Of a DNA stretch of 64,000 nucleotides, positions 1 through 64,000 are shown one piece after another. The translations under genes were made by a program, and so were the position numbers. The stretch comes from Delftia tsuruhatensis NBRC 16741 (GTDB lineage: Bacteria > Pseudomonadota > Gammaproteobacteria > Burkholderiales > Burkholderiaceae_C): contig NZ_BCTO01000038.1 in assembly GCF_001571325.1 (NCBI RefSeq), positions 1 through 64,000 of the forward strand, in the 5' to 3' direction. Each line of letters opens with the position of its first letter. The stretch's first letter is position 1. The notes beneath the pieces were generated by a model. The model made no database searches. It was given only the letters and a program-made list of their open reading frames with translations, and had not been told where the DNA came from.

Positions 1-57
1 AACGCTATTCTATTCCAAAAAACTGCTTGATTTCTGTTTTTCTAGAAATTTCCCTCA

Positions 58-1953
58 TCAGGGGCGCGGGACCTTGATCTGCACCTTGAGCTGTTTCTTG
101 AGAAGCTCGTAGTATGCCATAGCTTCCGCCACGGCCGAGCTTCGCAGGAAGTCCTGCTTCTGCGCGGCAGCCGCCTGCGCATCATCGGCCGGACGCTCGA
201 CGATGCGGTTGATCTTGACCACGGCATAGCCTTGCGCGCCCAGGTCAACACCCGTCCATGCAGGCAGCTGGGCCGTGGGCGCACGCAGGGCAGCGTCCAC
301 CACTTCGCGCGACTGGCCTTCGGGCTGGTCACGGCTGATCACCTTGGCTGCGGGCAATTGCGCCGCGTCAGGCTTGGCCTTCCATGCGGCGAGCTTGGCT
401 TCGCCATCGGCCTTGGCCAGTTCGGCGGATTTTTGCGCCACATACAGGGTGCGCAGCTTGTCGCCGACCTCGGCCATGGGCAGCGTGCGGGCAGGCGTGT
501 ACTCCACCACGCGGCCGGCCACCAACTGGTTGGAACCCAGCTCCACCGCATCAGTGTTGCGCTTGTTGTTGAGCGAATCGCTGGAGAACAGCGCCTCCAG
601 GAAACGGGGATTGGCCAGGGGGCCCTTGACGTTGGGGCCGGGCTGGCGCGTCACATGGTCTGCCTTTTGCACGGTGAGCTTGAACTTCTCGGCCACGGGC
701 TGCAGGCTGTCCGACTGCTCGTAGACCGCGTTGGAGAAGCCTTCCGCCAGTTCGGCGAACTTGCGCTGCGCCTGCTGCTGCTTGAGTTCTGCTTCCAGCT
801 TGGGACGCATCTGCTCGAAGCTCGGCGCCTTGGGCTTCTTGATGTCCACCAGCGAGATGATGTGGTAGCCGAAGTCGCTGTGCACCACGTCGCTGATGTC
901 ACCGACCTTCATGCCGAAGGCTGCGTCCTCGAACGGCTTGACCATGGCGCCACGACCGAAGTAGCCCAGGTCTCCACCCGACGCAGCGGAACCACCGTCC
1001 TGCGAGTTGGCCTTGGCCAGCTCGGCGAAGCGCTTGGGGTCCTTGCGCAGCTCGGCCAGCAATGCCTCGGCCCTGGCCTTGGCTTTCTCCTGCTCTGCCG
1101 CGGGGGCATCCTTGGATGCGTTGATCAGGATGTGGCTGGCGCGGCGCTCCTCGGGACCGGCCAGGCGCTCGGCGTTCTGGTTGTAGTAGGAACGCACATC
1201 GTCTTCGCTCAGCGTGATGCCGGCCTCGATGCTGGGCACATCCAGCAGCAGGTATTCCACCTTGGCCTGCTCCAGTTGCTGGAACTGGCTGGTGTGGGCG
1301 TCGTAGTAGGCCTTGAGGTCGGCCTCGGTGGGCTGGACCTTGCTGGCGTAGGCGCTGGCTTCGAAGCGTGCCACCTGCACTTCGCGGCGCTGGTACAGCG
1401 CATCGATGGCCTGCTTGACCTGGGCGTCGGTCGCAAAGGCCGTGCCCGTGACGCCACCCATCACCTGGTTCATGGACAGTTCGCGGCGCAGATTGGCCTC
1501 GAAGCCCTCAGGCGTCAGGCCCTGCGATCCGACCAAGGCGCGGTAGGCTTCGGCATCCATCGAGCCATCCGGCTTCTTGAGCGCGGCAATCGCGGGAATC
1601 TCCTGCAGCGTGCGCACCAGCTGTGCATCCGATGCGGCCAGGTGCATCTTCTGCACGGCAGCGGCCAGCACCTGGTCACGCACCATCTTCTCCAGCGTGG
1701 CGTAGCGCGCCTGCGGCGAATCCAGCAGCTTGGGGTCGACGTTGGGGTTCTCGGCGCGCAGGCGGTCGCTTTCCATGCGGTGCGCGTTCTCCCAGTCGGC
1801 CTGTTTGATCTCATGTCCATCCACACGCGCGACGATCACGCTGGATTCGGTGAAGTAGTTCTGGTTGACCCCCACGAAGATGAACGAGGGAATGATCAGC
1901 AAGAACAACAAGATCATCACGAACTTGGAATGCTTGCGGATGGATTCGAACAT
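58..1953 (-). CDS. ppiD: Peptidyl-prolyl cis-trans isomerase PpiD (SurA-like chaperone)
   Basis: 631 aa, the usual length of PpiD. It starts with MFESIRKHSK followed by one hydrophobic anchor (about residues 13-30), so most of the protein should face the periplasm as a membrane-tethered folding factor for outer-membrane proteins. A SurA_N-like region fills about residues 35-190. A parvulin rotamase domain lies near 265-360, with the signature run GGDLGYFGRGAMVKPFEDAAF and a closing GYHIISL. It is host DNA just outside the left prophage end. Before integration its neighbour was tRNA-Val/hupB, now about 41 kb away. Family assignment is firm; substrates are unknown. Confidence 0.95.
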   Translation of the reverse strand: MFESIRKHSKFVMILLFLLIIPSFIFVGVNQNYFTESSVIVARVDGHEIKQADWENAHRMESDRLRAENPNVDPKLLDSPQARYATLEKMVRDQVLAAAVQKMHLAASDAQLVRTLQEIPAIAALKKPDGSMDAEAYRALVGSQGLTPEGFEANLRRELSMNQVMGGVTGTAFATDAQVKQAIDALYQRREVQVARFEASAYASKVQPTEADLKAYYDAHTSQFQQLEQAKVEYLLLDVPSIEAGITLSEDDVRSYYNQNAERLAGPEERRASHILINASKDAPAAEQEKAKARAEALLAELRKDPKRFAELAKANSQDGGSAASGGDLGYFGRGAMVKPFEDAAFGMKVGDISDVVHSDFGYHIISLVDIKKPKAPSFEQMRPKLEAELKQQQAQRKFAELAEGFSNAVYEQSDSLQPVAEKFKLTVQKADHVTRQPGPNVKGPLANPRFLEALFSSDSLNNKRNTDAVELGSNQLVAGRVVEYTPARTLPMAEVGDKLRTLYVAQKSAELAKADGEAKLAAWKAKPDAAQLPAAKVISRDQPEGQSREVVDAALRAPTAQLPAWTGVDLGAQGYAVVKINRIVERPADDAQAAAAQKQDFLRSSAVAEAMAYYELLKKQLKVQIKVPRP

Positions 1954-1979
1954 GGTCTGTCTTTCAGTGGCAGAAATAG

Positions 1980-2005
1980 AAAAGGCGAACTTTCGTTCGC
2001 CTTTT
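1980..2005. terminator. Host terminator beside the left attachment repeat
   Basis: An 11-bp perfect stem (AAAAGGCGAAC / GTTCGCCTTTT) with a TTTC loop and T tracts on both sides, so it can work in either direction. It lies between ppiD and the displaced tRNA 3' half. It is probably the original terminator of the host hupB-tRNA-Val transcript. Confidence 0.8.
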
Positions 2006-2010
2006 GTTCT

Positions 2011-2057
2011 TGGTGGGTGCTGACGGGGTCGAACCGCCGACCTACGCCTTGTAAGGG
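2011..2057 (-). repeat. attL: displaced 3' half of tRNA-Val
   Basis: 47 bp identical to 43616-43662, the 3' part of tRNA-Val including the CCA end and anticodon region. The match stops at 2057, after which the sequence no longer forms a tRNA. A tRNA 3'-half duplication at both ends of a phage gene set, with a tyrosine integrase at one end, is the standard product of site-specific integration. Crossover occurred somewhere inside this repeat. Confidence 0.95.
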
Positions 2058-2228
2058 AAAATTACACCGTTACAAATCAATAGCTTACAGCGTCTACCAA
2101 CTTCGCCCCACCAACTTTAAGGAGTCGAAGCGAAACATTCTACTTTCTTCCGCGCATCAGCCTCTCGCTTCACCGGGTCATATACGCCACAGCGCGGGAA
2201 CGCGCTGACTTGAGGGAATCGGCGGTTA

Positions 2229-2244
2229 CTGTATATTTATACAG
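2229..2244 (+). promoter_or_regulatory. LexA (SOS) box upstream of umuDC
   Basis: The 16-mer CTGTATATTTATACAG matches the canonical CTGT-N8-ACAG LexA site, 16 bp before the umuD start. TATATT or TATACA within it could serve as the -10, so bound LexA would block the promoter. This indicates damage-induced expression of umuD, umuC and probably the small gene after them. Confidence 0.93.
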
Positions 2245-2260
2245 CACAAGGAATTCGGCC

Positions 2261-2704
2261 ATGCCCCACCTCATCACACCCACACAACTGGTTGCGGCCA
2301 TCATGCCGCCGACACCGCTACCGGCCCCTGACAGCCCAGTACGCGCTGGCTTTCCTAGCCCTGCCGAGGACTTCAGCTGTGCGCGGATCGACTTGGCAAA
2401 GATCATGGTCAAGCATCCCCAGTGCACCTTCCTGCTACGCGTGCGTGGAGATTCGATGATTGGCGCGGGGATCTTCGACGGCGACCTGCTTGTAGTCGAC
2501 AAGTATCTGCGCCCCCAGCACGGGGACATCGTTGTCGCCGAAGTCGATGGCGACTTCACTTGCAAACGACTGTGGTCCAGATTCGACCAGGTGATGCTGC
2601 GGCCAGAGAATCCCACGTATCCCGACATTCGGGCAAAAGAGGGGCAACAGCTTGAGATATGGGGCGTAGTCGTGTGCTCCGTGAAGACGTTTCGCACTCT
2701 GTGA
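2261..2704 (+). CDS. umuD: UmuD-like translesion polymerase subunit (S24 self-cleaving)
   Basis: 147 aa from the ATG at 2261, preceded by AAGGA. An upstream in-frame start would run through the LexA box and was rejected. The cleavage site is Ala29-Gly30 in [10 protein letters not shown], and the catalytic dyad is Ser65 (GDSM) and Lys102 (CKRL), spaced as in E. coli UmuD. RecA filaments trigger self-cleavage, giving UmuD', which joins UmuC as Pol V. It is followed 7 bp later by umuC. As prophage cargo it would raise SOS mutagenesis in the host; cleaved UmuD-like proteins can also have regulatory roles, which cannot be judged here. Confidence 0.95.
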
Positions 2705-2711
2705 GCTGGCC

Positions 2712-3998
2712 ATGTTCGCGTTACTGGACGGCAACAATTTCTACGTGAGCTGCGAGCGCGTGTTCCGCCCATCGCTCAAAGGCCAACCGGTGATTGTGCT
2801 CAGCAACAACGACGGCTGTGCCATCGCCCGATCCGAAGAAGCCAAGGCGCTGGGCATCAAGATGGGCGAGCCCTTCTTCCAGTTCAAACATCGCGTGCAC
2901 CAAGGACTGGTTGCCCTTTCCGCGAATTTCGTGCTTTACGGCGACATGAGCGACCGCATGATGTCTCTTGCGGCCGGGCTCGGCCCAGAGCAAGAGATCT
3001 ACAGCATCGATGAATGCTTCATTGGCCTGGCGGGCGTGCGCGACGTGACGCGCAGATCCTGGGCGATTCGTGACCGCATCCTGCGCGGCGTGGGCATCCC
3101 CACGTGCATCGGCATTGGCCCCACGAAGACGCTGGCGAAACTGGCAAATCACATTGCGAAAGATGCCGAACGCAAGCCAGGAAGCTACCCGAAGGAGCTG
3201 GCTCAGGTGTGCAACCTCACCGAGCTATCGCCGACACAACTGCAGTCGCTACTGGAAAGCGTCGCTGTGGGGGATGTCTGGGGAGTGGGCCGGCGCATCA
3301 AGATGCGCTTACTGGATCACAAGATCTTCACCGCCTGGGACCTCGCGCACGCGCCTCAGCCGTTGCTGCGCGCGCATTTTGGCGTCGTTCTGGAGCGCAC
3401 AGCGCGCGAGCTGCAGGGCACGTCCTGCCTAGGCCTGGAGCACGAGCCACCACCGAAGCAGCAGATTGCGTGCACCCGATCTTTCGGCCGCCCAGTCAGC
3501 GACCTGGCACCGCTTGTGGAGGCCGTGTCCACCTTTGCCCAGCGCGCGGCAGAAAAGCTGCGCGCTCAAGACCACAGGGCCGGAGCCGTACATGTTTTTA
3601 CGCACACCAGCCCATTCCGTGACGGACCACGGTTTGCTCGCAGCACCACCATCCAGCTCCCACAACCCAGCAGTGACACGGCCCTGTTGGTGCGTGCTGC
3701 AGCGCGCGGGATCGCCAAGATCTACGAGCCCGGCTATCAGCTGTCGAAGGCCGGCGTGATGCTGCTGGATCTGTCCTCCGTGGCAGTGCAACAAGCCTCA
3801 TTGCTCGATGAGGCCACTGGCTTCGCCCGCGACCACAGCCCGCTCATGGAGGCGATGGACCACCTCAACACGCGATTCGGCAGGGGAACAGTAGGCATGG
3901 CCAGCGCACTGCAGGATTCTGGCTGGGGCATGCGCCAGGACCGCCGGACACCCCGCTATACGACAGAGCTGAACGACATCCCCATCGCACGCACGTAA
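2712..3998 (+). CDS. umuC: UmuC-like Y-family DNA polymerase (Pol V catalytic subunit)
   Basis: 428 aa, full length. The N-terminus [13 protein letters not shown] carries the first metal-binding Asp, and [10 protein letters not shown] is the SIDE catalytic motif near residue 100. A little-finger region follows near 240-350, and the C-terminus (about 370-425) is of the DUF4113 type seen in UmuC. The start ATG lies 7 bp after umuD, in the same LexA-controlled operon. It performs error-prone bypass of DNA lesions with UmuD'2. Carriage beside attL is typical of prophage cargo. Confidence 0.95.
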
Positions 3999-4012
3999 TC
4001 CCAGGAGACCCC

Positions 4013-4228
4013 ATGAAAATGCCTCTTGAGGTTGAGCTGTACCCAACCCTGCTGACCATGCCCAGATGGTTTGGCACCCCAGAGGTCCAGATCCTGCCAG
4101 GCCTTCCGGAGCACTACTCAATTGATGAGGTACAGCCCGGCTGGTTTGTTGTCACGGATCTTGACGGGGACAGGATCTACAGCGGCTTGGGGCCTGTGTC
4201 TGTTGAGAAGTCTCCGGCGCCCTTCTGA
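4013..4228 (+). CDS. Small hypothetical protein downstream of umuC
   Basis: 71 aa with a good CAGGAG ribosome site. It starts 14 bp after umuC, so it probably belongs to the same SOS-induced transcript. The sequence (MKMPLEVELYPTLL..., with HYSIDEVQPGWFVVTDLDGDRIY) looks like a compact soluble beta-rich protein with no cysteine and no membrane segment. I do not recognise the family. Its position suggests a role linked to the polymerase or to the damage response; this is context only. Confidence 0.7.
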   Translation: MKMPLEVELYPTLLTMPRWFGTPEVQILPGLPEHYSIDEVQPGWFVVTDLDGDRIYSGLGPVSVEKSPAPF

Positions 4229-4395
4229 AATGCCGATTGCATGGCATCCTCAACTGAAGGCACTCCACCCGATGCTAGATGTGTTTTCCGCGCATAACTC
4301 CTGCTCGCTACCGCACGCACCATAGCTAGACTTAACATTGATCATGGCATCTGGAAAATATAGTGTGGCGGCATGCGTTAAAGCTGAACACATGA

Positions 4396-5688
4396 TTACT
4401 CAGATGACGATGGCGGATTTACTCCTGTTTTCTTTCCTACTCTCCCAATACTAGACAAACCTTCTCTCGAGAGTTGGAAAAACTTCTCCTTTAGCTCGGG
4501 CACTTGAGAAAGCGCCTTATTAAAAGCGTCAGAGCTAATTAACTCATGCCATGGACTGCCATGATCTTCACTGCTTACAAGTCTCAAGGGCGGTTCTTCA
4601 AGACGAGCAAGTGCTGATGAGAAAAGACGCGCCTCAAATTCCTGATCAATACGCGCTGCTTCTCGCTTATAACCTTCATAAGCCTTCGCCACAGAAGCTT
4701 TGAACCCGTAATCTTCAGCAAGTCTAAAACGTTGCCCAATCTGTTTCGTAGAAATCCAAGCAAACCACAGTGGAGCACCAACGCTTAGAACAGATAGAGC
4801 AATGTTCATCCATATGACACCCCAGCGGGGATCATTGTTCGCAATGGCAGCAGATAATGTTTCTACACGATTCGATCCGATATATGCACCTATAGCCAAG
4901 GCGCATAGCAATCCAAATACCCAAATCCACATAGACATACCCAGCCGCATTGCACGCTGGTCAAATGCAGCTGCAAGCCCCTTGGTGGTCGTTATCCGAT
5001 ATGCCTCTTCACACTGCTGAACTAGCTTATCGGCCTCCCGCTCCCGATCAGAAATCAACTTAGCCAATTCATTTGTTTCAATATAGCGCTCATCGATTTT
5101 TCCATACAACTCAGCAGATTCAGTCGACAATCGATTTATAGTATTACGTGCCTCTTTTAACGCTTTCATGTCTGCTGGAAGGGATTCAGCCGCATCCGTT
5201 GCGTCTTGAATCTGCCTAATCTGCTCTTCCAGGCGCTCCTTGTTGGGAGCCAGCTCATCAATATCAGCCTGGATGCCCCTAAGACGGCGAGCCATTGGCG
5301 TTGGCATAGCCTTAAGGTCTTGGATTTTCTGCCATCCCAGCACAGGAAGAAAAATTGAATTCACCCAATCCAAAGTAATCATGAAGGCAGGTAAAGCCTG
5401 TTGAGCATTTCCATTAAAAATGTAAGGCACGGTTGTAGAGTGCAATAACTCCAACCTACCTGGAACCTTTTTAATCTGCTCCAGCATATTTTCGTCGATC
5501 TCGCTTAAATTCGCGTTTCTGATCTTTGAAGCCAATGCTGATGGAACATCGGCAACATCATGCCTTGTTATAGCAGGATGATGCCATCCATATGCTTCTG
5601 CAAGGGTCTTATTCTCTGACCAGGAACTGAGGACCAACTTAGATAAATTATCTAACGACTTGCAAACCGCACTAAGTTCTTCATGCAT
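4396..5688 (-). CDS. Two-TM, coiled-coil membrane protein (cargo, unknown)
   Basis: 430 aa, family not recognised. A soluble N-terminal part (1-130) is followed by a long charged coiled coil (about 135-235, rich in E, K, R and Q). Two hydrophobic segments come next, near residues 250-270 (WIWVFGLLCALAIGAYIG) and 288-310 (WMNIALSVLSVGAPLWFAWI), and then a second helical domain with an acidic C-terminus. It is visibly AT-richer than its neighbours, stands alone on the minus strand between umuDC and the lysis genes, and has an AT-rich upstream region. These are marks of a cargo (moron) gene. A superinfection-exclusion or defence role is possible but unproven. Confidence 0.8.
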   Translation of the reverse strand: MHEELSAVCKSLDNLSKLVLSSWSENKTLAEAYGWHHPAITRHDVADVPSALASKIRNANLSEIDENMLEQIKKVPGRLELLHSTTVPYIFNGNAQQALPAFMITLDWVNSIFLPVLGWQKIQDLKAMPTPMARRLRGIQADIDELAPNKERLEEQIRQIQDATDAAESLPADMKALKEARNTINRLSTESAELYGKIDERYIETNELAKLISDREREADKLVQQCEEAYRITTTKGLAAAFDQRAMRLGMSMWIWVFGLLCALAIGAYIGSNRVETLSAAIANNDPRWGVIWMNIALSVLSVGAPLWFAWISTKQIGQRFRLAEDYGFKASVAKAYEGYKREAARIDQEFEARLFSSALARLEEPPLRLVSSEDHGSPWHELISSDAFNKALSQVPELKEKFFQLSREGLSSIGRVGKKTGVNPPSSSE

Positions 5689-5832
5689 ATGTAATCCATC
5701 ATCTTATTAAAATAAAAAGATTTTGATACACATTGTAGACAAAAATCTCTTGCACGAACATACAGGCGGCACGGACAAGAAAGCACGAATACATAGCCTG
5801 CTAGCACATCAAAAGCAAATGACCATAACCCT

Positions 5833-6342
5833 TCAGCGTGAGATCAAAGGCCAAGCATCTCGCATCAGCGTGACGTCAGCGGCATGGCCATCAGCTGCTC
5901 GCGCGATTTCTGCACCGCGCTCTGCCATGCGTCCACCTCGGTCTGCCAGCTCTTGGAGTACGGCTGTGCAGGTTGAGGCGTACTGAGCGAGGGCGGGCTG
6001 GGCAGCTCCAGCGATGCGCTCGGGGAGGCCTGCAAAGTCGCCCCGCATGCCTGCAGTAGTAGTGCGCAGCTCGCGCAGACTGCGATCGAGATCCTGCTGT
6101 GCGGCCGCGTTGCGCTGGCCCGTTGCTTGGAATGTTGCGAGTGCATCGGTCAGTCCTTTCTGGAATCCAGCCATGTCGCGCACAGCCTGCTTTGTGCTGC
6201 CCAATTCGGTGCTGGTCTGTTGATGTCGCAGCTGCTCCAGCTGCAGGCCATAGCGCTGGCCCTGGGTCCACCATGCACCGCCAGCACCGATGGCAAGAGC
6301 CGCAATGGCGACTGTCAAGTGGGTAGAGAGGGGACTGATCAT
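5833..6342 (-). CDS. Inner-membrane spanin subunit (Rz-like)
   Basis: 169 aa with one N-terminal membrane anchor (about residues 8-27, VAIAALAIGAGGAWW), then a mostly helical, Gln/Ala/Arg-rich periplasmic part. This is the layout of an Rz i-spanin. It follows the lysozyme with a 4-bp stop/start overlap and contains the Rz1 lipoprotein gene in another frame, which is diagnostic. It would fuse inner and outer membranes at the last step of lysis, together with the nested Rz1. Confidence 0.85.
   Translation of the reverse strand: MISPLSTHLTVAIAALAIGAGGAWWTQGQRYGLQLEQLRHQQTSTELGSTKQAVRDMAGFQKGLTDALATFQATGQRNAAAQQDLDRSLRELRTTTAGMRGDFAGLPERIAGAAQPALAQYASTCTAVLQELADRGGRMAERGAEIARAADGHAADVTLMRDAWPLISR
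5865..6146 (-). CDS. Outer-membrane spanin lipoprotein (Rz1-like), nested in Rz
   Basis: 93 aa encoded inside the Rz gene in a different frame. A basic N-terminus is followed by a hydrophobic stretch ending in the lipobox LLLQAC, so the mature protein should begin at the lipobox Cys, about residue 34. The mature part is rich in Pro and Ser (SLELPSPPSLSTPQPAQP), as in Rz1. It would be lipidated, sorted to the outer membrane and pair with Rz across the periplasm. Complete nesting within Rz matches the lambda arrangement. Confidence 0.85.
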   Translation of the reverse strand: MHSQHSKQRASATRPHSRISIAVCASCALLLQACGATLQASPSASLELPSPPSLSTPQPAQPYSKSWQTEVDAWQSAVQKSREQLMAMPLTSR

Positions 6343-6950
6343 GGAGCAGCCCTCGCAACAAGACCTGCGCTGAAATGCCCATCCCTACCCCACTGCGCGC
6401 ACAGCTCGCGCGTGGTATCGCGGCGATCAACAAGACCAGGCAGGCGCGTGGGCACGCCGTTCACAGTGCCGTAGACCCATCGCGGCATCTGCTCGCATGC
6501 CGCATTGAGCTGCCCGGCGTTGGCCAGCCGCATGACCGTGGTGTCAGGCGCGAGCGAGGATGGCACGTTGTAGGCCATGTCGATAAAGCTGGCCTGCACC
6601 CACACGTTGTAGCCGTCCCAGTGCCGCAGCGCGCGACGCGCCAAGCGCTCGGCCTCGCGGTACTTGGGACGCTCCAGGCGCTCGCAGTCTTCGGGCGTGT
6701 AGTAGCGCCCAGCCACAACTTCGGGGCCTGTGACGCCCGCGCAGACGGTCAGCGGCTGCCCCTTGCCCAGGCGGTCGATGTACGGCGTGCCGATGTGGCG
6801 GCCGCTGCTTTCGTAGTGCAGCCCGATCTCACGGGCCAGCGTCACAGCGGGGCTGGGGCCGACCTCCTGAGTGGCGACATAACCGCCAGCCGCAGTGACA
6901 GCCAAGCCCGCTGCCGTGGCCAAAAGGCGATTGCGCAAAGTCTCGTTCAT
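6339..6950 (-). CDS. Phage lysozyme-type endolysin (GH24-like) with N-terminal anchor
   Basis: 203 aa. Residues 8-28 are weakly hydrophobic and Ala/Gly-rich, suggesting a signal-anchor-release segment. The catalytic region has Glu47 (HYESSG), Asp59 (PYIDRLG) and Thr68 (LTVCAG), comparable to the E...D...T set of P21-type lysozymes but with wider spacing. FIDMAYNVPSS and a C-terminal TTRELCAQWG also fit the family. It degrades peptidoglycan in the periplasm. The gene overlaps the holin stop by 4 bp and the Rz start by 4 bp, forming a tight lysis cassette. Confidence 0.85.
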   Translation of the reverse strand: MNETLRNRLLATAAGLAVTAAGGYVATQEVGPSPAVTLAREIGLHYESSGRHIGTPYIDRLGKGQPLTVCAGVTGPEVVAGRYYTPEDCERLERPKYREAERLARRALRHWDGYNVWVQASFIDMAYNVPSSLAPDTTVMRLANAGQLNAACEQMPRWVYGTVNGVPTRLPGLVDRRDTTRELCAQWGRDGHFSAGLVARAAP

Positions 6951-7249
6951 CGGCCGCCTCCGCCAATGGTCAGCGCCTTCCAGAAAGCCAAGCCAGCACT
7001 GGCCATCATCACGATGTATGTGATGGGCTTTGCCACCTTGCCAATCCAGTTCAGGACCTTGAAAGCCCCCTGCGCGGCAGCGAAAAACTCCACCATTTCG
7101 GCCGTGTTGACACGTACCTTTTCCGTGGCCTCGGTGTTCGCGCGCAGCTCTGCTTCAATGCGCGTCATGCGCGCATCCCCCTCGTCCAACCGCGCATTGA
7201 TGGTCCGCGCCGTATTCGGAGTGATTGCGTTTCCATAGTCGTCCTGCAT
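6947..7249 (-). CDS. Putative holin (C-terminal single TM)
   Basis: 100 aa from the ATG at 7249 (MQDDYGNAITP); longer in-frame starts read into the preceding gene. The first 60 residues are polar and helical (RLDEGDARMTRIEAELRAN), and one hydrophobic segment lies at the C-terminus (ITYIVMMASAGLAFWKAL). It is placed directly before the endolysin with a 4-bp overlap. The holin call rests on this position and on the membrane segment. A single C-terminal TM is unusual for a classical holin, so a pinholin or accessory membrane protein is possible. Confidence 0.65.
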   Translation of the reverse strand: MQDDYGNAITPNTARTINARLDEGDARMTRIEAELRANTEATEKVRVNTAEMVEFFAAAQGAFKVLNWIGKVAKPITYIVMMASAGLAFWKALTIGGGGR

Positions 7250-7257
7250 GGGCACTC

Positions 7258-7779
7258 CTAAAGCGTTACCGCCAAAACAAAGGCCTCGTCCAGGGATTGG
7301 GGAGTACCACCCAACTGCGCCCACAGTCCCGCAAGAAACGGGTTGCTGCGCTCCCAGGTGTCAGCCTCGTACTCGATCTGCGCTTCGCGCTTTGCGGCTG
7401 CATCGGTGATCGCAGCGATGGCCGTCTCAGCGTCATCGAGCAGTCCATACGCGAGCAATGCAAGTCGGCCCTGGCGACGTGTGCAGGACTTCGGTATGAG
7501 TGCTGCAGCTTCGGCCTCGCGCTGTCGCTGCAGCTCTGCCAACTCTTCAGCGCTCAGCGGCACGACTGCCCACTGCTGCCGCCACACGCCATCGATCTCG
7601 ATGGGCTCGATCTCGATGGGCTTTTGCGTATCCGCGTCGTATGTGGGCGTGTCTGAGGGCTCGACCCGCACATAGTGCTCAGTCGGAATAAAAGGCAAGC
7701 CGAACATTGTGTTTGGATTGCGCTCACGAATATCAACTTCAGTCAGCGGATATTCTTTTGTGTCGATATGGATATACAT
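7258..7779 (-). CDS. Tail-fibre-assembly-like phage protein
   Basis: 173 aa from the ATG at 7779 (MYIHIDTKEYPLTEVD). The N-terminal half contains a Pro/Glu-rich stretch (QKPIEIEPIEIDGVW) and a WAVVPLSAEELAELQRQ motif. The C-terminal half is helical, with LLDDAETAIAAITDAAAKREAQ. This layout recalls small tail-fibre chaperones that sit just after fibre genes and help trimer folding, and the gene does lie immediately after the fibre and adhesin genes. The exact family is not certain from sequence alone. Confidence 0.65.
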   Translation of the reverse strand: MYIHIDTKEYPLTEVDIRERNPNTMFGLPFIPTEHYVRVEPSDTPTYDADTQKPIEIEPIEIDGVWRQQWAVVPLSAEELAELQRQREAEAAALIPKSCTRRQGRLALLAYGLLDDAETAIAAITDAAAKREAQIEYEADTWERSNPFLAGLWAQLGGTPQSLDEAFVLAVTL

Positions 7780-7787
7780 ATTTAAAT

Positions 7788-8483
7788 CTAGATAACGCGA
7801 CCAAGGCGCGTGCCAGTCGCAAGCCAAGTGATATACGAGTTGCCGTCAACGTAATAACCTGCAGGTTGACCGTTACCGGGTGGTGTTGTTTCCGATGCCG
7901 ATGCGGAGCCTCCGACGCCGCCCCAACTGCCAGCAAACCCCGACTGCCCGATTGATCCTCCACTGCCGCCCCAGCCACCTGAAGCCGCTGGAGCTGTATC
8001 GCCGGGGAATACCGCACCTTGATACTGATAGTCCGAACCTCGCCCGCCTGGCTGAGCAGCCATCAGCGCCAAAGTACCGGAGGCATTGAAGCCTGCGCCA
8101 TTGCCCCCGCCGCCGCCAGAAGCGCCGCCTGATGAGCCGTGGTACTGCACCCATGCGCCGCCTCCGTATCCGCCTTGCCCACCCCCACCAAAAATTGTCC
8201 CGTTATTCGTGAGGCGCAAACGAGTGCGTGTGTAGAGGCCTGTGCCGCCGTTGATTAGGCCGCCTATCCGGCCGTTGTTGATGATGTGCAGCGCATCGTC
8301 CGGGATGCCGATCACCTGCAGCGATGCGACATCGACGCCGGCATTGATGACGCACTCAATCTGCATGCCTGCGACATAGCCTGCTGCGGTTGCCAGGGAC
8401 AGGATGTTGGGGCTTCGCACGTTCGCCGAGATAACAACTTGCACCGCGCGGCTGGAGCAAGCCATAAGCCATCGGACGCTCAT
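7788..8483 (-). CDS. Glycine-rich tail adhesin (gp38-like polyglycine domain)
   Basis: 231 aa. The N-terminal part (1-90) is beta-rich with repeated N-G turns (IINNGRIGG, LTNNGTI). The rest is dominated by glycine-rich motifs such as GGGGQGGYGGGAW, GGASGGGGGNGAG and GGWGGSGGSIGQ. Tandem Gly-rich loops on a short beta scaffold are the hallmark of receptor-binding adhesins of the T2/S16 gp38 type, which form a polyglycine sandwich. It overlaps the tail-fibre stop codon (ATGA), so it would be made together with the fibre and would set host range at its tip. Confidence 0.7.
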   Translation of the reverse strand: MSVRWLMACSSRAVQVVISANVRSPNILSLATAAGYVAGMQIECVINAGVDVASLQVIGIPDDALHIINNGRIGGLINGGTGLYTRTRLRLTNNGTIFGGGGQGGYGGGAWVQYHGSSGGASGGGGGNGAGFNASGTLALMAAQPGGRGSDYQYQGAVFPGDTAPAASGGWGGSGGSIGQSGFAGSWGGVGGSASASETTPPGNGQPAGYYVDGNSYITWLATGTRLGRVI

Positions 8484-9703
8484 GCTGTGTGCACTCCTGC
8501 GACGAAAGCATCGATGTACCCGGCGCGCGTCCAGATAAAGGTCACAGTAACAATCTGGCCGGCGGTATATGTGGGCATGCTGGCTCCGACAGGGAATCTC
8601 AGATCAGAATTAAAAGAGACAGGCCATGCCCCCCCGTAGAACTGCATGCGCAGAGTTACCTGATCCCCAATATCTCGGAACGCCGCAGCAAAATGGGTGT
8701 TGTATTCGACAATCACATGGTGGATTGAGCCAACCTTCGGGTCCAGGTAGTACAGCTTTGCCGCTCCGGGGCCGACCCCGGTGTAAGCTGAGACGACCCG
8801 CTCACGGAAATCCAGATCGCTCAGCTCCCTCGCCCACGCTGACCAACCTGTATCGTGCTTATAGCGCCGAAACTTGGCCCCTGTCGCTGCAAAGCCGCTT
8901 AGCGTAAAGGTGGCCTCCTGCATGGACCGGACACCACCGCGATCCCAGGTCTCAACTAGCCATCCGTGAATGGTGACGTTGGTTTTGTACGGCCAGTCAA
9001 TGCCACCGCCGTCGGTGGACTCAAAGAAACAGACGGTGCCCACTGGCGCCGCAGACATGGGGATGGACTTGTCGTAATAGGCGACCGAGCGCGGCACGAC
9101 TTCATTTGCGCGCGGCGCCTGGTTGCCACTTGCACCCTGCGGGACTTCAATATGCCCTGTAAAGATACCGCCCCCGCGCGGCATGAACGTCGCCGGCAGA
9201 TCCCCCACGCCAGGCACCCACCTCAGGACATTGCCACCCCACCAGAACCAACGATTGTTGAGATTGGGATCGGTGCCGACGTTGATATACATCGCGCCCA
9301 GCTTGATGGCCCCGCCCTGGTTGTCAGTGCTCGGCGGGACTGCCTTGGGGCCGAGCATGTACTGATCAACAGCCTGCGCGCTGGAGGCCGCAGATGCCGC
9401 AGCGCTCTGCGCCTGATTCTTGGCCGTCTCTGCCGACGAGGCTGCAGCCTGCGCAATAGCTTTCGCAGCCTCGGCCGCTGCAGCGGAATTTGCCGCCTGA
9501 TTGCGATAGCCCATCGCCGCGTCTGCTTGCTCCCGAGCAACGATGGCGCAGGTTCGGCAGGCCACGGCAACCTCCCGCATGCGCGACACAGCGGGCGGGA
9601 CGCTGGTGGCGTAGTTGTACGCCTCCTGGTTGAAATTGGCGCTTCCGAGCGCGGGATACTGCGAGATGGGCAGCAGGTCTGGGATGTTGACGATGTCGGT
9701 CAT
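8480..9703 (-). CDS. Tail fibre protein
   Basis: 407 aa from the ATG at 9703 (MTDIVNIPDLLP), which overlaps the previous stop (ATGA). An Ala/Gln-rich helical stalk (about 80-130, repeated AAASSAET / AQSAAASA) is followed by a fibre-like domain with AIKLGAMYINVGTDPN and FTGHIEVPQGASGNQAPRAN, typical of phage tail fibres, and a beta-rich C-terminus. It likely forms a trimeric fibre carrying the glycine-rich adhesin encoded next. Receptor unknown. Confidence 0.85.
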   Translation of the reverse strand: MTDIVNIPDLLPISQYPALGSANFNQEAYNYATSVPPAVSRMREVAVACRTCAIVAREQADAAMGYRNQAANSAAAAEAAKAIAQAAASSAETAKNQAQSAAASAASSAQAVDQYMLGPKAVPPSTDNQGGAIKLGAMYINVGTDPNLNNRWFWWGGNVLRWVPGVGDLPATFMPRGGGIFTGHIEVPQGASGNQAPRANEVVPRSVAYYDKSIPMSAAPVGTVCFFESTDGGGIDWPYKTNVTIHGWLVETWDRGGVRSMQEATFTLSGFAATGAKFRRYKHDTGWSAWARELSDLDFRERVVSAYTGVGPGAAKLYYLDPKVGSIHHVIVEYNTHFAAAFRDIGDQVTLRMQFYGGAWPVSFNSDLRFPVGASMPTYTAGQIVTVTFIWTRAGYIDAFVAGVHTA

Positions 9704-10650
9704 ACGTTGCCTTTGATTTGCAGGTCCACCTGGGCCGAAGTCCAATCTGTTGAGCGCACGGTGCCGGTGACCTTGCCCACGGTGGCAAGGTGCCCGTAGC
9801 GCGGCAGGTCGCTGACCTCGATGGCCACGGCCTTGCCCAGGATCTGGTCCAGCAGCGTCTTGGCTGCAGGCGCCTGCACCGCTTCGATGACGCAGCTCAG
9901 GTTGATGTTGGTGGCCAGCCTCCCCTGCACCTCGGTGTAGGTGCCGTCCTTGCGGTCATCGACATAGGAGTAGTCGCGCGTGCTGGCTTCGACGCCGTAC
10001 TGCGCGCCGCCCATGCGCTCGCGGCCAGGCAGCAAAAGCTGCTTCCAATTGCCCACGCTGATAAAGCCCACGGCCGCCTCCACCCCGGCGTTGTTTCGCG
10101 CCACGGTGATGGTGATTTCCATGCCCGGGTGAATGGGCAGATCTTTGAGGACGAAATATGTGCCGCGTTGCAGGTCGCCAAACAGGTATTCCCATTCGCC
10201 GAATGCCTGCTCCCACAACTGCGCATTGACAGGCGGCATCAGGTCCACGCCATCCGCCTTGACGGTGATGGTCAGCTTGTCGGCCTCCAGGCCGTACAGT
10301 GCCAGGCCGTTGACGAAACCAGGCCGAAGCACATAGGTCAGTGAAGTGACCCGGCGCGCTTTGGTGAACAGGTATTTGTCGAACGGCGCCATGCGGTTGG
10401 TGGGCGCCCCTTCGTCACGCTCCCAGAAGGTGGCGGCGTTGGGCGTGCCAGGCTCGTAGGTGTTGGCAGGCGCACCGGTCACGGCCTTGACGCATTCGTA
10501 TGTGTAGCCATTCCACACGCGGCGCAGGCCCACGGCAGCATCTGTGCCACTGGCCCAGGCCACTTCTCCAGCGGTCGCATCGACCTCGGGAATGGTGGTG
10601 CCGGCCACGAACATTTCCGGCGTGATGGTCTTCGGAACAAGGATGTTCAT
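9700..10650 (-). CDS. Phage tail protein downstream of tape measure
   Basis: 316 aa, starting within the tape-measure stop region (4-bp overlap). The sequence is beta-rich, with SLTYVLRPGFVNGLALYGL, GTYFVLKDLPIHPGM and SVGNWKQLLLPGRERMGGAQ. It is probably a distal-tail or baseplate component, since it occupies the place where lambda encodes its tip proteins. I see no lambda gpL, gpK, gpI or gpJ relative here, so this single protein may have to serve as part of the tail tip. Function inferred from position. Confidence 0.7.
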   Translation of the reverse strand: MNILVPKTITPEMFVAGTTIPEVDATAGEVAWASGTDAAVGLRRVWNGYTYECVKAVTGAPANTYEPGTPNAATFWERDEGAPTNRMAPFDKYLFTKARRVTSLTYVLRPGFVNGLALYGLEADKLTITVKADGVDLMPPVNAQLWEQAFGEWEYLFGDLQRGTYFVLKDLPIHPGMEITITVARNNAGVEAAVGFISVGNWKQLLLPGRERMGGAQYGVEASTRDYSYVDDRKDGTYTEVQGRLATNINLSCVIEAVQAPAAKTLLDQILGKAVAIEVSDLPRYGHLATVGKVTGTVRSTDWTSAQVDLQIKGNV

Positions 10651-13600
10651 ATGAGAGCCTTCATGCGCATGCTGTTGCCGCCATTGGTGACGCGGTCAAA
10701 CTGCTCGCCCAGCTCGGGCAATGGCGCCGTGTTGCGCGCAGTGGCCTCTGCAGGAGCACGCAAGCCCGCCACCTCGACGCGCAGGGCACTGACCTCGGCC
10801 AGCAGCGCGGCAATCAGAGCTGCGGTGTCAATGCCCTCACTGCCCCCGCGCATGGCCTGGCTGAGCTGCTGCTGGTTCCAGTAGCGGGCCGGCCCGGTGG
10901 CCTCGACTTCCCAGCCGCGCTCGCCCACCACACGCAACCCGCCAGCGTGCATGCCCCCGCTGGCGAAAGCGGGTAGCTTGATGCCGGTGATGCGCTCGAC
11001 TTCCGCCCAGTCCCGGGCATACAGCCCTGACAGCGCCTCCATGTCGGACACGGTTGCGCCGGCCTTTTGCATGTCGCGCATGAGCCCTGCCAGGTCGCCT
11101 GTGCCGTCATAGCTGTGGTACTTGTCGAACAGGCTATCCAGCTTGCTGACCGTCCCCTGATCCACCACAGGCTCATACCAAGTGCCGCCCGAGCCGTCCG
11201 CACGGGGTCGCGAATATTTGGAGTCCACGGGCTCCGGCTGACCGCCACCGCCCGGCCCCCAGACCGCGCCGCCACCGTTGGTTCCGGTGCCTGGCTTGGT
11301 GCCCGGCGTGGCTGTGCCGGCATCCTTGGCCAACGTTGCCAGCAGCTTCTCGAAATAGCTCTGCACCGTGCCGGTGAGCATGGTGGTGCCGTTGACCAGC
11401 TCGTCGGCGCGCTTGGCCAGGGCATCGAGGCCTTCAATCTGCGACTGCAGGGCCTTGAGGGACCGTTCCTCGATACTCAGCTGCGATTCGCCTAGGTCGC
11501 CCAGCTCCGCAAACTTGCCCGCCCACACCAGGGCGTCGCGGCGGCGCTCGAAGTCGGTGGCGTAGACGCCGCCGGTCAAGCCCGAGCGGGTGGCTTGGAT
11601 GGCAGAGCCCAGGTCGGCATAGTCGGAGACCTTGCGGCCCGCGCGCACGCCCTGCAAGGCCTCCTCGATGTAGACCATGCCGCGCGCAGCCATCCACTGC
11701 GTGGTGCTGTCCACGGTGCCATAAAGATCCGTCGCAGCACCCTTCAATTGCCCAACCGCCGCCGTGATGGCCGAGATGGATTCCTGCACGCTGCTGACGC
11801 GCTGCTGCAGCAGTTCGCGGTCACGGTTCACGGCGCGGCTGAACAGGTCGTAAGCGGCGGATTGCGCTTCCTTGGCCGCCACCTGGGCAGCACGCTCGTC
11901 CTCGATGGCCCAGATGCGTTCCTGCAGGGCGCGGTTGCTGGGGTCCAGCGCGGCCAGTTCCCGGCGGCGCAATTCTGCCGTGTTGCCCTGCATCTCCAGC
12001 AGCTTGCGCTCCAGGTCGGTGCGCTGGTCCACGCGGGCGATTTCTTCGCGCAGCGCCTGGTTGTAGTCCCAGGCGGCGCGCTCGGCTTCGCTCATGCCCT
12101 CGGTGGCCAGCTTGCGCAGGGCCTCGCGGTATTTGTCGGTCTGGCCCGTGGCGCGCAGGTATTCGGCTTCCAGCTGCCGGCGGTCGTTCTTGAGCGTGTC
12201 CAGCACCTGGCCAGCGGCATCCGCCACGGCGCCGAATTCTTTGGCCAGCGGAATGAGCTTGGCCAGCAGCTCCACGTCGCCGGCCGCCATGGCGTCCTCG
12301 ATGAGCTTGCGAAACTTGGCCTTGGCGTCCTGGCCCATGCGGGGATCAATGTCAATCTTGAGGTCGGCCAGCGCCTTGTCCACGGCCTTGGCCGCGTTCT
12401 CGATGCGCTCCCGCTCGCTGTAGAAGCTGGTGTAGAACGCATCCATGCCGGCGATCAGGTCCTGGATGCCGCCGGCGCTCTTGATGAGCTTGGCAATGGC
12501 CTCGTCGCCCAGCTTGCCGAAGTTGGTGATGTTGCGGGTCCAGCCCTCGATGGCGACACCCGTCAGTTCCACGGTCTGCAGAGCCGCGTTGAAGCTCTCC
12601 AGCGTGATCTCCTCGCCCATGTCATCGAAGACATTGCGCATCCAGCTGGGGATGTCGGCCTTCTTGATTTGGTCGATGAGCGAGCCGCCCATGTCGGCCA
12701 CGAATTGCGCAAAAGCCTTCTCGGGGTCGTTGCCGAGATCACGGTTTTTGTAGGAACTCAGCACTGAGCCCGTGGCTTTGTCGAGGATCTGGAAATACCC
12801 ATAGGCATCCTCGTCGCCATGCTTGGGATTGACAGCAAAGCCAGCGGCGATATCAATGTCCTTGGCCGTGCCACCGGCAAACTTGGCGAGGGATTTGTAG
12901 ACGTCAATCAGGGCATCGACCGTGGTGCCGACCTGCTTGCCCAAGTCCTTGTTGCTGCGCTTTGTGAAGTCGCCCAGCGCGTTGCCCCAGGCATCCTTGC
13001 CCAGAGCCTGCTGCGCGGCCTGGTCCCAGTCATCGGTGCGGGTCGAATAGACGCCGCCGCTGTGATTGGGGCCACGCGAGCCGAACAAGCCACCCTTGAG
13101 CAGCGAGAAAATGGCCAGGCCACCTGCCAGCCAGGGCAGCGCTGCACCCAGTCCACTCATGAGCGAGCCGAAGCTGCTGCCGACACCGGCCCAGCTGCCA
13201 TTGCCCGCGATCAGGGCGCCAAGGGCATCGCCGCCGGCCAGGCCCACGGCATTGGCACCAGCAAGGCTGGCAGCCGAGGCACCAGGCATAAAGCCCCACA
13301 TTGCCTGGGCACCTGCACCCAGCGTACCCAGGTTGTTGAGCATGCCCATGCCAGCGCCGCCGCTCTGGCCAGCCGCAGCAGGTGCGCCAAACAAACTGCC
13401 CAGGGCACCGCCAGCGATCTGGACCGTTGCCTGAATCAGCGGCTTGAAAATGAGCGTGCGCGCAAGATTCTTGAGGTACTGGCCGAACGAGAGCCCGCCT
13501 TGCATCAGCTGGTCAGCCAGGCTCTGGCCGATCTGGTCCACACCCTTTTGCCACTCCGATGTGCTGGCCTTGGCAGCCTCGGCCGATGCTTCGCGCGAAG

Positions 13601-15620
13601 CCTTCACCGAGGTCAGGCCCAGGCGCTCGCGCAGCAGCTCGATTTCCTGCTGGAGCAGCGCGTGCTCCATGGTCATGGTGCCGGTGAGCGCGGCGGCGCG
13701 CTCCATCTCGGCCAGCTGCTGCTCTTTGCTCAGGATGATGGCCATCTGCCGCTGCTCGATGACCACGCGCTGCTGCTCGGCGCTCAGGCCGATCAGCTCA
13801 ATCTCGTCGCGCAGCGCCTGGTTGCTGGCCGTCAGCTCCTCGACTGTCTTGCCCTGGGTGGTCATCCACTCCTGCCGGTACTTGCGCTCTTCCTCGGCCA
13901 GCTTCAGCGCCTTCTGCCTGGCTTCGTTTTCCTTCTCCAGCGTCTTGAGGGTCTTGAGCTTGGCTTCGATGTTGGCGCGCTCGGTGGAGTTGAGCCCCTT
14001 GAGCGAGCCCAGCAGGTCCTGCGAATACTTGATGCGCAGCTTGTCGGCTTCGCCCAGCTTCTCCCCGCCGGAGATTTCCAGGCGCTGGGCGGCAATCTTT
14101 TCCTCAATGGAATCGACCAAGTTGCCATAGGCCGTATGCAGCTGCTTGGCGGAGGCAGCACGGGCCTTGGCCGATTCGTCTTCCTTGTAGTTTTCCTTGG
14201 CCAGCTTGCTGACCAGCTCGACATAGGCAGCCTCGGTAATGCGGCCGGCCTGGCGCAGCTCGTTGAGCTTTTGAAGCTGCGGCAAATAGTCTTTGTTGAC
14301 GCCGTAGAGACCACGGCGAATCTCCGCCAGCTCCTCCTCAGCCTTTGCTTCTTCCTGGGCGAGCCTGGCCGCCTCATCTGCAAACGACTGCCCACGCCCC
14401 TTGTATTGCATTTGGTTGCGAGGGTCCTTTGCATCAATCGCCTTCAGCTTGCCTTCCAGTTCCTGTATGGATTTCTTTCGCTCCTCAATCCCAAGGTCGA
14501 TATTTCGCAGAAAGCCGGGATCACGACCATTGGTGCGCGCAAATGCCTTGTCCGACTCCAACCGTTCAATCTCTGCCTTCAGCCCAGTGATGGAACGATG
14601 GATGCCATCGACAGAATTGCTGATGGCACTTACTGCTGCCACTCCAACACCAGCAACCGCACCGATGCCCAACAGAGTGAGCGCCACAGGATTCGCCAAT
14701 GCGACCGCTGCCAACGCACTGAATGCGCCCGTCAAAATTCCGATGGCGCCGACAACACCCATGATTCCAGCGACGACCGCCGCTCCGCCCAAGGCGCCGA
14801 GCATCCCTGTCACCAACCCTTGATTGCTCTTAATCGCATCACCAAGCCAATCAATGGCATCGGTTACCAGACGCACGCCAGCCGCAGCCTTTTCAGCGAA
14901 CCCAGTGCTCTCATTGATCTTGCGAAAGAGCTTGTCCCAAGAATCGCCAAGAGCGGAAAGTGCCCCATCCAGGGTTTTCGAGCGCTCCTCCATAGCCCCA
15001 CCGAAGGCGGTATTGCCAATGCTTTCCAGATAGGCAGTGATCTCCTTTGCAGAATTCTTTACCTTCGTGGTGACACCCTGGAAGGTGAAAGCCACCATCT
15101 CGCCCTGCTTAGACGCCTTGATGCCGAATTCCTTCAGGCGCTCGAATTCGCCAGTGGACGCATCCGCCACGGCCTCGATCATCTGCATGAGGCTCTTACC
15201 CATGCCGGCTGCTGTGTTGCCGAAACTGGTGAGCTTGGCCTGGGTCGGATCAAGACCCAAGGCCTTCATCTTCACAAACGCCTCGGTAGCCTGAGCCAGA
15301 CCGTAGGGAGTGTCCTTTGCGAACTGCTCAATCCAAGCCATTTCACGGCCGGCAGCCAGGGCACTTCCCGTAACTGTGACCAGCGAGCTATTGAGCTTGT
15401 CGAACTCGCGCTGCACGGACACCAGCTTGGCCGCGAACGCTGTGACGGTGAACCCCGTGAACACGCCACCGAGCAACGTGCCTAGGCGCCCCAGCGAGCC
15501 TGCCATGCCATCGACCATGCCCGTGACGGTGCGCTTGGACTTCTCGACTTCGGCCTGCAGCTGTGAGCTGTCGCCCGTAATCAGAAACCGCAGGTAGTTG
15601 ATATTGCTGGAGCCGATCAT
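10647..15620 (-). CDS. Tail tape measure protein
   Basis: 1657 aa, by far the longest gene in the prophage. The N-terminus (about 10-260) contains a TMP-type domain (VTGSALAAGREMAWIEQFAKDTPYGLAQATEAF). A strongly hydrophobic Gly/Ala block follows at about 265-335, then long coiled-coil and Glu/Lys/Arg-rich helices, a second hydrophobic Gly-rich block near 760-880, and a C-terminal region with FASGGMHAGGLRVVGERGWE, a motif often found at tape-measure C-termini. It sets tail length and helps DNA passage. The length predicts a siphovirus tail of roughly 200 nm or more, which is inference. Confidence 0.93.
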   Translation of the reverse strand: MIGSSNINYLRFLITGDSSQLQAEVEKSKRTVTGMVDGMAGSLGRLGTLLGGVFTGFTVTAFAAKLVSVQREFDKLNSSLVTVTGSALAAGREMAWIEQFAKDTPYGLAQATEAFVKMKALGLDPTQAKLTSFGNTAAGMGKSLMQMIEAVADASTGEFERLKEFGIKASKQGEMVAFTFQGVTTKVKNSAKEITAYLESIGNTAFGGAMEERSKTLDGALSALGDSWDKLFRKINESTGFAEKAAAGVRLVTDAIDWLGDAIKSNQGLVTGMLGALGGAAVVAGIMGVVGAIGILTGAFSALAAVALANPVALTLLGIGAVAGVGVAAVSAISNSVDGIHRSITGLKAEIERLESDKAFARTNGRDPGFLRNIDLGIEERKKSIQELEGKLKAIDAKDPRNQMQYKGRGQSFADEAARLAQEEAKAEEELAEIRRGLYGVNKDYLPQLQKLNELRQAGRITEAAYVELVSKLAKENYKEDESAKARAASAKQLHTAYGNLVDSIEEKIAAQRLEISGGEKLGEADKLRIKYSQDLLGSLKGLNSTERANIEAKLKTLKTLEKENEARQKALKLAEEERKYRQEWMTTQGKTVEELTASNQALRDEIELIGLSAEQQRVVIEQRQMAIILSKEQQLAEMERAAALTGTMTMEHALLQQEIELLRERLGLTSVKASREASAEAAKASTSEWQKGVDQIGQSLADQLMQGGLSFGQYLKNLARTLIFKPLIQATVQIAGGALGSLFGAPAAAGQSGGAGMGMLNNLGTLGAGAQAMWGFMPGASAASLAGANAVGLAGGDALGALIAGNGSWAGVGSSFGSLMSGLGAALPWLAGGLAIFSLLKGGLFGSRGPNHSGGVYSTRTDDWDQAAQQALGKDAWGNALGDFTKRSNKDLGKQVGTTVDALIDVYKSLAKFAGGTAKDIDIAAGFAVNPKHGDEDAYGYFQILDKATGSVLSSYKNRDLGNDPEKAFAQFVADMGGSLIDQIKKADIPSWMRNVFDDMGEEITLESFNAALQTVELTGVAIEGWTRNITNFGKLGDEAIAKLIKSAGGIQDLIAGMDAFYTSFYSERERIENAAKAVDKALADLKIDIDPRMGQDAKAKFRKLIEDAMAAGDVELLAKLIPLAKEFGAVADAAGQVLDTLKNDRRQLEAEYLRATGQTDKYREALRKLATEGMSEAERAAWDYNQALREEIARVDQRTDLERKLLEMQGNTAELRRRELAALDPSNRALQERIWAIEDERAAQVAAKEAQSAAYDLFSRAVNRDRELLQQRVSSVQESISAITAAVGQLKGAATDLYGTVDSTTQWMAARGMVYIEEALQGVRAGRKVSDYADLGSAIQATRSGLTGGVYATDFERRRDALVWAGKFAELGDLGESQLSIEERSLKALQSQIEGLDALAKRADELVNGTTMLTGTVQSYFEKLLATLAKDAGTATPGTKPGTGTNGGGAVWGPGGGGQPEPVDSKYSRPRADGSGGTWYEPVVDQGTVSKLDSLFDKYHSYDGTGDLAGLMRDMQKAGATVSDMEALSGLYARDWAEVERITGIKLPAFASGGMHAGGLRVVGERGWEVEATGPARYWNQQQLSQAMRGGSEGIDTAALIAALLAEVSALRVEVAGLRAPAEATARNTAPLPELGEQFDRVTNGGNSMRMKALI

Positions 15621-15635
15621 GCAGCCCCCTGCATG

Positions 15636-16091
15636 TCACTTCGGCGCGCGTCGGAACGAGCGCAGCATGTCACCCAGGCCGCTGGACACGCGCTCGCGCC
15701 GCTCCTCGGCCTGCTCAGGTGACTCATCGACACTGCCTGGCCGTGGGGCAGCAGGGTCCTTGGCAGCGTCCTTGGCGACCAGCCATGCGATGGACAGGTC
15801 GCAGAGCGTTTTGCCCTCCCAGGGCGTGAGCTGCACGCCATGAATGGACTGCCATGCCACCAGCTGCTCGTAACCGACGGGCGTTTCGCCCATGGGCGAC
15901 TGCAGCGATGGCCCCAGGTCGAAGAACACTTCGAGGAGATAGCCGGCCGGGCCAGGGTCAGGCATGTCAGGCTCACGGCCTTCTGTCCTGATTTTCTCGA
16001 TGCGTGTGATCCTGGGTTCTTCATCTTGCTGCTGAGCCTTTTTCCCGGTCTTGGTCTTGAGCGGGGCGTTGAGCCACGCCCACGTGCGCAC
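15636..16091 (-). CDS. Tail assembly chaperone, T part (likely made by -1 frameshift)
   Basis: 151 codons if started at the GTG at 16091, but the frame stays open further upstream through the slippery site at 16124-16130. The product is therefore probably the C-terminal half of a G-T fusion, as in lambda gpG/gpGT. The sequence (PAGYLLEVFFDLGPSLQSPMGETPVGYEQL, WEGKTLCDLSIAWLVAKDAA) is helical and soluble. It lies just before the tape measure gene, the expected place. The fusion would bind tape measure protein and recruit tail tube subunits. Confidence 0.75.
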   Translation of the reverse strand: MRTWAWLNAPLKTKTGKKAQQQDEEPRITRIEKIRTEGREPDMPDPGPAGYLLEVFFDLGPSLQSPMGETPVGYEQLVAWQSIHGVQLTPWEGKTLCDLSIAWLVAKDAAKDPAAPRPGSVDESPEQAEERRERVSSGLGDMLRSFRRAPK

Positions 16092-16099
16092 GTAAAGGC

Positions 16100-16537
16100 T
16101 CAGACCTTCGGCGCACTCTTGGAAAAATTTGCCCAGTCGGCCGCGAAGGCGTTGACCTGGTCAGCCACGTAGCCGCAAGTTGGATCGGAGTACAGGGCCA
16201 GCATCGCTTCGCGCACCGAACGGCCTTCAAGATCCAGACCTTCGACCGAATGCGTGATGTCGGCCAGGATCACGGCGGTATCGGCCGTGCGCTCTTCTGG
16301 CGTCCGTTCTTCCAACGCACGCCGGCTTTTCTTGACCAGCGCCATGACGCGACGCTGGGCCCGCAGTTGCGCCTGGCGATGCTCCTCGGAACCAGGGCCA
16401 AAGACGTGAATGCGAACAGGCAGTTCCTTGGCCTCATCGCCGTGCGACGGGTCCTTGTAGAACATGAGTTCACCTGCCGCATCCTTCAGATGCATGGGAG
16501 CTGTGTTTGCGACGGTCAGTTGGGAAAGCTTGAGCAT
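16100..16537 (-). CDS. Tail assembly chaperone, G part
   Basis: 145 aa from the ATG at 16537 (MLKLSQLTVANTAP). It is polar and helical, with EERTPEERTADTAVILADITHSVEGL and a short tail NFSKSAPKV after the slippery codons. It sits between major tail protein and tape measure, the canonical position. The A AAT TTT heptamer ten codons before its stop lies in the right frame for -1 slippage. Normal termination gives G; slippage gives G-T. Confidence 0.8.
   Translation of the reverse strand: MLKLSQLTVANTAPMHLKDAAGELMFYKDPSHGDEAKELPVRIHVFGPGSEEHRQAQLRAQRRVMALVKKSRRALEERTPEERTADTAVILADITHSVEGLDLEGRSVREAMLALYSDPTCGYVADQVNAFAADWANFSKSAPKV
16124..16130 (-). promoter_or_regulatory. Putative -1 ribosomal frameshift site (A AAT TTT)
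   Basis: Read on the minus strand in the frame of gene G, the codons are GCA AAT TTT TCC. The heptamer A AAT TTT fits X XXY YYZ exactly. After a -1 slip the reading continues F Q E C A E G L S L Y and then enters the downstream ORF with no stop. Whether a stimulatory structure follows was not established. Confidence 0.7.
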
Positions 16538-16604
16538 GGTGGTGGCGATGAAAAAAAAATGAGGGGCATGCCACCCGGCCGCAGCCGGGCATGGCAGCGG
16601 CGAA

Positions 16605-17273
16605 TTACTCGGGGATGAAGCTGGCCTGTACGGCCACGTTGGCGAGCACGTTGGCATCGGAGCGCGGGTTGTCCGTGCTGTTGTCGCTCCACTTCTCGAA
16701 GTCGAAGCCGGCGGCAGCCTGCGCGTACACGGGCTTGCCCGTGGCGCCCTGGGGCACGGTCTGGGCTGCCGGGCCAACGATGGAGCCGTTGGCACCAGCC
16801 GTGTAAGCCAGCGTGTGCGTGATGGCCGGCACTTCGATAATGTCGTTGTCCACTTCCAGCTGCGCCGTGTGCGCGGTGATGGAGTCCACGCTGCCCACGT
16901 TGAGCTTGAAGCTCATGCACTGCGCCGTGAAATAGTGGCTCGAAGCGTCCTGCAGCCGGATGCAGTAGCTGTAGCTGTCGTCCGATTGGGATGCAGCCTT
17001 GAGCAGCACCTGACCCTCGTCGTTCATGTCGCGGGCCATGGGCACGGTCAGGCTGCCATCGTTGAAGCTGCCCTTGCGCTTGACGATGCGGCGGGTTGCC
17101 AGGGGCGAATGCGTGGCCTGGTTGTATTCCCGGCCCAGTTCGGCCAGGTCGGTGATCTCAGCGATCTCTTTGAAGTCCAGGGCCTGGAAGCCGGCCGCAT
17201 CGTAGGATGCTGGCCGGGCGGCGCAGATCAGCAGCTTGCTGCCTGCCGAGGTACGAACGTTTTGGACTGCCAT
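16605..17273 (-). CDS. Major tail (tube) protein with C-terminal repeat domain
   Basis: 222 aa. The N-terminal 145 residues are a tail-tube-type fold (MAVQNVRTSAGSKLLICAARP, then SYCIRLQDASSHYFTAQCMSFKLNVGSVD). The last 75 residues (YTAGANGSIVGPAAQTVPQG, GFDFEKWSDNSTDNP) resemble the small beta repeat found in InlB-B-repeat / listeria-bacteroides proteins, here as a surface decoration domain. It would polymerise into the tail tube. It is followed by the G/T chaperones, as expected. Confidence 0.85.
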   Translation of the reverse strand: MAVQNVRTSAGSKLLICAARPASYDAAGFQALDFKEIAEITDLAELGREYNQATHSPLATRRIVKRKGSFNDGSLTVPMARDMNDEGQVLLKAASQSDDSYSYCIRLQDASSHYFTAQCMSFKLNVGSVDSITAHTAQLEVDNDIIEVPAITHTLAYTAGANGSIVGPAAQTVPQGATGKPVYAQAAAGFDFEKWSDNSTDNPRSDANVLANVAVQASFIPE

Positions 17274-17285
17274 GGTCGTTTCCTT

Positions 17286-17756
17286 TCAGGGATGGGATGC
17301 CGGGCCGCGCGGGGCGCCCTCGGCGGTGAGGTATCGGCACAGCCACATGCCGCGCACGATGTAGATGGGCTGGGTAGCGGCGTCGTCCCACTGCCCACGG
17401 ATGCCGCGCAGGCGCGGTGGCGCGATCAGCAGGCCGGCCAGCACGCCGTCAGCAGCAGGCCCCATGCGCTCCTCGATCTGCGCATGCAGTTCCATGGCCT
17501 GTTCGCGTGCCTGGTCTCCCGTGGCGATGCTGGTGACATCAACCAGGAATTCCCGGTGCAGCGTGGCCAGGCCACCGCGCCCACCCGAGAGGGGTTCGAT
17601 GCCCTCGTCTGCCGCGCTGATATCAATGGCTGGCAGGGCACTTACCGGGTATGCGTTGCGACCTTCGACGCGGACCTTGTCGCCAGCCAGGGTGGCCGCG
17701 AGGACAAGATCCACGCGCCAAGCGGCCAGGATCTGCTGTTGCATGTGCTGCGCCAT
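17286..17756 (-). CDS. Putative tail terminator / minor tail protein (gpU-like)
   Basis: 156 aa from the ATG at 17756 (MAQHMQQQILAAWRVD), which starts almost on the stop of the preceding gene. The sequence begins with a helix predicted to pack at the tail end (LAATLAGDKVRVEGRNAYPV), followed by beta strands with REFLVDVTSIATGDQAREQAMELHAQIEERM, the sort of pattern seen in gpU-type tail terminators. Position between head-tail joiner and major tail protein supports this. Family identity is inferred from order and general features. Confidence 0.7.
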   Translation of the reverse strand: MAQHMQQQILAAWRVDLVLAATLAGDKVRVEGRNAYPVSALPAIDISAADEGIEPLSGGRGGLATLHREFLVDVTSIATGDQAREQAMELHAQIEERMGPAADGVLAGLLIAPPRLRGIRGQWDDAATQPIYIVRGMWLCRYLTAEGAPRGPASHP

Positions 17757-17757
17757 G

Positions 17758-18066
17758 TCAGGCCACCTCCAGCTGCAGCAGCAGCCAGCCGGACTCGTCG
17801 GGCTGGGGCGGCTCGGCGATCCTGTAGGTGACCTGGTCGATCTCGATGGGCTCGCCCTGGGCGATGCCAGGCACCATGTCTGCGGGCAGCCGGCAGGCCA
17901 GGACATAGGCGCCCACCATGCCCAAGGCCTCGCGCGGGCCGCGCCGCAGGATGACGCCGAAGGGCTCGCCGCCCTGCCAGACAGCCACCGCATTGGCGTG
18001 GTGCCGCTGCTGGGCTGAGCGCACGCGCCCTGCCCGCTCGGCGCCTGGGATGAGGAGGAAAGTCAT
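17758..18066 (-). CDS. Head-tail joining protein (gpFII-like)
   Basis: 102 aa from the ATG at 18066 (MTFLLIPGAERAGRV). It is a small beta-rich protein with FGVILRRGPREALGMVG and IEIDQVTYRIAEPPQPDESGWLLLQLEV; the pattern of a strand, a V-x-Y-R-I strand and a terminal L-x-L-E strand is common in FII-type attachment proteins. It lies between the DUF2190 gene and the gpU-like gene, where lambda has FII. It would form the interface ring between head and tail. Confidence 0.75.
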   Translation of the reverse strand: MTFLLIPGAERAGRVRSAQQRHHANAVAVWQGGEPFGVILRRGPREALGMVGAYVLACRLPADMVPGIAQGEPIEIDQVTYRIAEPPQPDESGWLLLQLEVA

Positions 18067-18083
18067 GCCCTGCCCTGCTCCGC

Positions 18084-18443
18084 TCAGGCCGCGACGGTGC
18101 CGATGACACCGGGCAGGCAGACGGCGCCCTGCGTGGCCGCACTGTCGGCCGCCTCGAAGGCGAACGCCGCCCCCGTCACGTCGCCGGCTGTGGCCGCGCC
18201 GCCCACTGCGAATGCGCCGGTTTCGACATCCCAGCGCAGGGGCTGGCCCTGCGTCCATGCAGTGCCTGCCGCTTTGGGCAGGACGAAGACGCCCACGCGC
18301 TCGGCGTTGTAGGGCTCGCCGACCTGGGCCGGGCCATTGGCCACGGCGAGGATGGCGCCGACGGCCACGGGCTGGCCTGCAGCCACTGCGGCGGCAGCTG
18401 CCAGGACCTCGATGACGTGGCCGCGCTGTTGGTAGTTTTTCAT
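18084..18443 (-). CDS. DUF2190-family capsid-associated protein
   Basis: 119 aa from the ATG at 18443 (MKNYQQRGHVIEVLAAAAAV). It has the DUF2190 pattern: VxAGxPVxVGxILAVAN near the start, AxxVGVFVLPK in the middle and GAVCLPGVIGTVAA at the end. Members are small all-beta proteins found next to Mu- or HK97-type capsid genes and are thought to decorate or stabilise the head. Here it follows the capsid gene by 41 bp. The upstream GTG/ATG extension in frame is unlikely. Confidence 0.85.
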   Translation of the reverse strand: MKNYQQRGHVIEVLAAAAAVAAGQPVAVGAILAVANGPAQVGEPYNAERVGVFVLPKAAGTAWTQGQPLRWDVETGAFAVGGAATAGDVTGAAFAFEAADSAATQGAVCLPGVIGTVAA

Positions 18444-18484
18444 GGGTTGAACTCCTGAAAGCGTGTGTGTGGGTGGCGGCGCGT

Positions 18485-20566
18485 TCAGGCGCCGTTGCTC
18501 TTGGCCAGGCCGTGCCAGTCCAGGCACTTGGCGGCAAAGTCCAGGCTGGCGCGCAGCTTCACGCCGTCCACGTCTTCGCTGGAGAAGGTCTCGGTGCGCA
18601 GACCCTCGTAGCCGTCCACGTAGGCGAACTCGACGGTGTCGATCTGGCCGGCGCGGGCCGCCAGGTAGAACGCGGTGGTGGACACGTCATCCAGCAGCGG
18701 CTCCACGATGGGCTCCAGCGCCGTGCGGCCGCCCGTGCGGAATTCGTTGATGTCGCCGGCCTTGGTAGGCTGGTAGTTGGGGCTGGTGTACTGGTAGGCC
18801 AGGGTTTCCAGGTCGGAGGGGACCAGCAGGTAGGCCGGAGCGATGTTCAGCGCCTCCTCGTCCCGGCCCTTTTGCTTGCGCATCAGCGTGCGCAGGCTGG
18901 ACAGTGCTTCCAGCGAGAACTTGGACCCTGCGCCGGTCAGCAGGTTGTTGTGCTCGGCATCGAACAGAGGCTCGCCATCGGACATGTCCGGGTTATTGAG
19001 GATCTGGCCATAGACCAGACGGTTTTCGAGGCTCCGCGCTGCGGCGGCAAATTTGGTCCCTGTGCGTGTCAGGGCGTCCAGATCGTCATTGACGATCATC
19101 TGGCGGGTGATCGCCAGCGAGCGGCCGAACGTGAAGGCGCGGTAGCCCGTGGCATCCTCGGAAAGGCTGCCGTAGGTGTACTCGCCGTGCTCGTTGAGCT
19201 TCTTGAGTTCGACATCACCGGCCACGCCGATGACCTGGCGGATGCGGAAGTCCGGCAGGTTGGGGGCGCGGCGCGCCCACAGCTGGTAGGTGCTGGGCGC
19301 CTCGTCATAGGCCGCACGCAGCACGCGCTGGCCCACGCCGCCCAGCAGCGCAGGGAAGTCGCCCGTGCCCAGCATGCCGGAACGCACGCGCAGCGCCACG
19401 TTGACGATCTCGGCGCGGCTCATGCCGCGCGTCTTCTGGCCCAGCCCCTCAACCACCTCGCGCGCCATCTCCACCATGGTCATGGCGCGATACTGGCGGC
19501 CGTTGTCATCCAGCTGTGCGCCTGGGTTCAGCCGGTGCATGAGCGCGTTTTCGATGCCGCGCATGCGGCTCTCGTGCTCATCGCCCACGGTGCGAATGGA
19601 GGTCGTGGGGCCAGTGGCCTGCTCCTGGCTTCGCCGGTCCAGCGCGGTCAGCACGGCGGCGCGGGCCTGGTCCATGGTGGACTGGTTGCGCAGCAGTTCG
19701 GTCTGCAGATCGGCCAGGTTGTGGCGCTGGCACAGCGCAACAATGTCGGCGGCGCGCTGGCCGTCGAACGTGCCAACAGGCGCGGGCTGGGGCGTGCCCT
19801 CGATCTGGCGATTCTGAGGAACCTGCGACACGTTGGCGGGCGCGGCGCCGGGATTGGTGTTGGCGGTCTGGCCGCCTTCACCGGCTTGGTTTGCTTGGGG
19901 CATACGTTGGTGCTCCTGGGTGGTGGGTTGGGCGGCTGCCCGTTGGAAGAACTCGCACGGCATGCCGCCCTGGGGCGCTGCACCGGACGGGGCCTGGGAA
20001 GTGGGTGCGCTGCGCGTGCCGGCGTTGGGGTCGGCAGGCACAGTGACGAAAGAGATTTCCTGCGGGGTCCAGGCGACTGCGCGGTAGAGATCGACGTTGA
20101 TGCCGTCCGTGCGGTCCTGTGCGCGGGTGATTTCGTAGCGCTGGACGCTGTAGCCAAAGCTGATGGCGCGGATGATCCCGGCGCGGATGTCAGCCACGAT
20201 GCCGGCCAGCTCGGGACGCTGGCTCAGCCGGATCACGGCCCGACCTTCACCACCTTCGATCCAGCCGCGCTCGGCAATTCCGAGGATGGCAGCCACGCCG
20301 CCATAGGCGCGGTGACCGTCCAGCACCTGGACAGTGCCGGCGTCAAAACGGGCCATGTCCACGGCCTCGGGAGTGATCTGCAGGTCCTCGTCGTAGGGAC
20401 GGTCGTTCCACCAGTCGTAGCGGCGCACCATGGCGCCCGTGGTCCAAACCACCTCGACCGTGCTGTCGGCCTCGTTGTAGGTGTCGGGGACCAGGCTTGC
20501 GGCGCGCGTCTGCACCGGCAAATCGTGGACCTGGGGCGCGGAAGATTGGGCGTTGGCTTGTGGCAT
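18485..20566 (-). CDS. Fused prohead protease and major capsid protein
   Basis: 693 aa. Residues 1-190 form an HK97-type (U35) prohead protease with a likely catalytic His in VLDGHRAYGG and Ser in RAISFGYSVQRYE. A Pro/Gln/Ala-rich scaffold-like linker (190-320) follows, then a Mu gpT-like capsid domain (about 330-690, RSLENRLVYGQILNNPDMSDGEPLF and AYLLVPSDLETLAYQY). One polypeptide thus supplies protease, scaffold and shell, and the capsid must be freed by self-cleavage during head maturation. A dyad repeat (20591-20615) lies directly upstream. Confidence 0.9.
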   Translation of the reverse strand: MPQANAQSSAPQVHDLPVQTRAASLVPDTYNEADSTVEVVWTTGAMVRRYDWWNDRPYDEDLQITPEAVDMARFDAGTVQVLDGHRAYGGVAAILGIAERGWIEGGEGRAVIRLSQRPELAGIVADIRAGIIRAISFGYSVQRYEITRAQDRTDGINVDLYRAVAWTPQEISFVTVPADPNAGTRSAPTSQAPSGAAPQGGMPCEFFQRAAAQPTTQEHQRMPQANQAGEGGQTANTNPGAAPANVSQVPQNRQIEGTPQPAPVGTFDGQRAADIVALCQRHNLADLQTELLRNQSTMDQARAAVLTALDRRSQEQATGPTTSIRTVGDEHESRMRGIENALMHRLNPGAQLDDNGRQYRAMTMVEMAREVVEGLGQKTRGMSRAEIVNVALRVRSGMLGTGDFPALLGGVGQRVLRAAYDEAPSTYQLWARRAPNLPDFRIRQVIGVAGDVELKKLNEHGEYTYGSLSEDATGYRAFTFGRSLAITRQMIVNDDLDALTRTGTKFAAAARSLENRLVYGQILNNPDMSDGEPLFDAEHNNLLTGAGSKFSLEALSSLRTLMRKQKGRDEEALNIAPAYLLVPSDLETLAYQYTSPNYQPTKAGDINEFRTGGRTALEPIVEPLLDDVSTTAFYLAARAGQIDTVEFAYVDGYEGLRTETFSSEDVDGVKLRASLDFAAKCLDWHGLAKSNGA

Positions 20567-20590
20567 GGCGCTCAGTTTTCCGGTTTGACT

Positions 20591-20615
20591 GTCTCAAATC
20601 CCGGAAAACTGAGAC
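20591..20615. repeat. GTCTCA-N13-TGAGAC dyad, copy 1 (before protease-capsid gene)
   Basis: 6-bp arms with a 13-bp centre containing CCCGGAAAA, in the gap between portal and capsid genes. It shares about 27 of 33 positions with the copy at 22383-22407, including flanks (leading T, trailing G-TTTCA). An overlapping inverted repeat (CTCAGTTTTCCGG at 20571-20583 and CCGGAAAACTGAG at 20601-20613) exists only in this copy. Likely a protein-binding site. Confidence 0.75.
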
Positions 20616-20619
20616 GATT

Positions 20620-22125
20620 TCACTTCTGCCCCTGCCCCTCCATCTGGGCCACCAGATCGATGGGGTTCTGCGCACCCCACAGCGCAGCCAGCAGCGGCAG
20701 GATGCCGCGATCACGCAGCTGCACCAGGTCGCCCTCCAGCTCGCTGAAAACGGCCTCAGGGTCATAGCCCCGGCGCCGGATGACTTCGCTGATGCTCTGC
20801 ATGCCGCCCTTGACGGCGCTCAGGTCGCTGGCCACGTCCTGCACGGGGTTCGGGCTGGCCCAGCGGGGCGTGCTCCAGTCCGGCGCAGCCACATCGGCCG
20901 GCACCGTGGCCACCAGATCCACGGCCGCCACGAACCACCGCGCAATGGGCGCGCACAGGCGCGGCACGGTGACGCGCCACTGCTCGGACTCGACTTCGGC
21001 CCGGAACTGGTTCATGGACATGCGCGAGGTGCTGAAATTCACCTCGGTCAGGTCGCCCGTCATCAGCTCGTAGGGGCAGCGATAGCCTGCGGCCACCTCC
21101 TTCCAGCCCCCTTTCATGTAGTCGCCAAAGCCCGGCACGGCCTTGGGCTCGATGAAGGTGGGATTGCTCATGCCTGGCGGCAGGCCCACGATGCCGCCGC
21201 CAGCAAGATCGCCCAGATCCATCAGGCCGGGCTTTTGCCCTGCGGCCTCGTCTGGCAGCAGCGGCGGCGGCATGCCTCCGGCCCCGTCCATCTCGGCCAA
21301 CACCCCCATGCGCGATTCCAGCTGCTTGCGCTGCAGCTCGGAGTCGCCGTAGGTATGCAGGTCGCGCACCTTGGCGATGATGGGCGCCAGGCGCGTGATG
21401 CCGTCCTGCTGGCCAGCTCGCTCGGGGTCGAAGAAGTGGATGATTTCATCTGCCGGCACGCGCTGGCTGGTGCCGCTGCGGCCTAGGGTCCACATGCCGG
21501 TATCACCGGGGTGGCGGTCGAACAGGTAATAGGCCAGGCGCTGCCCGCGCTTGTCGTACTCGATTCCCCGGATGATCTCGCGCCCTCCAGCCAGCACGCC
21601 ATTGCGCTCCGCGTCCAGGAAATCGATCTCCAGCAGCTGCAGCTTGAGCGGCACCGTGGAGCCCATGCGCTGGATGTGCTTGCGGATGAGCACGGCGCCG
21701 TCCACGTCGCGCGTGCGCTCGGCCTTGTACTGCAGGCCGTAGAAGTCCAGCAGGCCGTCGTAGTCGGCATGGGGCACCCATTCGCGCCAGCGCTTGGCCA
21801 GGCCCTCGTCGGCCCACACGGGCACGATGCCCTGGCCCACGCGCATGGCGAGCACGGCATTGACGGCGCGCACGATGTTCGGCACGTTCTGCGCGAGTGA
21901 GCGCGCACGCATGCGCAGCTCGCGCGCATCAGCGGCGTGGTCTGCCGTGGGGCTGGCCCCCGAGCGCTTGACGCGCCAGCCATCGGCGCGGCTGGCGCCC
22001 TCGTAGGCGCGCACCAGCATTTCCCGGGCGACTTGGCGGCGCACGCCCTGTGCGGGCGAGAAATAGCCGACAACACGGTCAACCAGCGTAGGGGAGGCCC
22101 TGCGGGCCACGGTACGGCGCTGCAT
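20620..22125 (-). CDS. Portal protein (lambda gpB family)
   Basis: 501 aa, typical length. The N-terminus carries VRAYEGASRADGW and the characteristic R-x-L-x-R-N stretch (RMRARSLAQNVPNIVRAVNA). The core has DVDGAVLIRK, LQLLEIDFLDAERNG, ADEIIHFFDPERAGQQDGITRL and the C-terminal signature DLTEVNFSTSRMSM, as in lambda-type portals. It forms the dodecameric DNA channel at one capsid vertex. It lies between gpW and the capsid gene, the usual order. Confidence 0.93.
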   Translation of the reverse strand: MQRRTVARRASPTLVDRVVGYFSPAQGVRRQVAREMLVRAYEGASRADGWRVKRSGASPTADHAADARELRMRARSLAQNVPNIVRAVNAVLAMRVGQGIVPVWADEGLAKRWREWVPHADYDGLLDFYGLQYKAERTRDVDGAVLIRKHIQRMGSTVPLKLQLLEIDFLDAERNGVLAGGREIIRGIEYDKRGQRLAYYLFDRHPGDTGMWTLGRSGTSQRVPADEIIHFFDPERAGQQDGITRLAPIIAKVRDLHTYGDSELQRKQLESRMGVLAEMDGAGGMPPPLLPDEAAGQKPGLMDLGDLAGGGIVGLPPGMSNPTFIEPKAVPGFGDYMKGGWKEVAAGYRCPYELMTGDLTEVNFSTSRMSMNQFRAEVESEQWRVTVPRLCAPIARWFVAAVDLVATVPADVAAPDWSTPRWASPNPVQDVASDLSAVKGGMQSISEVIRRRGYDPEAVFSELEGDLVQLRDRGILPLLAALWGAQNPIDLVAQMEGQGQK

Positions 22126-22127
22126 GA

Positions 22128-22358
22128 TCAGCGGTCCCGCAGGCCGGCGAAGCGAAAGCGCGCCACCAGGGCGCGCGCCTGGCCGGTGCCGGCCACGGCC
22201 GAAATCTGCGTGTGCAGATCCCGGCGCGCGGCCTTCATCTCATCCAGGCTGCGATAGGTGACCGAGGCGCCATCCTCGGTCGTGATGGTGCGCTCGCCAC
22301 TGTGGATGGCGGCATTGAGGCGCGCGAGGCGCATCTGGAGGTCTTGGAGCGTGCTCAT
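22128..22358 (-). CDS. Head-tail joining protein (gpW-like)
   Basis: 76 aa from the ATG at 22358 (MSTLQDLQMRLARLNAA). It is a small helix-hairpin-helix protein: an amphipathic helix, a short beta hairpin (RTITTEDGASVTYRS) and a second helix (LDEMKAARRDLHTQIS), matching gpW length and pattern. It ends 2 bp before the portal gene. Directly upstream is the second GTCTCA-N13-TGAGAC site (22383-22407). Confidence 0.82.
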   Translation of the reverse strand: MSTLQDLQMRLARLNAAIHSGERTITTEDGASVTYRSLDEMKAARRDLHTQISAVAGTGQARALVARFRFAGLRDR

Positions 22359-22382
22359 ATGCCGCACGCTACCGGGGCAACT

Positions 22383-22407
22383 GTCTCATTTCCCGGAAAC
22401 CTGAGAC
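22383..22407. repeat. GTCTCA-N13-TGAGAC dyad, copy 2 (before gpW gene)
   Basis: Same 6-bp arms and same 13-bp spacing as the copy at 20591-20615, with core TTTCCCGGAAA. It lies between the Mor-like activator gene (stop at 22412) and gpW, 25 bp upstream of the gpW start. It could be a binding site for that activator or for a host factor. Confidence 0.75.
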
Positions 22408-22411
22408 GGTT

Positions 22412-22765
22412 TCAGCCGGGCTGCTTCAGGTGCCGGTACACGGTGGCACGGCTGATGCCCAGCGTGCGCGCCACGGCCGTGGCATTGCGCCCATTCCACA
22501 GCCGCAGCACCTGCCGACGCTCCTCGGCCTTGTCCACCGAGGACTTGGCAGGGATGTAGGCATCCTGGCCGGCAAACTCCCGGCGCAGCTGAAGCTGGAC
22601 ACGCTCCATCGCGGCAGGGCTGCCGCGCAGCTCGGGCAGCAGTTCCACCAGATAGTCAAACATGCGATCCACCAGATCGGGCGCGAAATCGGCCTCTGGC
22701 ATGGCGGAATTCTTGGCCGCATCGGGGGCCATGTGGGGTGCTGGGGCGTTGGTCTTAGGGGTCAT
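22412..22765 (-). CDS. Mor/C-family transcription activator-like protein
   Basis: 117 aa from the ATG at 22765. The C-terminal half matches the Mor family: DAYIPAKSSVDKAEERRQVL, then WNGRNATAVARTLGISRATVYRHLK, a helix-turn-helix. The upstream part (VDRMFDYLVELLPELRGS) fits the dimerisation region. In Mu, Mor and C switch on middle and late genes. Here the gene lies inside the packaging operon between terminase and gpW, directly upstream of a repeated dyad. It may drive late head genes; a terminase accessory role is less likely. Confidence 0.75.
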   Translation of the reverse strand: MTPKTNAPAPHMAPDAAKNSAMPEADFAPDLVDRMFDYLVELLPELRGSPAAMERVQLQLRREFAGQDAYIPAKSSVDKAEERRQVLRLWNGRNATAVARTLGISRATVYRHLKQPG

Positions 22766-22769
22766 GGGT

Positions 22770-24866
22770 CTACCAGGAACGGGAGAAACCGCCGTTGCGG
22801 CGAACGGGTGCCGCACGGCGCGGCGCGGGGGCCGGCGCACGGGGCGCGATGGTGGCGGAAACGGGTGGAGCGTCTGACGTGGGCGCAGCCGTGGGGGCCG
22901 GCGGCGCCACGATGGCGGGCGCTTCGGGTGGGCTGAAGAGGTCGCGCGCAGGCTGCACCATCTGCTCGACCTGCGACCAGCGCGCATCGGTGTACTTGTG
23001 CAGGCCCTGGGCCATGGCAGCGTGGATGGCGTAGTTGCGGCAGTCCAGGTCCTCATTGCGCTGGCGGCGCTTGACCCAGCGGTATGCCTCGCGGCCCTGG
23101 ACCTTGGCCAGGATGCGCTGTTCGGCGGTCAGCTGCTCGAAGAACTCGCGCGGCAGATCCTCGCTGAAGTGCACGCACCCCGGGCCGGCGTCCGTGATCG
23201 CCAGCTGGCCCAACAGCAGATCCTTGGCGTTGTCCACGCCCACCAGCCAGAGCTTGATGCCCTGCTTGATCTTCTGGCCGCGCCAGTCCATGTCCTGCAT
23301 GCTGGCCGGCCCCACGATGGGCCGGTTGTCGTTGTTGTCGCCCTTGATGGCGCGCAGGTTGGGCAGCATGTGCTGGTGCGTGCGGACGTAGTTGTAGACC
23401 GCCTGGGTCTGGTCGGAAGAGTCGATGCTGATGGCGCTCAGGCCCAGGCTGCCACCGTGCCAGGCCTGGCGGTACCGGCGCTGCAGGTAGGCCGTCACGG
23501 GCGCCCAGTCGCCCTCGCTGGATGGGTTGCCCTCGATGATGTGGCGGTCCACGATCCAGCTCTCCATGCCGCGCGCCCAGGCCCAGACGTTGATCTGCCA
23601 CCAGGTGCGCTGCACGTCCACGCCGGCCGTCAGCACCAGGCCGCCCACAGGCACCGTGCCGATGGCATAGGGTTCGGCGCGGGCCTGCAGCACATGGTCG
23701 TCGGTGCCCTCCCCCTTCAGTTCCCAGGCCTCGCCCAGCGTCTCGTTCGTGAACGAGGTCATGGGGCCTGCATCGCCCTCCTGCAGCGCGCGGTGGGCCT
23801 TCTCGAACTCGTCCACGATGGACGCCCAGGTGCGCTGCGGGCTGTACGCGGCCCAGATGTGCACGCCCAGCGTGCGCGGCGGCCTGCAGGGCGTGCCATC
23901 GGCAGTTCGCCAGATGCGGTCGGCGCCGAAGCGACGGCCAGACCTCCGGCACACCCAGGCGCCCGTCAGCGGCCAGCCGCCCGGCAGGTACTCGGCCTGG
24001 CTGATGGTCTCCCGGCAGTGGGGGCACATGTGGCGCACGGTCTCGGGCTTGCCAGCCTCCCACTTGAAGCCGTGCATTGCCTCCTTGCCGCCCCAGGTCA
24101 GCGGGTGCTCGGCCTCGCAGCGCGGGCACTCGATCAGGTAATCAACCTCGTCCTCGGAATCCTCGCAGGCACGGCTGACGTGGCACAGGCCCTTGATGCC
24201 GGGCGTGCTGCCGCCGATGAATTTGGGGTATGGAGCGCCTTCCAGCCGGCCTTTGGCCAAGGTGCCGGGCGAGCCCGCGGACTTGTCCTTGCTGCCCCCG
24301 ATGGTCTGGTCGAATGCCGTCCATTCGTCCAGGATGGCCACGGCCACCGTGATCCGGCGGTAGGCCCGCGCCGCCTTGCCACCCAGCAGGTGCAGCACGC
24401 TGTCGCGGAAAGGCTTGTACTTGATGGTCTCCTCGACCCGGCTGCCCCGCTTGCGGGCCGCGATCACCGAAGGCACGCCGTCCTTGCTGTCCAGCAGGGG
24501 CTCGATCTCGGTCTTGACGAAGCTGTCACGGTCGTCGTCCGTGGGCTGCCACAGCGCCTGCTTGCGGCGGCGGTGCGCGATGTTGTAGCAGACGAAGGCG
24601 GTGATCATTTTCGAGTAGCCGACGCGCTTGGACTTCTTGACGGCCAATTCCTCGATCCGGTCGTCGCTCATGAAGTCCAGAATGCCCACCTGGAACGGCC
24701 AGGCCACCCAACCGCCCTTCTGGTGGCTGGATTCGCCAGCCAGCAGGAAGTGGTCGGCTGCCCATTCGGACAGTGTTTGCGGTGCGTCGGCCCGCAGGCT
24801 GGACAGGCCCAGCTGCGCGGCGGCCTGGATGGCGGAAATCGCCTCTCTCGACAGGGGTGCGCTCAA
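22770..24866 (-). CDS. Terminase large subunit (lambda gpA family)
   Basis: 698 aa. The N-terminal ATPase has VKKSKRVGYSKMITAFVCYN (Walker A-like, using KSKRVGYSK) and VAVAILDEW (Walker B, DE). A four-Cys zinc-binding segment follows (IECPRCEAEHPL ... MCPHCRETIS). The nuclease domain contains VLTAGVDVQRTWWQINVW and VDNAKDLLLGQLAI. The C-terminal 70 residues are a Pro/Ala-rich tail. It cuts concatemers and pumps DNA through the portal. Its start overlaps the Nu1 stop by 4 bp. Confidence 0.95.
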   Translation of the reverse strand: MSAPLSREAISAIQAAAQLGLSSLRADAPQTLSEWAADHFLLAGESSHQKGGWVAWPFQVGILDFMSDDRIEELAVKKSKRVGYSKMITAFVCYNIAHRRRKQALWQPTDDDRDSFVKTEIEPLLDSKDGVPSVIAARKRGSRVEETIKYKPFRDSVLHLLGGKAARAYRRITVAVAILDEWTAFDQTIGGSKDKSAGSPGTLAKGRLEGAPYPKFIGGSTPGIKGLCHVSRACEDSEDEVDYLIECPRCEAEHPLTWGGKEAMHGFKWEAGKPETVRHMCPHCRETISQAEYLPGGWPLTGAWVCRRSGRRFGADRIWRTADGTPCRPPRTLGVHIWAAYSPQRTWASIVDEFEKAHRALQEGDAGPMTSFTNETLGEAWELKGEGTDDHVLQARAEPYAIGTVPVGGLVLTAGVDVQRTWWQINVWAWARGMESWIVDRHIIEGNPSSEGDWAPVTAYLQRRYRQAWHGGSLGLSAISIDSSDQTQAVYNYVRTHQHMLPNLRAIKGDNNDNRPIVGPASMQDMDWRGQKIKQGIKLWLVGVDNAKDLLLGQLAITDAGPGCVHFSEDLPREFFEQLTAEQRILAKVQGREAYRWVKRRQRNEDLDCRNYAIHAAMAQGLHKYTDARWSQVEQMVQPARDLFSPPEAPAIVAPPAPTAAPTSDAPPVSATIAPRAPAPAPRRAAPVRRNGGFSRSW

Positions 24867-25405
24867 AATGCGGCCTCCTCGTCCAGCTCATCCTCGTCGG
24901 GCGCCTCGGCCATGGCCGCCACGCGCTCGCCGATCAGCTTGGACGTGACCCGAATCCACTCATTGCGGGCATCGGCCAGCACGCGCAGCACCGTGACGCG
25001 GGCATCCTCGGGCAGATCCGGGCAGGCCTTGCGCAGCTGGCCCTCGATCTGGTCCATGCGGTCCACCACTGCTGAACTGGCCAGGCCCAGCACGTCCGCC
25101 AGGGCGCCGATGGGCGCGAATTCGCCACGGGCGACGGCGTTTTTCAGGTCCTGGGCCTCGCGCTGCGAGCGCGCCAGCGCCGCACGTTCCTGGACCAGGT
25201 CCAGGCCACCCAAACCGACCGAGGCACGGCCCGCTGCCTGGTCGCGCAGGCGCTCGCAATAACCCAGCAGCCATTCGTGGCCCGTATCGCCCCGGACGAT
25301 CACGCCTTCGCTCACCAGCTGGCTTACGCGGGCCTCGCTGACACCGACCAAAGCCGCAAATTCTGCTTGCGAAATAGGAGCATCAAAGTAAGGCAGGACC
25401 TTCAC
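24863..25405 (-). CDS. Terminase small subunit (Nu1-like)
   Basis: 180 aa with a GTG start at 25405. The N-terminus is a winged helix-turn-helix (ISQAEFAALVGVSEARVSQLVSEGVIVRG), followed by a helical coiled-coil section (RAALARSQREAQDLKNAVARGEFAPI) and an acidic C-terminus (DEDELDEEAAF) likely to bind TerL. It recognises the cos/pac site. The GTG overlaps the TGA of a 50-codon ORF upstream, so translation is probably coupled. Confidence 0.9.
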   Translation of the reverse strand: MKVLPYFDAPISQAEFAALVGVSEARVSQLVSEGVIVRGDTGHEWLLGYCERLRDQAAGRASVGLGGLDLVQERAALARSQREAQDLKNAVARGEFAPIGALADVLGLASSAVVDRMDQIEGQLRKACPDLPEDARVTVLRVLADARNEWIRVTSKLIGERVAAMAEAPDEDELDEEAAF

Positions 25406-25554
25406 TTAACCCCCTTAGGAAGGTTGCGCAACAGTCCGAGAGCGCGGCTCGAATTACCCGCTTCCAAGGGGGCCAAAAAGGACCCGCGATCCTGCCTATT
25501 TTTTGAGCACATCGAGAGGGGCGCCGCCGCGCCAATGAGGGTGCGCACCGTCAT
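25402..25554 (-). CDS. Short coupled ORF between replication and terminase genes
   Basis: 50 codons (MTVRTLIGAAAPLSMCSKNR ... LLRNLPKGVK). Its ATG overlaps the replication-gene stop (ATGA) and its TGA overlaps the Nu1 start (GTGA). These two 4-bp junctions are the main argument for translation. The product is basic, with no recognised domain. It may be a real small protein or merely a coupling peptide that keeps ribosomes on the message into terminase. The interval may also hold the cos site. Confidence 0.5.
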   Translation of the reverse strand: MTVRTLIGAAAPLSMCSKNRQDRGSFLAPLEAGNSSRALGLLRNLPKGVK

Positions 25555-26618
25555 GCCGACACCCCCTGCGCCGCCAGCAGCGCATGCACTGCCGCCTCGT
25601 AGTCCGCGAACGCTCGCCGCAGGCCCTGCCCCGCTCGCGCATCGCACCAGTCGTCGTAGCTCGGCATGCCCAGGCTGGCCGCCATGCCCTCGACGCCGCT
25701 GCGCGTGTCTGCCCAGTTGTCGGGCTGCTGCCCTTCGCCTGCCGCAGATGCCAGCATCACCACGTCCTTCCAACGCTGCTCACGCACCCAGCGCAGCAGG
25801 CTGGGGCAGGCCTTGCCATCCTTCGCCGCCAGCAGTCCACGCTGCTGCTCAGCGGCAGCCAGCAGCTCCTCGGCCGTCACGTCGCCACGGGCGATGGCAT
25901 CGGCCACGGCGTCGGCCACGTCCACCAATCGGGTGCGCCGATGCTCCGGGAAGCTGCCTGCAAGTGCCGTGGCGATAGCCAATCCACCGTTCGCCCCCCC
26001 TGCAGGGGGGTTGGGGGGTATGTATTGGTTTTGGTTCTGGTTCTGGTTACCCGTGCCATCTCCGTGACAAGCCGTGTCACTGGCCGTGACATCAGCGTGG
26101 CGCGGCGTGACACCAGACGTATCAGCAGCCAGCAAATCCATGCCATTGAGCGTGACACTGGTGTCTGTCACAACGATTCCATGCTGACGGCACAGCGCCA
26201 TCAACTCGGCCATCTGCGTCTTCAAGTTGGGCACGATGCCCAGTGAACGAAGTGCAGAAAAGATAGCACTACGCCTAGCCCTGCTGCGCTTCTGACGTAG
26301 GTGCTCGTTGCTTTTGACCTCTTCGCGCCCTTCCTGCTGCTGGCGGAACTGGGCCACGATCTGCTCGCACTTATCGTTCTGATATCGGCCATCAGGCAGC
26401 AACGTGAAGAACTCTGCCAGCACGAACTGCAAGGCATCGATCTCTTCCGGCGAACGACACAACAGACGCCGCGCCAAGCGCTCCATGTCCGAACCGTCCA
26501 ATGCCTCTTCCGTCTTGCAGTACATGTCACGCATGTCACGGTAGATGGCACGCTCCAGCCGTGACAAATGCCGCGTCTCCGTGTCGAAGTCGCCGATGTG
26601 GTGGGGGTAGTGATTCAT
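25551..26618 (-). CDS. DUF1376-type replication protein
   Basis: 355 aa. The N-terminal part (about 1-90) is DUF1376-like: DFDTETRHLSRLERAIYRDMRDMY, then LAEFFTLLPDGRYQNDKC. The middle (about 150-210) is a low-complexity linker (GNQNQNQNQYIPPNPP), and the C-terminal part has TRLVDVADAVADAI and ACPSLLRWVREQRWKD, resembling phage O-type or helicase-loader proteins. It probably opens the phage origin, which may sit in its own central coding region. No helicase gene was found, so it likely uses the host helicase. Confidence 0.8.
   Translation of the reverse strand: MNHYPHHIGDFDTETRHLSRLERAIYRDMRDMYCKTEEALDGSDMERLARRLLCRSPEEIDALQFVLAEFFTLLPDGRYQNDKCEQIVAQFRQQQEGREEVKSNEHLRQKRSRARRSAIFSALRSLGIVPNLKTQMAELMALCRQHGIVVTDTSVTLNGMDLLAADTSGVTPRHADVTASDTACHGDGTGNQNQNQNQYIPPNPPAGGANGGLAIATALAGSFPEHRRTRLVDVADAVADAIARGDVTAEELLAAAEQQRGLLAAKDGKACPSLLRWVREQRWKDVVMLASAAGEGQQPDNWADTRSGVEGMAASLGMPSYDDWCDARAGQGLRRAFADYEAAVHALLAAQGVSA
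25995..26171. other. Candidate phage replication origin (iterons inside rep gene)
   Basis: Six copies of GTGACA or its complement TGTCAC lie within 26064-26171 (26064, 26075, 26086, 26107, 26152, 26166); chance would give about 0.05. Next to them is a run of GGTTYTG repeats (about 26027-26048) and a 16-bp palindrome, CCCCCC-TGCA-GGGGGG (25995-26010). All of it encodes the low-complexity linker of the replication protein, as lambda ori lies inside gene O. Three more copies lie at 26525-26566. Confidence 0.55.
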
Positions 26619-26642
26619 GCCTGCTCAACCTTCGATATCAAT

Positions 26643-26984
26643 TCAGTCCGTCAACTTCGCCTGCTGCAGGCGGCAGCGCACAGGCTTGACCAGGCGGTGC
26701 GGCGGCAGGGAGCAGGCCCGTGCCTCCACCTCTTCCACCCGCTTGGCCGCGACCAGCGCATTGACCGTGCTGGCCACGCTGGAGATCTCCAGCCATTCGC
26801 CCGTGCACTCGTTGTGAAAGTCCCGCAGCTCGCGCCGGCTCAGGGCGGGCTGCCCCCGGCGGTGGGCCTCGGCCAGACTGCTGTACAGCCGTTCGTTGAG
26901 GCGCACCCGCGTGGCATTGCCAATGGCGGAGAACGAATCCGCCTTGGTGTCATGCGAGGTCACCTGATGGGTGGTGTGTTGCAT
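26643..26984 (-). CDS. Hypothetical phage protein
   Basis: 113 aa from the ATG at 26984, with a GGAGA site. It is polar and helical: TRVRLNERLYSSLAEAHRRGQPALSRRELRDFHNECTGEWLEISSVASTVNALVAAKRV reads as a winged-helix-like DNA- or RNA-binding segment. It lies 25 bp upstream of the replication gene in the early leftward operon. Possible roles are as an initiator partner or regulator; family not recognised. Confidence 0.65.
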   Translation of the reverse strand: MQHTTHQVTSHDTKADSFSAIGNATRVRLNERLYSSLAEAHRRGQPALSRRELRDFHNECTGEWLEISSVASTVNALVAAKRVEEVEARACSLPPHRLVKPVRCRLQQAKLTD

Positions 26985-27013
26985 GTCTATCTCTCCTGAT
27001 ATCAGCCGGGCCA

Positions 27014-27862
27014 TCAGCCCTGACTGGCTTTCCTGAATGCGTCATAGACGCGGCCACGGACCCAGCGGGGAACCAGCTCATCGATGCCCGAGCGCTTGCG
27101 CACCCCGTCCAGACTGATGCGGGGCTTGTAGTTGCCGCCGCGCACGAACATCAGCACCGGCCGCACATCTGCGCCGCCTGTGCCGGTCACAGCCCAGATG
27201 CCGGGCGGCAGGTTGGATGCCCGCTTGTCGTACTCGCCGCGCGCTGTGGCCCGCGCACCGCCGCGCAGACGGCCATAGGCCACGATGTAGCGGATGCCCT
27301 TCACCGGCCCCATGAAGCGCGCGCCCTTGCCGCCGCGCTGGTGCAGGGCCTGCATGCGCCCCTTGGTCATATTGGCCCGGTAGCCCTGCTCGCCGAAGGC
27401 CTGGAAGTAGGCAATCAGCTGTACCAGGGTCGAGCCCTTGAGATTCCCGCGCCCGTCATCGCTGCCCGGGTAGGGAGTGGCCGGGATCGCGGTCTGGTAG
27501 CCCATGGGCAAGATGCCTGCCGTGCGCAGGGCCTTCTCGCTGCGCTTGTCACGGCGCCGGCCACCATCCTCCTGCGCCGCCAGGATCTGCTGCGGGTCCA
27601 CGCCCTTGCCGCCCATGTAGGTGGGAGCCACCAGCGCATTGAGGTCGCCGGCCGTGGCCTTCTTGACCACCTGCACCGACTGCAGCACATAGCCCGTGGG
27701 CCTGTCGAAAACGCTCTGCATCTCAGCGCGCATGGAATTCTTGACACGGCCCGCACCCATGTTGATGGCCTCGGCCGTGGCCTGAGCAATCTGCCCACCA
27801 TCCAGGCCAGCCAGGGCACGCTTGTATCGGTCGCCGCCCTCAGGCTTGATATCAATACGCAT
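27014..27862 (-). CDS. Minor tail protein Z-like (gpZ family), displaced
   Basis: 282 aa from the ATG at 27862 (MRIDIKPEGGDRYKRALAGL). Features of gpZ-type tail-completion proteins are the N-terminal LAGLDGGQIAQATAEAINMGAGRV, MRAEMQSVFDRPTGYVLQSV and a Gly-rich middle. The C-terminal part (PRWVRGRVYDAFRKA) is basic. Lambda puts gpZ between FII and U, but here FII and U are adjacent and this gene sits in the early region. The start overlaps the CII-like stop. A role in tail completion is inferred. Confidence 0.65.
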   Translation of the reverse strand: MRIDIKPEGGDRYKRALAGLDGGQIAQATAEAINMGAGRVKNSMRAEMQSVFDRPTGYVLQSVQVVKKATAGDLNALVAPTYMGGKGVDPQQILAAQEDGGRRRDKRSEKALRTAGILPMGYQTAIPATPYPGSDDGRGNLKGSTLVQLIAYFQAFGEQGYRANMTKGRMQALHQRGGKGARFMGPVKGIRYIVAYGRLRGGARATARGEYDKRASNLPPGIWAVTGTGGADVRPVLMFVRGGNYKPRISLDGVRKRSGIDELVPRWVRGRVYDAFRKASQG

Positions 27863-28382
27863 TGCCACCTCCAGGCGTGTCGGCCAGGCGCTGCTGTGCC
27901 GAACGGGCAAGGTACTGCGCCATCACCGTGAGTTCCTGCACCTGGCGGTCAAGCCGCCGCACCGCATTGCGCGACGGCTGGCGGTGCGCATCAGCTGCAG
28001 CGCGCGTGACCTCGGCCACGGCGGACTGGAAATGCATGAAGGCCTCCACCGGGTCACCTTCGGCCTGGTCTGGCAGGGTGCGCCGGCACTCGTAGCCGAG
28101 TTCGCTGGCCATGGCATGCAGCACCGCTGCATTGCCCGTCACCACCTGCAGCCGCACGGATTCGCGCAGCGTCAGGTGGTGGGTGTCGTTGTTGGTGTTG
28201 AGCTTGTGTTGCAGCGTGCCGGCGTTGATGCCCATGCGCACCGCCAGGGCCTTGATGCCGCCCTGACTGGTCTGCGCGATCAGAAAAGCCGCGTCCAGCA
28301 CGTCCATGCCGGCGGCAATGTCGGATTGGGGATCAGATTCGACATAGCCAGGGGCGATGCCAACTGAGAAAGTTGCACTCAT
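27852..28382 (-). CDS. CII-like transcription regulator (phage regulatory protein)
   Basis: 176 aa from the ATG at 28382 (MSATFSVGIAPGY). The first 100 residues have the phage regulatory CII/YmfL-like pattern, with a helix-turn-helix region: AAFLIAQTSQGGIKALAVRMGINAGTLQHKLN, followed by HHLTLRESVRLQVVTGN. The C-terminal half is helical (FMHFQSAVAEVTRAA). It is the first gene of the leftward early operon after cro. It probably helps set the lysis-lysogeny choice; targets are unknown. Confidence 0.75.
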   Translation of the reverse strand: MSATFSVGIAPGYVESDPQSDIAAGMDVLDAAFLIAQTSQGGIKALAVRMGINAGTLQHKLNTNNDTHHLTLRESVRLQVVTGNAAVLHAMASELGYECRRTLPDQAEGDPVEAFMHFQSAVAEVTRAAADAHRQPSRNAVRRLDRQVQELTVMAQYLARSAQQRLADTPGGGNAY

Positions 28383-28409
28383 CAGCACAACCCCTTGCGA
28401 GCCATCGAC

Positions 28410-28658
28410 ATGACCCACAGCACAACACCCGCAACGCCCACAGCAGACAACATCGGCAGCCCCCAATGGGCGCAGGCCCTGGAGCTGTTCCTGGGCCAGA
28501 TGATCGAAGTCCTGGAGGGCGAAGGCCGAGCCGGTTTCAGCGCGGCCGCGCTGGCGCGGTGGAGCGAACTGTGCTGCCAGCGCATGCAGGAGAGCGGGAG
28601 CGCGCAGCCGGACGTGATTACCCATCTGCGGGGTATCGCCGCGCGAGTTGTGGAATGA
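28410..28658 (+). CDS. Small hypothetical protein, divergent from the CII-like gene
   Basis: 82 aa (MTHSTTPATPTADN...). It is helical, with QALELFLGQMIEVLEGEG and ARWSELCCQRMQES, and starts 28 bp from the divergent CII-like start. The ribosome site is weak and there is no recognised domain. Coding is plausible because of the smooth high-GC third-position pattern and absence of a better minus-strand frame, but the call is tentative. Confidence 0.45.
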   Translation: MTHSTTPATPTADNIGSPQWAQALELFLGQMIEVLEGEGRAGFSAAALARWSELCCQRMQESGSAQPDVITHLRGIAARVVE

Positions 28659-28743
28659 GAGCAGTTCTTGGTGCTATCCCCTGCGTTGGGTACGATATGA
28701 GCAGTCATACAGCAACGAACATCCCCAGGGAGGGCAGGCAAAA

Positions 28744-29259
28744 ATGGATGTTTCATTACTCGTCAGCTCTGTCAGCGGAGCCATCGAACTTGGTCGCCTG
28801 TTGGTCAACGAGCGCGACCGCCAAAAAGCGGCGACCATCGAGAGTCAACTCTCGGACAAACTCGCCCAAGTCCAGATCCAGCTCTCGCAAGTATTGGGAG
28901 CCGTCATCGAAAAAGACGGACTTATCCAAACCCTTAGTGAGCGCGTACGCAATCTGCAGGCTGAGCAAAGCGAGAAAGCTCGTTATCGCCTTACAAAAAT
29001 GGGCTCCATCGGGGATCTCCACGTATATGCCCTGCGCGCTGCGTCCGAACTGGTCGAGCGAGCCGATGAGCCCCCGCACTTCTTGTGCCAACCTTGCTTC
29101 GATATTCGCAAGCACAAGAGCGTTTTGCGCATCCTCCCCTACTACGGAATCTGTGACGCCTGTAGCAGGACAGTCCAAATTGAACCCACCCCGCCCCAGC
29201 CCCCCAGGAAACTCGGCGGTATCGCGCGCGGCGGTGGATTCAGTAACGGGAACTGGTGA
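28744..29259 (+). CDS. Coiled-coil / zinc-ribbon phage protein
   Basis: 171 aa from the ATG at 28744, with a strong AGGGAGG site. Residues 1-80 are a coiled coil (ELGRLLVNERDRQKAATIES, QIQLSQVLGAVIEKD). Residues 110-145 form a CxxC...CxxC zinc ribbon (PPHFLCQPCFDIRK, GICDACSR). The last 25 residues are disordered. This architecture recurs as a lone gene in many prophages, but its function is not known to me. It runs opposite to the cro-to-CII transcript and so probably has its own promoter, like a moron. Confidence 0.75.
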   Translation: MDVSLLVSSVSGAIELGRLLVNERDRQKAATIESQLSDKLAQVQIQLSQVLGAVIEKDGLIQTLSERVRNLQAEQSEKARYRLTKMGSIGDLHVYALRAASELVERADEPPHFLCQPCFDIRKHKSVLRILPYYGICDACSRTVQIEPTPPQPPRKLGGIARGGGFSNGNW

Positions 29260-29293
29260 ACCAAATTCGCCTTCAAGTGGGGACGGCGGAAGG

Positions 29294-29566
29294 TCAACCA
29301 TGGGCCACCTCCTCAACCTGGGTTGCGGACTGAGCCAGTTCGGGCCAGATGTCCTGCCAGTCGTTGGGGCGGAGGTCTCGGCGTGAGACGGTCCCGCTGG
29401 ACAGCGCTTCGATCCTGGGGCTAAGCGCCTTCGGAACCGGGCGCCGCCTCTTGATCCACTGGTTCACAGTGGGCGCGGATACCTGCAAAGCGCGAGCCAG
29501 GGCAGCTTGGCTGCCAACAAGATCGACAACCGCCTGCACCGCAAGTCCGGGGTGTGAGTAATTCAT
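29294..29566 (-). CDS. cro: Cro-like repressor (YdaS-type helix-turn-helix)
   Basis: 90 aa. LVGSQAALARALQVSAPTVNQWIKRRRPVPKALSPRIEALS is the YdaS/Cro-type DNA-binding motif. It is divergent from cI across a 75-bp operator region. The predicted promoter (TATCAT at 29572-29577, TTGATA at 29595-29600, 17-bp spacing) puts the transcription start almost on the ATG, so the message is probably leaderless. It would shut off cI and moderate its own operon. Confidence 0.85.
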   Translation of the reverse strand: MNYSHPGLAVQAVVDLVGSQAALARALQVSAPTVNQWIKRRRPVPKALSPRIEALSSGTVSRRDLRPNDWQDIWPELAQSATQVEEVAHG

Positions 29567-29571
29567 ACCCC

Positions 29572-29600
29572 ATGATAAGGCCGTGCCTAATTTTTATCAA
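29572..29600 (-). promoter_or_regulatory. Rightmost-type early promoter for cro
   Basis: On the minus strand TTGATA (29595-29600) and TATCAT (29572-29577) are separated by 17 bp. Operator 1 (29577-29589) lies between them and operator 2 (29601-29613) touches the -35, so CI binding should block this promoter. Confidence 0.75.
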
Positions 29601-29648
29601 TAGGCATTGCCTACTCGCACTCACACATGGAACATTAGGCAATGCTTA
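29577..29648. promoter_or_regulatory. Immunity operators O1-O3 between cro and cI
   Basis: Three related 13-mers: AAGGCCGTGCCTA (29577-29589), TAGGCATTGCCTA (29601-29613, perfect arms TAGGCA/TGCCTA) and TAGGCAATGCTTA (29636-29648). O3 covers the cI start codon, so CI can limit its own synthesis. Sites of the same consensus recur at 30843 and 30867. Confidence 0.8.
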
Positions 29649-30364
29649 CTGGTGAAAAATTAGGCCAGGCCATCGCTGAAGCCATCGAATTGAAGGGCGT
29701 CTCCAAGAAGGAGGTGGCCGAGCACTTCGAGGTTAGGCCTCCATCCGTCCAAGACTGGGTGAACCGCGGAACGATCAGCAAGGACAAGCTCCCCAAGCTC
29801 TGGAGCTACTTCGCAGACGTGGTCCAGCCAGCGCACTGGGGGCTACCAGATTACCCGCCGGGGACTACCGTCGACGCGTCCAAACATGGAGAGAACGTGA
29901 TCCAGGTGATTGATGACACACCGCCGCCTGGTTATGTGCGTCTGCAGCATCTTTCGGTCCGGCCGTCGATGGGCCCAGGCTCGCACATTGACGAGGCCGT
30001 GCAGATCGTCCGGCATCTCGATGTGTTGGAAAGCTGGGTCCGCAAGAAAATCGGGACCGTCAATCCCGAGCGCATCAAGATCATGACGGGCAACGGCCAC
30101 AGCATGAAACCAACGATTCAAGATGAAGACTTGGTGTTTGTGGATATGGGCCAGCGCACCATTGACGCACAGGGCATTTATGTCATCGATGTCTACAGCC
30201 GTCTCTTGTTGAAGAAAGCACTAATCCTTTCTGACGGCACCCTGGTTCTTCGCAGCGACAACATCGTGGACTATCCCGACGAAGAGCGAATTGATCTTCG
30301 CAAAGCATCTGAGTGCATCAACATTGCCGGCAAGGTGTTGGCCTGGTGGACTATGAAACATTGA
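29642..30364 (+). CDS. cI: CI-like phage repressor with S24 peptidase domain
   Basis: 240 aa. The N-terminal helix-turn-helix is KGVSKKEVAEHFEVRPPSVQDWVNRGTISKDKLPKLWSYF. The C-terminal LexA-like peptidase has the catalytic Ser in GNGHSMKPTI and Lys in LLLKKALIL. It keeps the prophage silent and is inactivated by RecA-stimulated self-cleavage, tying induction to the SOS response. There is no clear Shine-Dalgarno; the predicted promoter (TTGCCT / AACATT) places the start of transcription at the ATG, as for lambda cI from pRM. Confidence 0.9.
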   Translation: MLTGEKLGQAIAEAIELKGVSKKEVAEHFEVRPPSVQDWVNRGTISKDKLPKLWSYFADVVQPAHWGLPDYPPGTTVDASKHGENVIQVIDDTPPPGYVRLQHLSVRPSMGPGSHIDEAVQIVRHLDVLESWVRKKIGTVNPERIKIMTGNGHSMKPTIQDEDLVFVDMGQRTIDAQGIYVIDVYSRLLLKKALILSDGTLVLRSDNIVDYPDEERIDLRKASECINIAGKVLAWWTMKH

Positions 30365-30388
30365 ATGCGCACTCCCCCTGAGAACGCG

Positions 30389-30411
30389 AGCCCGCCTTGA
30401 GCGGGCTTTTT
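30389..30411 (+). terminator. Terminator after cI
   Basis: A 7-bp stem AGCCCGC / GCGGGCT with a CTTGA loop and a TTTTT tail, 25 bp after the cI stop codon. Confidence 0.75.
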
Positions 30412-30453
30412 CATGGCCGCCTGCTGGTGGGTAGAGAACCATGCAACAACTTA

Positions 30454-30469
30454 CTGTACACACATACAG
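30454..30469 (+). promoter_or_regulatory. Second LexA (SOS) box
   Basis: CTGTACACACATACAG fits CTGT-N8-ACAG, flanked by TA on the left and T on the right. It lies 48 bp before the start of the small gene at 30518 and downstream of the cI terminator, so it should control that gene independently of CI. Confidence 0.85.
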
Positions 30470-30517
30470 TCATCATGCATACTAGAACTGTGTTTTTAAC
30501 CAGCACCAAGGATGCAC

Positions 30518-30817
30518 ATGACCACTTCCGACCTCACCTCGTTCCGAGTCACCCTTCAAGACTGCATCGGCATCGAGCATGACATCAAGGCCAAGGCCGA
30601 AGCCCGCTTTGCCAAGGTGATTCAACGTAGCTTCCCTAACCAAGAGGCTATGACACGGGCCTACAAGCTCTTCAACGATGCAGCTGAGGGCGGCGTAATC
30701 GGGAAGGCGAACGAGCCAGTGGCGCTTTCTTGGCAGAAGGCCTATGAGGCGGCCCAGCAAGCCGGACTCCAGGGGATTGCCGTGGAGGAGGCCTATTTTG
30801 AAGTCCGTCTCCACTGA
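30518..30817 (+). CDS. SOS-controlled small protein
   Basis: 99 aa from the ATG at 30518 (CCAAGGA site 7 bp upstream). It is a helical, soluble, mildly basic protein: RVTLQDCIGIEHDIKAKAEA, then FPNQEAMTRAYKLFNDAAEG and LSWQKAYEAAQQAG. No signal peptide or membrane segment. The LexA box upstream indicates expression upon DNA damage, when the prophage is also induced. Candidate roles are an antirepressor, an inhibitor of a host SOS function or cell-division control; none is supported by sequence. Confidence 0.7.
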   Translation: MTTSDLTSFRVTLQDCIGIEHDIKAKAEARFAKVIQRSFPNQEAMTRAYKLFNDAAEGGVIGKANEPVALSWQKAYEAAQQAGLQGIAVEEAYFEVRLH

Positions 30818-30842
30818 CCACATCGGCAAATACATCAAAAAT

Positions 30843-30879
30843 AAGGCATCGCCTATTGCACAAAATTAGGCATCGCCTT
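30843..30879 (+). promoter_or_regulatory. Distal operators O4-O5 and early rightward promoter
   Basis: Two 13-mers, AAGGCATCGCCTA (30843-30855) and TAGGCATCGCCTT (30867-30879), share the AGGC-N3-GCCT core with the cro/cI operators. Between and after them TTGCAC (30857-30862) and TATCAT (30879-30884), 16 bp apart, form a plausible promoter for the plus-strand accessory operon. CI would therefore repress two operons, like lambda oL and oR. Confidence 0.65.
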
Positions 30880-30884
30880 ATCAT

Positions 30885-31559
30885 CAAACTCAACCTACTC
30901 AGCCACCGCACATGCGGACGGGCAGAGAAGTTGGGCACCACGGCATCGGCCGGGCTCGCCCCGGTCTTTCACAAGTTGCAGCCGATGCTTGCCCCACCTG
31001 CGGTGGCATTCCGGCACACGCATCAGCGGGCAGGGGCCGCTGCTCTGCTCTGGCAGTCCTGCCAGGCCACAGTCCGTCAAAGCACGGTACACGGGCAGTT
31101 TGGTGAGGCAAACAGGATTGCCAAGATCAGAAACATGTTGAGGTTTACAGGGATACCAAGATCAGCAAAGCCCTGCGCGAAAGCGCTGACAGCCCGGAAA
31201 GAACGGGCGAAACAAAAGCGGCTTCCCAGGGAGGCCGCTTTTGTTTCCGCCACAGAAGTGACCACCGTGAATCATCGCGAGCCTTTCTCCAGCGGCCTGC
31301 GCCACGGCCAAGCAGCCCAGAACTGGACAGAGTACCCGCCCTGCGCAACGCAGGGCAAACCCAAGCGTCTTGGGTTGCAGGGCGCTTCGGTTTGACGCCG
31401 CGCATCCGCCCTCTCAAGCACCCGCCTTTGGATGCACATGCGGCCTTCTTTTTCGCCGGGCCTGGGTTTCTCTCTTCGCAACCACCAGCCATCTCGCCCA
31501 CGCAGCCGCCACGCGGCACCGGCTCTTTTCTTCGTCTCGCCCAACATCGGAGATCTGCC
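30885..31559 (+). ncRNA. 675-bp leader without a gene, with a series of hairpins
   Basis: I see no convincing coding frame. It holds a duplicated CCAAGATCAG (31121, 31156), a GCGC-GAAA-GCGC tetraloop hairpin (31175-31186), GCCCG / CGGGC (31192-31208), a 16-bp stem with one GU pair (31212-31244, TTTTGTTT after), and two perfect hairpins (31338-31356, 31358-31376). It lies between the CI-regulated promoter and the first gene. A structured leader with terminators and an antitermination element is the likely explanation. Confidence 0.5.
31212..31244. terminator. Strong terminator-like hairpin in the early leader
   Basis: Arms ACAAAAGCGGC / GCCGCTTTTGT extended inward by TTCCC / GGGAG, followed by TTTGTTT on the plus strand. 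A transcript from the promoter near 30860 would have to pass it to reach the genes, implying antitermination. Confidence 0.65.
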
Positions 31560-31901
31560 ATGGCAAACGCCACCCCATCGAGTCGTCCACCTCGCAAACC
31601 GAAGGCGGAGCATCTGAGCATGCTCTACCCAAAGTCGCCTGGCACACATCACCCAGCTTTCTGGCTCGCCGCCTATTTCCGGGATCTGGCGGAAACCGCA
31701 GCCTTGGATCAGCTCTGCAAACGCAGCCACGCAAAGCGCGGCCCCGGCACGGACAACGTTACCCAACTTGCTCTCTATGGAGCGCGCACCAAGCAGACAG
31801 ATGAGACGAGTGCGTCTGCAGCACGAACCCGGGATGACGGGATGCTGCTCTTCGCCTGGCCCGGCACCAAGTTTTTCGGCGCGGACACGGAGCATCAATG
31901 A
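31560..31901 (+). CDS. Hypothetical protein, paralogue A of tandem pair
   Basis: 113 aa from the ATG at 31560. The core HHPAFWLAAYFRDLAETAAL and the end DDGMLLFAWPGTKFFGADTEH match the next gene's FWLATYFRDLAE and GMLLYAWCGTTFF. The N-terminal 30 residues are Pro/Lys-rich and unlike its partner. Its stop overlaps the next start (ATGA). Family not recognised; the conserved Trp, Tyr, Phe and Arg pattern suggests a small alpha/beta fold. Confidence 0.6.
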   Translation: MANATPSSRPPRKPKAEHLSMLYPKSPGTHHPAFWLAAYFRDLAETAALDQLCKRSHAKRGPGTDNVTQLALYGARTKQTDETSASAARTRDDGMLLFAWPGTKFFGADTEHQ

Positions 31902-32149
31902 GCCCGCCGTACCCCGAGACACCGCCGACAACCCCACCTGGCCCGTTCTGGCTGGCCACCTACTTCCGCGACCTTGCCGAAGGCGCCGAGATGGAGCGCG
32001 AGGGTGCCGGCCACCCCCTGATCTGGAGCGCATGTGCGCTGCTGAGCTACGCGGGATATGCGGCACTGGACGAGGCCAGGCACAGCGGAATGCTGCTCTA
32101 CGCCTGGTGCGGAACCACCTTCTTTGACCAACCAACGGCCCGCCACTGA
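31898..32149 (+). CDS. Hypothetical protein, paralogue B of tandem pair
   Basis: 83 aa, start overlapping the previous stop by 4 bp. It shares FWLA-YFRDLAE and GMLL-AW-GT-FF with paralogue A but lacks the extension; its middle (HPLIWSACALLSYAGYAALDEARH) differs. A 9-bp hairpin (32135-32158) covers the stop codon. The product is unknown; tandem duplication with divergence points to selection for two related versions. Confidence 0.6.
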   Translation: MSPPYPETPPTTPPGPFWLATYFRDLAEGAEMEREGAGHPLIWSACALLSYAGYAALDEARHSGMLLYAWCGTTFFDQPTARH

Positions 32150-32177
32150 GCGGGCCGTACTCATTCAGGAGAGCCGC

Positions 32178-32411
32178 ATGAAGCACGCGCGCATCACACG
32201 CCCCTCCACCCCGATCACCGATCAGGCCTTTGTCTACCGCCGCAGCGAGCACACCAACGTGGCCCAGACCTTCGCCAGGGCGCGCGAGCAGCTGGCCAGC
32301 GCTGCAGCTGCTGCCCCTCCACCCAAGCGCCGCAGCCGCAAGGCCAGCACCGCAGATGCGCCCGCCGCAACCAAGCTCCAGCAGATCCCGCTGGAACTGC
32401 CATCCCTCTGA
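32178..32411 (+). CDS. Small basic hypothetical protein
   Basis: 77 aa with an AGGAGAG ribosome site 6 bp before the ATG. It carries a Pro/Lys/Arg-rich middle (PPPKRRSRKASTADAPAA) and probably has little stable structure; a nucleic-acid-binding or partner-binding role is conceivable. Part of a close-packed early operon. Confidence 0.6.
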   Translation: MKHARITRPSTPITDQAFVYRRSEHTNVAQTFARAREQLASAAAAAPPPKRRSRKASTADAPAATKLQQIPLELPSL

Positions 32412-32424
32412 TTACTGGAGCCAC

Positions 32425-32553
32425 ATGCGCACTTTCACCATCAAATGCGGCTGCACGCAGCAGCAATTCGTCGGCGCCTGCACGCAAGACGCATGCGCCT
32501 GGGCGCTGGAGCAATTCGGAGACCGGCCCTATGTCGTCATCTGCCACCGCTGA
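32425..32553 (+). CDS. Very small Cys-containing protein
   Basis: 42 aa (MRTFTIKCGCTQQQFVGACTQ...). Four Cys residues include a CGC pair near the N-terminus, which may bind metal. It has a TGGAG site 8 bp upstream and overlaps the next gene by 23 bp. No family recognised. Confidence 0.55.
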   Translation: MRTFTIKCGCTQQQFVGACTQDACAWALEQFGDRPYVVICHR

Positions 32554-32746
32554 CCGCGAACACCACTGGGCCAGCGATTGGCACTACGCGCTGCGCCACG
32601 CCTTCGCACTGGCCGACGCCCACGCCCTTGCCGCTCGGCAGGCACGTCGCCCGCTCATCACCCAACGCGTCGCGTGGGCTGTCCAGTTCGACCGCTCGCG
32701 CGACCAGATCCACCGCCTTCTGCACCTTGACGGCACCCCGTCCTGA
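32531..32746 (+). CDS. Small hypothetical protein
   Basis: 71 aa (MSSSATADREHHWASDWHYA...). It is His/Ala/Arg-rich and mostly helical (YALRHAFALADAHALAARQARR). It overlaps the preceding tiny gene by 23 bp in another frame. Family unknown; supported only by operon context and codon pattern. Confidence 0.55.
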   Translation: MSSSATADREHHWASDWHYALRHAFALADAHALAARQARRPLITQRVAWAVQFDRSRDQIHRLLHLDGTPS

Positions 32747-32772
32747 CCCCCGCCACTTCACAGGAGACCACC

Positions 32773-33102
32773 ATGGCCCGCCAAATCATCATTGCCATTT
32801 CCGCCGACGACGAGGGCCGCGTTGCCCTGACCACCAACCTGCCCCGGCCCGTGCCTGGGCGCGGCCTGCACACCGAGGACGCGGCCGCACTGGAGCTGCT
32901 GCGCATGGCACAGCACCTGCCCAACCTCGAAACCACCACCTACGACGCCAACCACCTGGCACCGGATGCGGCCGAGGCCTTCGACCTGATCCGCGAGCTG
33001 ATCAACCCCGATGGGTACGGCTACTCGGTCACCGCCGAAGTCGGCAACCACGCACGCCGCGTGCTGCAGATCAAGGGGCAGCAGGTCGGTCTCCCACTAT
33101 GA
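32773..33102 (+). CDS. Hypothetical phage protein
   Basis: 109 aa with an AGGAGA site. It has mixed alpha/beta character: MARQIIIAISADDEGRVALTTNLPRP, then ALELLRMAQHLPNL and AFDLIRELINPDGYGYSVT. Its stop overlaps the HNH gene start by 4 bp. Similar short proteins occur upstream of HNH or methyltransferase genes in phages, but the role is unknown. Confidence 0.65.
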   Translation: MARQIIIAISADDEGRVALTTNLPRPVPGRGLHTEDAAALELLRMAQHLPNLETTTYDANHLAPDAAEAFDLIRELINPDGYGYSVTAEVGNHARRVLQIKGQQVGLPL

Positions 33103-33938
33103 GCAAGAACACGCCATGGCGGGCCGAGGATGACGCCTACCTGCGCGAGCACTACCCCACCCAGCCCACCGCCGACGTCGCTGCGCACCTGCAGCGCACG
33201 GCCAGGCATGTGCAGCAGCGGGCCTATGACCTGGGCGTGAAAAAGGCGCCGGGCGCCAAGACCCTGCGCACAGGCCGCTGGACACACCTTGATGACCTGC
33301 TGCAGCTGCTGTATGCCGACATGCTCAACGAGGACCTGGGTGAGCTGCTGGGGATGCCTATGCAGGACATCGCCACCCGGGCCAGCCGCCTGGGCCTGCA
33401 CAAGACTCCTGCTGTGCTTGCCCAAACCTACCGCGCTTCCATGCTGCGCCAGGGCCAGCGGCCGGGGCAGTTCACAGCAGGATTCAATCCGTGGAACAAG
33501 GGGAAGCATGGGTACAGCGTGGAGCAGGGAAAAAGCCATTTCAAGACCGGCAACAGGCCACCGACCTGGGTGCCCGTGGGCACAGAGCGCTGGACCACGC
33601 CGCCACGCGCGCTGCCGCACGCAGCCCGCTACCTCAAACGCAAGGTAGCCGAGCCAAACCGCTGGGCGCTGGTGCACCGCATCGTGTGGGAGCAGCACCA
33701 CGGCCCGATCCCGGAGGGCCATGCCGTCATCTTCCATGACGGAGACACCTCCAATTTCGACATCAACAACCTGCGCTGCATCTCACGCGCAGAGCTGTCC
33801 CGCAGCAACGGGGCCGCCGTACCCATCGACCTGCTGCCCGTGTGGCAACTCACACGCCAGCTGGACCAAGAGATCAAGGAAATTGAGAAAGCCGAGCATG
33901 ACCACCACCACAACCGACACCCAGCCCACGCCACCTGA
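33099..33938 (+). CDS. HNH homing-type endonuclease
   Basis: 279 aa from the ATG at 33099. The N-terminal part (about 5-45) reads as a Myb/HTH-like DNA-binding region (WRAEDDAYLREHYPTQPTADVAAHLQRTARHVQQRAYDLGV). A second helical repeat follows near 60-110. The C-terminal HNH motif is VHRIVWEQHHGPIPEGHAVIFHDG...FDINNLRCISRAELS, with the two His and the Asn in place. It probably cuts DNA as a homing or packaging nuclease. It overlaps the next gene by 41 bp. Confidence 0.85.
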   Translation: MSKNTPWRAEDDAYLREHYPTQPTADVAAHLQRTARHVQQRAYDLGVKKAPGAKTLRTGRWTHLDDLLQLLYADMLNEDLGELLGMPMQDIATRASRLGLHKTPAVLAQTYRASMLRQGQRPGQFTAGFNPWNKGKHGYSVEQGKSHFKTGNRPPTWVPVGTERWTTPPRALPHAARYLKRKVAEPNRWALVHRIVWEQHHGPIPEGHAVIFHDGDTSNFDINNLRCISRAELSRSNGAAVPIDLLPVWQLTRQLDQEIKEIEKAEHDHHHNRHPAHAT

Positions 33939-34251
33939 AACGAGCGGCATGGGCCAGCTGCAATCGCTGCTGCTCCAGACCATCAAGGATCTGCGCAACG
34001 GCTCCACCACACCGCAGATCGCCCGGGCTATCACCGACATTGGCCAGACCCTGGTGGCCAGCTCCCGCGCAGAGATCGAGTTCGCGCGGATCACCAAGTC
34101 CTCGCGCGTGGGATTTCTTGACTCGCCAGCGCTGCAGGCAGCGCTTCCAAGGCTCACGGCAGACGGGTCCGGCCACACCACGCCGTTGCCACCGGGCCAG
34201 CACTGGCAAGGCCTTGTCCACCGCACCAGCGACGAGGAGCCCACGCGATGA
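33898..34251 (+). CDS. Hypothetical phage protein
   Basis: 117 aa from the ATG at 33898, nested in the end of the HNH gene. It has a Thr/Pro-rich start, a helix SMGQLQSLLLQTIKDLRNG-type segment and a conserved-looking ARAITDIGQTLVASSRAEIEFARIT. Stop overlaps the next ATG. No family recognised; it may regulate or partner the nuclease. Confidence 0.6.
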   Translation: MTTTTTDTQPTPPETSGMGQLQSLLLQTIKDLRNGSTTPQIARAITDIGQTLVASSRAEIEFARITKSSRVGFLDSPALQAALPRLTADGSGHTTPLPPGQHWQGLVHRTSDEEPTR

Positions 34252-34487
34252 CTCATCATCAGCCCAAAGGCTCCATGTGCCAGACCTGCAGCGGCGGCAG
34301 CCAGACCTGCGCAACGTTGCCCTTCGCCACCATGCCCGTCATCAAGGCATATCCGGATGGAGTCAAGGCGGTGAAGTGCAGCGCCCACCAGCCGGCTGCC
34401 GGCGCGCCATCGCGGCGCTGCCTGAGCTGCGGGGCCACGGTTCCTGCGGAACTGGCCGAAGGCGAGGGCCTGCCTTACGGCCATTGA
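34248..34487 (+). CDS. Small Cys-rich (zinc finger-like) protein
   Basis: 79 aa. It carries CQTCSGGSQTC near the start and CLSCGATVP near the end, i.e. two or more CxxC pairs that could hold zinc. It follows the previous gene with a 4-bp overlap and is the last plus-strand gene before the inverted cassette at 34629. Function unknown. Confidence 0.6.
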   Translation: MTHHQPKGSMCQTCSGGSQTCATLPFATMPVIKAYPDGVKAVKCSAHQPAAGAPSRRCLSCGATVPAELAEGEGLPYGH

Positions 34488-34628
34488 TCGACAGACCCCT
34501 GGCTCAGCCCATACTGGAGCACTGATTGCAAGCCACGAGGGAAATTCGCGGTAATGATTGCGCACCGCATTTGTTTACAGCCGAGTCAACGCATTCGCTT
34601 GGCAGAGATAGATTTCTTGGCCCACCCT

Positions 34629-35210
34629 CTAACCTTGAATCGTGAATATCCTCTTTATGTAATTTCTCAGCCTAGGATCATGCTGAATTAACTCATCTTG
34701 AAGCAGCTCAACTGTCTTTCGATACCTACTGAGTACGATTCTTGCACCTCGATCTGGCCCGGAAGTACTCTCCAAGCGCTTCAGTTTGGCAATATTCGCT
34801 CGCGCCGCTCTCCACGGAGCAAGAGCTGGCGCGGGCAGTTCTGAGGCTCTCACCTCTTGAAACAAAACAGTCAATGAATCAATAGATTCTCTGCAATGAC
34901 TAAGTGCCTGTCTAGTCGTACCCTTGCGATCCGCAAATAGTTCAATCTCATCAAAGACACTGAGCTGGTGCGATAGGCAAGCCACAGCTAGTGAGAAATG
35001 ATTTGCCCTACCAATTCTTGCCTGCAAGTACGGCAACCAGAGAGCAACAACTAAGGCGCCAAAAGCGCCAAAAAACTGCATCCATCCGGACCATTCCGAT
35101 CTCGTCATGCAGGTTGCCCACGATTCAATCCACAAGAAACAATACTCTGGCGCGGGCTTGGCTGCATTGACTGCAGCAGCAAGGCCTGCCATCAACTGAT
35201 TGGTATCCAT
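34629..35210 (-). CDS. Inverted membrane protein cassette (cargo, unknown)
   Basis: 193 aa, encoded against the surrounding operon and clearly AT-richer. One strong membrane segment lies near residues 42-62 (GWMQFFGAFGALVVALWLPYL), preceded by a short luminal part with Cys and Trp and followed by a helical cytoplasmic part (HQLSVFDEIELFADRKG ... NIAKLKRLE). Two Cys near the N-terminus may form a disulphide. It has the marks of a moron: own orientation, composition and a hairpin between it and the next gene. A superinfection-exclusion role is possible. Confidence 0.75.
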   Translation of the reverse strand: MDTNQLMAGLAAAVNAAKPAPEYCFLWIESWATCMTRSEWSGWMQFFGAFGALVVALWLPYLQARIGRANHFSLAVACLSHQLSVFDEIELFADRKGTTRQALSHCRESIDSLTVLFQEVRASELPAPALAPWRAARANIAKLKRLESTSGPDRGARIVLSRYRKTVELLQDELIQHDPRLRNYIKRIFTIQG

Positions 35211-35245
35211 CGCCTCTCCTTTGCAGGCGAATCCTATATCTCCCG

Positions 35246-35277
35246 AAGCCCGAACGGTGCAAGCCGCTCGGGCTTTT
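35246..35277 (+). terminator. Terminator-like hairpin at the right edge of the inverted cassette
   Basis: AAGCCCGA / TCGGGCTT with an inner CGG / CCG, one A-C mismatch and a TTTT tail, about 36 bp after the start of the minus-strand gene. It would insulate the gene at 34629-35210 from the plus-strand operon. Confidence 0.65.
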
Positions 35278-35297
35278 CCTCATTCCTGGAGCCTCCA

Positions 35298-35546
35298 ATG
35301 AACCAAACCCGCCTTGGCTCGCTGATCGAGACCCTGATGAACGTGGCCATCGGGCTGCTGGTCAGCATCGTGGCAAACGCCCTGGTGTTCCCCCGATTCG
35401 GCTTCGCGCCCAGCCTGGGCGAGAACGTGGCCATCAGCCTGATCTACACGGCCATCTCCATCGCTCGCCAGTACGTGCTGCGCCGCTGGTTCAACGCCAG
35501 GCTGCAGCGCGCGGCCGCCCGGATGGCGGAGGCGGTCGGCACATGA
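35298..35546 (+). CDS. Small membrane protein (DUF7220-like)
   Basis: 82 aa. The pattern MNQTRLGSLIETLMNVAIGLLVSIVANALVFPRFG, then NVAISLIYTAISIARQYVLRRWFN gives two hydrophobic segments separated by a Phe/Pro-rich turn and an Arg-rich tail. This small family occurs in phages and is of unknown function. It overlaps the methyltransferase start by 4 bp, so the two are translated together. Confidence 0.7.
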   Translation: MNQTRLGSLIETLMNVAIGLLVSIVANALVFPRFGFAPSLGENVAISLIYTAISIARQYVLRRWFNARLQRAAARMAEAVGT

Positions 35547-36622
35547 ATACCATCGAATTCGGCGACTGCCGAGACACCATGCGCGCCTGGGCGGCCCAGG
35601 GCGTCCGGGCCCAGATGTGCGTCACCAGCCCGCCCTACTTCGGCCTGCGCGACTACGGCCATGCCGGCCAACTGGGCCTGGAGCAGACGCCGGAGCAGTA
35701 CATCGCCGCGATGGTCGAGGTGTTCCGCTGCGTGCGCGACGTGCTGGCCGACGATGGCACCCTGTGGCTCAACATCGGGGACAGCTATGCCAGCCGGCCG
35801 AACGGCCCCAAGGCCAGCACCTATACCAATCTGCACGGCGAGGGCGCGGCCAAATACCGTGACCAGCATGCTCAGCGGTCGGCCGGCGCGCCGGAAGGTC
35901 TGAAGCACAAGGACCTCATCGGCATCCCCTGGATGCTGGCCTTCGCCCTGCGCGCGGACGGCTGGTATCTGCGCCAAGACATCATCTGGCACAAGCCGAA
36001 CCCGATGCCAGAGAGCGTGACGGACCGCTGCACGAAGGCGCATGAGTACCTGTTCCTGCTCTCGAAGTCGGAGCGGTACTTCTTCGACCACGAGGCGATC
36101 AAGGAGCCAGTGGCCGGCGACCCGCACGCACCCCGCAATCGCTGGGATCGAACCGACTACCTCGTGCCAGGCCAAAAGCCGCAGAAGCGGACCAGTCGAT
36201 CAGGCAACCTCGAACGTAAGCCTCGCCCCGGCCTGCTCAACGACAGCAGGCACCAACAGGGTTCAGTGCCCTGGGAAGGATCGACGCGCAACCGGCGCAG
36301 CGTCTGGACGGTGGCCACACGGCCCTACAAGGGCGCCCACTTCGCCACGTTCCCGCCCGCGCTCATCGAGCCCTGCATTCGCGCCGGCAGCCGGCCCGGT
36401 GATGTCGTGCTCGACCCGTTCATGGGCAGCGGCACCACGGCGGCCGTCGCGCTCCAACTCGGCCGCCAGTACCTGGGCTGCGAGCTGAACCCCGACTACG
36501 AGCCACTGCAGCGCGAGCGCATCGAGGCCTCTGCTGCACCGCCGCCCGCGACCAGGACCCAGCGCCGCGCCACACGAACACCCGAACCAGAGCCCGCACA
36601 ACGCGGGCTCTTCTCTTTCTGA
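35543..36622 (+). CDS. Site-specific DNA methyltransferase (amino group, SPPY type)
   Basis: 359 aa. It has motif IV CVTSPPYFGLRDYG, then LWLNIGDSYA and the SAM-binding motif DPFMGSGTTAAVALQLGRQYLGCELN near the C-terminus, the beta-class order. An SPPY tetrapeptide is most common in N4-cytosine enzymes, though N6-adenine is not excluded. It lacks a partner restriction enzyme, so it is probably an orphan phage methylase that protects phage DNA or regulates packaging. Start coupled to the previous membrane protein. Confidence 0.85.
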   Translation: MNTIEFGDCRDTMRAWAAQGVRAQMCVTSPPYFGLRDYGHAGQLGLEQTPEQYIAAMVEVFRCVRDVLADDGTLWLNIGDSYASRPNGPKASTYTNLHGEGAAKYRDQHAQRSAGAPEGLKHKDLIGIPWMLAFALRADGWYLRQDIIWHKPNPMPESVTDRCTKAHEYLFLLSKSERYFFDHEAIKEPVAGDPHAPRNRWDRTDYLVPGQKPQKRTSRSGNLERKPRPGLLNDSRHQQGSVPWEGSTRNRRSVWTVATRPYKGAHFATFPPALIEPCIRAGSRPGDVVLDPFMGSGTTAAVALQLGRQYLGCELNPDYEPLQRERIEASAAPPPATRTQRRATRTPEPEPAQRGLFSF

Positions 36623-36630
36623 GGAGCCGC

Positions 36631-38469
36631 ATGCTCACCCCACAATTTCTCCTGCCCCTCGCGGCCAAGCTGGTGATCGACCTGTTTGCCGGCGGCGGCG
36701 GCGCATCGACTGGCATCGAGCAAGCCATTGGCCGCCCGGTCGATGCCGCCATCAACCACGATGCTGACGCAATCGGCATGCACGAGGTCAACCACCCGCA
36801 GACCAAGCACTACCGCGCCGACATTCGCGAGGTGGATCCGCTGGCCGTGACCAAGGGTGAGCTGGTGGGCCTGCTGCACGCATCCCCGGACTGCACGCAC
36901 CACAGCCAGGCCCTGGGCGGCCAGCCGCGCAACGGGGAAATCCGCTCGCTTGCCTGGATCGTTATCCGCTGGGCCGGCAAGACCCAGCCCGATGTCATCA
37001 CGCTGGAGAACGTCGAGCAGATGATGCAGTGGTCCCCGCTGATTGCGAAGCGCGATCCAGCCACCGGCCGCGCCATCACGCTGGACCGCATCACGGACCC
37101 TGCCACGGGGAAAGCCACCTTCCGCGTAGCCGAACCCGGCGAGGTGGTGCCGCGTCGCAATCAGTTCCTGGTGCCGGACCCGAAGCACAAGGGCCGCAAC
37201 TGGCGCCACTTCATCCAGGCCCTGCGCGACCTTGGCTACAAGGTCGAATGGCGGGTTATCTGCAACGCCACCCTGGGCTCACGCAGCACCCGCACGCGGC
37301 TGTACCTGATCGCCCGCCGCGACGGCCTGCCCATCGTCTGGCCAGCGCAGACGCACTGGAAGAACCCGAAGCCGGGCCAGAAGCCATTCCGCCAAGCAGC
37401 CGAGTGCATCGACTGGAGCATCCCCGGGCAAAGCATCTTCGGGCGCAAGAAGGAACTGGCGCCGGCCACCATGCGGCGAATCGCCCACGGCCTGGACAAG
37501 TTCGTGCTGAACACCCTCCAGCCGTTCATCGTGAACATGGCCCACGGCGGGAAGATCGAAATGCTCGACAGGCCCATGAGCACCATCGCCACGGAAAAAG
37601 GCGGCTGCCGTGCCCTGGTGTCGCCCACCCTGATCCAGATGGGCTACGGCGAAGCCAAGGGCCAGGCCCCGCGCGCGCTGGATCTGTCCCAACCCCTGGG
37701 CACGGCCGTGGCCGGCGGCATCAAGCACGCCGTCAGCTCGGCATACCTGGTGCAGGCCGGGCACGGCGAGGGCAAGGACGGCGGCAAGCGCTGGAGCCAC
37801 GGCGCCAACGACATCCGGGGACCGCTGGGCACGGTGACGGCCAGCGGCGGCGGGCAGAGCCTGGCATCCGCGTTCATGGTCCAGGCCAACGGCGGCTTCA
37901 ACAGCACGCCGGCCCGCGACCTGCGCGACCCCGTATCGACCGTGACCACCAGCGGCAGCCAGCAACAGCTGATCGCCGCGCACCTGTGCACGCTGCGCCG
38001 GAACAGCGTGGGCCGCGACATGCGCGAGCCCGTGCCCACCGTCACGGCCGGGGCCGAGCACCATGCCCTGATCCAGTACCACCTGTCGCCCGAGCAGGAG
38101 GCCGGCGCCCTGCGCTGCGCCGCCTTCCTGATGCGTTACCACGCCAATGGCGGCCAGTGGGCGGACCTGCGCGACCCGATGACCACCATCACCACGCGCG
38201 ACCGCCTGGCGCTCGTGACTGTGTGGCTCAAGGGCGAGCCCTGGGTGATCGTGGATATCACGCTGCGCATGCTGGTGCCGCGCGAGCTCTACAACGCCCA
38301 GGACTTCCCCCCTGGCTACGTCATCGACCGCACCGCCAGCGGCAAGCCGCTGACGAAAACCGCCCAGGTGAAGATGGTGGGCAACTCCGTGAGCCCCGTG
38401 CCCATGCGGCAAATCGTCTCGCTCAACTCGCCCGAGTCCACGGCCTGGCAGCTACGCCGGGCCGCCTGA
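36631..38469 (+). CDS. C5-cytosine DNA methyltransferase with repeat-rich insert
   Basis: 612 aa. Motif I is VIDLFAGGGGASTG, the catalytic motif is ASPDCTHHS (PDC rather than PC at the active Cys), the ENV motif is ITLENVEQM, and a C-terminal LVPRELYNAQDFPPGY / QVKMVGNSVSP supplies motif IX/X. Between about 310 and 530 an insert repeats D-x-R-x-P-x-x-T-V/I-T six times. It methylates cytosine C5 in an unknown target. It lies 8 bp after the first methyltransferase, as in phages that carry two orphan methylases. Confidence 0.88.
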   Translation: MLTPQFLLPLAAKLVIDLFAGGGGASTGIEQAIGRPVDAAINHDADAIGMHEVNHPQTKHYRADIREVDPLAVTKGELVGLLHASPDCTHHSQALGGQPRNGEIRSLAWIVIRWAGKTQPDVITLENVEQMMQWSPLIAKRDPATGRAITLDRITDPATGKATFRVAEPGEVVPRRNQFLVPDPKHKGRNWRHFIQALRDLGYKVEWRVICNATLGSRSTRTRLYLIARRDGLPIVWPAQTHWKNPKPGQKPFRQAAECIDWSIPGQSIFGRKKELAPATMRRIAHGLDKFVLNTLQPFIVNMAHGGKIEMLDRPMSTIATEKGGCRALVSPTLIQMGYGEAKGQAPRALDLSQPLGTAVAGGIKHAVSSAYLVQAGHGEGKDGGKRWSHGANDIRGPLGTVTASGGGQSLASAFMVQANGGFNSTPARDLRDPVSTVTTSGSQQQLIAAHLCTLRRNSVGRDMREPVPTVTAGAEHHALIQYHLSPEQEAGALRCAAFLMRYHANGGQWADLRDPMTTITTRDRLALVTVWLKGEPWVIVDITLRMLVPRELYNAQDFPPGYVIDRTASGKPLTKTAQVKMVGNSVSPVPMRQIVSLNSPESTAWQLRRAA

Positions 38470-38513
38470 TCCCACCAACCCGGCCCGCCACGCGCGGGCC
38501 GCCCTGTTTTCGC

Positions 38514-38618
38514 ATGACCCCGACCCAACCGAAGGCCGCGTGCCAGCTGCTGCTGCGCGCCGGCCACGTCATTTCCAAAACCGCCAGCGCATGGCAAATC
38601 GAACGGAGCAAACCATGA
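38514..38618 (+). CDS. 34-codon coupled ORF
   Basis: MTPTQPKAACQLLLRAGHVI...; the TGA overlaps the ATG of the next gene. A hairpin with stem GGCCCGC / GCGGGCC (38482-38500) lies just upstream. The peptide has an HTH-like flavour (ACQLLLRAGHVISKTASAW) but is too short to judge. It may be a real small protein or a leader that couples translation. Confidence 0.4.
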   Translation: MTPTQPKAACQLLLRAGHVISKTASAWQIERSKP

Positions 38619-40702
38619 CCCACATCCTGATCCCGCGCGAACCCAGCACCGCCCTCCTGCGCCCCTTCATCGGCTGCAACACCCAGGAACTGCACGAGGC
38701 CTGGGCCGCGATGGTGCGCATCGCAGAGGTCCAGCACGCCCGCTCTGGCAGCCAGTGCCTGCAACAGATCGAGGAGCCCACAACCCTGGCAGGCACCACC
38801 ATCGAGCAGTACGCCCGCATGTTCGACGCTGCCTGCGAGGCCCTGGGCCAAGTCAGCGACTGCCTGGGCATCAATTCGGACATCAACCCAGGCGCCGAGC
38901 CGATCATTGCCGCCATCGAGCAGCTGCGCGCCGGCAAGACTCATCCTGTGCTGGACGACCGCTGGAAGGCCCGCATCCTCGACGGCCGCGCCATCGAGCG
39001 CGACGAGATGGGGCTGGGCGATCACCCCGAACTGCCGCTGCTGGACGAAGGCATGATGCCCCGCAGCTTCTTCGCCGCGCTCGGTCTGGAGCTGGCGCAC
39101 ACGTCGGCCGAGGACCAGTTGGACGGGGAGGTACTCGGCGCGATGAGCGAGGCCGTCAACTGGACCGACTGGCTGCCCACCCCGCCCCATGGCGACGGCT
39201 GGAAGCTGGTATCCATCTTCGACACGGAGGATGGCCCCGTCGCGTGGTGGCTGCGCGAGCTGCCCGAAGCCGAGGACGGCACAACGACCATCCGCAACCT
39301 GCAGGCCGAGGTCGAGAAGCTGGAGGCTCGCATAGCACGCATCTCCCGCGCCGGGGCATCTCCTGCCGCTGTGGCCCACCTGCCCGCCGTGCTCGAGCAA
39401 ATAGCCCAAGGATGGGACGGATGCAAGTACGACGCCCCGGGCGAGACGCTGGACATCGGCGCCGACATTCGCGCCGCCGCCAAGCGCCTGCTGGCCGAGC
39501 AGCCTGCCGCTATGGCTGGGCCGACTTGGGGCGAACAGCAGGTGCATGCGCTGGCCATCCACATGGCGGCGTCTGCCCCGCCGTCGCACAAGCCGCGCGA
39601 CTACGACGCGGACATGGCCTGGGCGCATTCTGCGCTGGGCTTCATCGCTGGCCACGCTCCGGCAGCGCCCGCCCTGGAAGCGCCTGCAGCCCCTGCGGAG
39701 GTGGAAAAACTGGACGCGGCGGCAATGCCTGCGCAACTGAGCGCCATTGCCGCGCAGGCGGCCCTGGATGCGAAAGAGCGCCACAGCTACCTCCCAAATA
39801 CCTCGGCAGAGGCAGCAACGTGGAGGCCGCATTTCTGGGTCATCCAGGCCATGCGCGCGGCCATCAAATTCGACCGAGCACTCCACAGGGCAGCAGCGCC
39901 CCAGTCACCTGCCGGATTTCAGTCCGCGCCGGTAGCGTGGGCAAGCTGCCAGACTCTGGCTGCCCTTGAACAGCATCGACAAGTCAACAACTTCCCAGCG
40001 GGTGGCATGGTGCTTGCAACGCAGGCAGGCAACGCTACCGAGCCGCTCTACACCGCGCCCCAGGCACCTGCTGCACTGGACGAGCTGCGCCAGATCGCGG
40101 ATATAGCTGCGTGCTGGGGCTGCGACCACCCTGACGCCCCCGACGACACCGAGCTGCTGCGGCGGGTCAAGTGGGCCGCGCGCCAGCTGCGTGCTGTCTC
40201 CCAGGCACCTGCTGCACCCATCCTGGGTGATGCCGAGCGCCTTGCCGCAGCGCGTCAGGACAAGTCCCTGGCGGGCTACTGGCGCAACCGTGTGGCCGGC
40301 CTGGCCGAGGAATTCACCACGGCAGAGGCCGCTCTGTATCTCGCGGATCGAATCGTGGCGGACCTCTACAACTTGCCGCAGGCTGGCGTGGCGCGGCCGG
40401 CAGCACCTGCTGCGCCTGCAGTGGATGCGTGGCTCCAGCCGGATGACATGGAGGCCCTGCAGCGCTTTCATGAGACAGCCGAGGACGACGAAAGCTACGA
40501 CATCGGCAAGGAAGCCGTCGCGCGCCTGTGCGCCTTCGGCTGCCTGCAATCGCACAGCTTTGGACGCTACAGCACCACGGACTTCGGCGACTACTTGCTG
40601 GACACCTGGGCCGGCGCGCGCACGCTGCCGTTCACCACTGCAGCAGAACGCCGCGACCGCGCAGCCCAGGCAACAACCAAGGGGGCGACCAACCATGGCT
40701 GA
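38615..40702 (+). CDS. Large phage accessory protein (Ea-type motifs)
   Basis: 695 aa from the ATG at 38615 (MTHILIPREPSTALLRPFIG). No catalytic motif recognised. Middle and C-terminal parts contain WASCQTLAALEQHRQVNNFP... and a PLYTAPQAPA unit, the kind of segment found in Ea22/Ead-like proteins of lambdoid early regions, plus several Ala/Pro-rich linkers (PAAPAPAAPAV). The N-terminal 200 residues include a dense acidic and Trp-rich part (NWTDWLPTPPHGDGWKLVS) that looks like a separate domain. Probably a multi-domain accessory protein; function unknown. Confidence 0.7.
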   Translation: MTHILIPREPSTALLRPFIGCNTQELHEAWAAMVRIAEVQHARSGSQCLQQIEEPTTLAGTTIEQYARMFDAACEALGQVSDCLGINSDINPGAEPIIAAIEQLRAGKTHPVLDDRWKARILDGRAIERDEMGLGDHPELPLLDEGMMPRSFFAALGLELAHTSAEDQLDGEVLGAMSEAVNWTDWLPTPPHGDGWKLVSIFDTEDGPVAWWLRELPEAEDGTTTIRNLQAEVEKLEARIARISRAGASPAAVAHLPAVLEQIAQGWDGCKYDAPGETLDIGADIRAAAKRLLAEQPAAMAGPTWGEQQVHALAIHMAASAPPSHKPRDYDADMAWAHSALGFIAGHAPAAPALEAPAAPAEVEKLDAAAMPAQLSAIAAQAALDAKERHSYLPNTSAEAATWRPHFWVIQAMRAAIKFDRALHRAAAPQSPAGFQSAPVAWASCQTLAALEQHRQVNNFPAGGMVLATQAGNATEPLYTAPQAPAALDELRQIADIAACWGCDHPDAPDDTELLRRVKWAARQLRAVSQAPAAPILGDAERLAAARQDKSLAGYWRNRVAGLAEEFTTAEAALYLADRIVADLYNLPQAGVARPAAPAAPAVDAWLQPDDMEALQRFHETAEDDESYDIGKEAVARLCAFGCLQSHSFGRYSTTDFGDYLLDTWAGARTLPFTTAAERRDRAAQATTKGATNHG

Positions 40703-40889
40703 CGCGATCCCCACCCACCCCATGGCCCTGCGCCGCGAGTACCTGGCCACCGCCCAGGAAATCGTGCGCCGGCCCACCGAGCAGGCCCTGCCCCGCCTCG
40801 TCCTACTGACCGAAGCCCTGCTGCGCGACCTGACGGACGAACCTGGCCTCACCGTCAGCGTGCACATGCCACCGCGCAAGGAGAACTGA
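40695..40889 (+). CDS. Small hypothetical protein
   Basis: 64 aa (MADAIPTHPMALRREYLATA...). It is helical and Leu/Arg-rich with a positive N-terminal half and overlaps the previous stop by 8 bp. Stop is 1 bp before the next start. Unknown family. Confidence 0.6.
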   Translation: MADAIPTHPMALRREYLATAQEIVRRPTEQALPRLVLLTEALLRDLTDEPGLTVSVHMPPRKEN

Positions 40890-40890
40890 C

Positions 40891-41442
40891 ATGCAAGCAA
40901 CACCCCAGCAGGTCCGCCTGCTGCAGCACACGCTGGGCCTCAGCGAGCACCAGCGCCGGTCCTACCGCAATCACTTCGTCGCCGGGCGTGGCCACCACGA
41001 CATGCCCGACCTCGAAGAGCTGGAGCGCCAGGGCCTCATGGCCCGCGTGCGCACGCCGGCATTCTGCGAAGCGCGCGACATCGTGTTCGTGACCACCACG
41101 GCCGGCGCCGCCCTGGCGCTGGAGCGGTTGCCCGAGCCACCGCCACCCCAGAAGCAGACGCAGTACCGCCAGTGGCTGGATGCGGATACCGGCTGCACAT
41201 TCCGCGAGTGGTTGTGCGGAAGCCGGCTGCCGAAGTTCGAGAAACGCGGCTACGTCATCGAGGGAACCCTGGAATACCGCATGTACCGCATGGTCTGGGA
41301 CGGCGACTGGGACAGCTACCGCGACGTGCAGGGCCAGTGGGCCACCACGAAGAAGGAGGCCAAGGCCAGCTACAAGGCCGCGCTCAAGGCGCGCCAGCAA
41401 GCACAGCGCGCCGCAAACCAACAGGAGATTCGCCATGCGTGA
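40891..41442 (+). CDS. Hypothetical phage protein
   Basis: 183 aa with an AAGGAGAA site. The N-terminal part reads as an HTH-like set (QQVRLLQHTLGLSEHQRRSYRNHFVAGRGHHD), followed by a beta-rich core (RDIVFVTTTAGAALALERL) and a basic helical tail (KKEAKASYKAALKARQQAQRAAN). Aromatic-rich motif YRMYRMVWDGDWDSY. Family not recognised; perhaps a phage DNA-binding accessory protein. Confidence 0.65.
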   Translation: MQATPQQVRLLQHTLGLSEHQRRSYRNHFVAGRGHHDMPDLEELERQGLMARVRTPAFCEARDIVFVTTTAGAALALERLPEPPPPQKQTQYRQWLDADTGCTFREWLCGSRLPKFEKRGYVIEGTLEYRMYRMVWDGDWDSYRDVQGQWATTKKEAKASYKAALKARQQAQRAANQQEIRHA

Positions 41443-42127
41443 TCGCCCCATTCTCTTCAGCGGGCCGATGGTCCGCGCCTTGCTGGCAGGCACGAAGACC
41501 CAGACGCGCCGAGTCGTGAAGCCGCAGCCCGACTCCACACACAGCGGCTTCCCCTACTGGAACGTCGGCGGCTATCGCGCATCGTGGTGCCGCAGCGCGG
41601 CGGACGGCGGTCCGCTGGAGCCCGCGAACCCGCTGCTCTGCCGCTATGGCCAGCCAGGCGACCGGCTGTGGGTGCGCGAGACTTGGAACTGGTTTGACCC
41701 CGGGACCATCCCCACCGACCGCGCCGGCGCGCGCGCACCATTCACAGGCAGCCAAGCCGGCCGAGATATCCCATGGGTGGCTGCCTACGCTGCTGATGGC
41801 CATCTACCTTACCCAGGGTATGAGGGCCGCGATCACTGGCGCCCGAGCATCCACATGCCGCGCTGGGCCAGCCGTATCACGCTCGACATCAAGGCCGTGC
41901 GCATCGAGCGCCTGCAGGACATCAGCGATCAGGACGCGGCAGCAGAGGGCGTGGCCACCTGGGCGCCCGGGGCGCTGTCGCCCGACAGCCTGAACGCTGA
42001 CCCGTCCGACCAGTTCCGCTGGCTGTGGTGTTCGATCAACGGCCCCGACTCTTGGGACGCAAACCCCTGGGTCTGGGTCGTGGAATTCGAGCGCGCCAAA
42101 GCAACAGAAAAAGGAAAAAGGCAATGA
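41435..42127 (+). CDS. ASCH-like phage protein
   Basis: 230 aa from the ATG at 41435. The N-terminus [31 protein letters not shown] is the ASCH/YqfB-like signature often found in phage proteins of this size, followed by [16 protein letters not shown] and a terminal [10 protein letters not shown]. ASCH folds bind RNA or nucleobases; a role in modified nucleotide or tRNA handling is inferred. Start overlaps the previous stop and the next start overlaps its stop. Confidence 0.75.
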   Translation: [230 protein letters not shown]

Positions 42128-42381
42128 CCAATACCGAAACGCTCAACATCCGGGAAGCAGCGGAGATTCTCAAAATCCACGTCAAGACAGCCGAGGACCT
42201 GGTGCGCGATGGCGAGATCCCAGCCGGCAAAATCGGCCGGGCATATGTCCTGATGCGCCGCGACGTGGTGCGCTACGCCGAGAAAGCCATCCTCCAGCAG
42301 ACAGCCGAACGCCTTGTGCGCAAGCGTTCACCAAAGGGCGTTGGCAAGGTCCGTGCCCCGCAGGTTCGCGTAGCGCATTAG
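42124..42381 (+). CDS. Excisionase-like small DNA-binding protein
   Basis: 85 aa from the ATG at 42124 (4-bp overlap with the previous stop). A MerR/Xis-type winged helix is visible: LNIREAAEILKIHVKTAEDLVRDGEIPAGKIGRAYVLMRRDVVRYAEK, with the basic tail RKRSPKGVGKVRAP. It lies next to the integrase and overlaps its 3' end on the opposite strand by 54 bp. It probably bends attachment DNA and biases recombination towards excision. Confidence 0.8.
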   Translation: MTNTETLNIREAAEILKIHVKTAEDLVRDGEIPAGKIGRAYVLMRRDVVRYAEKAILQQTAERLVRKRSPKGVGKVRAPQVRVAH

Positions 42382-43446
42382 CATGCGCTGCGTCTTGTGG
42401 CCTGTGATCTTCATGATCTGCGTCTCGCTCAGCGTTGTCCGCTCAAAAAGGCGGCTGGTCGCTTCGTGACGCAGATCATGAAATCGCAGGCCCTTGGCGC
42501 CGGCCTGCTCCATGATCCCGGCATACAGGTTCGACAGGTAATCAGTGGTGGCATGCAGGTCTTCATCGCGCTTCGACCACCACGGGAAAATCAACGACTG
42601 AGGGCTGGGCACATCCAGGCCCTGCAGGTAGCTCTCCAGCACTCCCACTGCCACCGTGGACAACGGCACCTGCCGCTTGTCCCCGTTCTTGGTCTTGTCT
42701 AAAAACACCGTTCGCCGCGTCAGGTCCACCTGCGCGAGCGTCAGCGTGTACATCTCGCGCATCCGCATTGCTGTCTCCACGGCCAGGACAAACAGGCATC
42801 GCAGCGCCGCCTGATGCTCCAACTTCAGCGGCCGCTGCTTGCGCGCGAGCACTCCCCCCTCGATCACGTCCAGCACGGCCTCATATTCGCCCCGCTCCAG
42901 GCGCCGGTCACGCTCCACATCGGTGCGCGCCCCACCTTCTGCCAGCGCGGCATCCGTCTTTGTGTACTGCGCATATCCGTCCGGCAACGTGCGTAGCGGA
43001 TGGTCTGGCAGGGACAGCAGCCCCTTTCGCATCCCCCAGTCTGTGCACCTGGCCAGCGCCCCCACTTTGGCGCGGATGGTGGCCGGTGCGAGGTTTTCCA
43101 CCCGCTTCATCTCCGTAATCCAGCCATCGACCCAGGCCGAATTGATCTCGCTCAGCGGGTAGTGACCACGGCTTTCAAGGATCGTGCCGAGGGCACTTCG
43201 ATCCTTCGGCGACGGATGCGCATCACGCTCGTACTCGCGCACCAGCTCCTTGATCGTCAGCACAACCTCAGCCTTCTGGTGCTCGGCGGGCACGATGCCG
43301 CGTGACAGCAACGCATCCAGCCTGGCTGCATATTCATCGCCCTCTGCCTCGGTTGCAAAGGTCAGGTAGAGCGGTTTGTCCAGCACGCCCCGGCGCTTGA
43401 ACGTGTACTGCCAGGTGCCATTTGGGAACTGTTTCTTGCCTGCCAA
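42328..43446 (-). CDS. int: Tyrosine integrase of prophage 1
   Basis: 372 aa when started at the TTG at 43446, chosen because GGAGG lies 5 bp upstream; the longer frame reads back through the tRNA and cannot be coding. The N-terminal part has an arm-binding-like region (NGTWQYTFKRRGVLDKPLYLTF) and a core-binding SAM-like domain. The catalytic domain has Arg in TAMRMREMYTL, HDLRHEATSRLF, a GH in ITGHKTQRM and the nucleophile Tyr in MRYANLRGTDL. It joins attP and the tRNA-Val attB. Expression is likely from the prophage side, with a TTG that keeps it low. Confidence 0.92.
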   Translation of the reverse strand: MAGKKQFPNGTWQYTFKRRGVLDKPLYLTFATEAEGDEYAARLDALLSRGIVPAEHQKAEVVLTIKELVREYERDAHPSPKDRSALGTILESRGHYPLSEINSAWVDGWITEMKRVENLAPATIRAKVGALARCTDWGMRKGLLSLPDHPLRTLPDGYAQYTKTDAALAEGGARTDVERDRRLERGEYEAVLDVIEGGVLARKQRPLKLEHQAALRCLFVLAVETAMRMREMYTLTLAQVDLTRRTVFLDKTKNGDKRQVPLSTVAVGVLESYLQGLDVPSPQSLIFPWWSKRDEDLHATTDYLSNLYAGIMEQAGAKGLRFHDLRHEATSRLFERTTLSETQIMKITGHKTQRMLMRYANLRGTDLANALW

Positions 43447-43570
43447 GCCGGCCTCCGATGTGCTGCAAATGGGGCGCGAGTCTACGCCCAGGCAGGATGG
43501 TAGACAACTATTCTCGGCTGGTAGACGCTCCCTTTGGCTACCATTCTGGCGGGTAAAACGGGCAAAGAAA

Positions 43571-43596
43571 AAGGCCCTAGATGTCTCTAGGGCCTT
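43571..43596 (-). terminator. Phage-supplied terminator downstream of tRNA-Val
   Basis: 11-bp stem AAGGCCCTAGA / TCTAGGGCCTT with a four-base loop; on the minus strand it is followed by TTTTTC. It takes the place of the host terminator (1980-2005) that integration moved away. Confidence 0.8.
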
Positions 43597-43615
43597 GATT
43601 TCATTCAGTTTTTGG

Positions 43616-43662
43616 TGGTGGGTGCTGACGGGGTCGAACCGCCGACCTACGCCTTGTAAGGG
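43616..43662 (-). repeat. attR: 3' half of tRNA-Val
   Basis: Perfect 47-bp match to 2011-2057. The integrase gene lies next to this end, at the tRNA. Confidence 0.95.
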
Positions 43663-43691
43663 CGCCGCTCTACCAACTGAGCTAAGCACCC
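43616..43691 (-). tRNA. tRNA-Val (anticodon UAC)
   Basis: 76 nt on the minus strand with encoded CCA. The acceptor stem GGGTGCT / AGCACCC pairs fully; the D arm GCTC...GAGC, anticodon stem GCGCC / GGCGT with loop CTTACAA (anticodon TAC), and T arm GGCGG / CCGTC with TTCGACC loop are all intact. Only 14 bp separates it from the hupB stop, so hupB and the tRNA are probably co-transcribed. Its 3' half now comes from the phage but is identical to the host copy. Confidence 0.97.
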
Positions 43692-43705
43692 CACCTTGAC
43701 TGGTG

Positions 43706-43978
43706 TCAGTTCAGGGCATCCTTCAATGCCTTGCCCGGACGGAACTTGGGAACCTTGGCGGCCTTGATCTTGATGGTCTCGCCGGTGCGGGGGTTGCGGC
43801 CCGTGCGGGCGGCGCGCTTGCCAACGGCGAATGTACCAAAACCAACGAGCGACACTGTACCACCCTTTTTGAGGGTTTTCTTCACAGCCTCAATCGTGGA
43901 ATCCAGTGCGCGAGCAGCCGCAGCCTTGGAGATGTCGGCGTTGTTAGCGATGTGCTCAATCAGTTCGGTTTTATTCAC
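43706..43978 (-). CDS. hupB: DNA-binding protein HU
   Basis: 90 aa with a GTG start. The sequence has the full HU pattern: [38 protein letters not shown], the arm tip [12 protein letters not shown] and a basic end [12 protein letters not shown]. It is an abundant nucleoid protein, dimeric. Many phages need HU or IHF as recombination cofactors, so location beside attR may be incidental. Transcribed on the minus strand into tRNA-Val; promoter identified at 44110-44138. Confidence 0.96.
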
Positions 43979-44109
43979 AAGATGCCTCTGGAGAAATAAG
44001 TGAATGGAATGTCTCTGCGGCCACCAACTTGGCGCGACCAGAAACCCGGCGCGACGGATACGGAATCTGGCTTGCCGTTCGACGCTTGCCTCGGGGCAGG
44101 CATCGGTGA

Positions 44110-44138
44110 ATTAAAGCCATCGACCTTCCAGGTGTCAA
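44110..44138 (-). promoter_or_regulatory. hupB sigma-70 promoter
   Basis: On the minus strand TTGACA (44133-44138) and TTTAAT (44110-44115), 17 bp apart. This predicts a start near 44103 and a 5' leader of about 125 nt. The rest of the 450-bp gap between hupB and pgsA (43979-44430) holds nothing else I can support. Confidence 0.75.
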
Positions 44139-44430
44139 TGCACGCTGTGCATCGCAACGACAGGGCACGATTCTATGCGGTTTTGGCGCCAGCTTTGGCT
44201 TTGCGGCCGGTTTTTTGCGCGCAGCGGGTGCTAGCGGCTTCACGAATTGACAAGGGTTGACAATGGACTTGCCCGCCGCAGGCCTTGCCAGTGCTGCAAT
44301 GCGCCTTGGCGCTGCGCGCCGGCAAGGCTGCAGCAGCTGCCCTGCCTCACTCATATGCTTCCAAAAGAAGAGCACCCCAGACCGCCCCGCATGTCAGGCG
44401 CATGGGCTGGGGGAGCGATCCGCAACGCCC

Positions 44431-45000
44431 TCAGTGCGTGACCCGCGCGCGGATCTCCGGCAGGGCTTTTTGCAGGTAGTAGACCATCGACCAGACGGTG
44501 AGCACCGCCGCCACCCAGATCAGCACCTGGCCCCAGACGCCGGTGTCGATCATGCCGAACACACGGCCGTCGTACAGCAGGAAGGGGATGGCCACCATCT
44601 GCGCCGTGGTCTTGAGCTTGCCCAGCATGTGCACGGCCACGCTCTTGCCCGCGCCCAGGTGGGCCATCCATTCGCGCAGGGCCGAGATGGCGATCTCGCG
44701 GCCGATGATGATCAGGGCCACGAACACATCGGTGCGCTGCAGATGCACCAGCACCAGCAGCGAGGCGCAGACCAGGAACTTGTCGGCCACGGGATCGAGG
44801 AAGGCGCCGAAGGCCGATGTCTGGTTGAGCTTGCGCGCCAGGTAGCCGTCGAGCCAGTCGGTGGCCGCGAAGACGATGAACATGACCGTGGCGACCAGGT
44901 TGCGGGTCGCCACGTCGAAAGGCGCATAGAACACCCCGACGATCAGCGGAATCGCGACGATCCGCGTACAGGTCATCAAGGTGGGGATTGTGAGAAACAT
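44431..45000 (-). CDS. pgsA: CDP-diacylglycerol-glycerol-3-phosphate 3-phosphatidyltransferase
   Basis: 189 aa from the ATG at 45000 (MFLTIPTLMTCTRIVAIPL). The family signature DWLDGYLARKLNQTSAFGAFLDPVADK (D-G-x2-A-R-x8-G-x3-D-x3-D) is intact, and four to six hydrophobic segments are present. It makes phosphatidylglycerophosphate, the precursor of phosphatidylglycerol and cardiolipin, in the inner membrane. It follows uvrC by 77 bp, in a common gamma/betaproteobacterial uvrC-pgsA order. Confidence 0.95.
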   Translation of the reverse strand: MFLTIPTLMTCTRIVAIPLIVGVFYAPFDVATRNLVATVMFIVFAATDWLDGYLARKLNQTSAFGAFLDPVADKFLVCASLLVLVHLQRTDVFVALIIIGREIAISALREWMAHLGAGKSVAVHMLGKLKTTAQMVAIPFLLYDGRVFGMIDTGVWGQVLIWVAAVLTVWSMVYYLQKALPEIRARVTH

Positions 45001-45077
45001 GGCCGCCATTGTGTCACGTACCTTGGTGTTTGAGGTTCTGTTTGCGGGCCTGCGGTGCAGCCCGCGGGACAGTCGTT

Positions 45078-47030
45078 TCAATGCAATGCACGGTAGATAT
45101 CTTCAGCCAGCGCAGCCGAGATGCCGTCCACGCTGCACAGGTCTTCCACCGTGGCTTCCGACACGCCGCGCACGCCGCCGAAGCGCTGCAGCAGGCGCGC
45201 GCGCTTCTTGGGGCCCACGCCCGGAATCTCCTCGAGCTTGCCGCCGCCCACGCGCACCTTGGCGCGCGCCGCGCGCATGCCGGTGATGGCGAAGCGGTGG
45301 GCCTCGTCGCGGATCTGGGCCACCAGCATCAGCGCGGCCGAGTCGTAGCCCAGGTAGATCTTCTCGCGCCCGTCGGCAAAGACCAGTTCTTCCAGGCCGA
45401 CCTTGCGCCCCTCGCCCTTTTCCACGCCCACGATGCGCGAGACATCGAGCCCCAGCTGCTCGAAGACTTCGCGCGCCATGCTGACCTGGCCCTTGCCACC
45501 GTCGACCAGCACCAGGTCCGGCAGTTGCGGCTGCTTGCCGGTGAGCTCGGCACCGCCCGCCTCTCTTTGCGCCTCGGCCACGCGGCTGTAGCGGCGCGTC
45601 AGCACCTGGCGCATGGCGGCATAGTCGTCGCCGCCCGTGATGCCTTCGATGTTGAAGCGCCGGTATTCGCTGCTTTGCATCTTGTGGTGATGGAAGACCA
45701 CGCAGGAGGCCTGCGTGGCCTCGCCTGCCGTGTGCGAGATGTCGAAGCATTCGATGGTGAGTTCGTCCAGGTTCTCGCAGGCCAGGTCCAGCGCCTCGAC
45801 CAGCGCGCGCGTGCGCGCCTGCTGCGAGCCTTCTTCGGCCAGCAGGCGGGCCATCTGGATGTCGGCGTTCTTTTGCGCCATCTCCAGCCAGATGCGCCGC
45901 TGCTCGCGCGGCTGCTGCACGGCGGTGATGCGCACGCCGCCTTGCTCGCTCAGCAGCGCCAGCAGTTTCTTGTCCACCGGGTGGCTGACGATGAGCACGG
46001 GCGGCACGGCCACGCCGGTGTAGTGCTGGGCGATGAAGGCCTCCAGCACGATCTCCTCGACCGGGCGCGCGGACTCGGCAAGACTGGCCTCTTCCTCGCC
46101 GGCGTAGACCGAGGCGGCATCGCCCAGGTTGGCGGGAAAGTACGGCCGGTCGCCCAGGTGGCGGCCGCCGCGCACCATGGCCAGGTTCACGCAGGCGCGG
46201 CCGCCCTGCACCTTCACGGCGAGGATGTCCACGTCGCGGTCGTCGGCGGTTTCTATGACCTGCTGGTGCAGCACGCGCGACAGTGCCGTCATCTGGTTGC
46301 GCACCTCGGCGGCCTGCTCGTATTCCATGCGCCCGGCGTGCTCCATCATGCGGGCCTCCAGCTGGCGCAGCAGTTCCTGGGTCTCGCCGCGCAGCATGGC
46401 CTCGGCATTGCGCACATCCAGCGCATAGGCTTCGGGCGAGATCAGGTCCACGCAGGGGCCGGAGCAGCGCTTGATCTGGTAGAGCAGGCAGGGCCGCGAG
46501 CGGTTGGCGAAGACCGTGTCCTCGCAGGTGCGCAGCCTGAAGACCTTTTGCAGCAGCTGGATGCTTTCCTTGACGGCCCAGGCATTGGGATAGGGGCCGA
46601 AGTAGCGGTGGCGCTTGTCCACGGCGCCGCGGTAGTAGGCCATGCGGGCGAAGAGCTGGTGGGCCGGCTCGCCATCCCGGCCGTCGCGCGCGGCCACGCC
46701 GGTGATCTTCAGATAGGGATAGCTCTTGTCGTCCCTGAACAGGATGTTGTACTTGGGTTGCTGCGTCTTGATCAGATTGTTTTCGAGCAGCAGGGCCTCG
46801 GCCTCGGAGCGCACCACCGTGGTCTCCATGCGGGCGATCTTGCCCACCATGTGACCTATGCGCGTGCCGCCATGGTTCTTGGTGAAGTAGCTGGAGACGC
46901 GGCGCTTGAGGTTGATGGCCTTGCCCACGTACAGCAGCGTGCCTGCCGCGTCGAAATAGCGGTAGACGCCGGGCAGACCCGGCAGCGCTGCCACCTGGGC
47001 CAGCAGTTCATCGGAATGGGGTTCGGACAT
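45078..47030 (-). CDS. uvrC: UvrABC excinuclease subunit C
   Basis: 650 aa. The N-terminal GIY-YIG nuclease ([21 protein letters not shown]) makes the 3' cut. A UVR helical hairpin follows near 200 ([20 protein letters not shown]), then the RNase H-like nuclease for the 5' cut ([32 protein letters not shown]) and C-terminal helix-hairpin-helix motifs ([20 protein letters not shown]). Nucleotide excision repair, cytoplasmic. Starts at ATG 47030. Confidence 0.97.
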
Positions 47031-47088
47031 GCGCCTATTGTGGCCGCTGCCCGGGCCCGCCGCAGCGGGCCTGCGGGCCCTCGGGCTC

Positions 47089-48075
47089 TTACTCGGCCTC
47101 GATCTTCGAGGACTTGACCACCTGGGCCCAGTTGGCCCAGTCGGTCTTGACCATGGCGCCGAGCTGCTGCGGGTTCATGTAGTCGGCCGTGGCGCCCTGC
47201 TCCTGCGCCTTTTGCTTGAAGGCCGGGTTCTCCACGACCTTCTTGAGGTCTGCCGTGAGCTTGTCGATCACGGGCCTGGGCGTGGCGGCGGGCGCGAACA
47301 CGGCAAACCAGGAGGTGGCGTTGACGCCTGCGTAGCCGGCCTCGGCCGTGGTGGGCGCATCCGGCAGGCTGGGCAGGCGCTGCGTGCCGGTGACGGCCAG
47401 CACGCGCAGCTTGCCGCTTTGCACATGGGGCATGAAGGGCGGCGCCGTGCCGAAGGTCAGGTCCACCTGGCCACCCAGCAGGTCCTGCAGCGCGGGGCCC
47501 GTGCCCTTGTAGGGGACGTGGACCATCTTGATGCCGGCCTGCTGCTCCAGCATGGCGCCGGTCACGTGCTGCAGCGATCCGTTGCCGGAAGAGGCGTAGT
47601 TCAGCTTGCCCGGGTTGGCCTTGGCATAGGCCACGAGTTCGGCCAGCGTCTTCACGGGCAGCTCGGACCGCACCACGATGATCTGCGGCGCCGACAGCAC
47701 ATTGGCCACGGGCTGGAAGTCGCCCTGCTCCCAGGTGCGGGCCTTGGTCAGGTGGGGCGAGATCACGTGGTAGCCCGAGTACTGCATGAGCAGGGTGTAG
47801 CCATCGGCCTCGGCACGCTTGACCAGGCTGGCCGCGATGGAGCCGTTGCCACCGCCCTTGTTGTCCACCACCACCGACTGGCCGATCACCGGCGCCAGCG
47901 CCTGGGCCGCCATGCGCGCGGCCAGGTCGGTGGTGCCGCCGGCTGCGGCCGGCACGATCATGGTGATGGTCTTGGCGGGGTAGCCGCCCTGGGCCAGCGC
48001 GGCCGTGCCGCCCAGGCCCAGTCCTGCGATGGCCATGGCCACGGCTGCGATCTGTCTGCGTTGAATCTTCTTCAT
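47089..48075 (-). CDS. Tripartite tricarboxylate-type periplasmic receptor (Bug family)
   Basis: 328 aa. A signal peptide ([29 protein letters not shown]) precedes the Bug fold: [29 protein letters not shown], then [20 protein letters not shown] and the conserved [20 protein letters not shown]. Such receptors capture dicarboxylates, tricarboxylates or aromatic acids. No membrane TctAB genes are next to it, which is common because Bug receptors are often orphaned. Likely linked to the lyase/CoA-transferase pair on the same strand. Confidence 0.9.
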
Positions 48076-48126
48076 CTTTGTCTCCTTGGTTTGCTCGGTT
48101 CTTGTGAATGAGAATGCGCGCCGGCC

Positions 48127-49116
48127 TCAGCCCTTGGCCAAAGCCCGTTCGCGGATGGCTGCAAAGTCGGCTGGTGGCTGGTGCAGGTCCAGCCGCGCGC
48201 CGGCCTTGGCGATCTGGCTGGCCGTGTCATGGCCGATCAGCGCGGGCAGGCTGCGCGCGGCCGCGACGATCTGCGCCAGGTCCACGCCGGTGTCGTAGCC
48301 CATGAGCTGCAGCGCGTGGACGATGTCCTCCGTGCAGGCATTGCCCGAGGCGCCCGGCGCATAGGGGCAGCCGCCCAGGCCGCCGATGGAGGCATCGAAG
48401 CGGTCGCCGCCCGCCTCGATGGAGGCCAGCACATTGGCCAGCGCCATGCCGCGCGTGTTGTGGAAATGCAGGGTCATGCCCAGCTGCGGCCAGCGCTGCC
48501 GGAAGGCGGCCACCATGGCGCGCACCTGGGTCGGGAAGGCCATGCCCGTGGTGTCGCACAGCGTGATGCCCTGCACGCCCAGATCGGCAAAGCGCTGCAC
48601 CCAGCCGAAGACTTCCTGCTGCGGCACATCGCCCTCCATGGGGCAGCCAAAGCAGCACGACAGCGAGACATTGACGGGCACGCCCGCCTGCTGCGCCGTG
48701 GCCACGACCTGGGCCAGCGCCGCGAACGACTGGCTGCGCTGCATGCGCAGGTTGCACAGGTTGTGGGTCTCGCTGACCGACATGACGAGGTTGAGTTCGT
48801 CCGTGCGCGCCTCGATGGCGCGCTCGGCGCCCCGCGCATTGGGCACCAGGGCGGTGTAGACGGTGCCGGGGCGGCGTTCGATCTCGCGCATGACGATTTC
48901 GCCATCGCGCAGTGCGGGAATGGCCGTGGGCGAGACAAAGGCCGTGACCTCGATCTTGGACAGGCCGGCCTGCGACAGCGCATTGACCAGGGCGATCTTG
49001 TCCTCGGTGGGGACAAAGGCCTGCTCCATCTGCAGCCCGTCGCGCGTGCCGACCTCGTTGAAGAAAACGCGGCGGCCCGCGCCCTGCCAGACATCCGTGG
49101 TGTGGACGGCGTTCAT
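48127..49116 (-). CDS. Hydroxymethylglutaryl-CoA lyase-like enzyme
   Basis: 329 aa, DRE-TIM barrel. It has NEVGTRDGLQME (metal and substrate Asp/Arg) and HFHNTRGMALANV (metal His pair). The lid GGLGGCPYAPGASGN carries the catalytic Cys. It cleaves HMG-CoA to acetyl-CoA and acetoacetate or a related 3-hydroxyacyl-CoA. Its stop and the CoA-transferase start overlap by 4 bp, so the pair would activate and split a branched dicarboxylic acid taken up by the Bug receptor. Substrate unproven. Confidence 0.9.
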   Translation of the reverse strand: MNAVHTTDVWQGAGRRVFFNEVGTRDGLQMEQAFVPTEDKIALVNALSQAGLSKIEVTAFVSPTAIPALRDGEIVMREIERRPGTVYTALVPNARGAERAIEARTDELNLVMSVSETHNLCNLRMQRSQSFAALAQVVATAQQAGVPVNVSLSCCFGCPMEGDVPQQEVFGWVQRFADLGVQGITLCDTTGMAFPTQVRAMVAAFRQRWPQLGMTLHFHNTRGMALANVLASIEAGGDRFDASIGGLGGCPYAPGASGNACTEDIVHALQLMGYDTGVDLAQIVAAARSLPALIGHDTASQIAKAGARLDLHQPPADFAAIRERALAKG

Positions 49117-50330
49117 TGGATCACTCCCTTGCTGCGCAGCAGCGCAATCTGTTCGGCCGTGAGGCCGGCCTCGGCCAGCACCGCGTCGGTGTCGTCGCCC
49201 ACATGGGGGGCGCTGGTGCGCACCGTGCCCGGCGTGAGCGAGAGCTTGGGCACGATGCCCGGCACCTCGATGTCGTCGCCGTCGCGCGTGTGCTGGCTGA
49301 GGATCATGTCGCGGGCGCGGTAGTGCGGGTCCTCGGCAATGTCCTTGGCGGTGTAGACCTTGCCGGCCGGCACGCGTGCGGCGGCCAGCTGGTCCATCAC
49401 GGCCTGCACGCTCTGCGTGCGCGTCCAGCCGCCGATGACGGCATCGATCTCGGCAATGCGCGCCACGCGGCCCGCGTTGTCGGCCAGTTGCGGATCGTCA
49501 GCCAGGTCCTGGCGGCCGATGGTGGCCATCAGGCGCTTGAAGATGGAGTCGCCATTGCCGGCCACCAGCACCCAGCCGTCCTGGCAGGGATAGGCGTTGG
49601 ACGGCGCGATGCCCGGCAGCGCGCTGCCTGCGGCCTCCCGCACGGCGCCGAAGGCGCTGTATTCGGGCAGCAGGCTTTCCATGACGTTGAACACGGCCTC
49701 ATGCAGCGCCACGTCGATGACCTGGCCGGCACCGCCGTTCACCTTGCGGTGGTACAGGGCCATCATCACGCCGATCACGCCATGCAGCGCGGCCAGCGTG
49801 TCGCCAATCGAGACGCCCACGCGCACCGGCACCCGGCCCGGCTCGGCCGTCAGGTGGCGCAGGCCGCCCATGGCCTCGCCGATCACGCCAAAGCCCGGCA
49901 GGTCGCGGTAGGGGCCGGTCTGGCCGTAGCCCGAGATGCGCAGGATGACCAGCCCGGGGTTGAGCGCATGCAGCTGCTCGGGCGACATGCCCCAGCCCTC
50001 CAGCGTGCCGGGACGGAAGTTCTCCACCAGCACATCGGCCTCGGCGATCAGGCGCCGCGCGATGTCCTGGCCCTCCTGCTGGCGCAGGTCCAGCGCCACC
50101 GAACGCTTGTTGCGCGACTGCACCTGCCACCAGACCGAGGTGCCGTTCTTGATCAGGCGCCAGTTGCGCAGCGGATCGCCCGCGCCCGGCGCCTCGATCT
50201 TGACCACGTCGGCGCCGAATTCGCCCAGCGTCTTGCCGCAGAACGGCCCGGCGATCAATTGCCCCATCTCGACCACGCGCACGCCGCTGAGCGCGCCGGG
50301 TGTGGGGGCCTGCCTTGTCTGTTGTGTCAT
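49113..50330 (-). CDS. CaiB/BaiF family CoA-transferase
   Basis: 405 aa, class III CoA-transferase. The N-terminus GVRVVEMGQLIAGPFCGKTLGEFGADVVKIEAPGAGDPLR is the family signature, with the catalytic Asp expected in RDLPGFGVIGEAMGG. It transfers CoA between acyl groups, giving the CoA thioester that the neighbouring lyase would cleave. First gene of the minus-strand cluster, divergent from a LysR regulator. Confidence 0.93.
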   Translation of the reverse strand: MTQQTRQAPTPGALSGVRVVEMGQLIAGPFCGKTLGEFGADVVKIEAPGAGDPLRNWRLIKNGTSVWWQVQSRNKRSVALDLRQQEGQDIARRLIAEADVLVENFRPGTLEGWGMSPEQLHALNPGLVILRISGYGQTGPYRDLPGFGVIGEAMGGLRHLTAEPGRVPVRVGVSIGDTLAALHGVIGVMMALYHRKVNGGAGQVIDVALHEAVFNVMESLLPEYSAFGAVREAAGSALPGIAPSNAYPCQDGWVLVAGNGDSIFKRLMATIGRQDLADDPQLADNAGRVARIAEIDAVIGGWTRTQSVQAVMDQLAAARVPAGKVYTAKDIAEDPHYRARDMILSQHTRDGDDIEVPGIVPKLSLTPGTVRTSAPHVGDDTDAVLAEAGLTAEQIALLRSKGVIQ

Positions 50331-50498
50331 GGGTTAGCGCTTCCTCTTTGTCTCCTGCGGCCGGCCTCCGATGGCATTGCCGCGGCGCCGATCTTGCCGC
50401 CGTCCGCGACGGCCGCAAAACGCTCAAGCGCGACGCTGCCATCGCAAACCGGCATGGCAGAACCCGGTCGGGCGGGGCCGGGCGATAATCGCCACCCC
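50331..50498. promoter_or_regulatory. Divergent promoter interval between CoA-transferase and LysR genes
   Basis: 168 bp separate the two divergent start codons, the usual arrangement for a LysR regulator and its target operon. I did not resolve a convincing LysR dyad or -10/-35 pair in this GC-rich stretch. Confidence 0.45.
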
Positions 50499-51383
50499 AT
50501 GAAACTCGACCCGATTTCGCTGCGCCTGTTCGTGGCCGTGATGGAGGAAAGCGCCATCGCCCGCGCCGCCGCACGTGAACACATCGCCCCCTCGGCCGCC
50601 AGCCGGCGGCTGGCCGAGCTGGAGAGCCAGCTGCAGGTGGAGCTGTTCACCCGCAGCAACCGCGGCAGCGTACCCACGGCCGCCGCCTATGCACTGCTGA
50701 ACATGGCGCGCGGCGTGCTCAATGACCTGGACGGCATCGGCGAGCAGATGCGCGAGTACGGCAGCGGCCTGCGCGGCCATGTGCGCGTGATGGCCAACAT
50801 CTCGGCCATCACCCAGTTCCTGCCCTCCCAGCTGCAGCGCTTCCTGGACCAGCACCCGCATGTGGACGTGCGCCTGCAGGAGCGGGTGAGCAGCGACATC
50901 GCGCGCGCCGTGGCCGACAACGAGGCCGATATCGGCATCCTCAACCAGGGCAGCTACGGCGAGAAGATCCGCCTGCGCCCGTACCGGCGCGATCGCCTCA
51001 TCGTCATCGTCCCCCAGGGCCATGCGCTGGCGCGCCGGCGCTCGCTGCGGCTGGCCCAGGTGCTGGACCATGACCTGGTGGGCATGCACGCCGGCAGCGC
51101 GCTCAACCACCAGATCACGCGCGCCGCGGCCGACCTGGGCCTGCAGCCCCGGCTGCGCATGAAGGTCACGGGCTATGACGCGCTGTGCCTGATGGTGGCC
51201 TCGGGCCTGGGCGTCGGCATCCTGCCCGAAGGCAGTGCCCGCCTGTACCTGGGTGCCCTGCCGCTGCGCTGCATTGCGCTGGACGAGCCCTGGGCCGAGC
51301 GCCAGCTGATGCTGTGCGTGCGCTCGCAGGAGGCCCTGCCGCCCGTGGCGCAGTTGCTGGTCGAACACCTGTGCGAACCCTGA
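50499..51383 (+). CDS. LysR-type transcriptional regulator
   Basis: 294 aa from the ATG at 50499. The N-terminal winged helix-turn-helix is LRLFVAVMEESAIARAAAREHIAPSAASRRLAELE, followed by a linker helix and a periplasmic-binding-like effector domain (RPYRRDRLIVIVPQGHAL, SGLGVGILPEG). It is divergent from the CoA-transferase/lyase/Bug cluster and probably activates it when the substrate or an intermediate binds. Gene for EarP follows 5 bp later. Confidence 0.92.
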   Translation: MKLDPISLRLFVAVMEESAIARAAAREHIAPSAASRRLAELESQLQVELFTRSNRGSVPTAAAYALLNMARGVLNDLDGIGEQMREYGSGLRGHVRVMANISAITQFLPSQLQRFLDQHPHVDVRLQERVSSDIARAVADNEADIGILNQGSYGEKIRLRPYRRDRLIVIVPQGHALARRRSLRLAQVLDHDLVGMHAGSALNHQITRAAADLGLQPRLRMKVTGYDALCLMVASGLGVGILPEGSARLYLGALPLRCIALDEPWAERQLMLCVRSQEALPPVAQLLVEHLCEP

Positions 51384-51388
51384 TTCCG

Positions 51389-52522
51389 ATGCTTGCCTTC
51401 AACCCCATCCCCCCGGCCCCTCTGCCAGAACAGGCCGCTGCACGGACCTGGGACATCTTCTGCCAGGTCATAGACAACTTCGGCGACATCGGCGTGTGCT
51501 GGCGCGCGGCTGCCGACCTGGCCTCACGCGGCCAGCGCGTGCGGCTGTGGATGGACGACGCCAGCGCCCTGACCTGGATGGCGCCCCGGCCGCACCCGGC
51601 CGGACTCAGCGCGCACGGCTGGCCCACGCAGGCGCAGGACATTCCGCAGGCCGTGGGTGATGTGGTCATCGAGGCCTTCGGCTGCGAGATTCCGCCGCCC
51701 TTTCTGGCGGCCATCGCGCGCCGCGCGCCGCTGTGGATCAACCTGGAGTACCTGTCGGCCGAGGACTATGTGGAGCGCTGCCACCGCCTGCCCTCGCCGC
51801 TGATGTCGGGGCCGGCTGCGGGGTTGACGCGCTGGTTCTTCTACCCGGGCTTCACGGCCGCCACGGGCGGCCTGCTGCGCGAGCCGGACCTGGCCGCGCG
51901 CCAGGCGACTTTTGCTTCCGAGGGCCGGCAGGCCTGGCGCACACGCCACGGCATAGGCACCGGCGATTGCGCCATCTCGCTGTTCTGCTACGAGCCCCCT
52001 GCCCTGCCGCACTGGCTGTGCCAGCTGCATGCTGCGCCGCCCGCACCACAGGCCACGCATCTGCTGGTGACGCCCGGGCGCGCGGCAGCCGCGGTGCAGC
52101 AGGCCATGGCCGGCGTGACCGCCGCAGACCACGGTTCGGTGACCCGGCATGCGCTGCAGCCTTGCCCCCAGCCGCAGTTCGACGAGATGCTCTGGGCCTG
52201 CGACCTGAACCTGGTGCGCGGCGAGGATTCGCTGATACGTGCGCTGTGGGCCGGCCAGCCCCTGGTCTGGCACATCTATCCCCAGCACGACGACGCCCAC
52301 CACGACAAGCTAGACGCCTTCCTGGACTGGCTGCAGGCGCCGGCCAGCCTGCGCGCCTTCCACCATGCCTGGAACGGCATGACGCCGGCAAGCACCCTGC
52401 CCGCGATCACGCCTGCGCTGCTGCGGCAATGGCAGGACTGCGCACTGGCCGCGCGCGCGCGGCTGCTGCAACAGACCCCATTGATTGAGCAGCTGCAAGC
52501 TTTCGTGACCGAAAAAAGCTAG
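51389..52522 (+). CDS. earP: EF-P arginine rhamnosyltransferase EarP
   Basis: 377 aa from the ATG at 51389. The EarP pattern is clear: TWDIFCQVIDNFGDIGVCWRAA near the start (dTDP-rhamnose-binding DNFGDIG), INLEYLSAEDYVE in the middle and RGEDSLIRALWAGQPLVWHIYPQ near the end. It rhamnosylates Arg32 of EF-P with dTDP-rhamnose, which lets EF-P rescue ribosomes stalled at polyproline. Next gene is efp with an Arg at position 32. Confidence 0.95.
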   Translation: MLAFNPIPPAPLPEQAAARTWDIFCQVIDNFGDIGVCWRAAADLASRGQRVRLWMDDASALTWMAPRPHPAGLSAHGWPTQAQDIPQAVGDVVIEAFGCEIPPPFLAAIARRAPLWINLEYLSAEDYVERCHRLPSPLMSGPAAGLTRWFFYPGFTAATGGLLREPDLAARQATFASEGRQAWRTRHGIGTGDCAISLFCYEPPALPHWLCQLHAAPPAPQATHLLVTPGRAAAAVQQAMAGVTAADHGSVTRHALQPCPQPQFDEMLWACDLNLVRGEDSLIRALWAGQPLVWHIYPQHDDAHHDKLDAFLDWLQAPASLRAFHHAWNGMTPASTLPAITPALLRQWQDCALAARARLLQQTPLIEQLQAFVTEKS

Positions 52523-52685
52523 AATGCACGTTTTGCCTCCCTGGAGGCGCCGTTGCGGGCGACCGCCAGCCGGCCGCCATCGACCAACCAGGGTTGCACC
52601 CGCCGCGGAACTGCGGCAGGCGCACCGTCCCAGCGACTTCGCTTGCCTGCCCTGTTGAGCGGCTTCAACCTCAGCCAAGCAAGCT

Positions 52686-53240
52686 ATGAAAATCGCTCAA
52701 GAAATCCGCGCCGGCAACGTGATCATGCACGGCAAGGACCCGATGATCGTCCTGAAGACCGAATACGCTCGCGGTGGCCGCGGCGCCGCCACCGTGCGCA
52801 TGAAGCTCAAGGCCCTGCTGTCGAACATGGGCACCGAAGTCGTGTTCAAGGCCGACGACAAGATCGACAACGTGATCCTGGACAAGAAGGAGTGCACCTA
52901 CTCCTACTTCGCCGATCCGATGTACGTCTGGATGGATGCCGAATACAACCAGTACGAAGTGGAAGCCGCCAACATGGGCGACGCCATCAACTACCTGGAA
53001 GACGGCATGCAGGCCGAAGTCGTGTTCTACGACGGCAAGGCCATCTCCTGCGAACTGCCCACGTCCGTGGAACGCGAAATCACCTGGACCGAACCCGCCG
53101 TCAAGGGCGACACATCGGGCAAGGTGCTCAAGCCCGCCAAGATCGCCACCGGCTTCGAAGTGCCCGTGCCCCTGTTCGTGAGCCAGGGCGACAAGATCGA
53201 AATCGATACCCGCACGGGCGAGTACCGCAAGCGCGTCTAA
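52686..53240 (+). CDS. efp: Elongation factor P (Arg32 type)
   Basis: 184 aa. The first beta barrel has [13 protein letters not shown] and the loop [12 protein letters not shown], in which Arg32 is the modified residue. The C-terminal domain ends with [11 protein letters not shown]. It enters the E site of stalled ribosomes and promotes peptide-bond formation at proline runs. Placed 163 bp after earP, with its own leader. Confidence 0.97.
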
Positions 53241-53265
53241 ACAACGCTTGCAGTTCCCTCTGCGA

Positions 53266-53300
53266 AGCCCCTGGCAGTCTCTGCCAGGGGCTTTTTCTTT
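53266..53300 (+). terminator. efp terminator
   Basis: A perfect 12-bp stem AGCCCCTGGCAG / CTGCCAGGGGCT with a TCT loop and a TTTTTCTTT tail. Confidence 0.92.
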
Positions 53301-53339
53301 GGGCGCGCGGCATCCATGCAGATATTTACCCGGGTTTAA

Positions 53340-53368
53340 TTGACTTGCATATTTTACCCGGCTAATAT
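53340..53368 (+). promoter_or_regulatory. Sigma-70 promoter of the DUF2239 gene with repeated ACCCGG sites
   Basis: TTGACT (53340-53345) and TAATAT (53363-53368) are 17 bp apart. The predicted start falls on or next to the ATG at 53376, so the message may be leaderless. A TATTT(T)ACCCGG motif occurs twice, at about 53323-53333 and 53350-53361, flanking the -35 and filling the spacer; a repressor could bind there. Confidence 0.75.
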
Positions 53369-53375
53369 CCAGCAC

Positions 53376-53993
53376 ATGACTACCGACTCTTGCATGGCGG
53401 GCGCCGAGCCCGCACCCAGCTACACCATCTTCCAGGGCCATGGCCGCCTGCTGCAGGGGGACAGGCCTGCCGTCCTGCAGTTCCTGCAAAGCCATGAACA
53501 GCAGCCGCAAGGCAGCGGATCGGCGCCGCCGCTGTGGGTTTTCGACGACCACAGCGGCATGCGGCTGGACCTGGACTGGCGCAGCGAACTGGCCGCATCG
53601 CCCGCACCCGGACAAGCCGCCGCACCGCGCAGCGTGGGCCGCCCCAAGCTGGGCGTGGTGGCACGCGAAGTCACCTTGCTGCCACGGCACTGGGAATGGC
53701 TGAACCGCCAGCCCGGCGGCGCCTCCGGCGCACTGCGCAGACTGGTGGACGAGGCGCGTGGCAAGCATGCCGCACAGGATGCCGTGCGCGCCGCCACCGA
53801 GGCCGCCTACCGATTCATGAGCGAGATGGCGGGCGACCTGCCCCATTTCGAGGACGCCAGCCGCGCCCTCTTTGCACACCAGGCCGACGCCTTTGCAAGG
53901 CACACCGCCACCTGGCCCGAGGATGTGCGAAGCTATCTGCAGCAACTGAGCAGCGCTGCCTGGTCCTCGCCGCCATCGCCAGCGCAGGACTGA
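53376..53993 (+). CDS. DUF2239 family protein
   Basis: 205 aa from the ATG at 53376. Typical DUF2239 features: SYTIFQGHGRLLQGDRPAVLQFL, PPLWVFDDHSGMRLDLDW, GRPKLGVVAREVTLLPRHWEWLNRQPGGASGALRRLVDEAR and a helical end. Function unknown in the family. The promoter and the GRPKLGVVAREV stretch (RHH-like use of an LPRHWEWL helix) suggest a regulated DNA-linked protein. It is followed by a MATE transporter 48 bp downstream on the same strand. Confidence 0.85.
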   Translation: MTTDSCMAGAEPAPSYTIFQGHGRLLQGDRPAVLQFLQSHEQQPQGSGSAPPLWVFDDHSGMRLDLDWRSELAASPAPGQAAAPRSVGRPKLGVVAREVTLLPRHWEWLNRQPGGASGALRRLVDEARGKHAAQDAVRAATEAAYRFMSEMAGDLPHFEDASRALFAHQADAFARHTATWPEDVRSYLQQLSSAAWSSPPSPAQD

Positions 53994-54040
53994 AGCCCCC
54001 GCCTTCCATTGCATTTTCTCGTCGCATTAACAGACACAAC

Positions 54041-55462
54041 ATGACGAAACCTAACGAACCTCTGCCCCAGGCTGCTGCGCCTGCCGCATCCAGCCCCGCC
54101 GGGCCGCCCATCGCCCACGGCACCCAGCCGCTGTGGCGCACCTTCCTGGTGTTCCTGGGCCCCATGGTCCTGGCCAATATCCTGCAGTCGCTGTCGGGCA
54201 CCATCAACAGCGTCTTCATCGGCCAGATGCTGGGCGTGCAGGCCCTGGCGGCCGTCGCGGCCTTTTTTCCGGTGATGTTTCTCTTCATCGCCTTCGTGAT
54301 CGGCCTGGGCGCAGGCTCCTCGGTGCTGATAGGCCAGGCCTACGGTGCGCGCATGCACGACAAGCTGCGCGCCATCGCAGGCACGGCCATGTGCATAGGG
54401 CTGCTGTTCGGCGCCGTCGTGGCCCTGTTCGGCGGACTGTTCACCGAGCCGCTGATGCGTCTGCTGGGCACGCCGCCCGACATCATGGAGCAGGCCACGC
54501 TGTATTCGCGCATCGTGCTGCTGGGCATGCCGGGGCTGTTCGTGTTCCTGCTGGCCACCTCGCTGCTGCGCGGCGTGGGCGACACGGTCTCGCCCATGCT
54601 GGCCCTGCTGATCTCCACCGGCACGGGCCTGGTCTGCACGCCGGCGCTGATTGCGGGCTGGGGCGGCCTGCCGCGCCTGGGCGTGGCCAGCGCGGGCGTG
54701 TCCATGATCCTGGGCTTCACCCTGGCCCTGGCCTGGCTGGGCTGGCGGCTGCGCCGCATAGCCAGCCCGCTGGCGCCCAATGCCGCGTTGTGGAAAGCCA
54801 TGCGCATTGACCGGACCCTGCTCAAGAGCATCCTGCGCGTGGGCATTCCCACGGGCGTGCAGATGATCGCCTCGTCCATGGCCGGGCTGGTCGTCGTGTC
54901 GCTGGTCAACGGCTTCGGCTCCAGCGCCACGGCAGCCTATGGTGCGGTCAACCAGATCAACTCGTTTGCGCAGTTCCCGGTCATTTCGGTGGCCATCACG
55001 GCCTCCATCCTCGGCGCCCAGGCCATCGGCGCTGGCCGCAGCGAGCGCCTGGGCGCCATCACGGCCACGGCCATACGCATGAACCTGGTGCTGGGTGCCG
55101 CCCTGGCCCTGATCGGCAGCCTGTTCGCGCGGCCGCTGCTGGGCATGTTCATCACCGACGAGCAGGTGCTGGTGCTGGCCATCGAGCTGCTGTACATCGT
55201 GCTGTGGAGCGGCCTGCTGCTGGGCTGCTTCATTGCCCTGTCGTCCATCATGCGTGCCAGCGGCGATGTGGTCATTCCCACGGCCATCACCATCACGGTG
55301 CTCGCCGTGCTGGAGCTGCCCATGGCATGGTGGCTGAGCCGCAGCTTCGGGCTGATGGGAATCTGGATGGCCTTTCCGCTGTCCTACACCCTGACGCTGT
55401 GCCTGCAGACCGCCTACTACAAGCTGGTGTGGAAGAAGCGCCCGATCCGCCGCATGGTGTAA
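54041..55462 (+). CDS. MATE family efflux transporter
   Basis: 473 aa with 12 hydrophobic segments in two halves, and MATE-type motifs at the start of each half (LWRTFLVFLGPMVLANILQSL; ILRVGIPTGVQMIASSM). It exports drugs or metabolites using Na+ or H+. Probable cotranscription with the DUF2239 gene, and then a strong terminator. Substrate unknown. Confidence 0.93.
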   Translation: MTKPNEPLPQAAAPAASSPAGPPIAHGTQPLWRTFLVFLGPMVLANILQSLSGTINSVFIGQMLGVQALAAVAAFFPVMFLFIAFVIGLGAGSSVLIGQAYGARMHDKLRAIAGTAMCIGLLFGAVVALFGGLFTEPLMRLLGTPPDIMEQATLYSRIVLLGMPGLFVFLLATSLLRGVGDTVSPMLALLISTGTGLVCTPALIAGWGGLPRLGVASAGVSMILGFTLALAWLGWRLRRIASPLAPNAALWKAMRIDRTLLKSILRVGIPTGVQMIASSMAGLVVVSLVNGFGSSATAAYGAVNQINSFAQFPVISVAITASILGAQAIGAGRSERLGAITATAIRMNLVLGAALALIGSLFARPLLGMFITDEQVLVLAIELLYIVLWSGLLLGCFIALSSIMRASGDVVIPTAITITVLAVLELPMAWWLSRSFGLMGIWMAFPLSYTLTLCLQTAYYKLVWKKRPIRRMV

Positions 55463-55476
55463 GGCGTGCGCCATGC

Positions 55477-55508
55477 AAAACAGGCTTCCCGAGGGAAGCC
55501 TGTTTTTT
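55477..55508. terminator. Terminator after the MATE gene
   Basis: A 14-bp stem AAAACAGGCTTCCC / GGGAAGCCTGTTTT with a short loop and further T residues. It can serve both the MATE gene and the convergent alcohol dehydrogenase. Confidence 0.9.
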
Positions 55509-55525
55509 TGGGGGTGGGCAAAGCG

Positions 55526-56563
55526 TCAGGCGTTCAGGTCCAGCACCACGCGCCCTTCGATCTTGCCTTGATGCATGCGCGCGAAGATGTCGTTGATGTT
55601 CTCCAGCCGGTCGGTGGACACGGTGGCCTTGACCTTGCCCATGGCCGCGAAATCCAGCGACTCCTGCAGGTCCAGCCGCGTGCCCACGATGGAGCCGCGC
55701 ACCGTCACGCCGCTGAGCACCATGTTGAAGATGGGCAGCGGGAAGCTGCCGGGCGGCAGGCCGTTGAGCGATACCGTGCCGCCGCGCCGCACCATGCCCA
55801 GCGCCTGCTCGAAGGCCTTGGGCGAGACCGCCGTGACCAGGGCGCCGTGCGCGCCGCCGATCTCCTTTTTCAGGTAGGCCGCAGGGTCCGTGGTCATGGC
55901 ATTGACCGTGACCTGTGCGCCCAGGCGCCGTGCCAGCGCCAGCTTGTCGTCATCCACGTCCACCGCCGCCACGTTCAGGCCCATGGCCTTGGCATATTGC
56001 ACGGCCATGTGGCCCAGGCCGCCGATGCCCGAGATCACCACCCAGTTGCCGGGCTTGGTGTCGGTGACCTTCAGGCCCTTGTAGACCGTGACGCCCGCGC
56101 ACAGCACGGGCGCGATCTCGATCAGGTCCACGCTGCCGGGCAGCAGGCCCACGAAATTGGCATCGGCCAGCGCGTACTGCGCAAAGCCGCCGTTGACGGA
56201 GTAGCCGGTGTTCTTTTGCTGCTCGCACAGCGTCTCCCAGCCACCCAGGCAATGCTCGCAATGGCCGCAGGCCGTGTACAGCCACGGAATGCCCACGCGG
56301 TCGCCCTCCTTCACGTGGGTGACGCCCGCGCCCACGGCGGCCACGTAGCCCACGCCTTCGTGGCCGGGAATGAAGGGCGGATTGGGCTTGGCGGGCCAGT
56401 CGCCCTGCGCCGCGTGCAAATCGGTATGGCAGACGCCGCAGGCCTCGATCTTCACCAGCACATGGCCGGGATCGGGCCTGGGCACCGGGACTTCCTCGAT
56501 GGTGAGCGGCTTGCCAAACTCCCGCACCACGGCGGCCTTCATGGTCCTGTTCATTCGCGCCAT
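55526..56563 (-). CDS. adhP: Zinc-dependent alcohol dehydrogenase (AdhP type)
   Basis: 345 aa. The catalytic Zn ligand region is [16 protein letters not shown] and [12 protein letters not shown]; the structural Zn site is [15 protein letters not shown]. The Rossmann fold has [19 protein letters not shown]. It oxidises primary alcohols such as ethanol or reduces aldehydes with NAD. Start chosen at ATG 56563 ([13 protein letters not shown]); a second Met at MNRTMK is also possible. Confidence 0.95.
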
Positions 56564-56652
56564 CCTTTCTTTGCGTCAAAGTAGGTACAGCATATCAGCG
56601 AAGCGACCTGAACGCCTTGATCAAAATCAGGCCTTGAACCATCAAGGACAAA

Positions 56653-56684
56653 AAAAGCGGGCAAGGAAAACCTTGCCCGCTTTT
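56653..56684 (-). terminator. rimO terminator
   Basis: 14-bp stem AAAAGCGGGCAAGG / CCTTGCCCGCTTTT with an AAAA loop; the T run continues on the minus strand. Confidence 0.9.
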
Positions 56685-56704
56685 CAGGGATGCGAATGCA
56701 GGCC

Positions 56705-58099
56705 TTACACGGGCTGGCCCACCAGGTCGTGGCCCTGCGTGCCCACGATGCGCGCCTTGACGAAGTCGCCCACCTTGTAGGTCTTGCTGGCCTTCTCGGG
56801 CGGCAGCAGGTGCACCAGGCCGTCGATCTCGGGGGCATCGGCATAGCTGCGGCCCACGCCGCCCTTCTTGCCCAGGCCCACGGACTTGTCCACCAGCACC
56901 TGCATGGTCTGGCCCACGCGCTTTTGCAGGCGCGCAGTGGAAACCTCCTCGGCCACGGCCATGAAGCGCGCGCGGCGCTCCTCACGCACTTCGTGGGGCA
57001 GCATGCCGGGAATCTCGTTGGCGGCAGCGCCTTCGACCGGGCTGTAGGCAAAGCAGCCCGCGCGGTCGATCTGCGCCTCGCGCAGGAACTGCAGCAGGTG
57101 CTCGAACTCCTGCTCGGTCTCGCCGGGGAAGCCGGCGATGAAGGTGGAGCGGATCACCAGATCCGGGCAGATCTCGCGCCAGCGCTGCAGGCGCTCCAGG
57201 TTCCTCTCGCCGTTGGCGGGGCGCTTCATGCGCTTCAAGACATCAGGATGGCTGTGCTGGAAGGGCACGTCCAGATAGGGAAGCACGCGGCCCGTGGCCA
57301 TGAACGGAATGATCTCGTCCACGCTGGGGTACGGGTAGACATAGTGCAGGCGCACCCAGGCGCCATAGGGCTCGGCGATCTCGGCCAGCGTCTGCACCAG
57401 TTCGAGCATGCGTGTCTTCACCGGCTTGCCGTCCCAGAAGCCCGTGCGGTACTTCACGTCTACGCCATAGGCCGAGGTGTCCTGGCTGATCACCAGCAGC
57501 TCCTTGACGCCGCCCTCGAACAGCGCGCGCGCCTCCTTGAGCACATCGCCCACCGGACGCGAAACCAGATCGCCGCGCATGGAAGGGATGATGCAGAAGG
57601 TGCAGCGGTGGTTGCAGCCCTCGGAAATCTTCAGATAGGCGTAGTGCCTGGGCGTGAGCTTGATGCCCGCCTCGCCAAAGGCGCCCGGCACCAGGTCGAT
57701 GAAGGGATCGTGCGGCTTGGGCAGATGGGTGTGGACGGCATTCATCACCTCCTGCGTGGCGTGCGGACCGGTCACGGCCAGCACGCTGGGGTGCACTTCC
57801 TGGATCAGGTTGCCGCCATCCTTGCCCGCCTTGGCGCCCAGGCAGCCGGTGACGATGACCTTGCCGTTCTCGGCCAGCGCCTCGCCAATGGTGTCCAGGC
57901 TCTCGCGCACGGCGTCATCGATGAAGCCGCAGGTGTTGACGATCACCAGGTCAGCGCCCTCGAAGGTCTTGGAGGTCTGGTAGCCCTCGGCGCTGAGCTG
58001 GGTAAGGATGAGTTCGGAGTCCGTGAGTGCCTTGGGGCACCCGAGGGATACCATACCTATACGGGGCAGCCGATCCACTTTGACAGCAGTTTCATTCAT
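56705..58099 (-). CDS. rimO: Ribosomal protein S12 methylthiotransferase RimO
   Basis: 464 aa. The N-terminal UPF0004 domain has [25 protein letters not shown] and VTGCLGAK, contributing three Cys to the auxiliary cluster. The radical SAM core has [11 protein letters not shown] (CxxxCxxC), and a TRAM domain closes the protein. It adds a methylthio group to Asp88 of ribosomal protein S12. Its ATG shares a CATG with the serine recombinase ATG, so its original promoter is now on the prophage side. Confidence 0.95.
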
Positions 58100-59756
58100 G
58101 GGAAAAACTTCTAAAGGTCTTGTCTATAGCTACCTGCGGTTCTCGGACCCCAAGCAGTCAACGGGGAGCAGCACGGACAGGCAGCTGGCATACGCGGAAA
58201 AATGGGCCTCAGAGCACGGCCTGCAGCTTGACAGCAGCCTGACCCTCCGCGACGAGGGCCTAAGCGCTTACCACCAGCAGCACATAAAAAGTGGTGCGCT
58301 CGGGGTGTTCCTGCGGGCCGTGGAGGACGGACGTGTACCGCATGGATCTGTGCTGATCGTGGAGGGGCTGGACCGCCTCTCTCGCGCAGAGCCCATCCAG
58401 GCTCAGGCGCAACTGGCCCAGATTGTAAATGCGGGCATCACCGTGGTCACAGCGAGCGACGGAAAGGCCTACAGCCGCACACGGCTCAAAGAAAACCCCA
58501 TGGATCTGGTCTACAGCCTACTGGTGATGATCCGCGCGCACGAAGAAAGCGACACGAAGAGCAAGCGCGTAAAGGCCAGCATCAGGCGTTTGTGCGAGGG
58601 GTGGCAGAACGGCACGTATCGGGGGCATGTGCGCCAGGGACATGACCCCGAATGGGTCAAGGAGGTGGAGAGCGGGTGGGAGATCGACGCCGACCGCGCA
58701 GCCGCCGTGCGCCGGGCCGTTCAGCTGTATGTCCAAGGCCATGGGGGCAAGGGCATCGTGCAGCGCCTCGATGCCGAGGGACTGAAGCTCTACAGCACAT
58801 CGGCCGAGAATAGGACGCCGCAGATCTACCGCCTGTTGAAGATGCCCCAACTGGCCGGCATCAAGCCCGTCGCCATCGATGGCGAGGAGTACCAATTGCG
58901 CGGCTACTACCCCGCCCTACTGAGTGCAGACGAGTGGACCGAGCTACAACGTGTCGCAGCGCAGAGCGGCCGCAGGCGCGTCAAGGGGGATCTGCCGCAT
59001 GTCATCACGGGACTGGGTATCACCATCTGCGGATACTGCGGTCGACCGATGTCCGGCCAGCACCTGGCGACCAAAAATCGCCTGCCAGATGGCCGACTGC
59101 GGGACGGGAATAGGCGCCTGCTCTGCGCCTCGACCGCCGCTTACGGCGGGGGCTGCCCCGTGTCTGGGAGCACCAGTGTGGCACCCGTGGAGCGCGCGAT
59201 CATGTCCTACTGCAGCGACATCGTGAACCTGCAGGCGCTGTACGGGGCAGACCGCAGCCAGGCGCCCCGCGCCCAGGTGGCCGCGGCACGTCAGGAGGTG
59301 GACAAGATCAGCGCCCAGCTCGACAAGCTCACAGATGCGATGCTGGCCAGCGCCGACGAGGGCACGCCGGCAGTCTTCGCTCGGCGCGCTCGCCAGCTGG
59401 AGGTCGAGCTAACCGCAGCTCAAGCCAGGCTGCAGGCGGCTGAACTGGATCTGGCCAGCGCGGCGCGCACAGACATCACTGGCGCCGATGCCGCCTGGCG
59501 CGCGCTGGCCGCTGGCGTGGAGGCACAGGAGATCGAGCCCAGACTGCGGGCCCGCCAACTCGTTGCGGACACTTTTGAGCGCATCGTGGTGTACGCCCGG
59601 GGCGTCAATCCCGACCCCAATGCCTCTGAACGCGACTACAAGATTGACTTAGTGTTGATCGCACGTGGCGGGAGCGCCCGACTGCTGACGTTAGACAGAC
59701 AAGGCAACTGGCTTGCGGGCGAGCAATCCTCCATACCACAAGTTGCTGGATGCTGA
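58098..59756 (+). CDS. Large serine recombinase (site-specific integrase)
   Basis: 552 aa from the ATG at 58098. The resolvase domain has [21 protein letters not shown] (catalytic Ser in FSDPK region), [23 protein letters not shown] and the recombinase helix ([19 protein letters not shown]). A zinc-ribbon ([10 protein letters not shown] ... [16 protein letters not shown]) and a long coiled coil (about 410-480) follow. This is the length and order of phage integrases that recombine attP and attB without cofactors. A GTG/TTG start a little downstream is also possible because no clear Shine-Dalgarno precedes the ATG. Confidence 0.92.
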
Positions 59757-59842
59757 TACCGCTTAGCTCTTAAATTAAAAAAACACACTGAAATATTTTA
59801 ATAAACCATACCAATTAACAAAAAAATAAAATTTCAAACAAA

Positions 59843-61180
59843 CTAATCATTACTACGACAAAGAAAAGCAGACAGCGTTCTTGAAAATTTTTGCATTATT
59901 TCCTCATGGTGATCACAAAGTAGTTTACAGACCTCCTCCGAGGATAGAATTTTCCTTATCCTTGTAAGCTGACCATACAGGGGCTTAGGAAGAAGGGTAT
60001 CACCACCTTCAAATTTATAAGGGAAATCTTCCCGTTTATAAAGAGACCATAGAGCATTCTCAACGTTTTCAATAGGAAGACAGTGCACGTGCTCCCGATT
60101 CGGGCGCCCTGCCTGATCTCCATCTAGAATGCAGATGACATTTTCTTTGGCCCCATAGAATTTGTACTGATGATTGAGTTTCATAAGTGATGTCACGTAA
60201 CCATGGCCACCCGCACAAATAACTTGGTAAGAGTAAAAAGTGGGTGTGCAGTAGCGATTTACAACATACTTAACGAATTGCTCCAACCTCTCGTCTTCAG
60301 TCAGAATATAACGGTCATAACCTTCAAAACCAAACATCAGGCTCTTCACACCGTTAAACGACATATCTGACAGAGTCGTATTTCCTGCTATTCTATCGCG
60401 CTCAAAGTACCGGATTTCCCCGGGCATAAGAGTTTGCATAAGCGCCAGTGAATGACTGCTAAAAACCACTGATGACTTATATCGATCGCAGATTTTTCGC
60501 AACTCCTCAGCGAGCCTTGCCTGCGTACTTGAATCTAATGAGATATCAATTTCATCAATAACAACAAGCTGCTTTCTTTGCGCAATTTTCCGATAAAGAC
60601 TTATTAGAAAATACTCTCCAGAACTGAAATAATCTTCACGAAGATAGCGCTTATCCTCATAAACTATACAACAGCACACCCCTCTACGAAATTCGACTTC
60701 AACGAGATCCTCGAACCTCTGATCTTGGTAAATTGCAGTCAGAAAATCAATCAATTCCTTTGGCTTTTTATATCTACCAATTATGATAGATCGCCGGATC
60801 TCCCCATCTTGCTCCGCTAAGGTTCGAAAGAAAGTAAACCTTTGCCCATGGGGAGCAGGCATTTCAACGGTGGCGATTTTTTTATGATATTCCGGTATAG
60901 GCTTTTTTGTAGATATAGACCGAAGATCAGAGTCATACGCAAATACATGCACCTCCTCCCCAAGGGTATAACGAATAGTGCTTAAAGGATTGAAAACCCC
61001 GTTAGAAGAAGTCTTTACAAAGGTATCTGCCTGCGACAGATTCATAATAGCTTTGGCCAACGTTGTTTTGCCCGCTCCATTTCTCCCTACAAGACAATGA
61101 ATTTTATGTTGAGTGAGATCCAACTCAAATGTCAATTTTGAGATTGGATGAATATTTTCAATTTCAACGCGGAATATCAT
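59843..61180 (-). CDS. ABC/OLD-like ATPase with degenerate TOPRIM-like C-terminus (RT partner)
   Basis: 445 aa. Walker A is VGRNGAGKTT (32-40). The ABC signature is YFSSGEYF near 190, Walker B is LVVIDEIDI near 210, and the H-loop is FSSHS near 245. Residues 312-380 carry a TOPRIM-like stretch: VICAGGHGYVTS at the first strand (the usual Glu replaced), ILDGDQAG (DxD present) and LPIENVENAL as in OLD-type proteins. Nuclease activity is thus doubtful. It ends close to the recombinase and starts 3 bp after the RT stop, so the two are coupled. Likely effector of an RT-based defence unit; AT-rich, so probably acquired. Confidence 0.85.
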   Translation of the reverse strand: MIFRVEIENIHPISKLTFELDLTQHKIHCLVGRNGAGKTTLAKAIMNLSQADTFVKTSSNGVFNPLSTIRYTLGEEVHVFAYDSDLRSISTKKPIPEYHKKIATVEMPAPHGQRFTFFRTLAEQDGEIRRSIIIGRYKKPKELIDFLTAIYQDQRFEDLVEVEFRRGVCCCIVYEDKRYLREDYFSSGEYFLISLYRKIAQRKQLVVIDEIDISLDSSTQARLAEELRKICDRYKSSVVFSSHSLALMQTLMPGEIRYFERDRIAGNTTLSDMSFNGVKSLMFGFEGYDRYILTEDERLEQFVKYVVNRYCTPTFYSYQVICAGGHGYVTSLMKLNHQYKFYGAKENVICILDGDQAGRPNREHVHCLPIENVENALWSLYKREDFPYKFEGGDTLLPKPLYGQLTRIRKILSSEEVCKLLCDHHEEIMQKFSRTLSAFLCRSND

Positions 61181-61183
61181 GAC

Positions 61184-62176
61184 TTAAGAAAAAGAGCGAT
61201 GCAGAAAATAATCAACAACTGTCACGCCAAATTTTCTCCGAAGCTTATCAAGATATGATTGATCAATTGTATTCACGTAATTAATAAGACCAGAGAGTCG
61301 TGCCTCTGCTTTTCGCGTGTCACCATCAACCTTATCAGCGAACTTGCTTCTGTCATGCAAATAAAAATGAATCAATACTTCTATTTCATCTTTCACATTT
61401 GCATCCACCGACACTTTTCCATTCGGCAATAACACCATACCAAGCAGCTTGATCTTTACACCACTATGCAGAAGCCTAGATTTTCCATAATGCAAAGAAA
61501 AATCACCCCCCATAGTATCGTGAAGACAATGACTCACAATGGCTTCAATCCCCTGAATCGCTTCAGAATTTCTTGAAGAAATTATTATGTCATCCGAATA
61601 TCGCGTAAACTCCAAGCCCTCACCGAGAGCATACGCATGAAAGGCATTATCGAAATCCAATAGCACTGAATTACTAATTACCGGAGAAGTTGAAAATCCC
61701 TGCGGCAAACCGGAATCAGTGCAAACAAGATCTAAAATTCTTTCAATAACGGATTCCAGGTCCTCGATAGGACAACATTCCTTTGCTCTAAGCAGAGCAG
61801 TTCTTATACGGTCACGTTTAATACTCGGGAAAAAATTTGCAATGTCACAAACAAAGAAGGACTTGCTTGCCGCATGCTTTATAACTGCGTCGTAAGCACT
61901 CATGCCTTTTCGGTATGAAAAGACTACATCTTCATTGAACGGAAGAAAATCCAACAAAAACAATCTCAAAAACTCATGAAAGCTCTTAAGTTTTTCGCTA
62001 GGCACCAGTAGATTCCGAGTTCTTCCACCGTGAGTAAAAGACTTGGAAATAGTGTTTGTTTGTACCGACGCACTAACAAAATCCCCAAAGCTCCATTTCC
62101 CATGGAACATAGCTTCAAACAGGACATCGATGCGCTGCTTCTTGATCGAAAATTGAGGAGTAGGTTGGGTAGACAT
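61184..62176 (-). CDS. Retron-like reverse transcriptase (divergent)
   Basis: 330 aa from the ATG at 62176 (MSTQPTPQFSIKKQRI); a start at 62224 would add 16 hydrophobic residues and has its GGAG touching the ATG. RT motifs: SFFVCDIANFFPSI (motif A with Asp), GLPQGFSTSPVISN (motif B), RYSDDIIISS (YxDD, here YSDD) and KIKLLGMVL after it. Retron hallmarks are weakened: AVIKH in place of NAxxH and LLG in place of VTG. It is about the length of retron RTs. Coupled to an ATPase gene and preceded by a structured element (62265-62327), it most likely makes a multicopy single-stranded DNA. Confidence 0.88.
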   Translation of the reverse strand: MSTQPTPQFSIKKQRIDVLFEAMFHGKWSFGDFVSASVQTNTISKSFTHGGRTRNLLVPSEKLKSFHEFLRLFLLDFLPFNEDVVFSYRKGMSAYDAVIKHAASKSFFVCDIANFFPSIKRDRIRTALLRAKECCPIEDLESVIERILDLVCTDSGLPQGFSTSPVISNSVLLDFDNAFHAYALGEGLEFTRYSDDIIISSRNSEAIQGIEAIVSHCLHDTMGGDFSLHYGKSRLLHSGVKIKLLGMVLLPNGKVSVDANVKDEIEVLIHFYLHDRSKFADKVDGDTRKAEARLSGLINYVNTIDQSYLDKLRRKFGVTVVDYFLHRSFS

Positions 62177-62264
62177 AGCAAGAAATTTTTTGTACACTAT
62201 ACCCATGTCAACGACCAGGAGCATCTCCGGTCGCTAGTCACTGACTAAAGTTGACCTCTAGGCC

Positions 62265-62327
62265 GTCTGATCTACTTGTGTGGCGTACTGTTCAGTACGC
62301 CACACAAGCTGTAGAGTCCACTCAGAC
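62265..62327 (-). ncRNA. Structured element upstream of RT (candidate retron msr-msd part)
   Basis: A continuous strand 62265-62289 pairs with 62294-62327 in three helices: 15 bp (CTTGTGTGGCGTACT / AGTACGCCACACAAG), 4 bp and 6 bp (GTCTGA / TCAGAC), with 3-nt and 6-nt bulges on one side, loop GTTC. All 25 pairs are perfect. No U tract follows, so it is not a normal terminator. It lies 89 bp before the RT start, where retron ncRNAs are found. A second dyad TAGTCA-C-TGACTA (62235-62247) lies between. Confidence 0.6.
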
Positions 62328-62353
62328 CCGCGCCCCCCTTCTCCCGCCTTACA

Positions 62354-62746
62354 TCACCGCTGCGCTGAACGCGCTCGCTTACCGGAGCAGGCTCTGCTGC
62401 TTTTGATTGGTGACGCCTTGTGGTTAGGAAGATTGCATCCCGATGCCGGCATCAAAGGCACGCTCGCAGGCACCGCCCCGGGCACGGGCGTTGTCAGCAA
62501 TGCGCGCCAGCGCTCCCGCTCGCTCGTCAGCGCGGCGCTGCAGCTCGGCGAGCAGATCGAGGGCGCCGGTGTCTGGCGCGCACTGTCCGGCAGAGGCGCG
62601 AGCATTGGCGGCCGCACGATGGGCGGTGATGTAGTCGGCGAGGTCGCCGCGCAGCCGGCCAGCAGCAGCGCGGGCAGCGTCAGCATCGGCAGCAGCACGA
62701 GCTTGTGCCTGGCCCGCCTCGCGGGTGATGGCGTCGAGGTTTTCAC
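62354..62746 (-). CDS. Outer-membrane spanin lipoprotein (Rz1-like), prophage 2
   Basis: 130 aa from a GTG at 62746 with AAGGGA 6 bp upstream. A basic start (VKTSTPSPARRARHK) and hydrophobic core lead to the lipobox LLLAGC (Cys at residue 32), followed by Pro-rich AATSPTTSPPIVRPPM. It overlaps most of Rz in another frame and extends beyond its stop. It would be an outer-membrane lipoprotein partner of Rz. Confidence 0.75.
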   Translation of the reverse strand: MKTSTPSPARRARHKLVLLPMLTLPALLLAGCAATSPTTSPPIVRPPMLAPLPDSARQTPAPSICSPSCSAALTSERERWRALLTTPVPGAVPASVPLMPASGCNLPNHKASPIKSSRACSGKRARSAQR

Positions 62747-62948
62747 GGTAGGTCCCTTCCAGTTTTCGATATCGCTCGGAGGTTTCAGCGGCCGCTGCAG
62801 CTGCAGCCGCGCGCTCGGTCGCCAGGTCGGCGCGGGCCTTGTCGGCCGCACGCAGTGCAACTTGGTGCGCCAGGCCTTGCCACAGCAGCAGTGCGGCCAG
62901 CACCAGGACCAGGAGCTGCCAGGCGCGGGATTTAAGGAGGGTCAGCAT
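62424..62948 (-). CDS. Inner-membrane spanin (Rz-like), prophage 2
   Basis: 174 aa. One N-terminal membrane segment (QLLVLVLAALLLWQGLAHQVAL, about 11-32) and a long Ala-rich coiled coil (KARADLATERAAAAAAAAETSERY) fit the i-spanin/DUF2514 type. It follows the endolysin by 1 bp and holds Rz1 in another frame. It is distinct in sequence from the prophage 1 Rz. Confidence 0.85.
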   Translation of the reverse strand: MLTLLKSRAWQLLVLVLAALLLWQGLAHQVALRAADKARADLATERAAAAAAAAETSERYRKLEGTYRENLDAITREAGQAQARAAADADAARAAAGRLRGDLADYITAHRAAANARASAGQCAPDTGALDLLAELQRRADERAGALARIADNARARGGACERAFDAGIGMQSS

Positions 62949-63398
62949 CTAGACCTCCTGAATGCCCATTAGGGTGTTTTTTCCGCTGACGGTGATCACG
63001 CGGTTGACGGGCTTGTCCGGCGTGCGCGTGGACAAGTGCACCCAGCGCTTGCCCCCCACGGACTCATAGATGATTTGCCCGATGCCCAGCGCGTTGACAT
63101 GCGGGGCCAGGGCCTTGGCGACGGCATACGGCGCTCCGTAGCTGGGTGCCACGATGTCAGCGGCCGCGCCGATGGCGTGATCGCTGCTGGTGACACCGCC
63201 CACGGCCGCATTGACGGCGCGCGAGCGATAGCCGCTGGTCACGATGATGGGAACGCCCAGGTGCGCACGTACGCGCTCCAGCATCGCGGCCGTGAGTGCC
63301 AGGCGCTGCAGAGCCTCGGGCGTTGGCATGTTGTCCAGTCCCAGGCGCTGTGCCGTGGCGCTGGCAGTGAGTTCGGCCAAGCTGAAATGGGGAGTCAT
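62949..63398 (-). CDS. M15 family peptidase endolysin
   Basis: 149 aa. Zn ligands and active site of M15 D,D-peptidases: VTSGYRSRAVN with SDHAIGAAADIV (His/Asp) and KRWVHLST (His near the end). It cuts the peptide cross-bridge of peptidoglycan. No signal peptide, so release depends on the holin. It overlaps the holin stop by 4 bp. Confidence 0.92.
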   Translation of the reverse strand: MTPHFSLAELTASATAQRLGLDNMPTPEALQRLALTAAMLERVRAHLGVPIIVTSGYRSRAVNAAVGGVTSSDHAIGAAADIVAPSYGAPYAVAKALAPHVNALGIGQIIYESVGGKRWVHLSTRTPDKPVNRVITVSGKNTLMGIQEV

Positions 63399-63721
63399 AC
63401 AGCACCCCCATCCTTTGGCGGCAGACCCAGGCGCTTACGCACCCACTCATTGAGCAGCGGCCCGAGTGCGAACTGATCCCACGCCCGGAACACCCAGTCG
63501 GCCGCAGTCATCGAGAACATGCCGACGACGAAGCCGGCCAGCCCCTCGGAAAGGCCTGTCGCCACCACGAAGTCAGGCGTACCGTAGTTGCTCGCCGCTA
63601 TCCCGAGCACCAACATTGCACCCTTACGGGGCCATGTACCTTGCATCCACATAAGCGCTCCTGCACTGCCGAGAATCCCCGGCACTTTGGGTAGAAGTTG
63701 ATCGAACCAGTTGTTGTCCAT
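63395..63721 (-). CDS. Putative holin, prophage 2
   Basis: 108 aa from the ATG at 63721 (GGAGG site). Hydrophobic segments lie near residues 15-50 (VPGILGSAGALMWMQGTW, MLVLGIAAS) and 60-80 (GLAGFVVGMFSMTAADW), with a basic C-terminal tail (RKRLGLPPKD). Two to three TM segments and position before the endolysin support the holin call. Confidence 0.75.
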   Translation of the reverse strand: MDNNWFDQLLPKVPGILGSAGALMWMQGTWPRKGAMLVLGIAASNYGTPDFVVATGLSEGLAGFVVGMFSMTAADWVFRAWDQFALGPLLNEWVRKRLGLPPKDGGAV

Positions 63722-63740
63722 GTGCCCTCCTCCGGGCATG

Positions 63741-63762
63741 AAAAAACCCGCCGAGGCGGGTT
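63741..63762 (-). terminator. Terminator upstream of the prophage 2 holin gene
   Basis: On the minus strand AACCCGCC / GGCGGGTT with a two-base loop and a TTTTTT tail. It would end the tail-operon transcript before the lysis genes or act as an attenuator. Confidence 0.75.
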
Positions 63763-63786
63763 GTGATGGGATCGCGCTGCACACTG

Positions 63787-64000
63787 CTACTGGGCAGCCG
63801 CGTAGTCGAATAGCTCGCCGAGCCGTTGAGTGATATTGAGTGCCTGTGCGAGCATCAGCACCGTGGGACTGTCGTGCTCGATGTATGCGGCACCCTGCCA
63901 GTCGATTTGTGTCCTGTAGCGTGCGTTCTCGTCTTGCTCTGCATCAATGACGGCCAGCAGATCGGCCTCCTTGATTCCGCACAGGTCCCACAGCGCAAGC
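63787..64000 (-). CDS. Phage protein, C-terminal end only
   Basis: The last 70 codons are visible (from LALWDLCGIKEADLLAV to LFDYAAAQ at the stop). Soluble, helical and acidic. The remainder lies beyond the window. Probably a tail-region or host-range accessory protein of prophage 2; family not recognised. Confidence 0.6.
   Translation of the reverse strand, partial: LALWDLCGIKEADLLAVIDAEQDENARYRTQIDWQGAAYIEHDSPTVLMLAQALNITQRLGELFDYAAAQ

Follow-up and report, generated by a model that had tools for sequence, protein, structure and literature searches.

A probable type I-B retron in a Delftia tsuruhatensis prophage with its ncRNA element encoded opposite the reverse transcriptase gene

A reverse transcriptase (RT) gene, an OLD-like effector gene and a structured ncRNA element were found side by side in Delftia tsuruhatensis NBRC 16741, within the stretch of 64,000 nucleotides analyzed here (contig NZ_BCTO01000038.1, positions 1 to 64,000; hereafter the window). 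The element lies on the plus strand, opposite the RT, and a promoter-like sequence precedes it. Most likely, the locus is a type I-B retron that is complete, follows the gene order of I-B1 and travels as cargo of the prophage; its divergently encoded ncRNA would act in the way proposed below.

Both protein genes are located on the minus strand, the RT at 61184-62224 (346 aa as called) and the ATPase at 59843-61180 (445 aa). Both frames are open, and a gap of 3 bp (61181-61183) separates them. The GC content was 0.38-0.43 in 500-base windows within 59750-62249 and 0.60-0.69 just beyond the edges of this island. A serine integrase flanks the island on one side, and a DUF2514 protein and an M15 peptidase, both lysis-type genes, flank it on the other. 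The earlier note, made from the sequence alone, had reported this AT-rich pair, its spacing and its position between integrase and lysis genes, and the coordinates and GC values agreed with that report. The pair is prophage cargo. An IMG/VR record of the same prophage (L005, IMGVR_UViG_2839144908_000010) stops at the RT, so the predicted prophage boundary excludes the effector and the integrase.

The RT was assigned by PADLOC to the family RT_I-B with 381 bits, and the next family reached 148 bits. The motifs named in the earlier note were recovered as YSDD, which is the active site, LPQGFSTSP (for QGxSTSP) and FFPSI, and the catalytic residues were invariant across 40 aligned RTs. Retron RTs usually carry the signatures NAxxH and VTG. 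The window RT has AVIKH and LLG instead, from which a distinct lineage had been suggested. Identical forms were present in 23 of 23 aligned relatives (D112, V114, H117, L260, L261 and G262 invariant), so the two departures are family-wide and do not mark a new lineage; the suggestion was abandoned.

The fold of the RT was compared with solved structures using an AlphaFold model (pLDDT 90.1). A grouping with group II introns or with DGR RTs, which had been named as the outcome that would speak against a retron, was not observed in Foldseek searches of the PDB. Ranks 1-18 were all retron RTs, and group II, DGR and DRT RTs came afterwards, with the first group II RT at rank 19 and the first DGR structure at rank 26. 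The best solved fold was the RT of Retron-Eco7 (Ec78, type I-A; ranks 1-2, TM 0.74-0.75 by query), although its identity to the window RT is only about 20-21% and its effector is PtuA/PtuB rather than a single OLD protein. When an RT profile was run against PDB sequences, 14 of the 15 ranked above the first group II RT were retron RTs, the remaining one being a CART-CAPP RT, and the DGR entry 8ub7 scored 31 bits versus 64-93 bits for most retron RTs.

The effector combines an ABC ATPase with a TOPRIM part. It matched the PADLOC model ATPase-Toprim_I-B at full length (579 bits over residues 1-441), and a second PADLOC ATPase-Toprim_I-B model gave 36 bits. Walker A, the SSGE signature, the DEID Walker B, the H-loop, E295/D296 and DGD at 353-355 were invariant or nearly so among 44 effector sequences. 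Foldseek with the predicted model (pLDDT 89.2) returned the T. scotoductus OLD at the top (TM 0.32 by query), and retron PtuA, the Eco8 OLD and GajA were also among the matches (TM 0.3-0.4 by query). Pfam reported ATPase families, with no TOPRIM entry among the 25 matches listed, and the 50 rows listed by VIA-align covered the ATPase domain, without any OLD, and were uninformative on the TOPRIM part. The TOPRIM reading is based on PADLOC, on the conserved acidic residues and on the OLD match. Since both proteins were placed in PADLOC I-B by a wide margin, the earlier proposal of an Eco8 relative with an OLD-like ATPase/TOPRIM effector was upheld.

The ncRNA element extends over 62205-62327 on the plus strand, with an approximate 3' end, and sits mostly outside the coordinates of the earlier note (59843-62224). 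It opens with ATGYCA or a similar sequence and continues through GACYAGGAGYATCTCCRGTC and the linker CTCTA to a long hairpin. In the window, the msr-like part (62207-62255) consists of P1, which pairs GTCAAC (62207-62212) with GTTGAC (62250-62255), and of P2 (62213-62232), which P1 encloses. A linker conserved in the alignment of the eight opposite-strand loci, CCTCTAGGCCGTCTGA (62255-62270), leads into the hairpin at 62271-62315, the msd candidate. The base of this hairpin is TCTAC/GTAGA, and its 16-bp stem (62275-62290 with 62293-62308) is perfectly paired; it was recovered both as an inverted repeat and in the consensus fold of the eight loci. When sequences were folded singly, 27 loci gave hairpins with 14-33 pairs. 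The 20-nt motif, with at most 2 mismatches, occurred once in the 64-kb window, where 0.01 occurrences were expected.

The P1/P2 structure was examined in 21 distinct sequences. Pairing was kept in 99.3% of cells, and two-sided changes were found in 6 pairs and 24 cells. Four of five measures were equalled in 0-3 of 500 shuffles, and the fifth, further pair types, in 221 of 500. Slid versions of the structure contained 0-3 cells with two-sided changes. Kinship among sequences can beat such shuffles, so most weight is given to the slide control and to how many pairs have changed. The distance from P2 to the 3' side of P1 is 17 nt in the window (62233-62249) and about 5-6 nt in most relatives.

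Pairing of the first 12 nt with the 40 nt past the hairpin (a1/a2) was found at a level reached by at most 2 of 200 shuffles in 2 of 27 loci, with L007 excluded. The G of the initial ATG varies, being replaced in the ATA of L060, L061, L063, L073, L081 and L082, and because it is not conserved it does not stand out as the priming G. Caution over canonical priming is warranted because neither a clear a1/a2 pairing nor a conserved G at the RNA start was found. A terminator search gave hits in 3 of the 8 window-clade loci, so that no terminator is conserved. No Rfam family matched the element, either at E 5 in the region 56000-64000 or at E 0.05 in five relatives.

The strand of the element was determined with a covariance model, R1, trained on 14 loci with the element on the RT strand and on none with the opposite layout. 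Among loci outside the training set, the window and seven relatives were matched on the strand opposite the RT in 8 of 8 cases. The single match in the window was 62205-62268 on the plus strand (32.3 bits, E 4.9e-8). Four plasmid relatives were matched on the RT strand, as were four later genome loci with filters off. None of 7 other RT loci was matched, nor was L054; L054, L058 and L059 gave nothing convincing with filters off, and a weak extra match in L006 (6690-6739, E 0.27) was taken as chance. The element is present in 30 of 31 RT-bearing loci, 8 with the opposite-strand and 22 with the same-strand layout; the one-strand cassette of ncRNA and RT is found in these 22 and is absent from the window and its seven relatives. 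A covariance search for an msr-msd element had been proposed in the earlier note. An element does stand beside the RT, but on the opposite strand; that note had not seen it, and it is what is most unusual about the locus. L054 (genome G451) carries an RT (39%) and effector pair with no detectable element within 4.3 kb.

A putative sigma-70-like promoter for the ncRNA was found at 62170-62198 on the plus strand, with a -35 box TAGACA (62170-62175), a 17-bp spacer and a -10 box TACACT (62193-62198). On the minus strand, the start codon of the RT shares bases with the putative -35 box. This site was the sole sigma-70-like site in a separate scan of 62050-62450 (shuffle mean 0.2). After the spacing had been spotted by eye, promoters were scored in 28 loci (8 opposite, 20 same), and -10 boxes were accepted if they ended at a distance of 5-8 nt ahead of the element. 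The -10 end was 6 nt from the element in 27 of the 28 loci, in both orientations, and 5 nt in L064, where the element start is shifted by one base. Mean scores out of a maximum of 12 were 9.1 for the opposite-strand and 8.3 for the same-strand loci, and shuffles averaged 5.5 (sd 1.2). Weak promoters were observed in three same-strand loci, L048, L082 and L083, where 345, 92 and 119 of 500 shuffles were as good. On the RT strand of the 8 window-clade loci no site stood out, as between 4 and 96 of 100 shuffles reached the score of the best one. Using RT starts that we picked from conserved starts, the ncRNA start and the RT start are 28 bp apart in three of these loci (the window, L003 and L006) and 45-75 bp apart in the remaining five. 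As a speculation, a TTGACA might give a near-leaderless RT mRNA in L001, L003 and L006.

Other signals of strand were mixed. G-U versus A-C cells numbered 5 vs 0 in the window clade and 5 vs 0 in the same-strand loci, which favours the element strand; the window-clade figure is 8 listed cells minus 3 misaligned ones (columns 9/48 in L008, L010 and L056), and the five derive from at least three events. By folding energy, the element strand gave the more stable hairpin side in 18 of the 20 same-strand loci and in 5 of the 8 from the window clade; for P1/P2 it was the more stable strand in 10 of the 20 and 3 of the 8, respectively. The strand was therefore called from the directional sequence, the R1 matches and the promoter, and not from energy.

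From these features we infer the following course. The promoter at 62170-62198 would drive a structured RNA from about 62205, and the RT, whose gene is on the opposite strand, would bind P1/P2 and copy the hairpin into msDNA, starting from a priming base of the RNA. By analogy with Eco8, RT, msDNA and effector would be expected to form an inactive complex. A phage factor, which in Eco8 is SSB acting on msDNA, could then free the TOPRIM nuclease, and the freed nuclease would degrade DNA so that the infection aborts.

The mixed strand signals bear on an unlikely alternative, in which the RT strand would supply the working ncRNA, as in other retrons, and the plus-strand element would be no more than its mirror image or an antisense regulator. 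In its favour, the perfect stem can fold on both strands and the P1/P2 energies show no preference for the element strand; yet it is only in the plus-strand reading that the directional letters agree with the RT-strand RNA of the relatives, the sole R1 match in the window lies on that strand, the promoter-like site travels with the element, and the G-U cells of the window clade lean the same way. Quite unlikely, too, is that the locus is no retron in the strict sense and is instead an RT-effector system whose ncRNA is primed or used otherwise, in a DRT-like manner. The AVIKH and LLG forms and the unclear a1/a2 pairing could be read in that way, and the best NCBIfam model, the St85 retron RT, reached 169 bits, under its cut-off of 235. 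Against this, the retron families of PADLOC scored highest, retron RTs prevailed among the PDB sequences ahead of the first group II RT, and the DRT models gave at most 45 bits (Drt3a 45, Drt2 39, Drt4 18) against cut-offs of 200, 390 and 450; the group II intron RT model gave 59 bits against a cut-off of 300.

That the pair is decayed cargo without function seems highly improbable. Defects do occur among the relatives, since about 136 N-terminal residues of the L057 effector were unmatched and the effector match of L050 came in two pieces. These effectors are possibly damaged copies, so functionality is not required of every copy. In the window, however, the frames are open and the catalytic residues intact, and the gene pairing and the RNA persist down to about 32% RT identity.

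Within the preferred reading of a divergently encoded retron, a more far-reaching version can be drawn, though we regard it as doubtful: the promoter and ncRNA would form a module that is a gene of its own, reversed once and now antisense to the RT leader, so that production of the template RNA and production of the two proteins would disturb or control one another; the RNA, having no 5' a1 repeat, would be primed in a way undescribed for retrons. If the ncRNA of this clade is indeed reversed and separately promoted, a template RNA can function when encoded as a separate gene, would lie across from the beginning of the RT gene that it serves, and would escape searches confined to the RT strand.

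The history of the layout was examined in a tree of 29 RTs, which predates the finding of L081-L084. The 8 opposite-strand loci formed one side of a branch with support 88/81, also present in 87% of 200 bootstrap trees, and the same-strand loci were spread over several other branches. The plasmid relatives, unlabelled at the tree stage, later proved to be same-strand, and L061-L063 branch outside the rest. The simplest history is a single old reversal of promoter and RNA from a same-strand ancestor, with moderate support; two reversal events instead of one might also account for the tree. The genome loci of the opposite-strand group all came from the order of the window. Both layouts occur within that order and even within one family, as for L055 and L081 in family f4 and L057 and L082 in family f8.

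A usual retron is a polycistronic cassette with msr-msd ahead of the RT on one strand (PMC6868368). Type I-B1 (class 3B OLD) is described as RT followed by OLD (PMC10568477). The window resembles it in having an RT followed by an OLD-like ATPase/TOPRIM protein, an ncRNA beside the RT and PADLOC I-B assignments for both proteins, whereas the ncRNA of the window clade lies opposite the RT with its own promoter-like site; the I-B1 type compared here is that of PMC10568477. Retron-Eco8 belongs to type I-B2, where OLD is upstream of the RT (PMC10568477). It shares with the window a retron RT and an OLD effector, and a complex with msDNA is likely in the window as well, but the Eco8 OLD is a 734-residue chain as opposed to 445 residues, the gene order is reversed, and the similarity to the second PADLOC ATPase-Toprim_I-B model is low (36 bits). 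Eco8 msDNA contains IRa1/IRa2 and two DNA stem-loops (PMC12887533), in contrast to the one long hairpin without clear a1/a2 seen here. Eco8 has been described as a 4:4:4 RT-msDNA-OLD complex triggered by phage SSB (PMC12887533, PMC13158370). No I-B1 complex was found among solved structures when the PDB was searched by sequence, and the effector is small (445 aa); the family would therefore lend itself to studying the restraint that msDNA exerts on an OLD nuclease.

A deviation from the arrangement on one strand has been reported for Retron-Sen1 (Se72), in which msd is transcribed in both directions and double-stranded DNA was described (PMC6868368); in the window, instead, the whole element and its promoter-like site are reversed. 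No description of a retron ncRNA opposite its RT was found in the literature searched, including the available text of PMC6868368 and PMC12548924; the original I-B1 classification (Mestre 2020) and the PADLOC ncRNA models lay outside that search. Such absence is weak evidence, and reversed ncRNAs may already stand in supplements. PADLOC includes ncRNA covariance models (PMC9252829), and the one-strand layout is not part of its protein definition.

The reversed element also affects the annotation of the RT gene. Translation probably starts at Met17 (codon 62174-62176), giving a protein of 330 aa at 61184-62176; this start is likelier because the first 16 residues of the called frame are encoded antisense to the 5' end of the ncRNA and to its putative promoter. 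The search returned 504 RT homologues at E <= 0.001, and among the 120 listed, 26 carried an MLLVVD-like N-terminal extension (records P0002-P0016 and others), which in the window corresponds to 62177-62224. Among 12 other long RT homologues listed, 10 start with M.IVY or M.VVY ahead of the usual MST. MLLVVD is the antisense translation of the 5' end of the element, and IVY that of its -10 region. The MLLVVD-like extensions are thus probably antisense ncRNA read as protein through misannotated start sites, and the extended RT records would, on the same reasoning, have the reversed layout.

The 31 distinct RT-bearing loci comprise the window, 7 like it, the 14 used to train R1, the 4 on plasmids, the 4 later genome loci and L054. 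An OLD-like ATPase lies downstream of the RT in 30 of them, and the contig of L073 ends inside or just past its RT. The possibility raised earlier, that the ATPase is associated elsewhere with other genes only, was thereby set aside. PADLOC I-B was also the best assignment for 6 RT relatives and 4 ATPase relatives tested as examples. Duplicates were counted once (e.g., the window equals L005, L009, L038, L053 and L065; L006 equals L039 and L070; L043 equals L044, L046 and L047). L042 and L050, close to L041, are absent from the promoter and tree work. L058 and L059 were left out as having an OLD-like ATPase at E <= 1e-40 and no RT match, and L067 and L075 as having the 20-nt motif and no RT or ATPase match.

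Among 399 genomes of the family, RT_I-B exceeded 370 bits in 3, the own genome included, and some RT match at E <= 0.001 was present in 146, mostly to other RTs. The effector was detected at E <= 1e-40 in 6 of 399 genomes of the order, 2 of 369 of the class, 4 of 398 of the phylum, and 2 of 200 and 2 of 195 of two other families; these counts take in the own genome, one centre genome already known, and two genomes, one of them counted twice, whose loci L058 and L059 show no RT. None of 50,697 phage records matched at 1e-20, IMG/VR contigs yielded 15 loci with the family alignment, and 10 public plasmids matched at 1e-30 with 32-40% identity. The relatives from the plasmid search included L060 of Alteromonas, which neighbours an integrase and a gene cluster for mercury resistance, L061 of Serratia on a 7-kb plasmid, L062 of Klebsiella on a conjugative IncFIB plasmid, and L063 of Proteus.

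The serine integrase, a neighbour outside the retron, lies at 58008-59756 on the plus strand, with a possible start at 58098, and matched Pfam Resolvase, Recombinase and Zn_ribbon_recom. Its frame, from either start, overlaps the start of a minus-strand gene at 56705-58099, which we take to be RimO-like. With a start at 58098, the start codons of the two genes overlap, which suggests insertion at the 5' end of the RimO-like gene. Downstream of that gene, near its 3' end, a strong hairpin followed by a T run was observed at 56615-56685 on the minus strand. The Rfam family RF01730 (Termite-leu) remained below threshold at this site (28.6 bits versus a cut-off of 51), and the hairpin with its T run looks like an intrinsic terminator.
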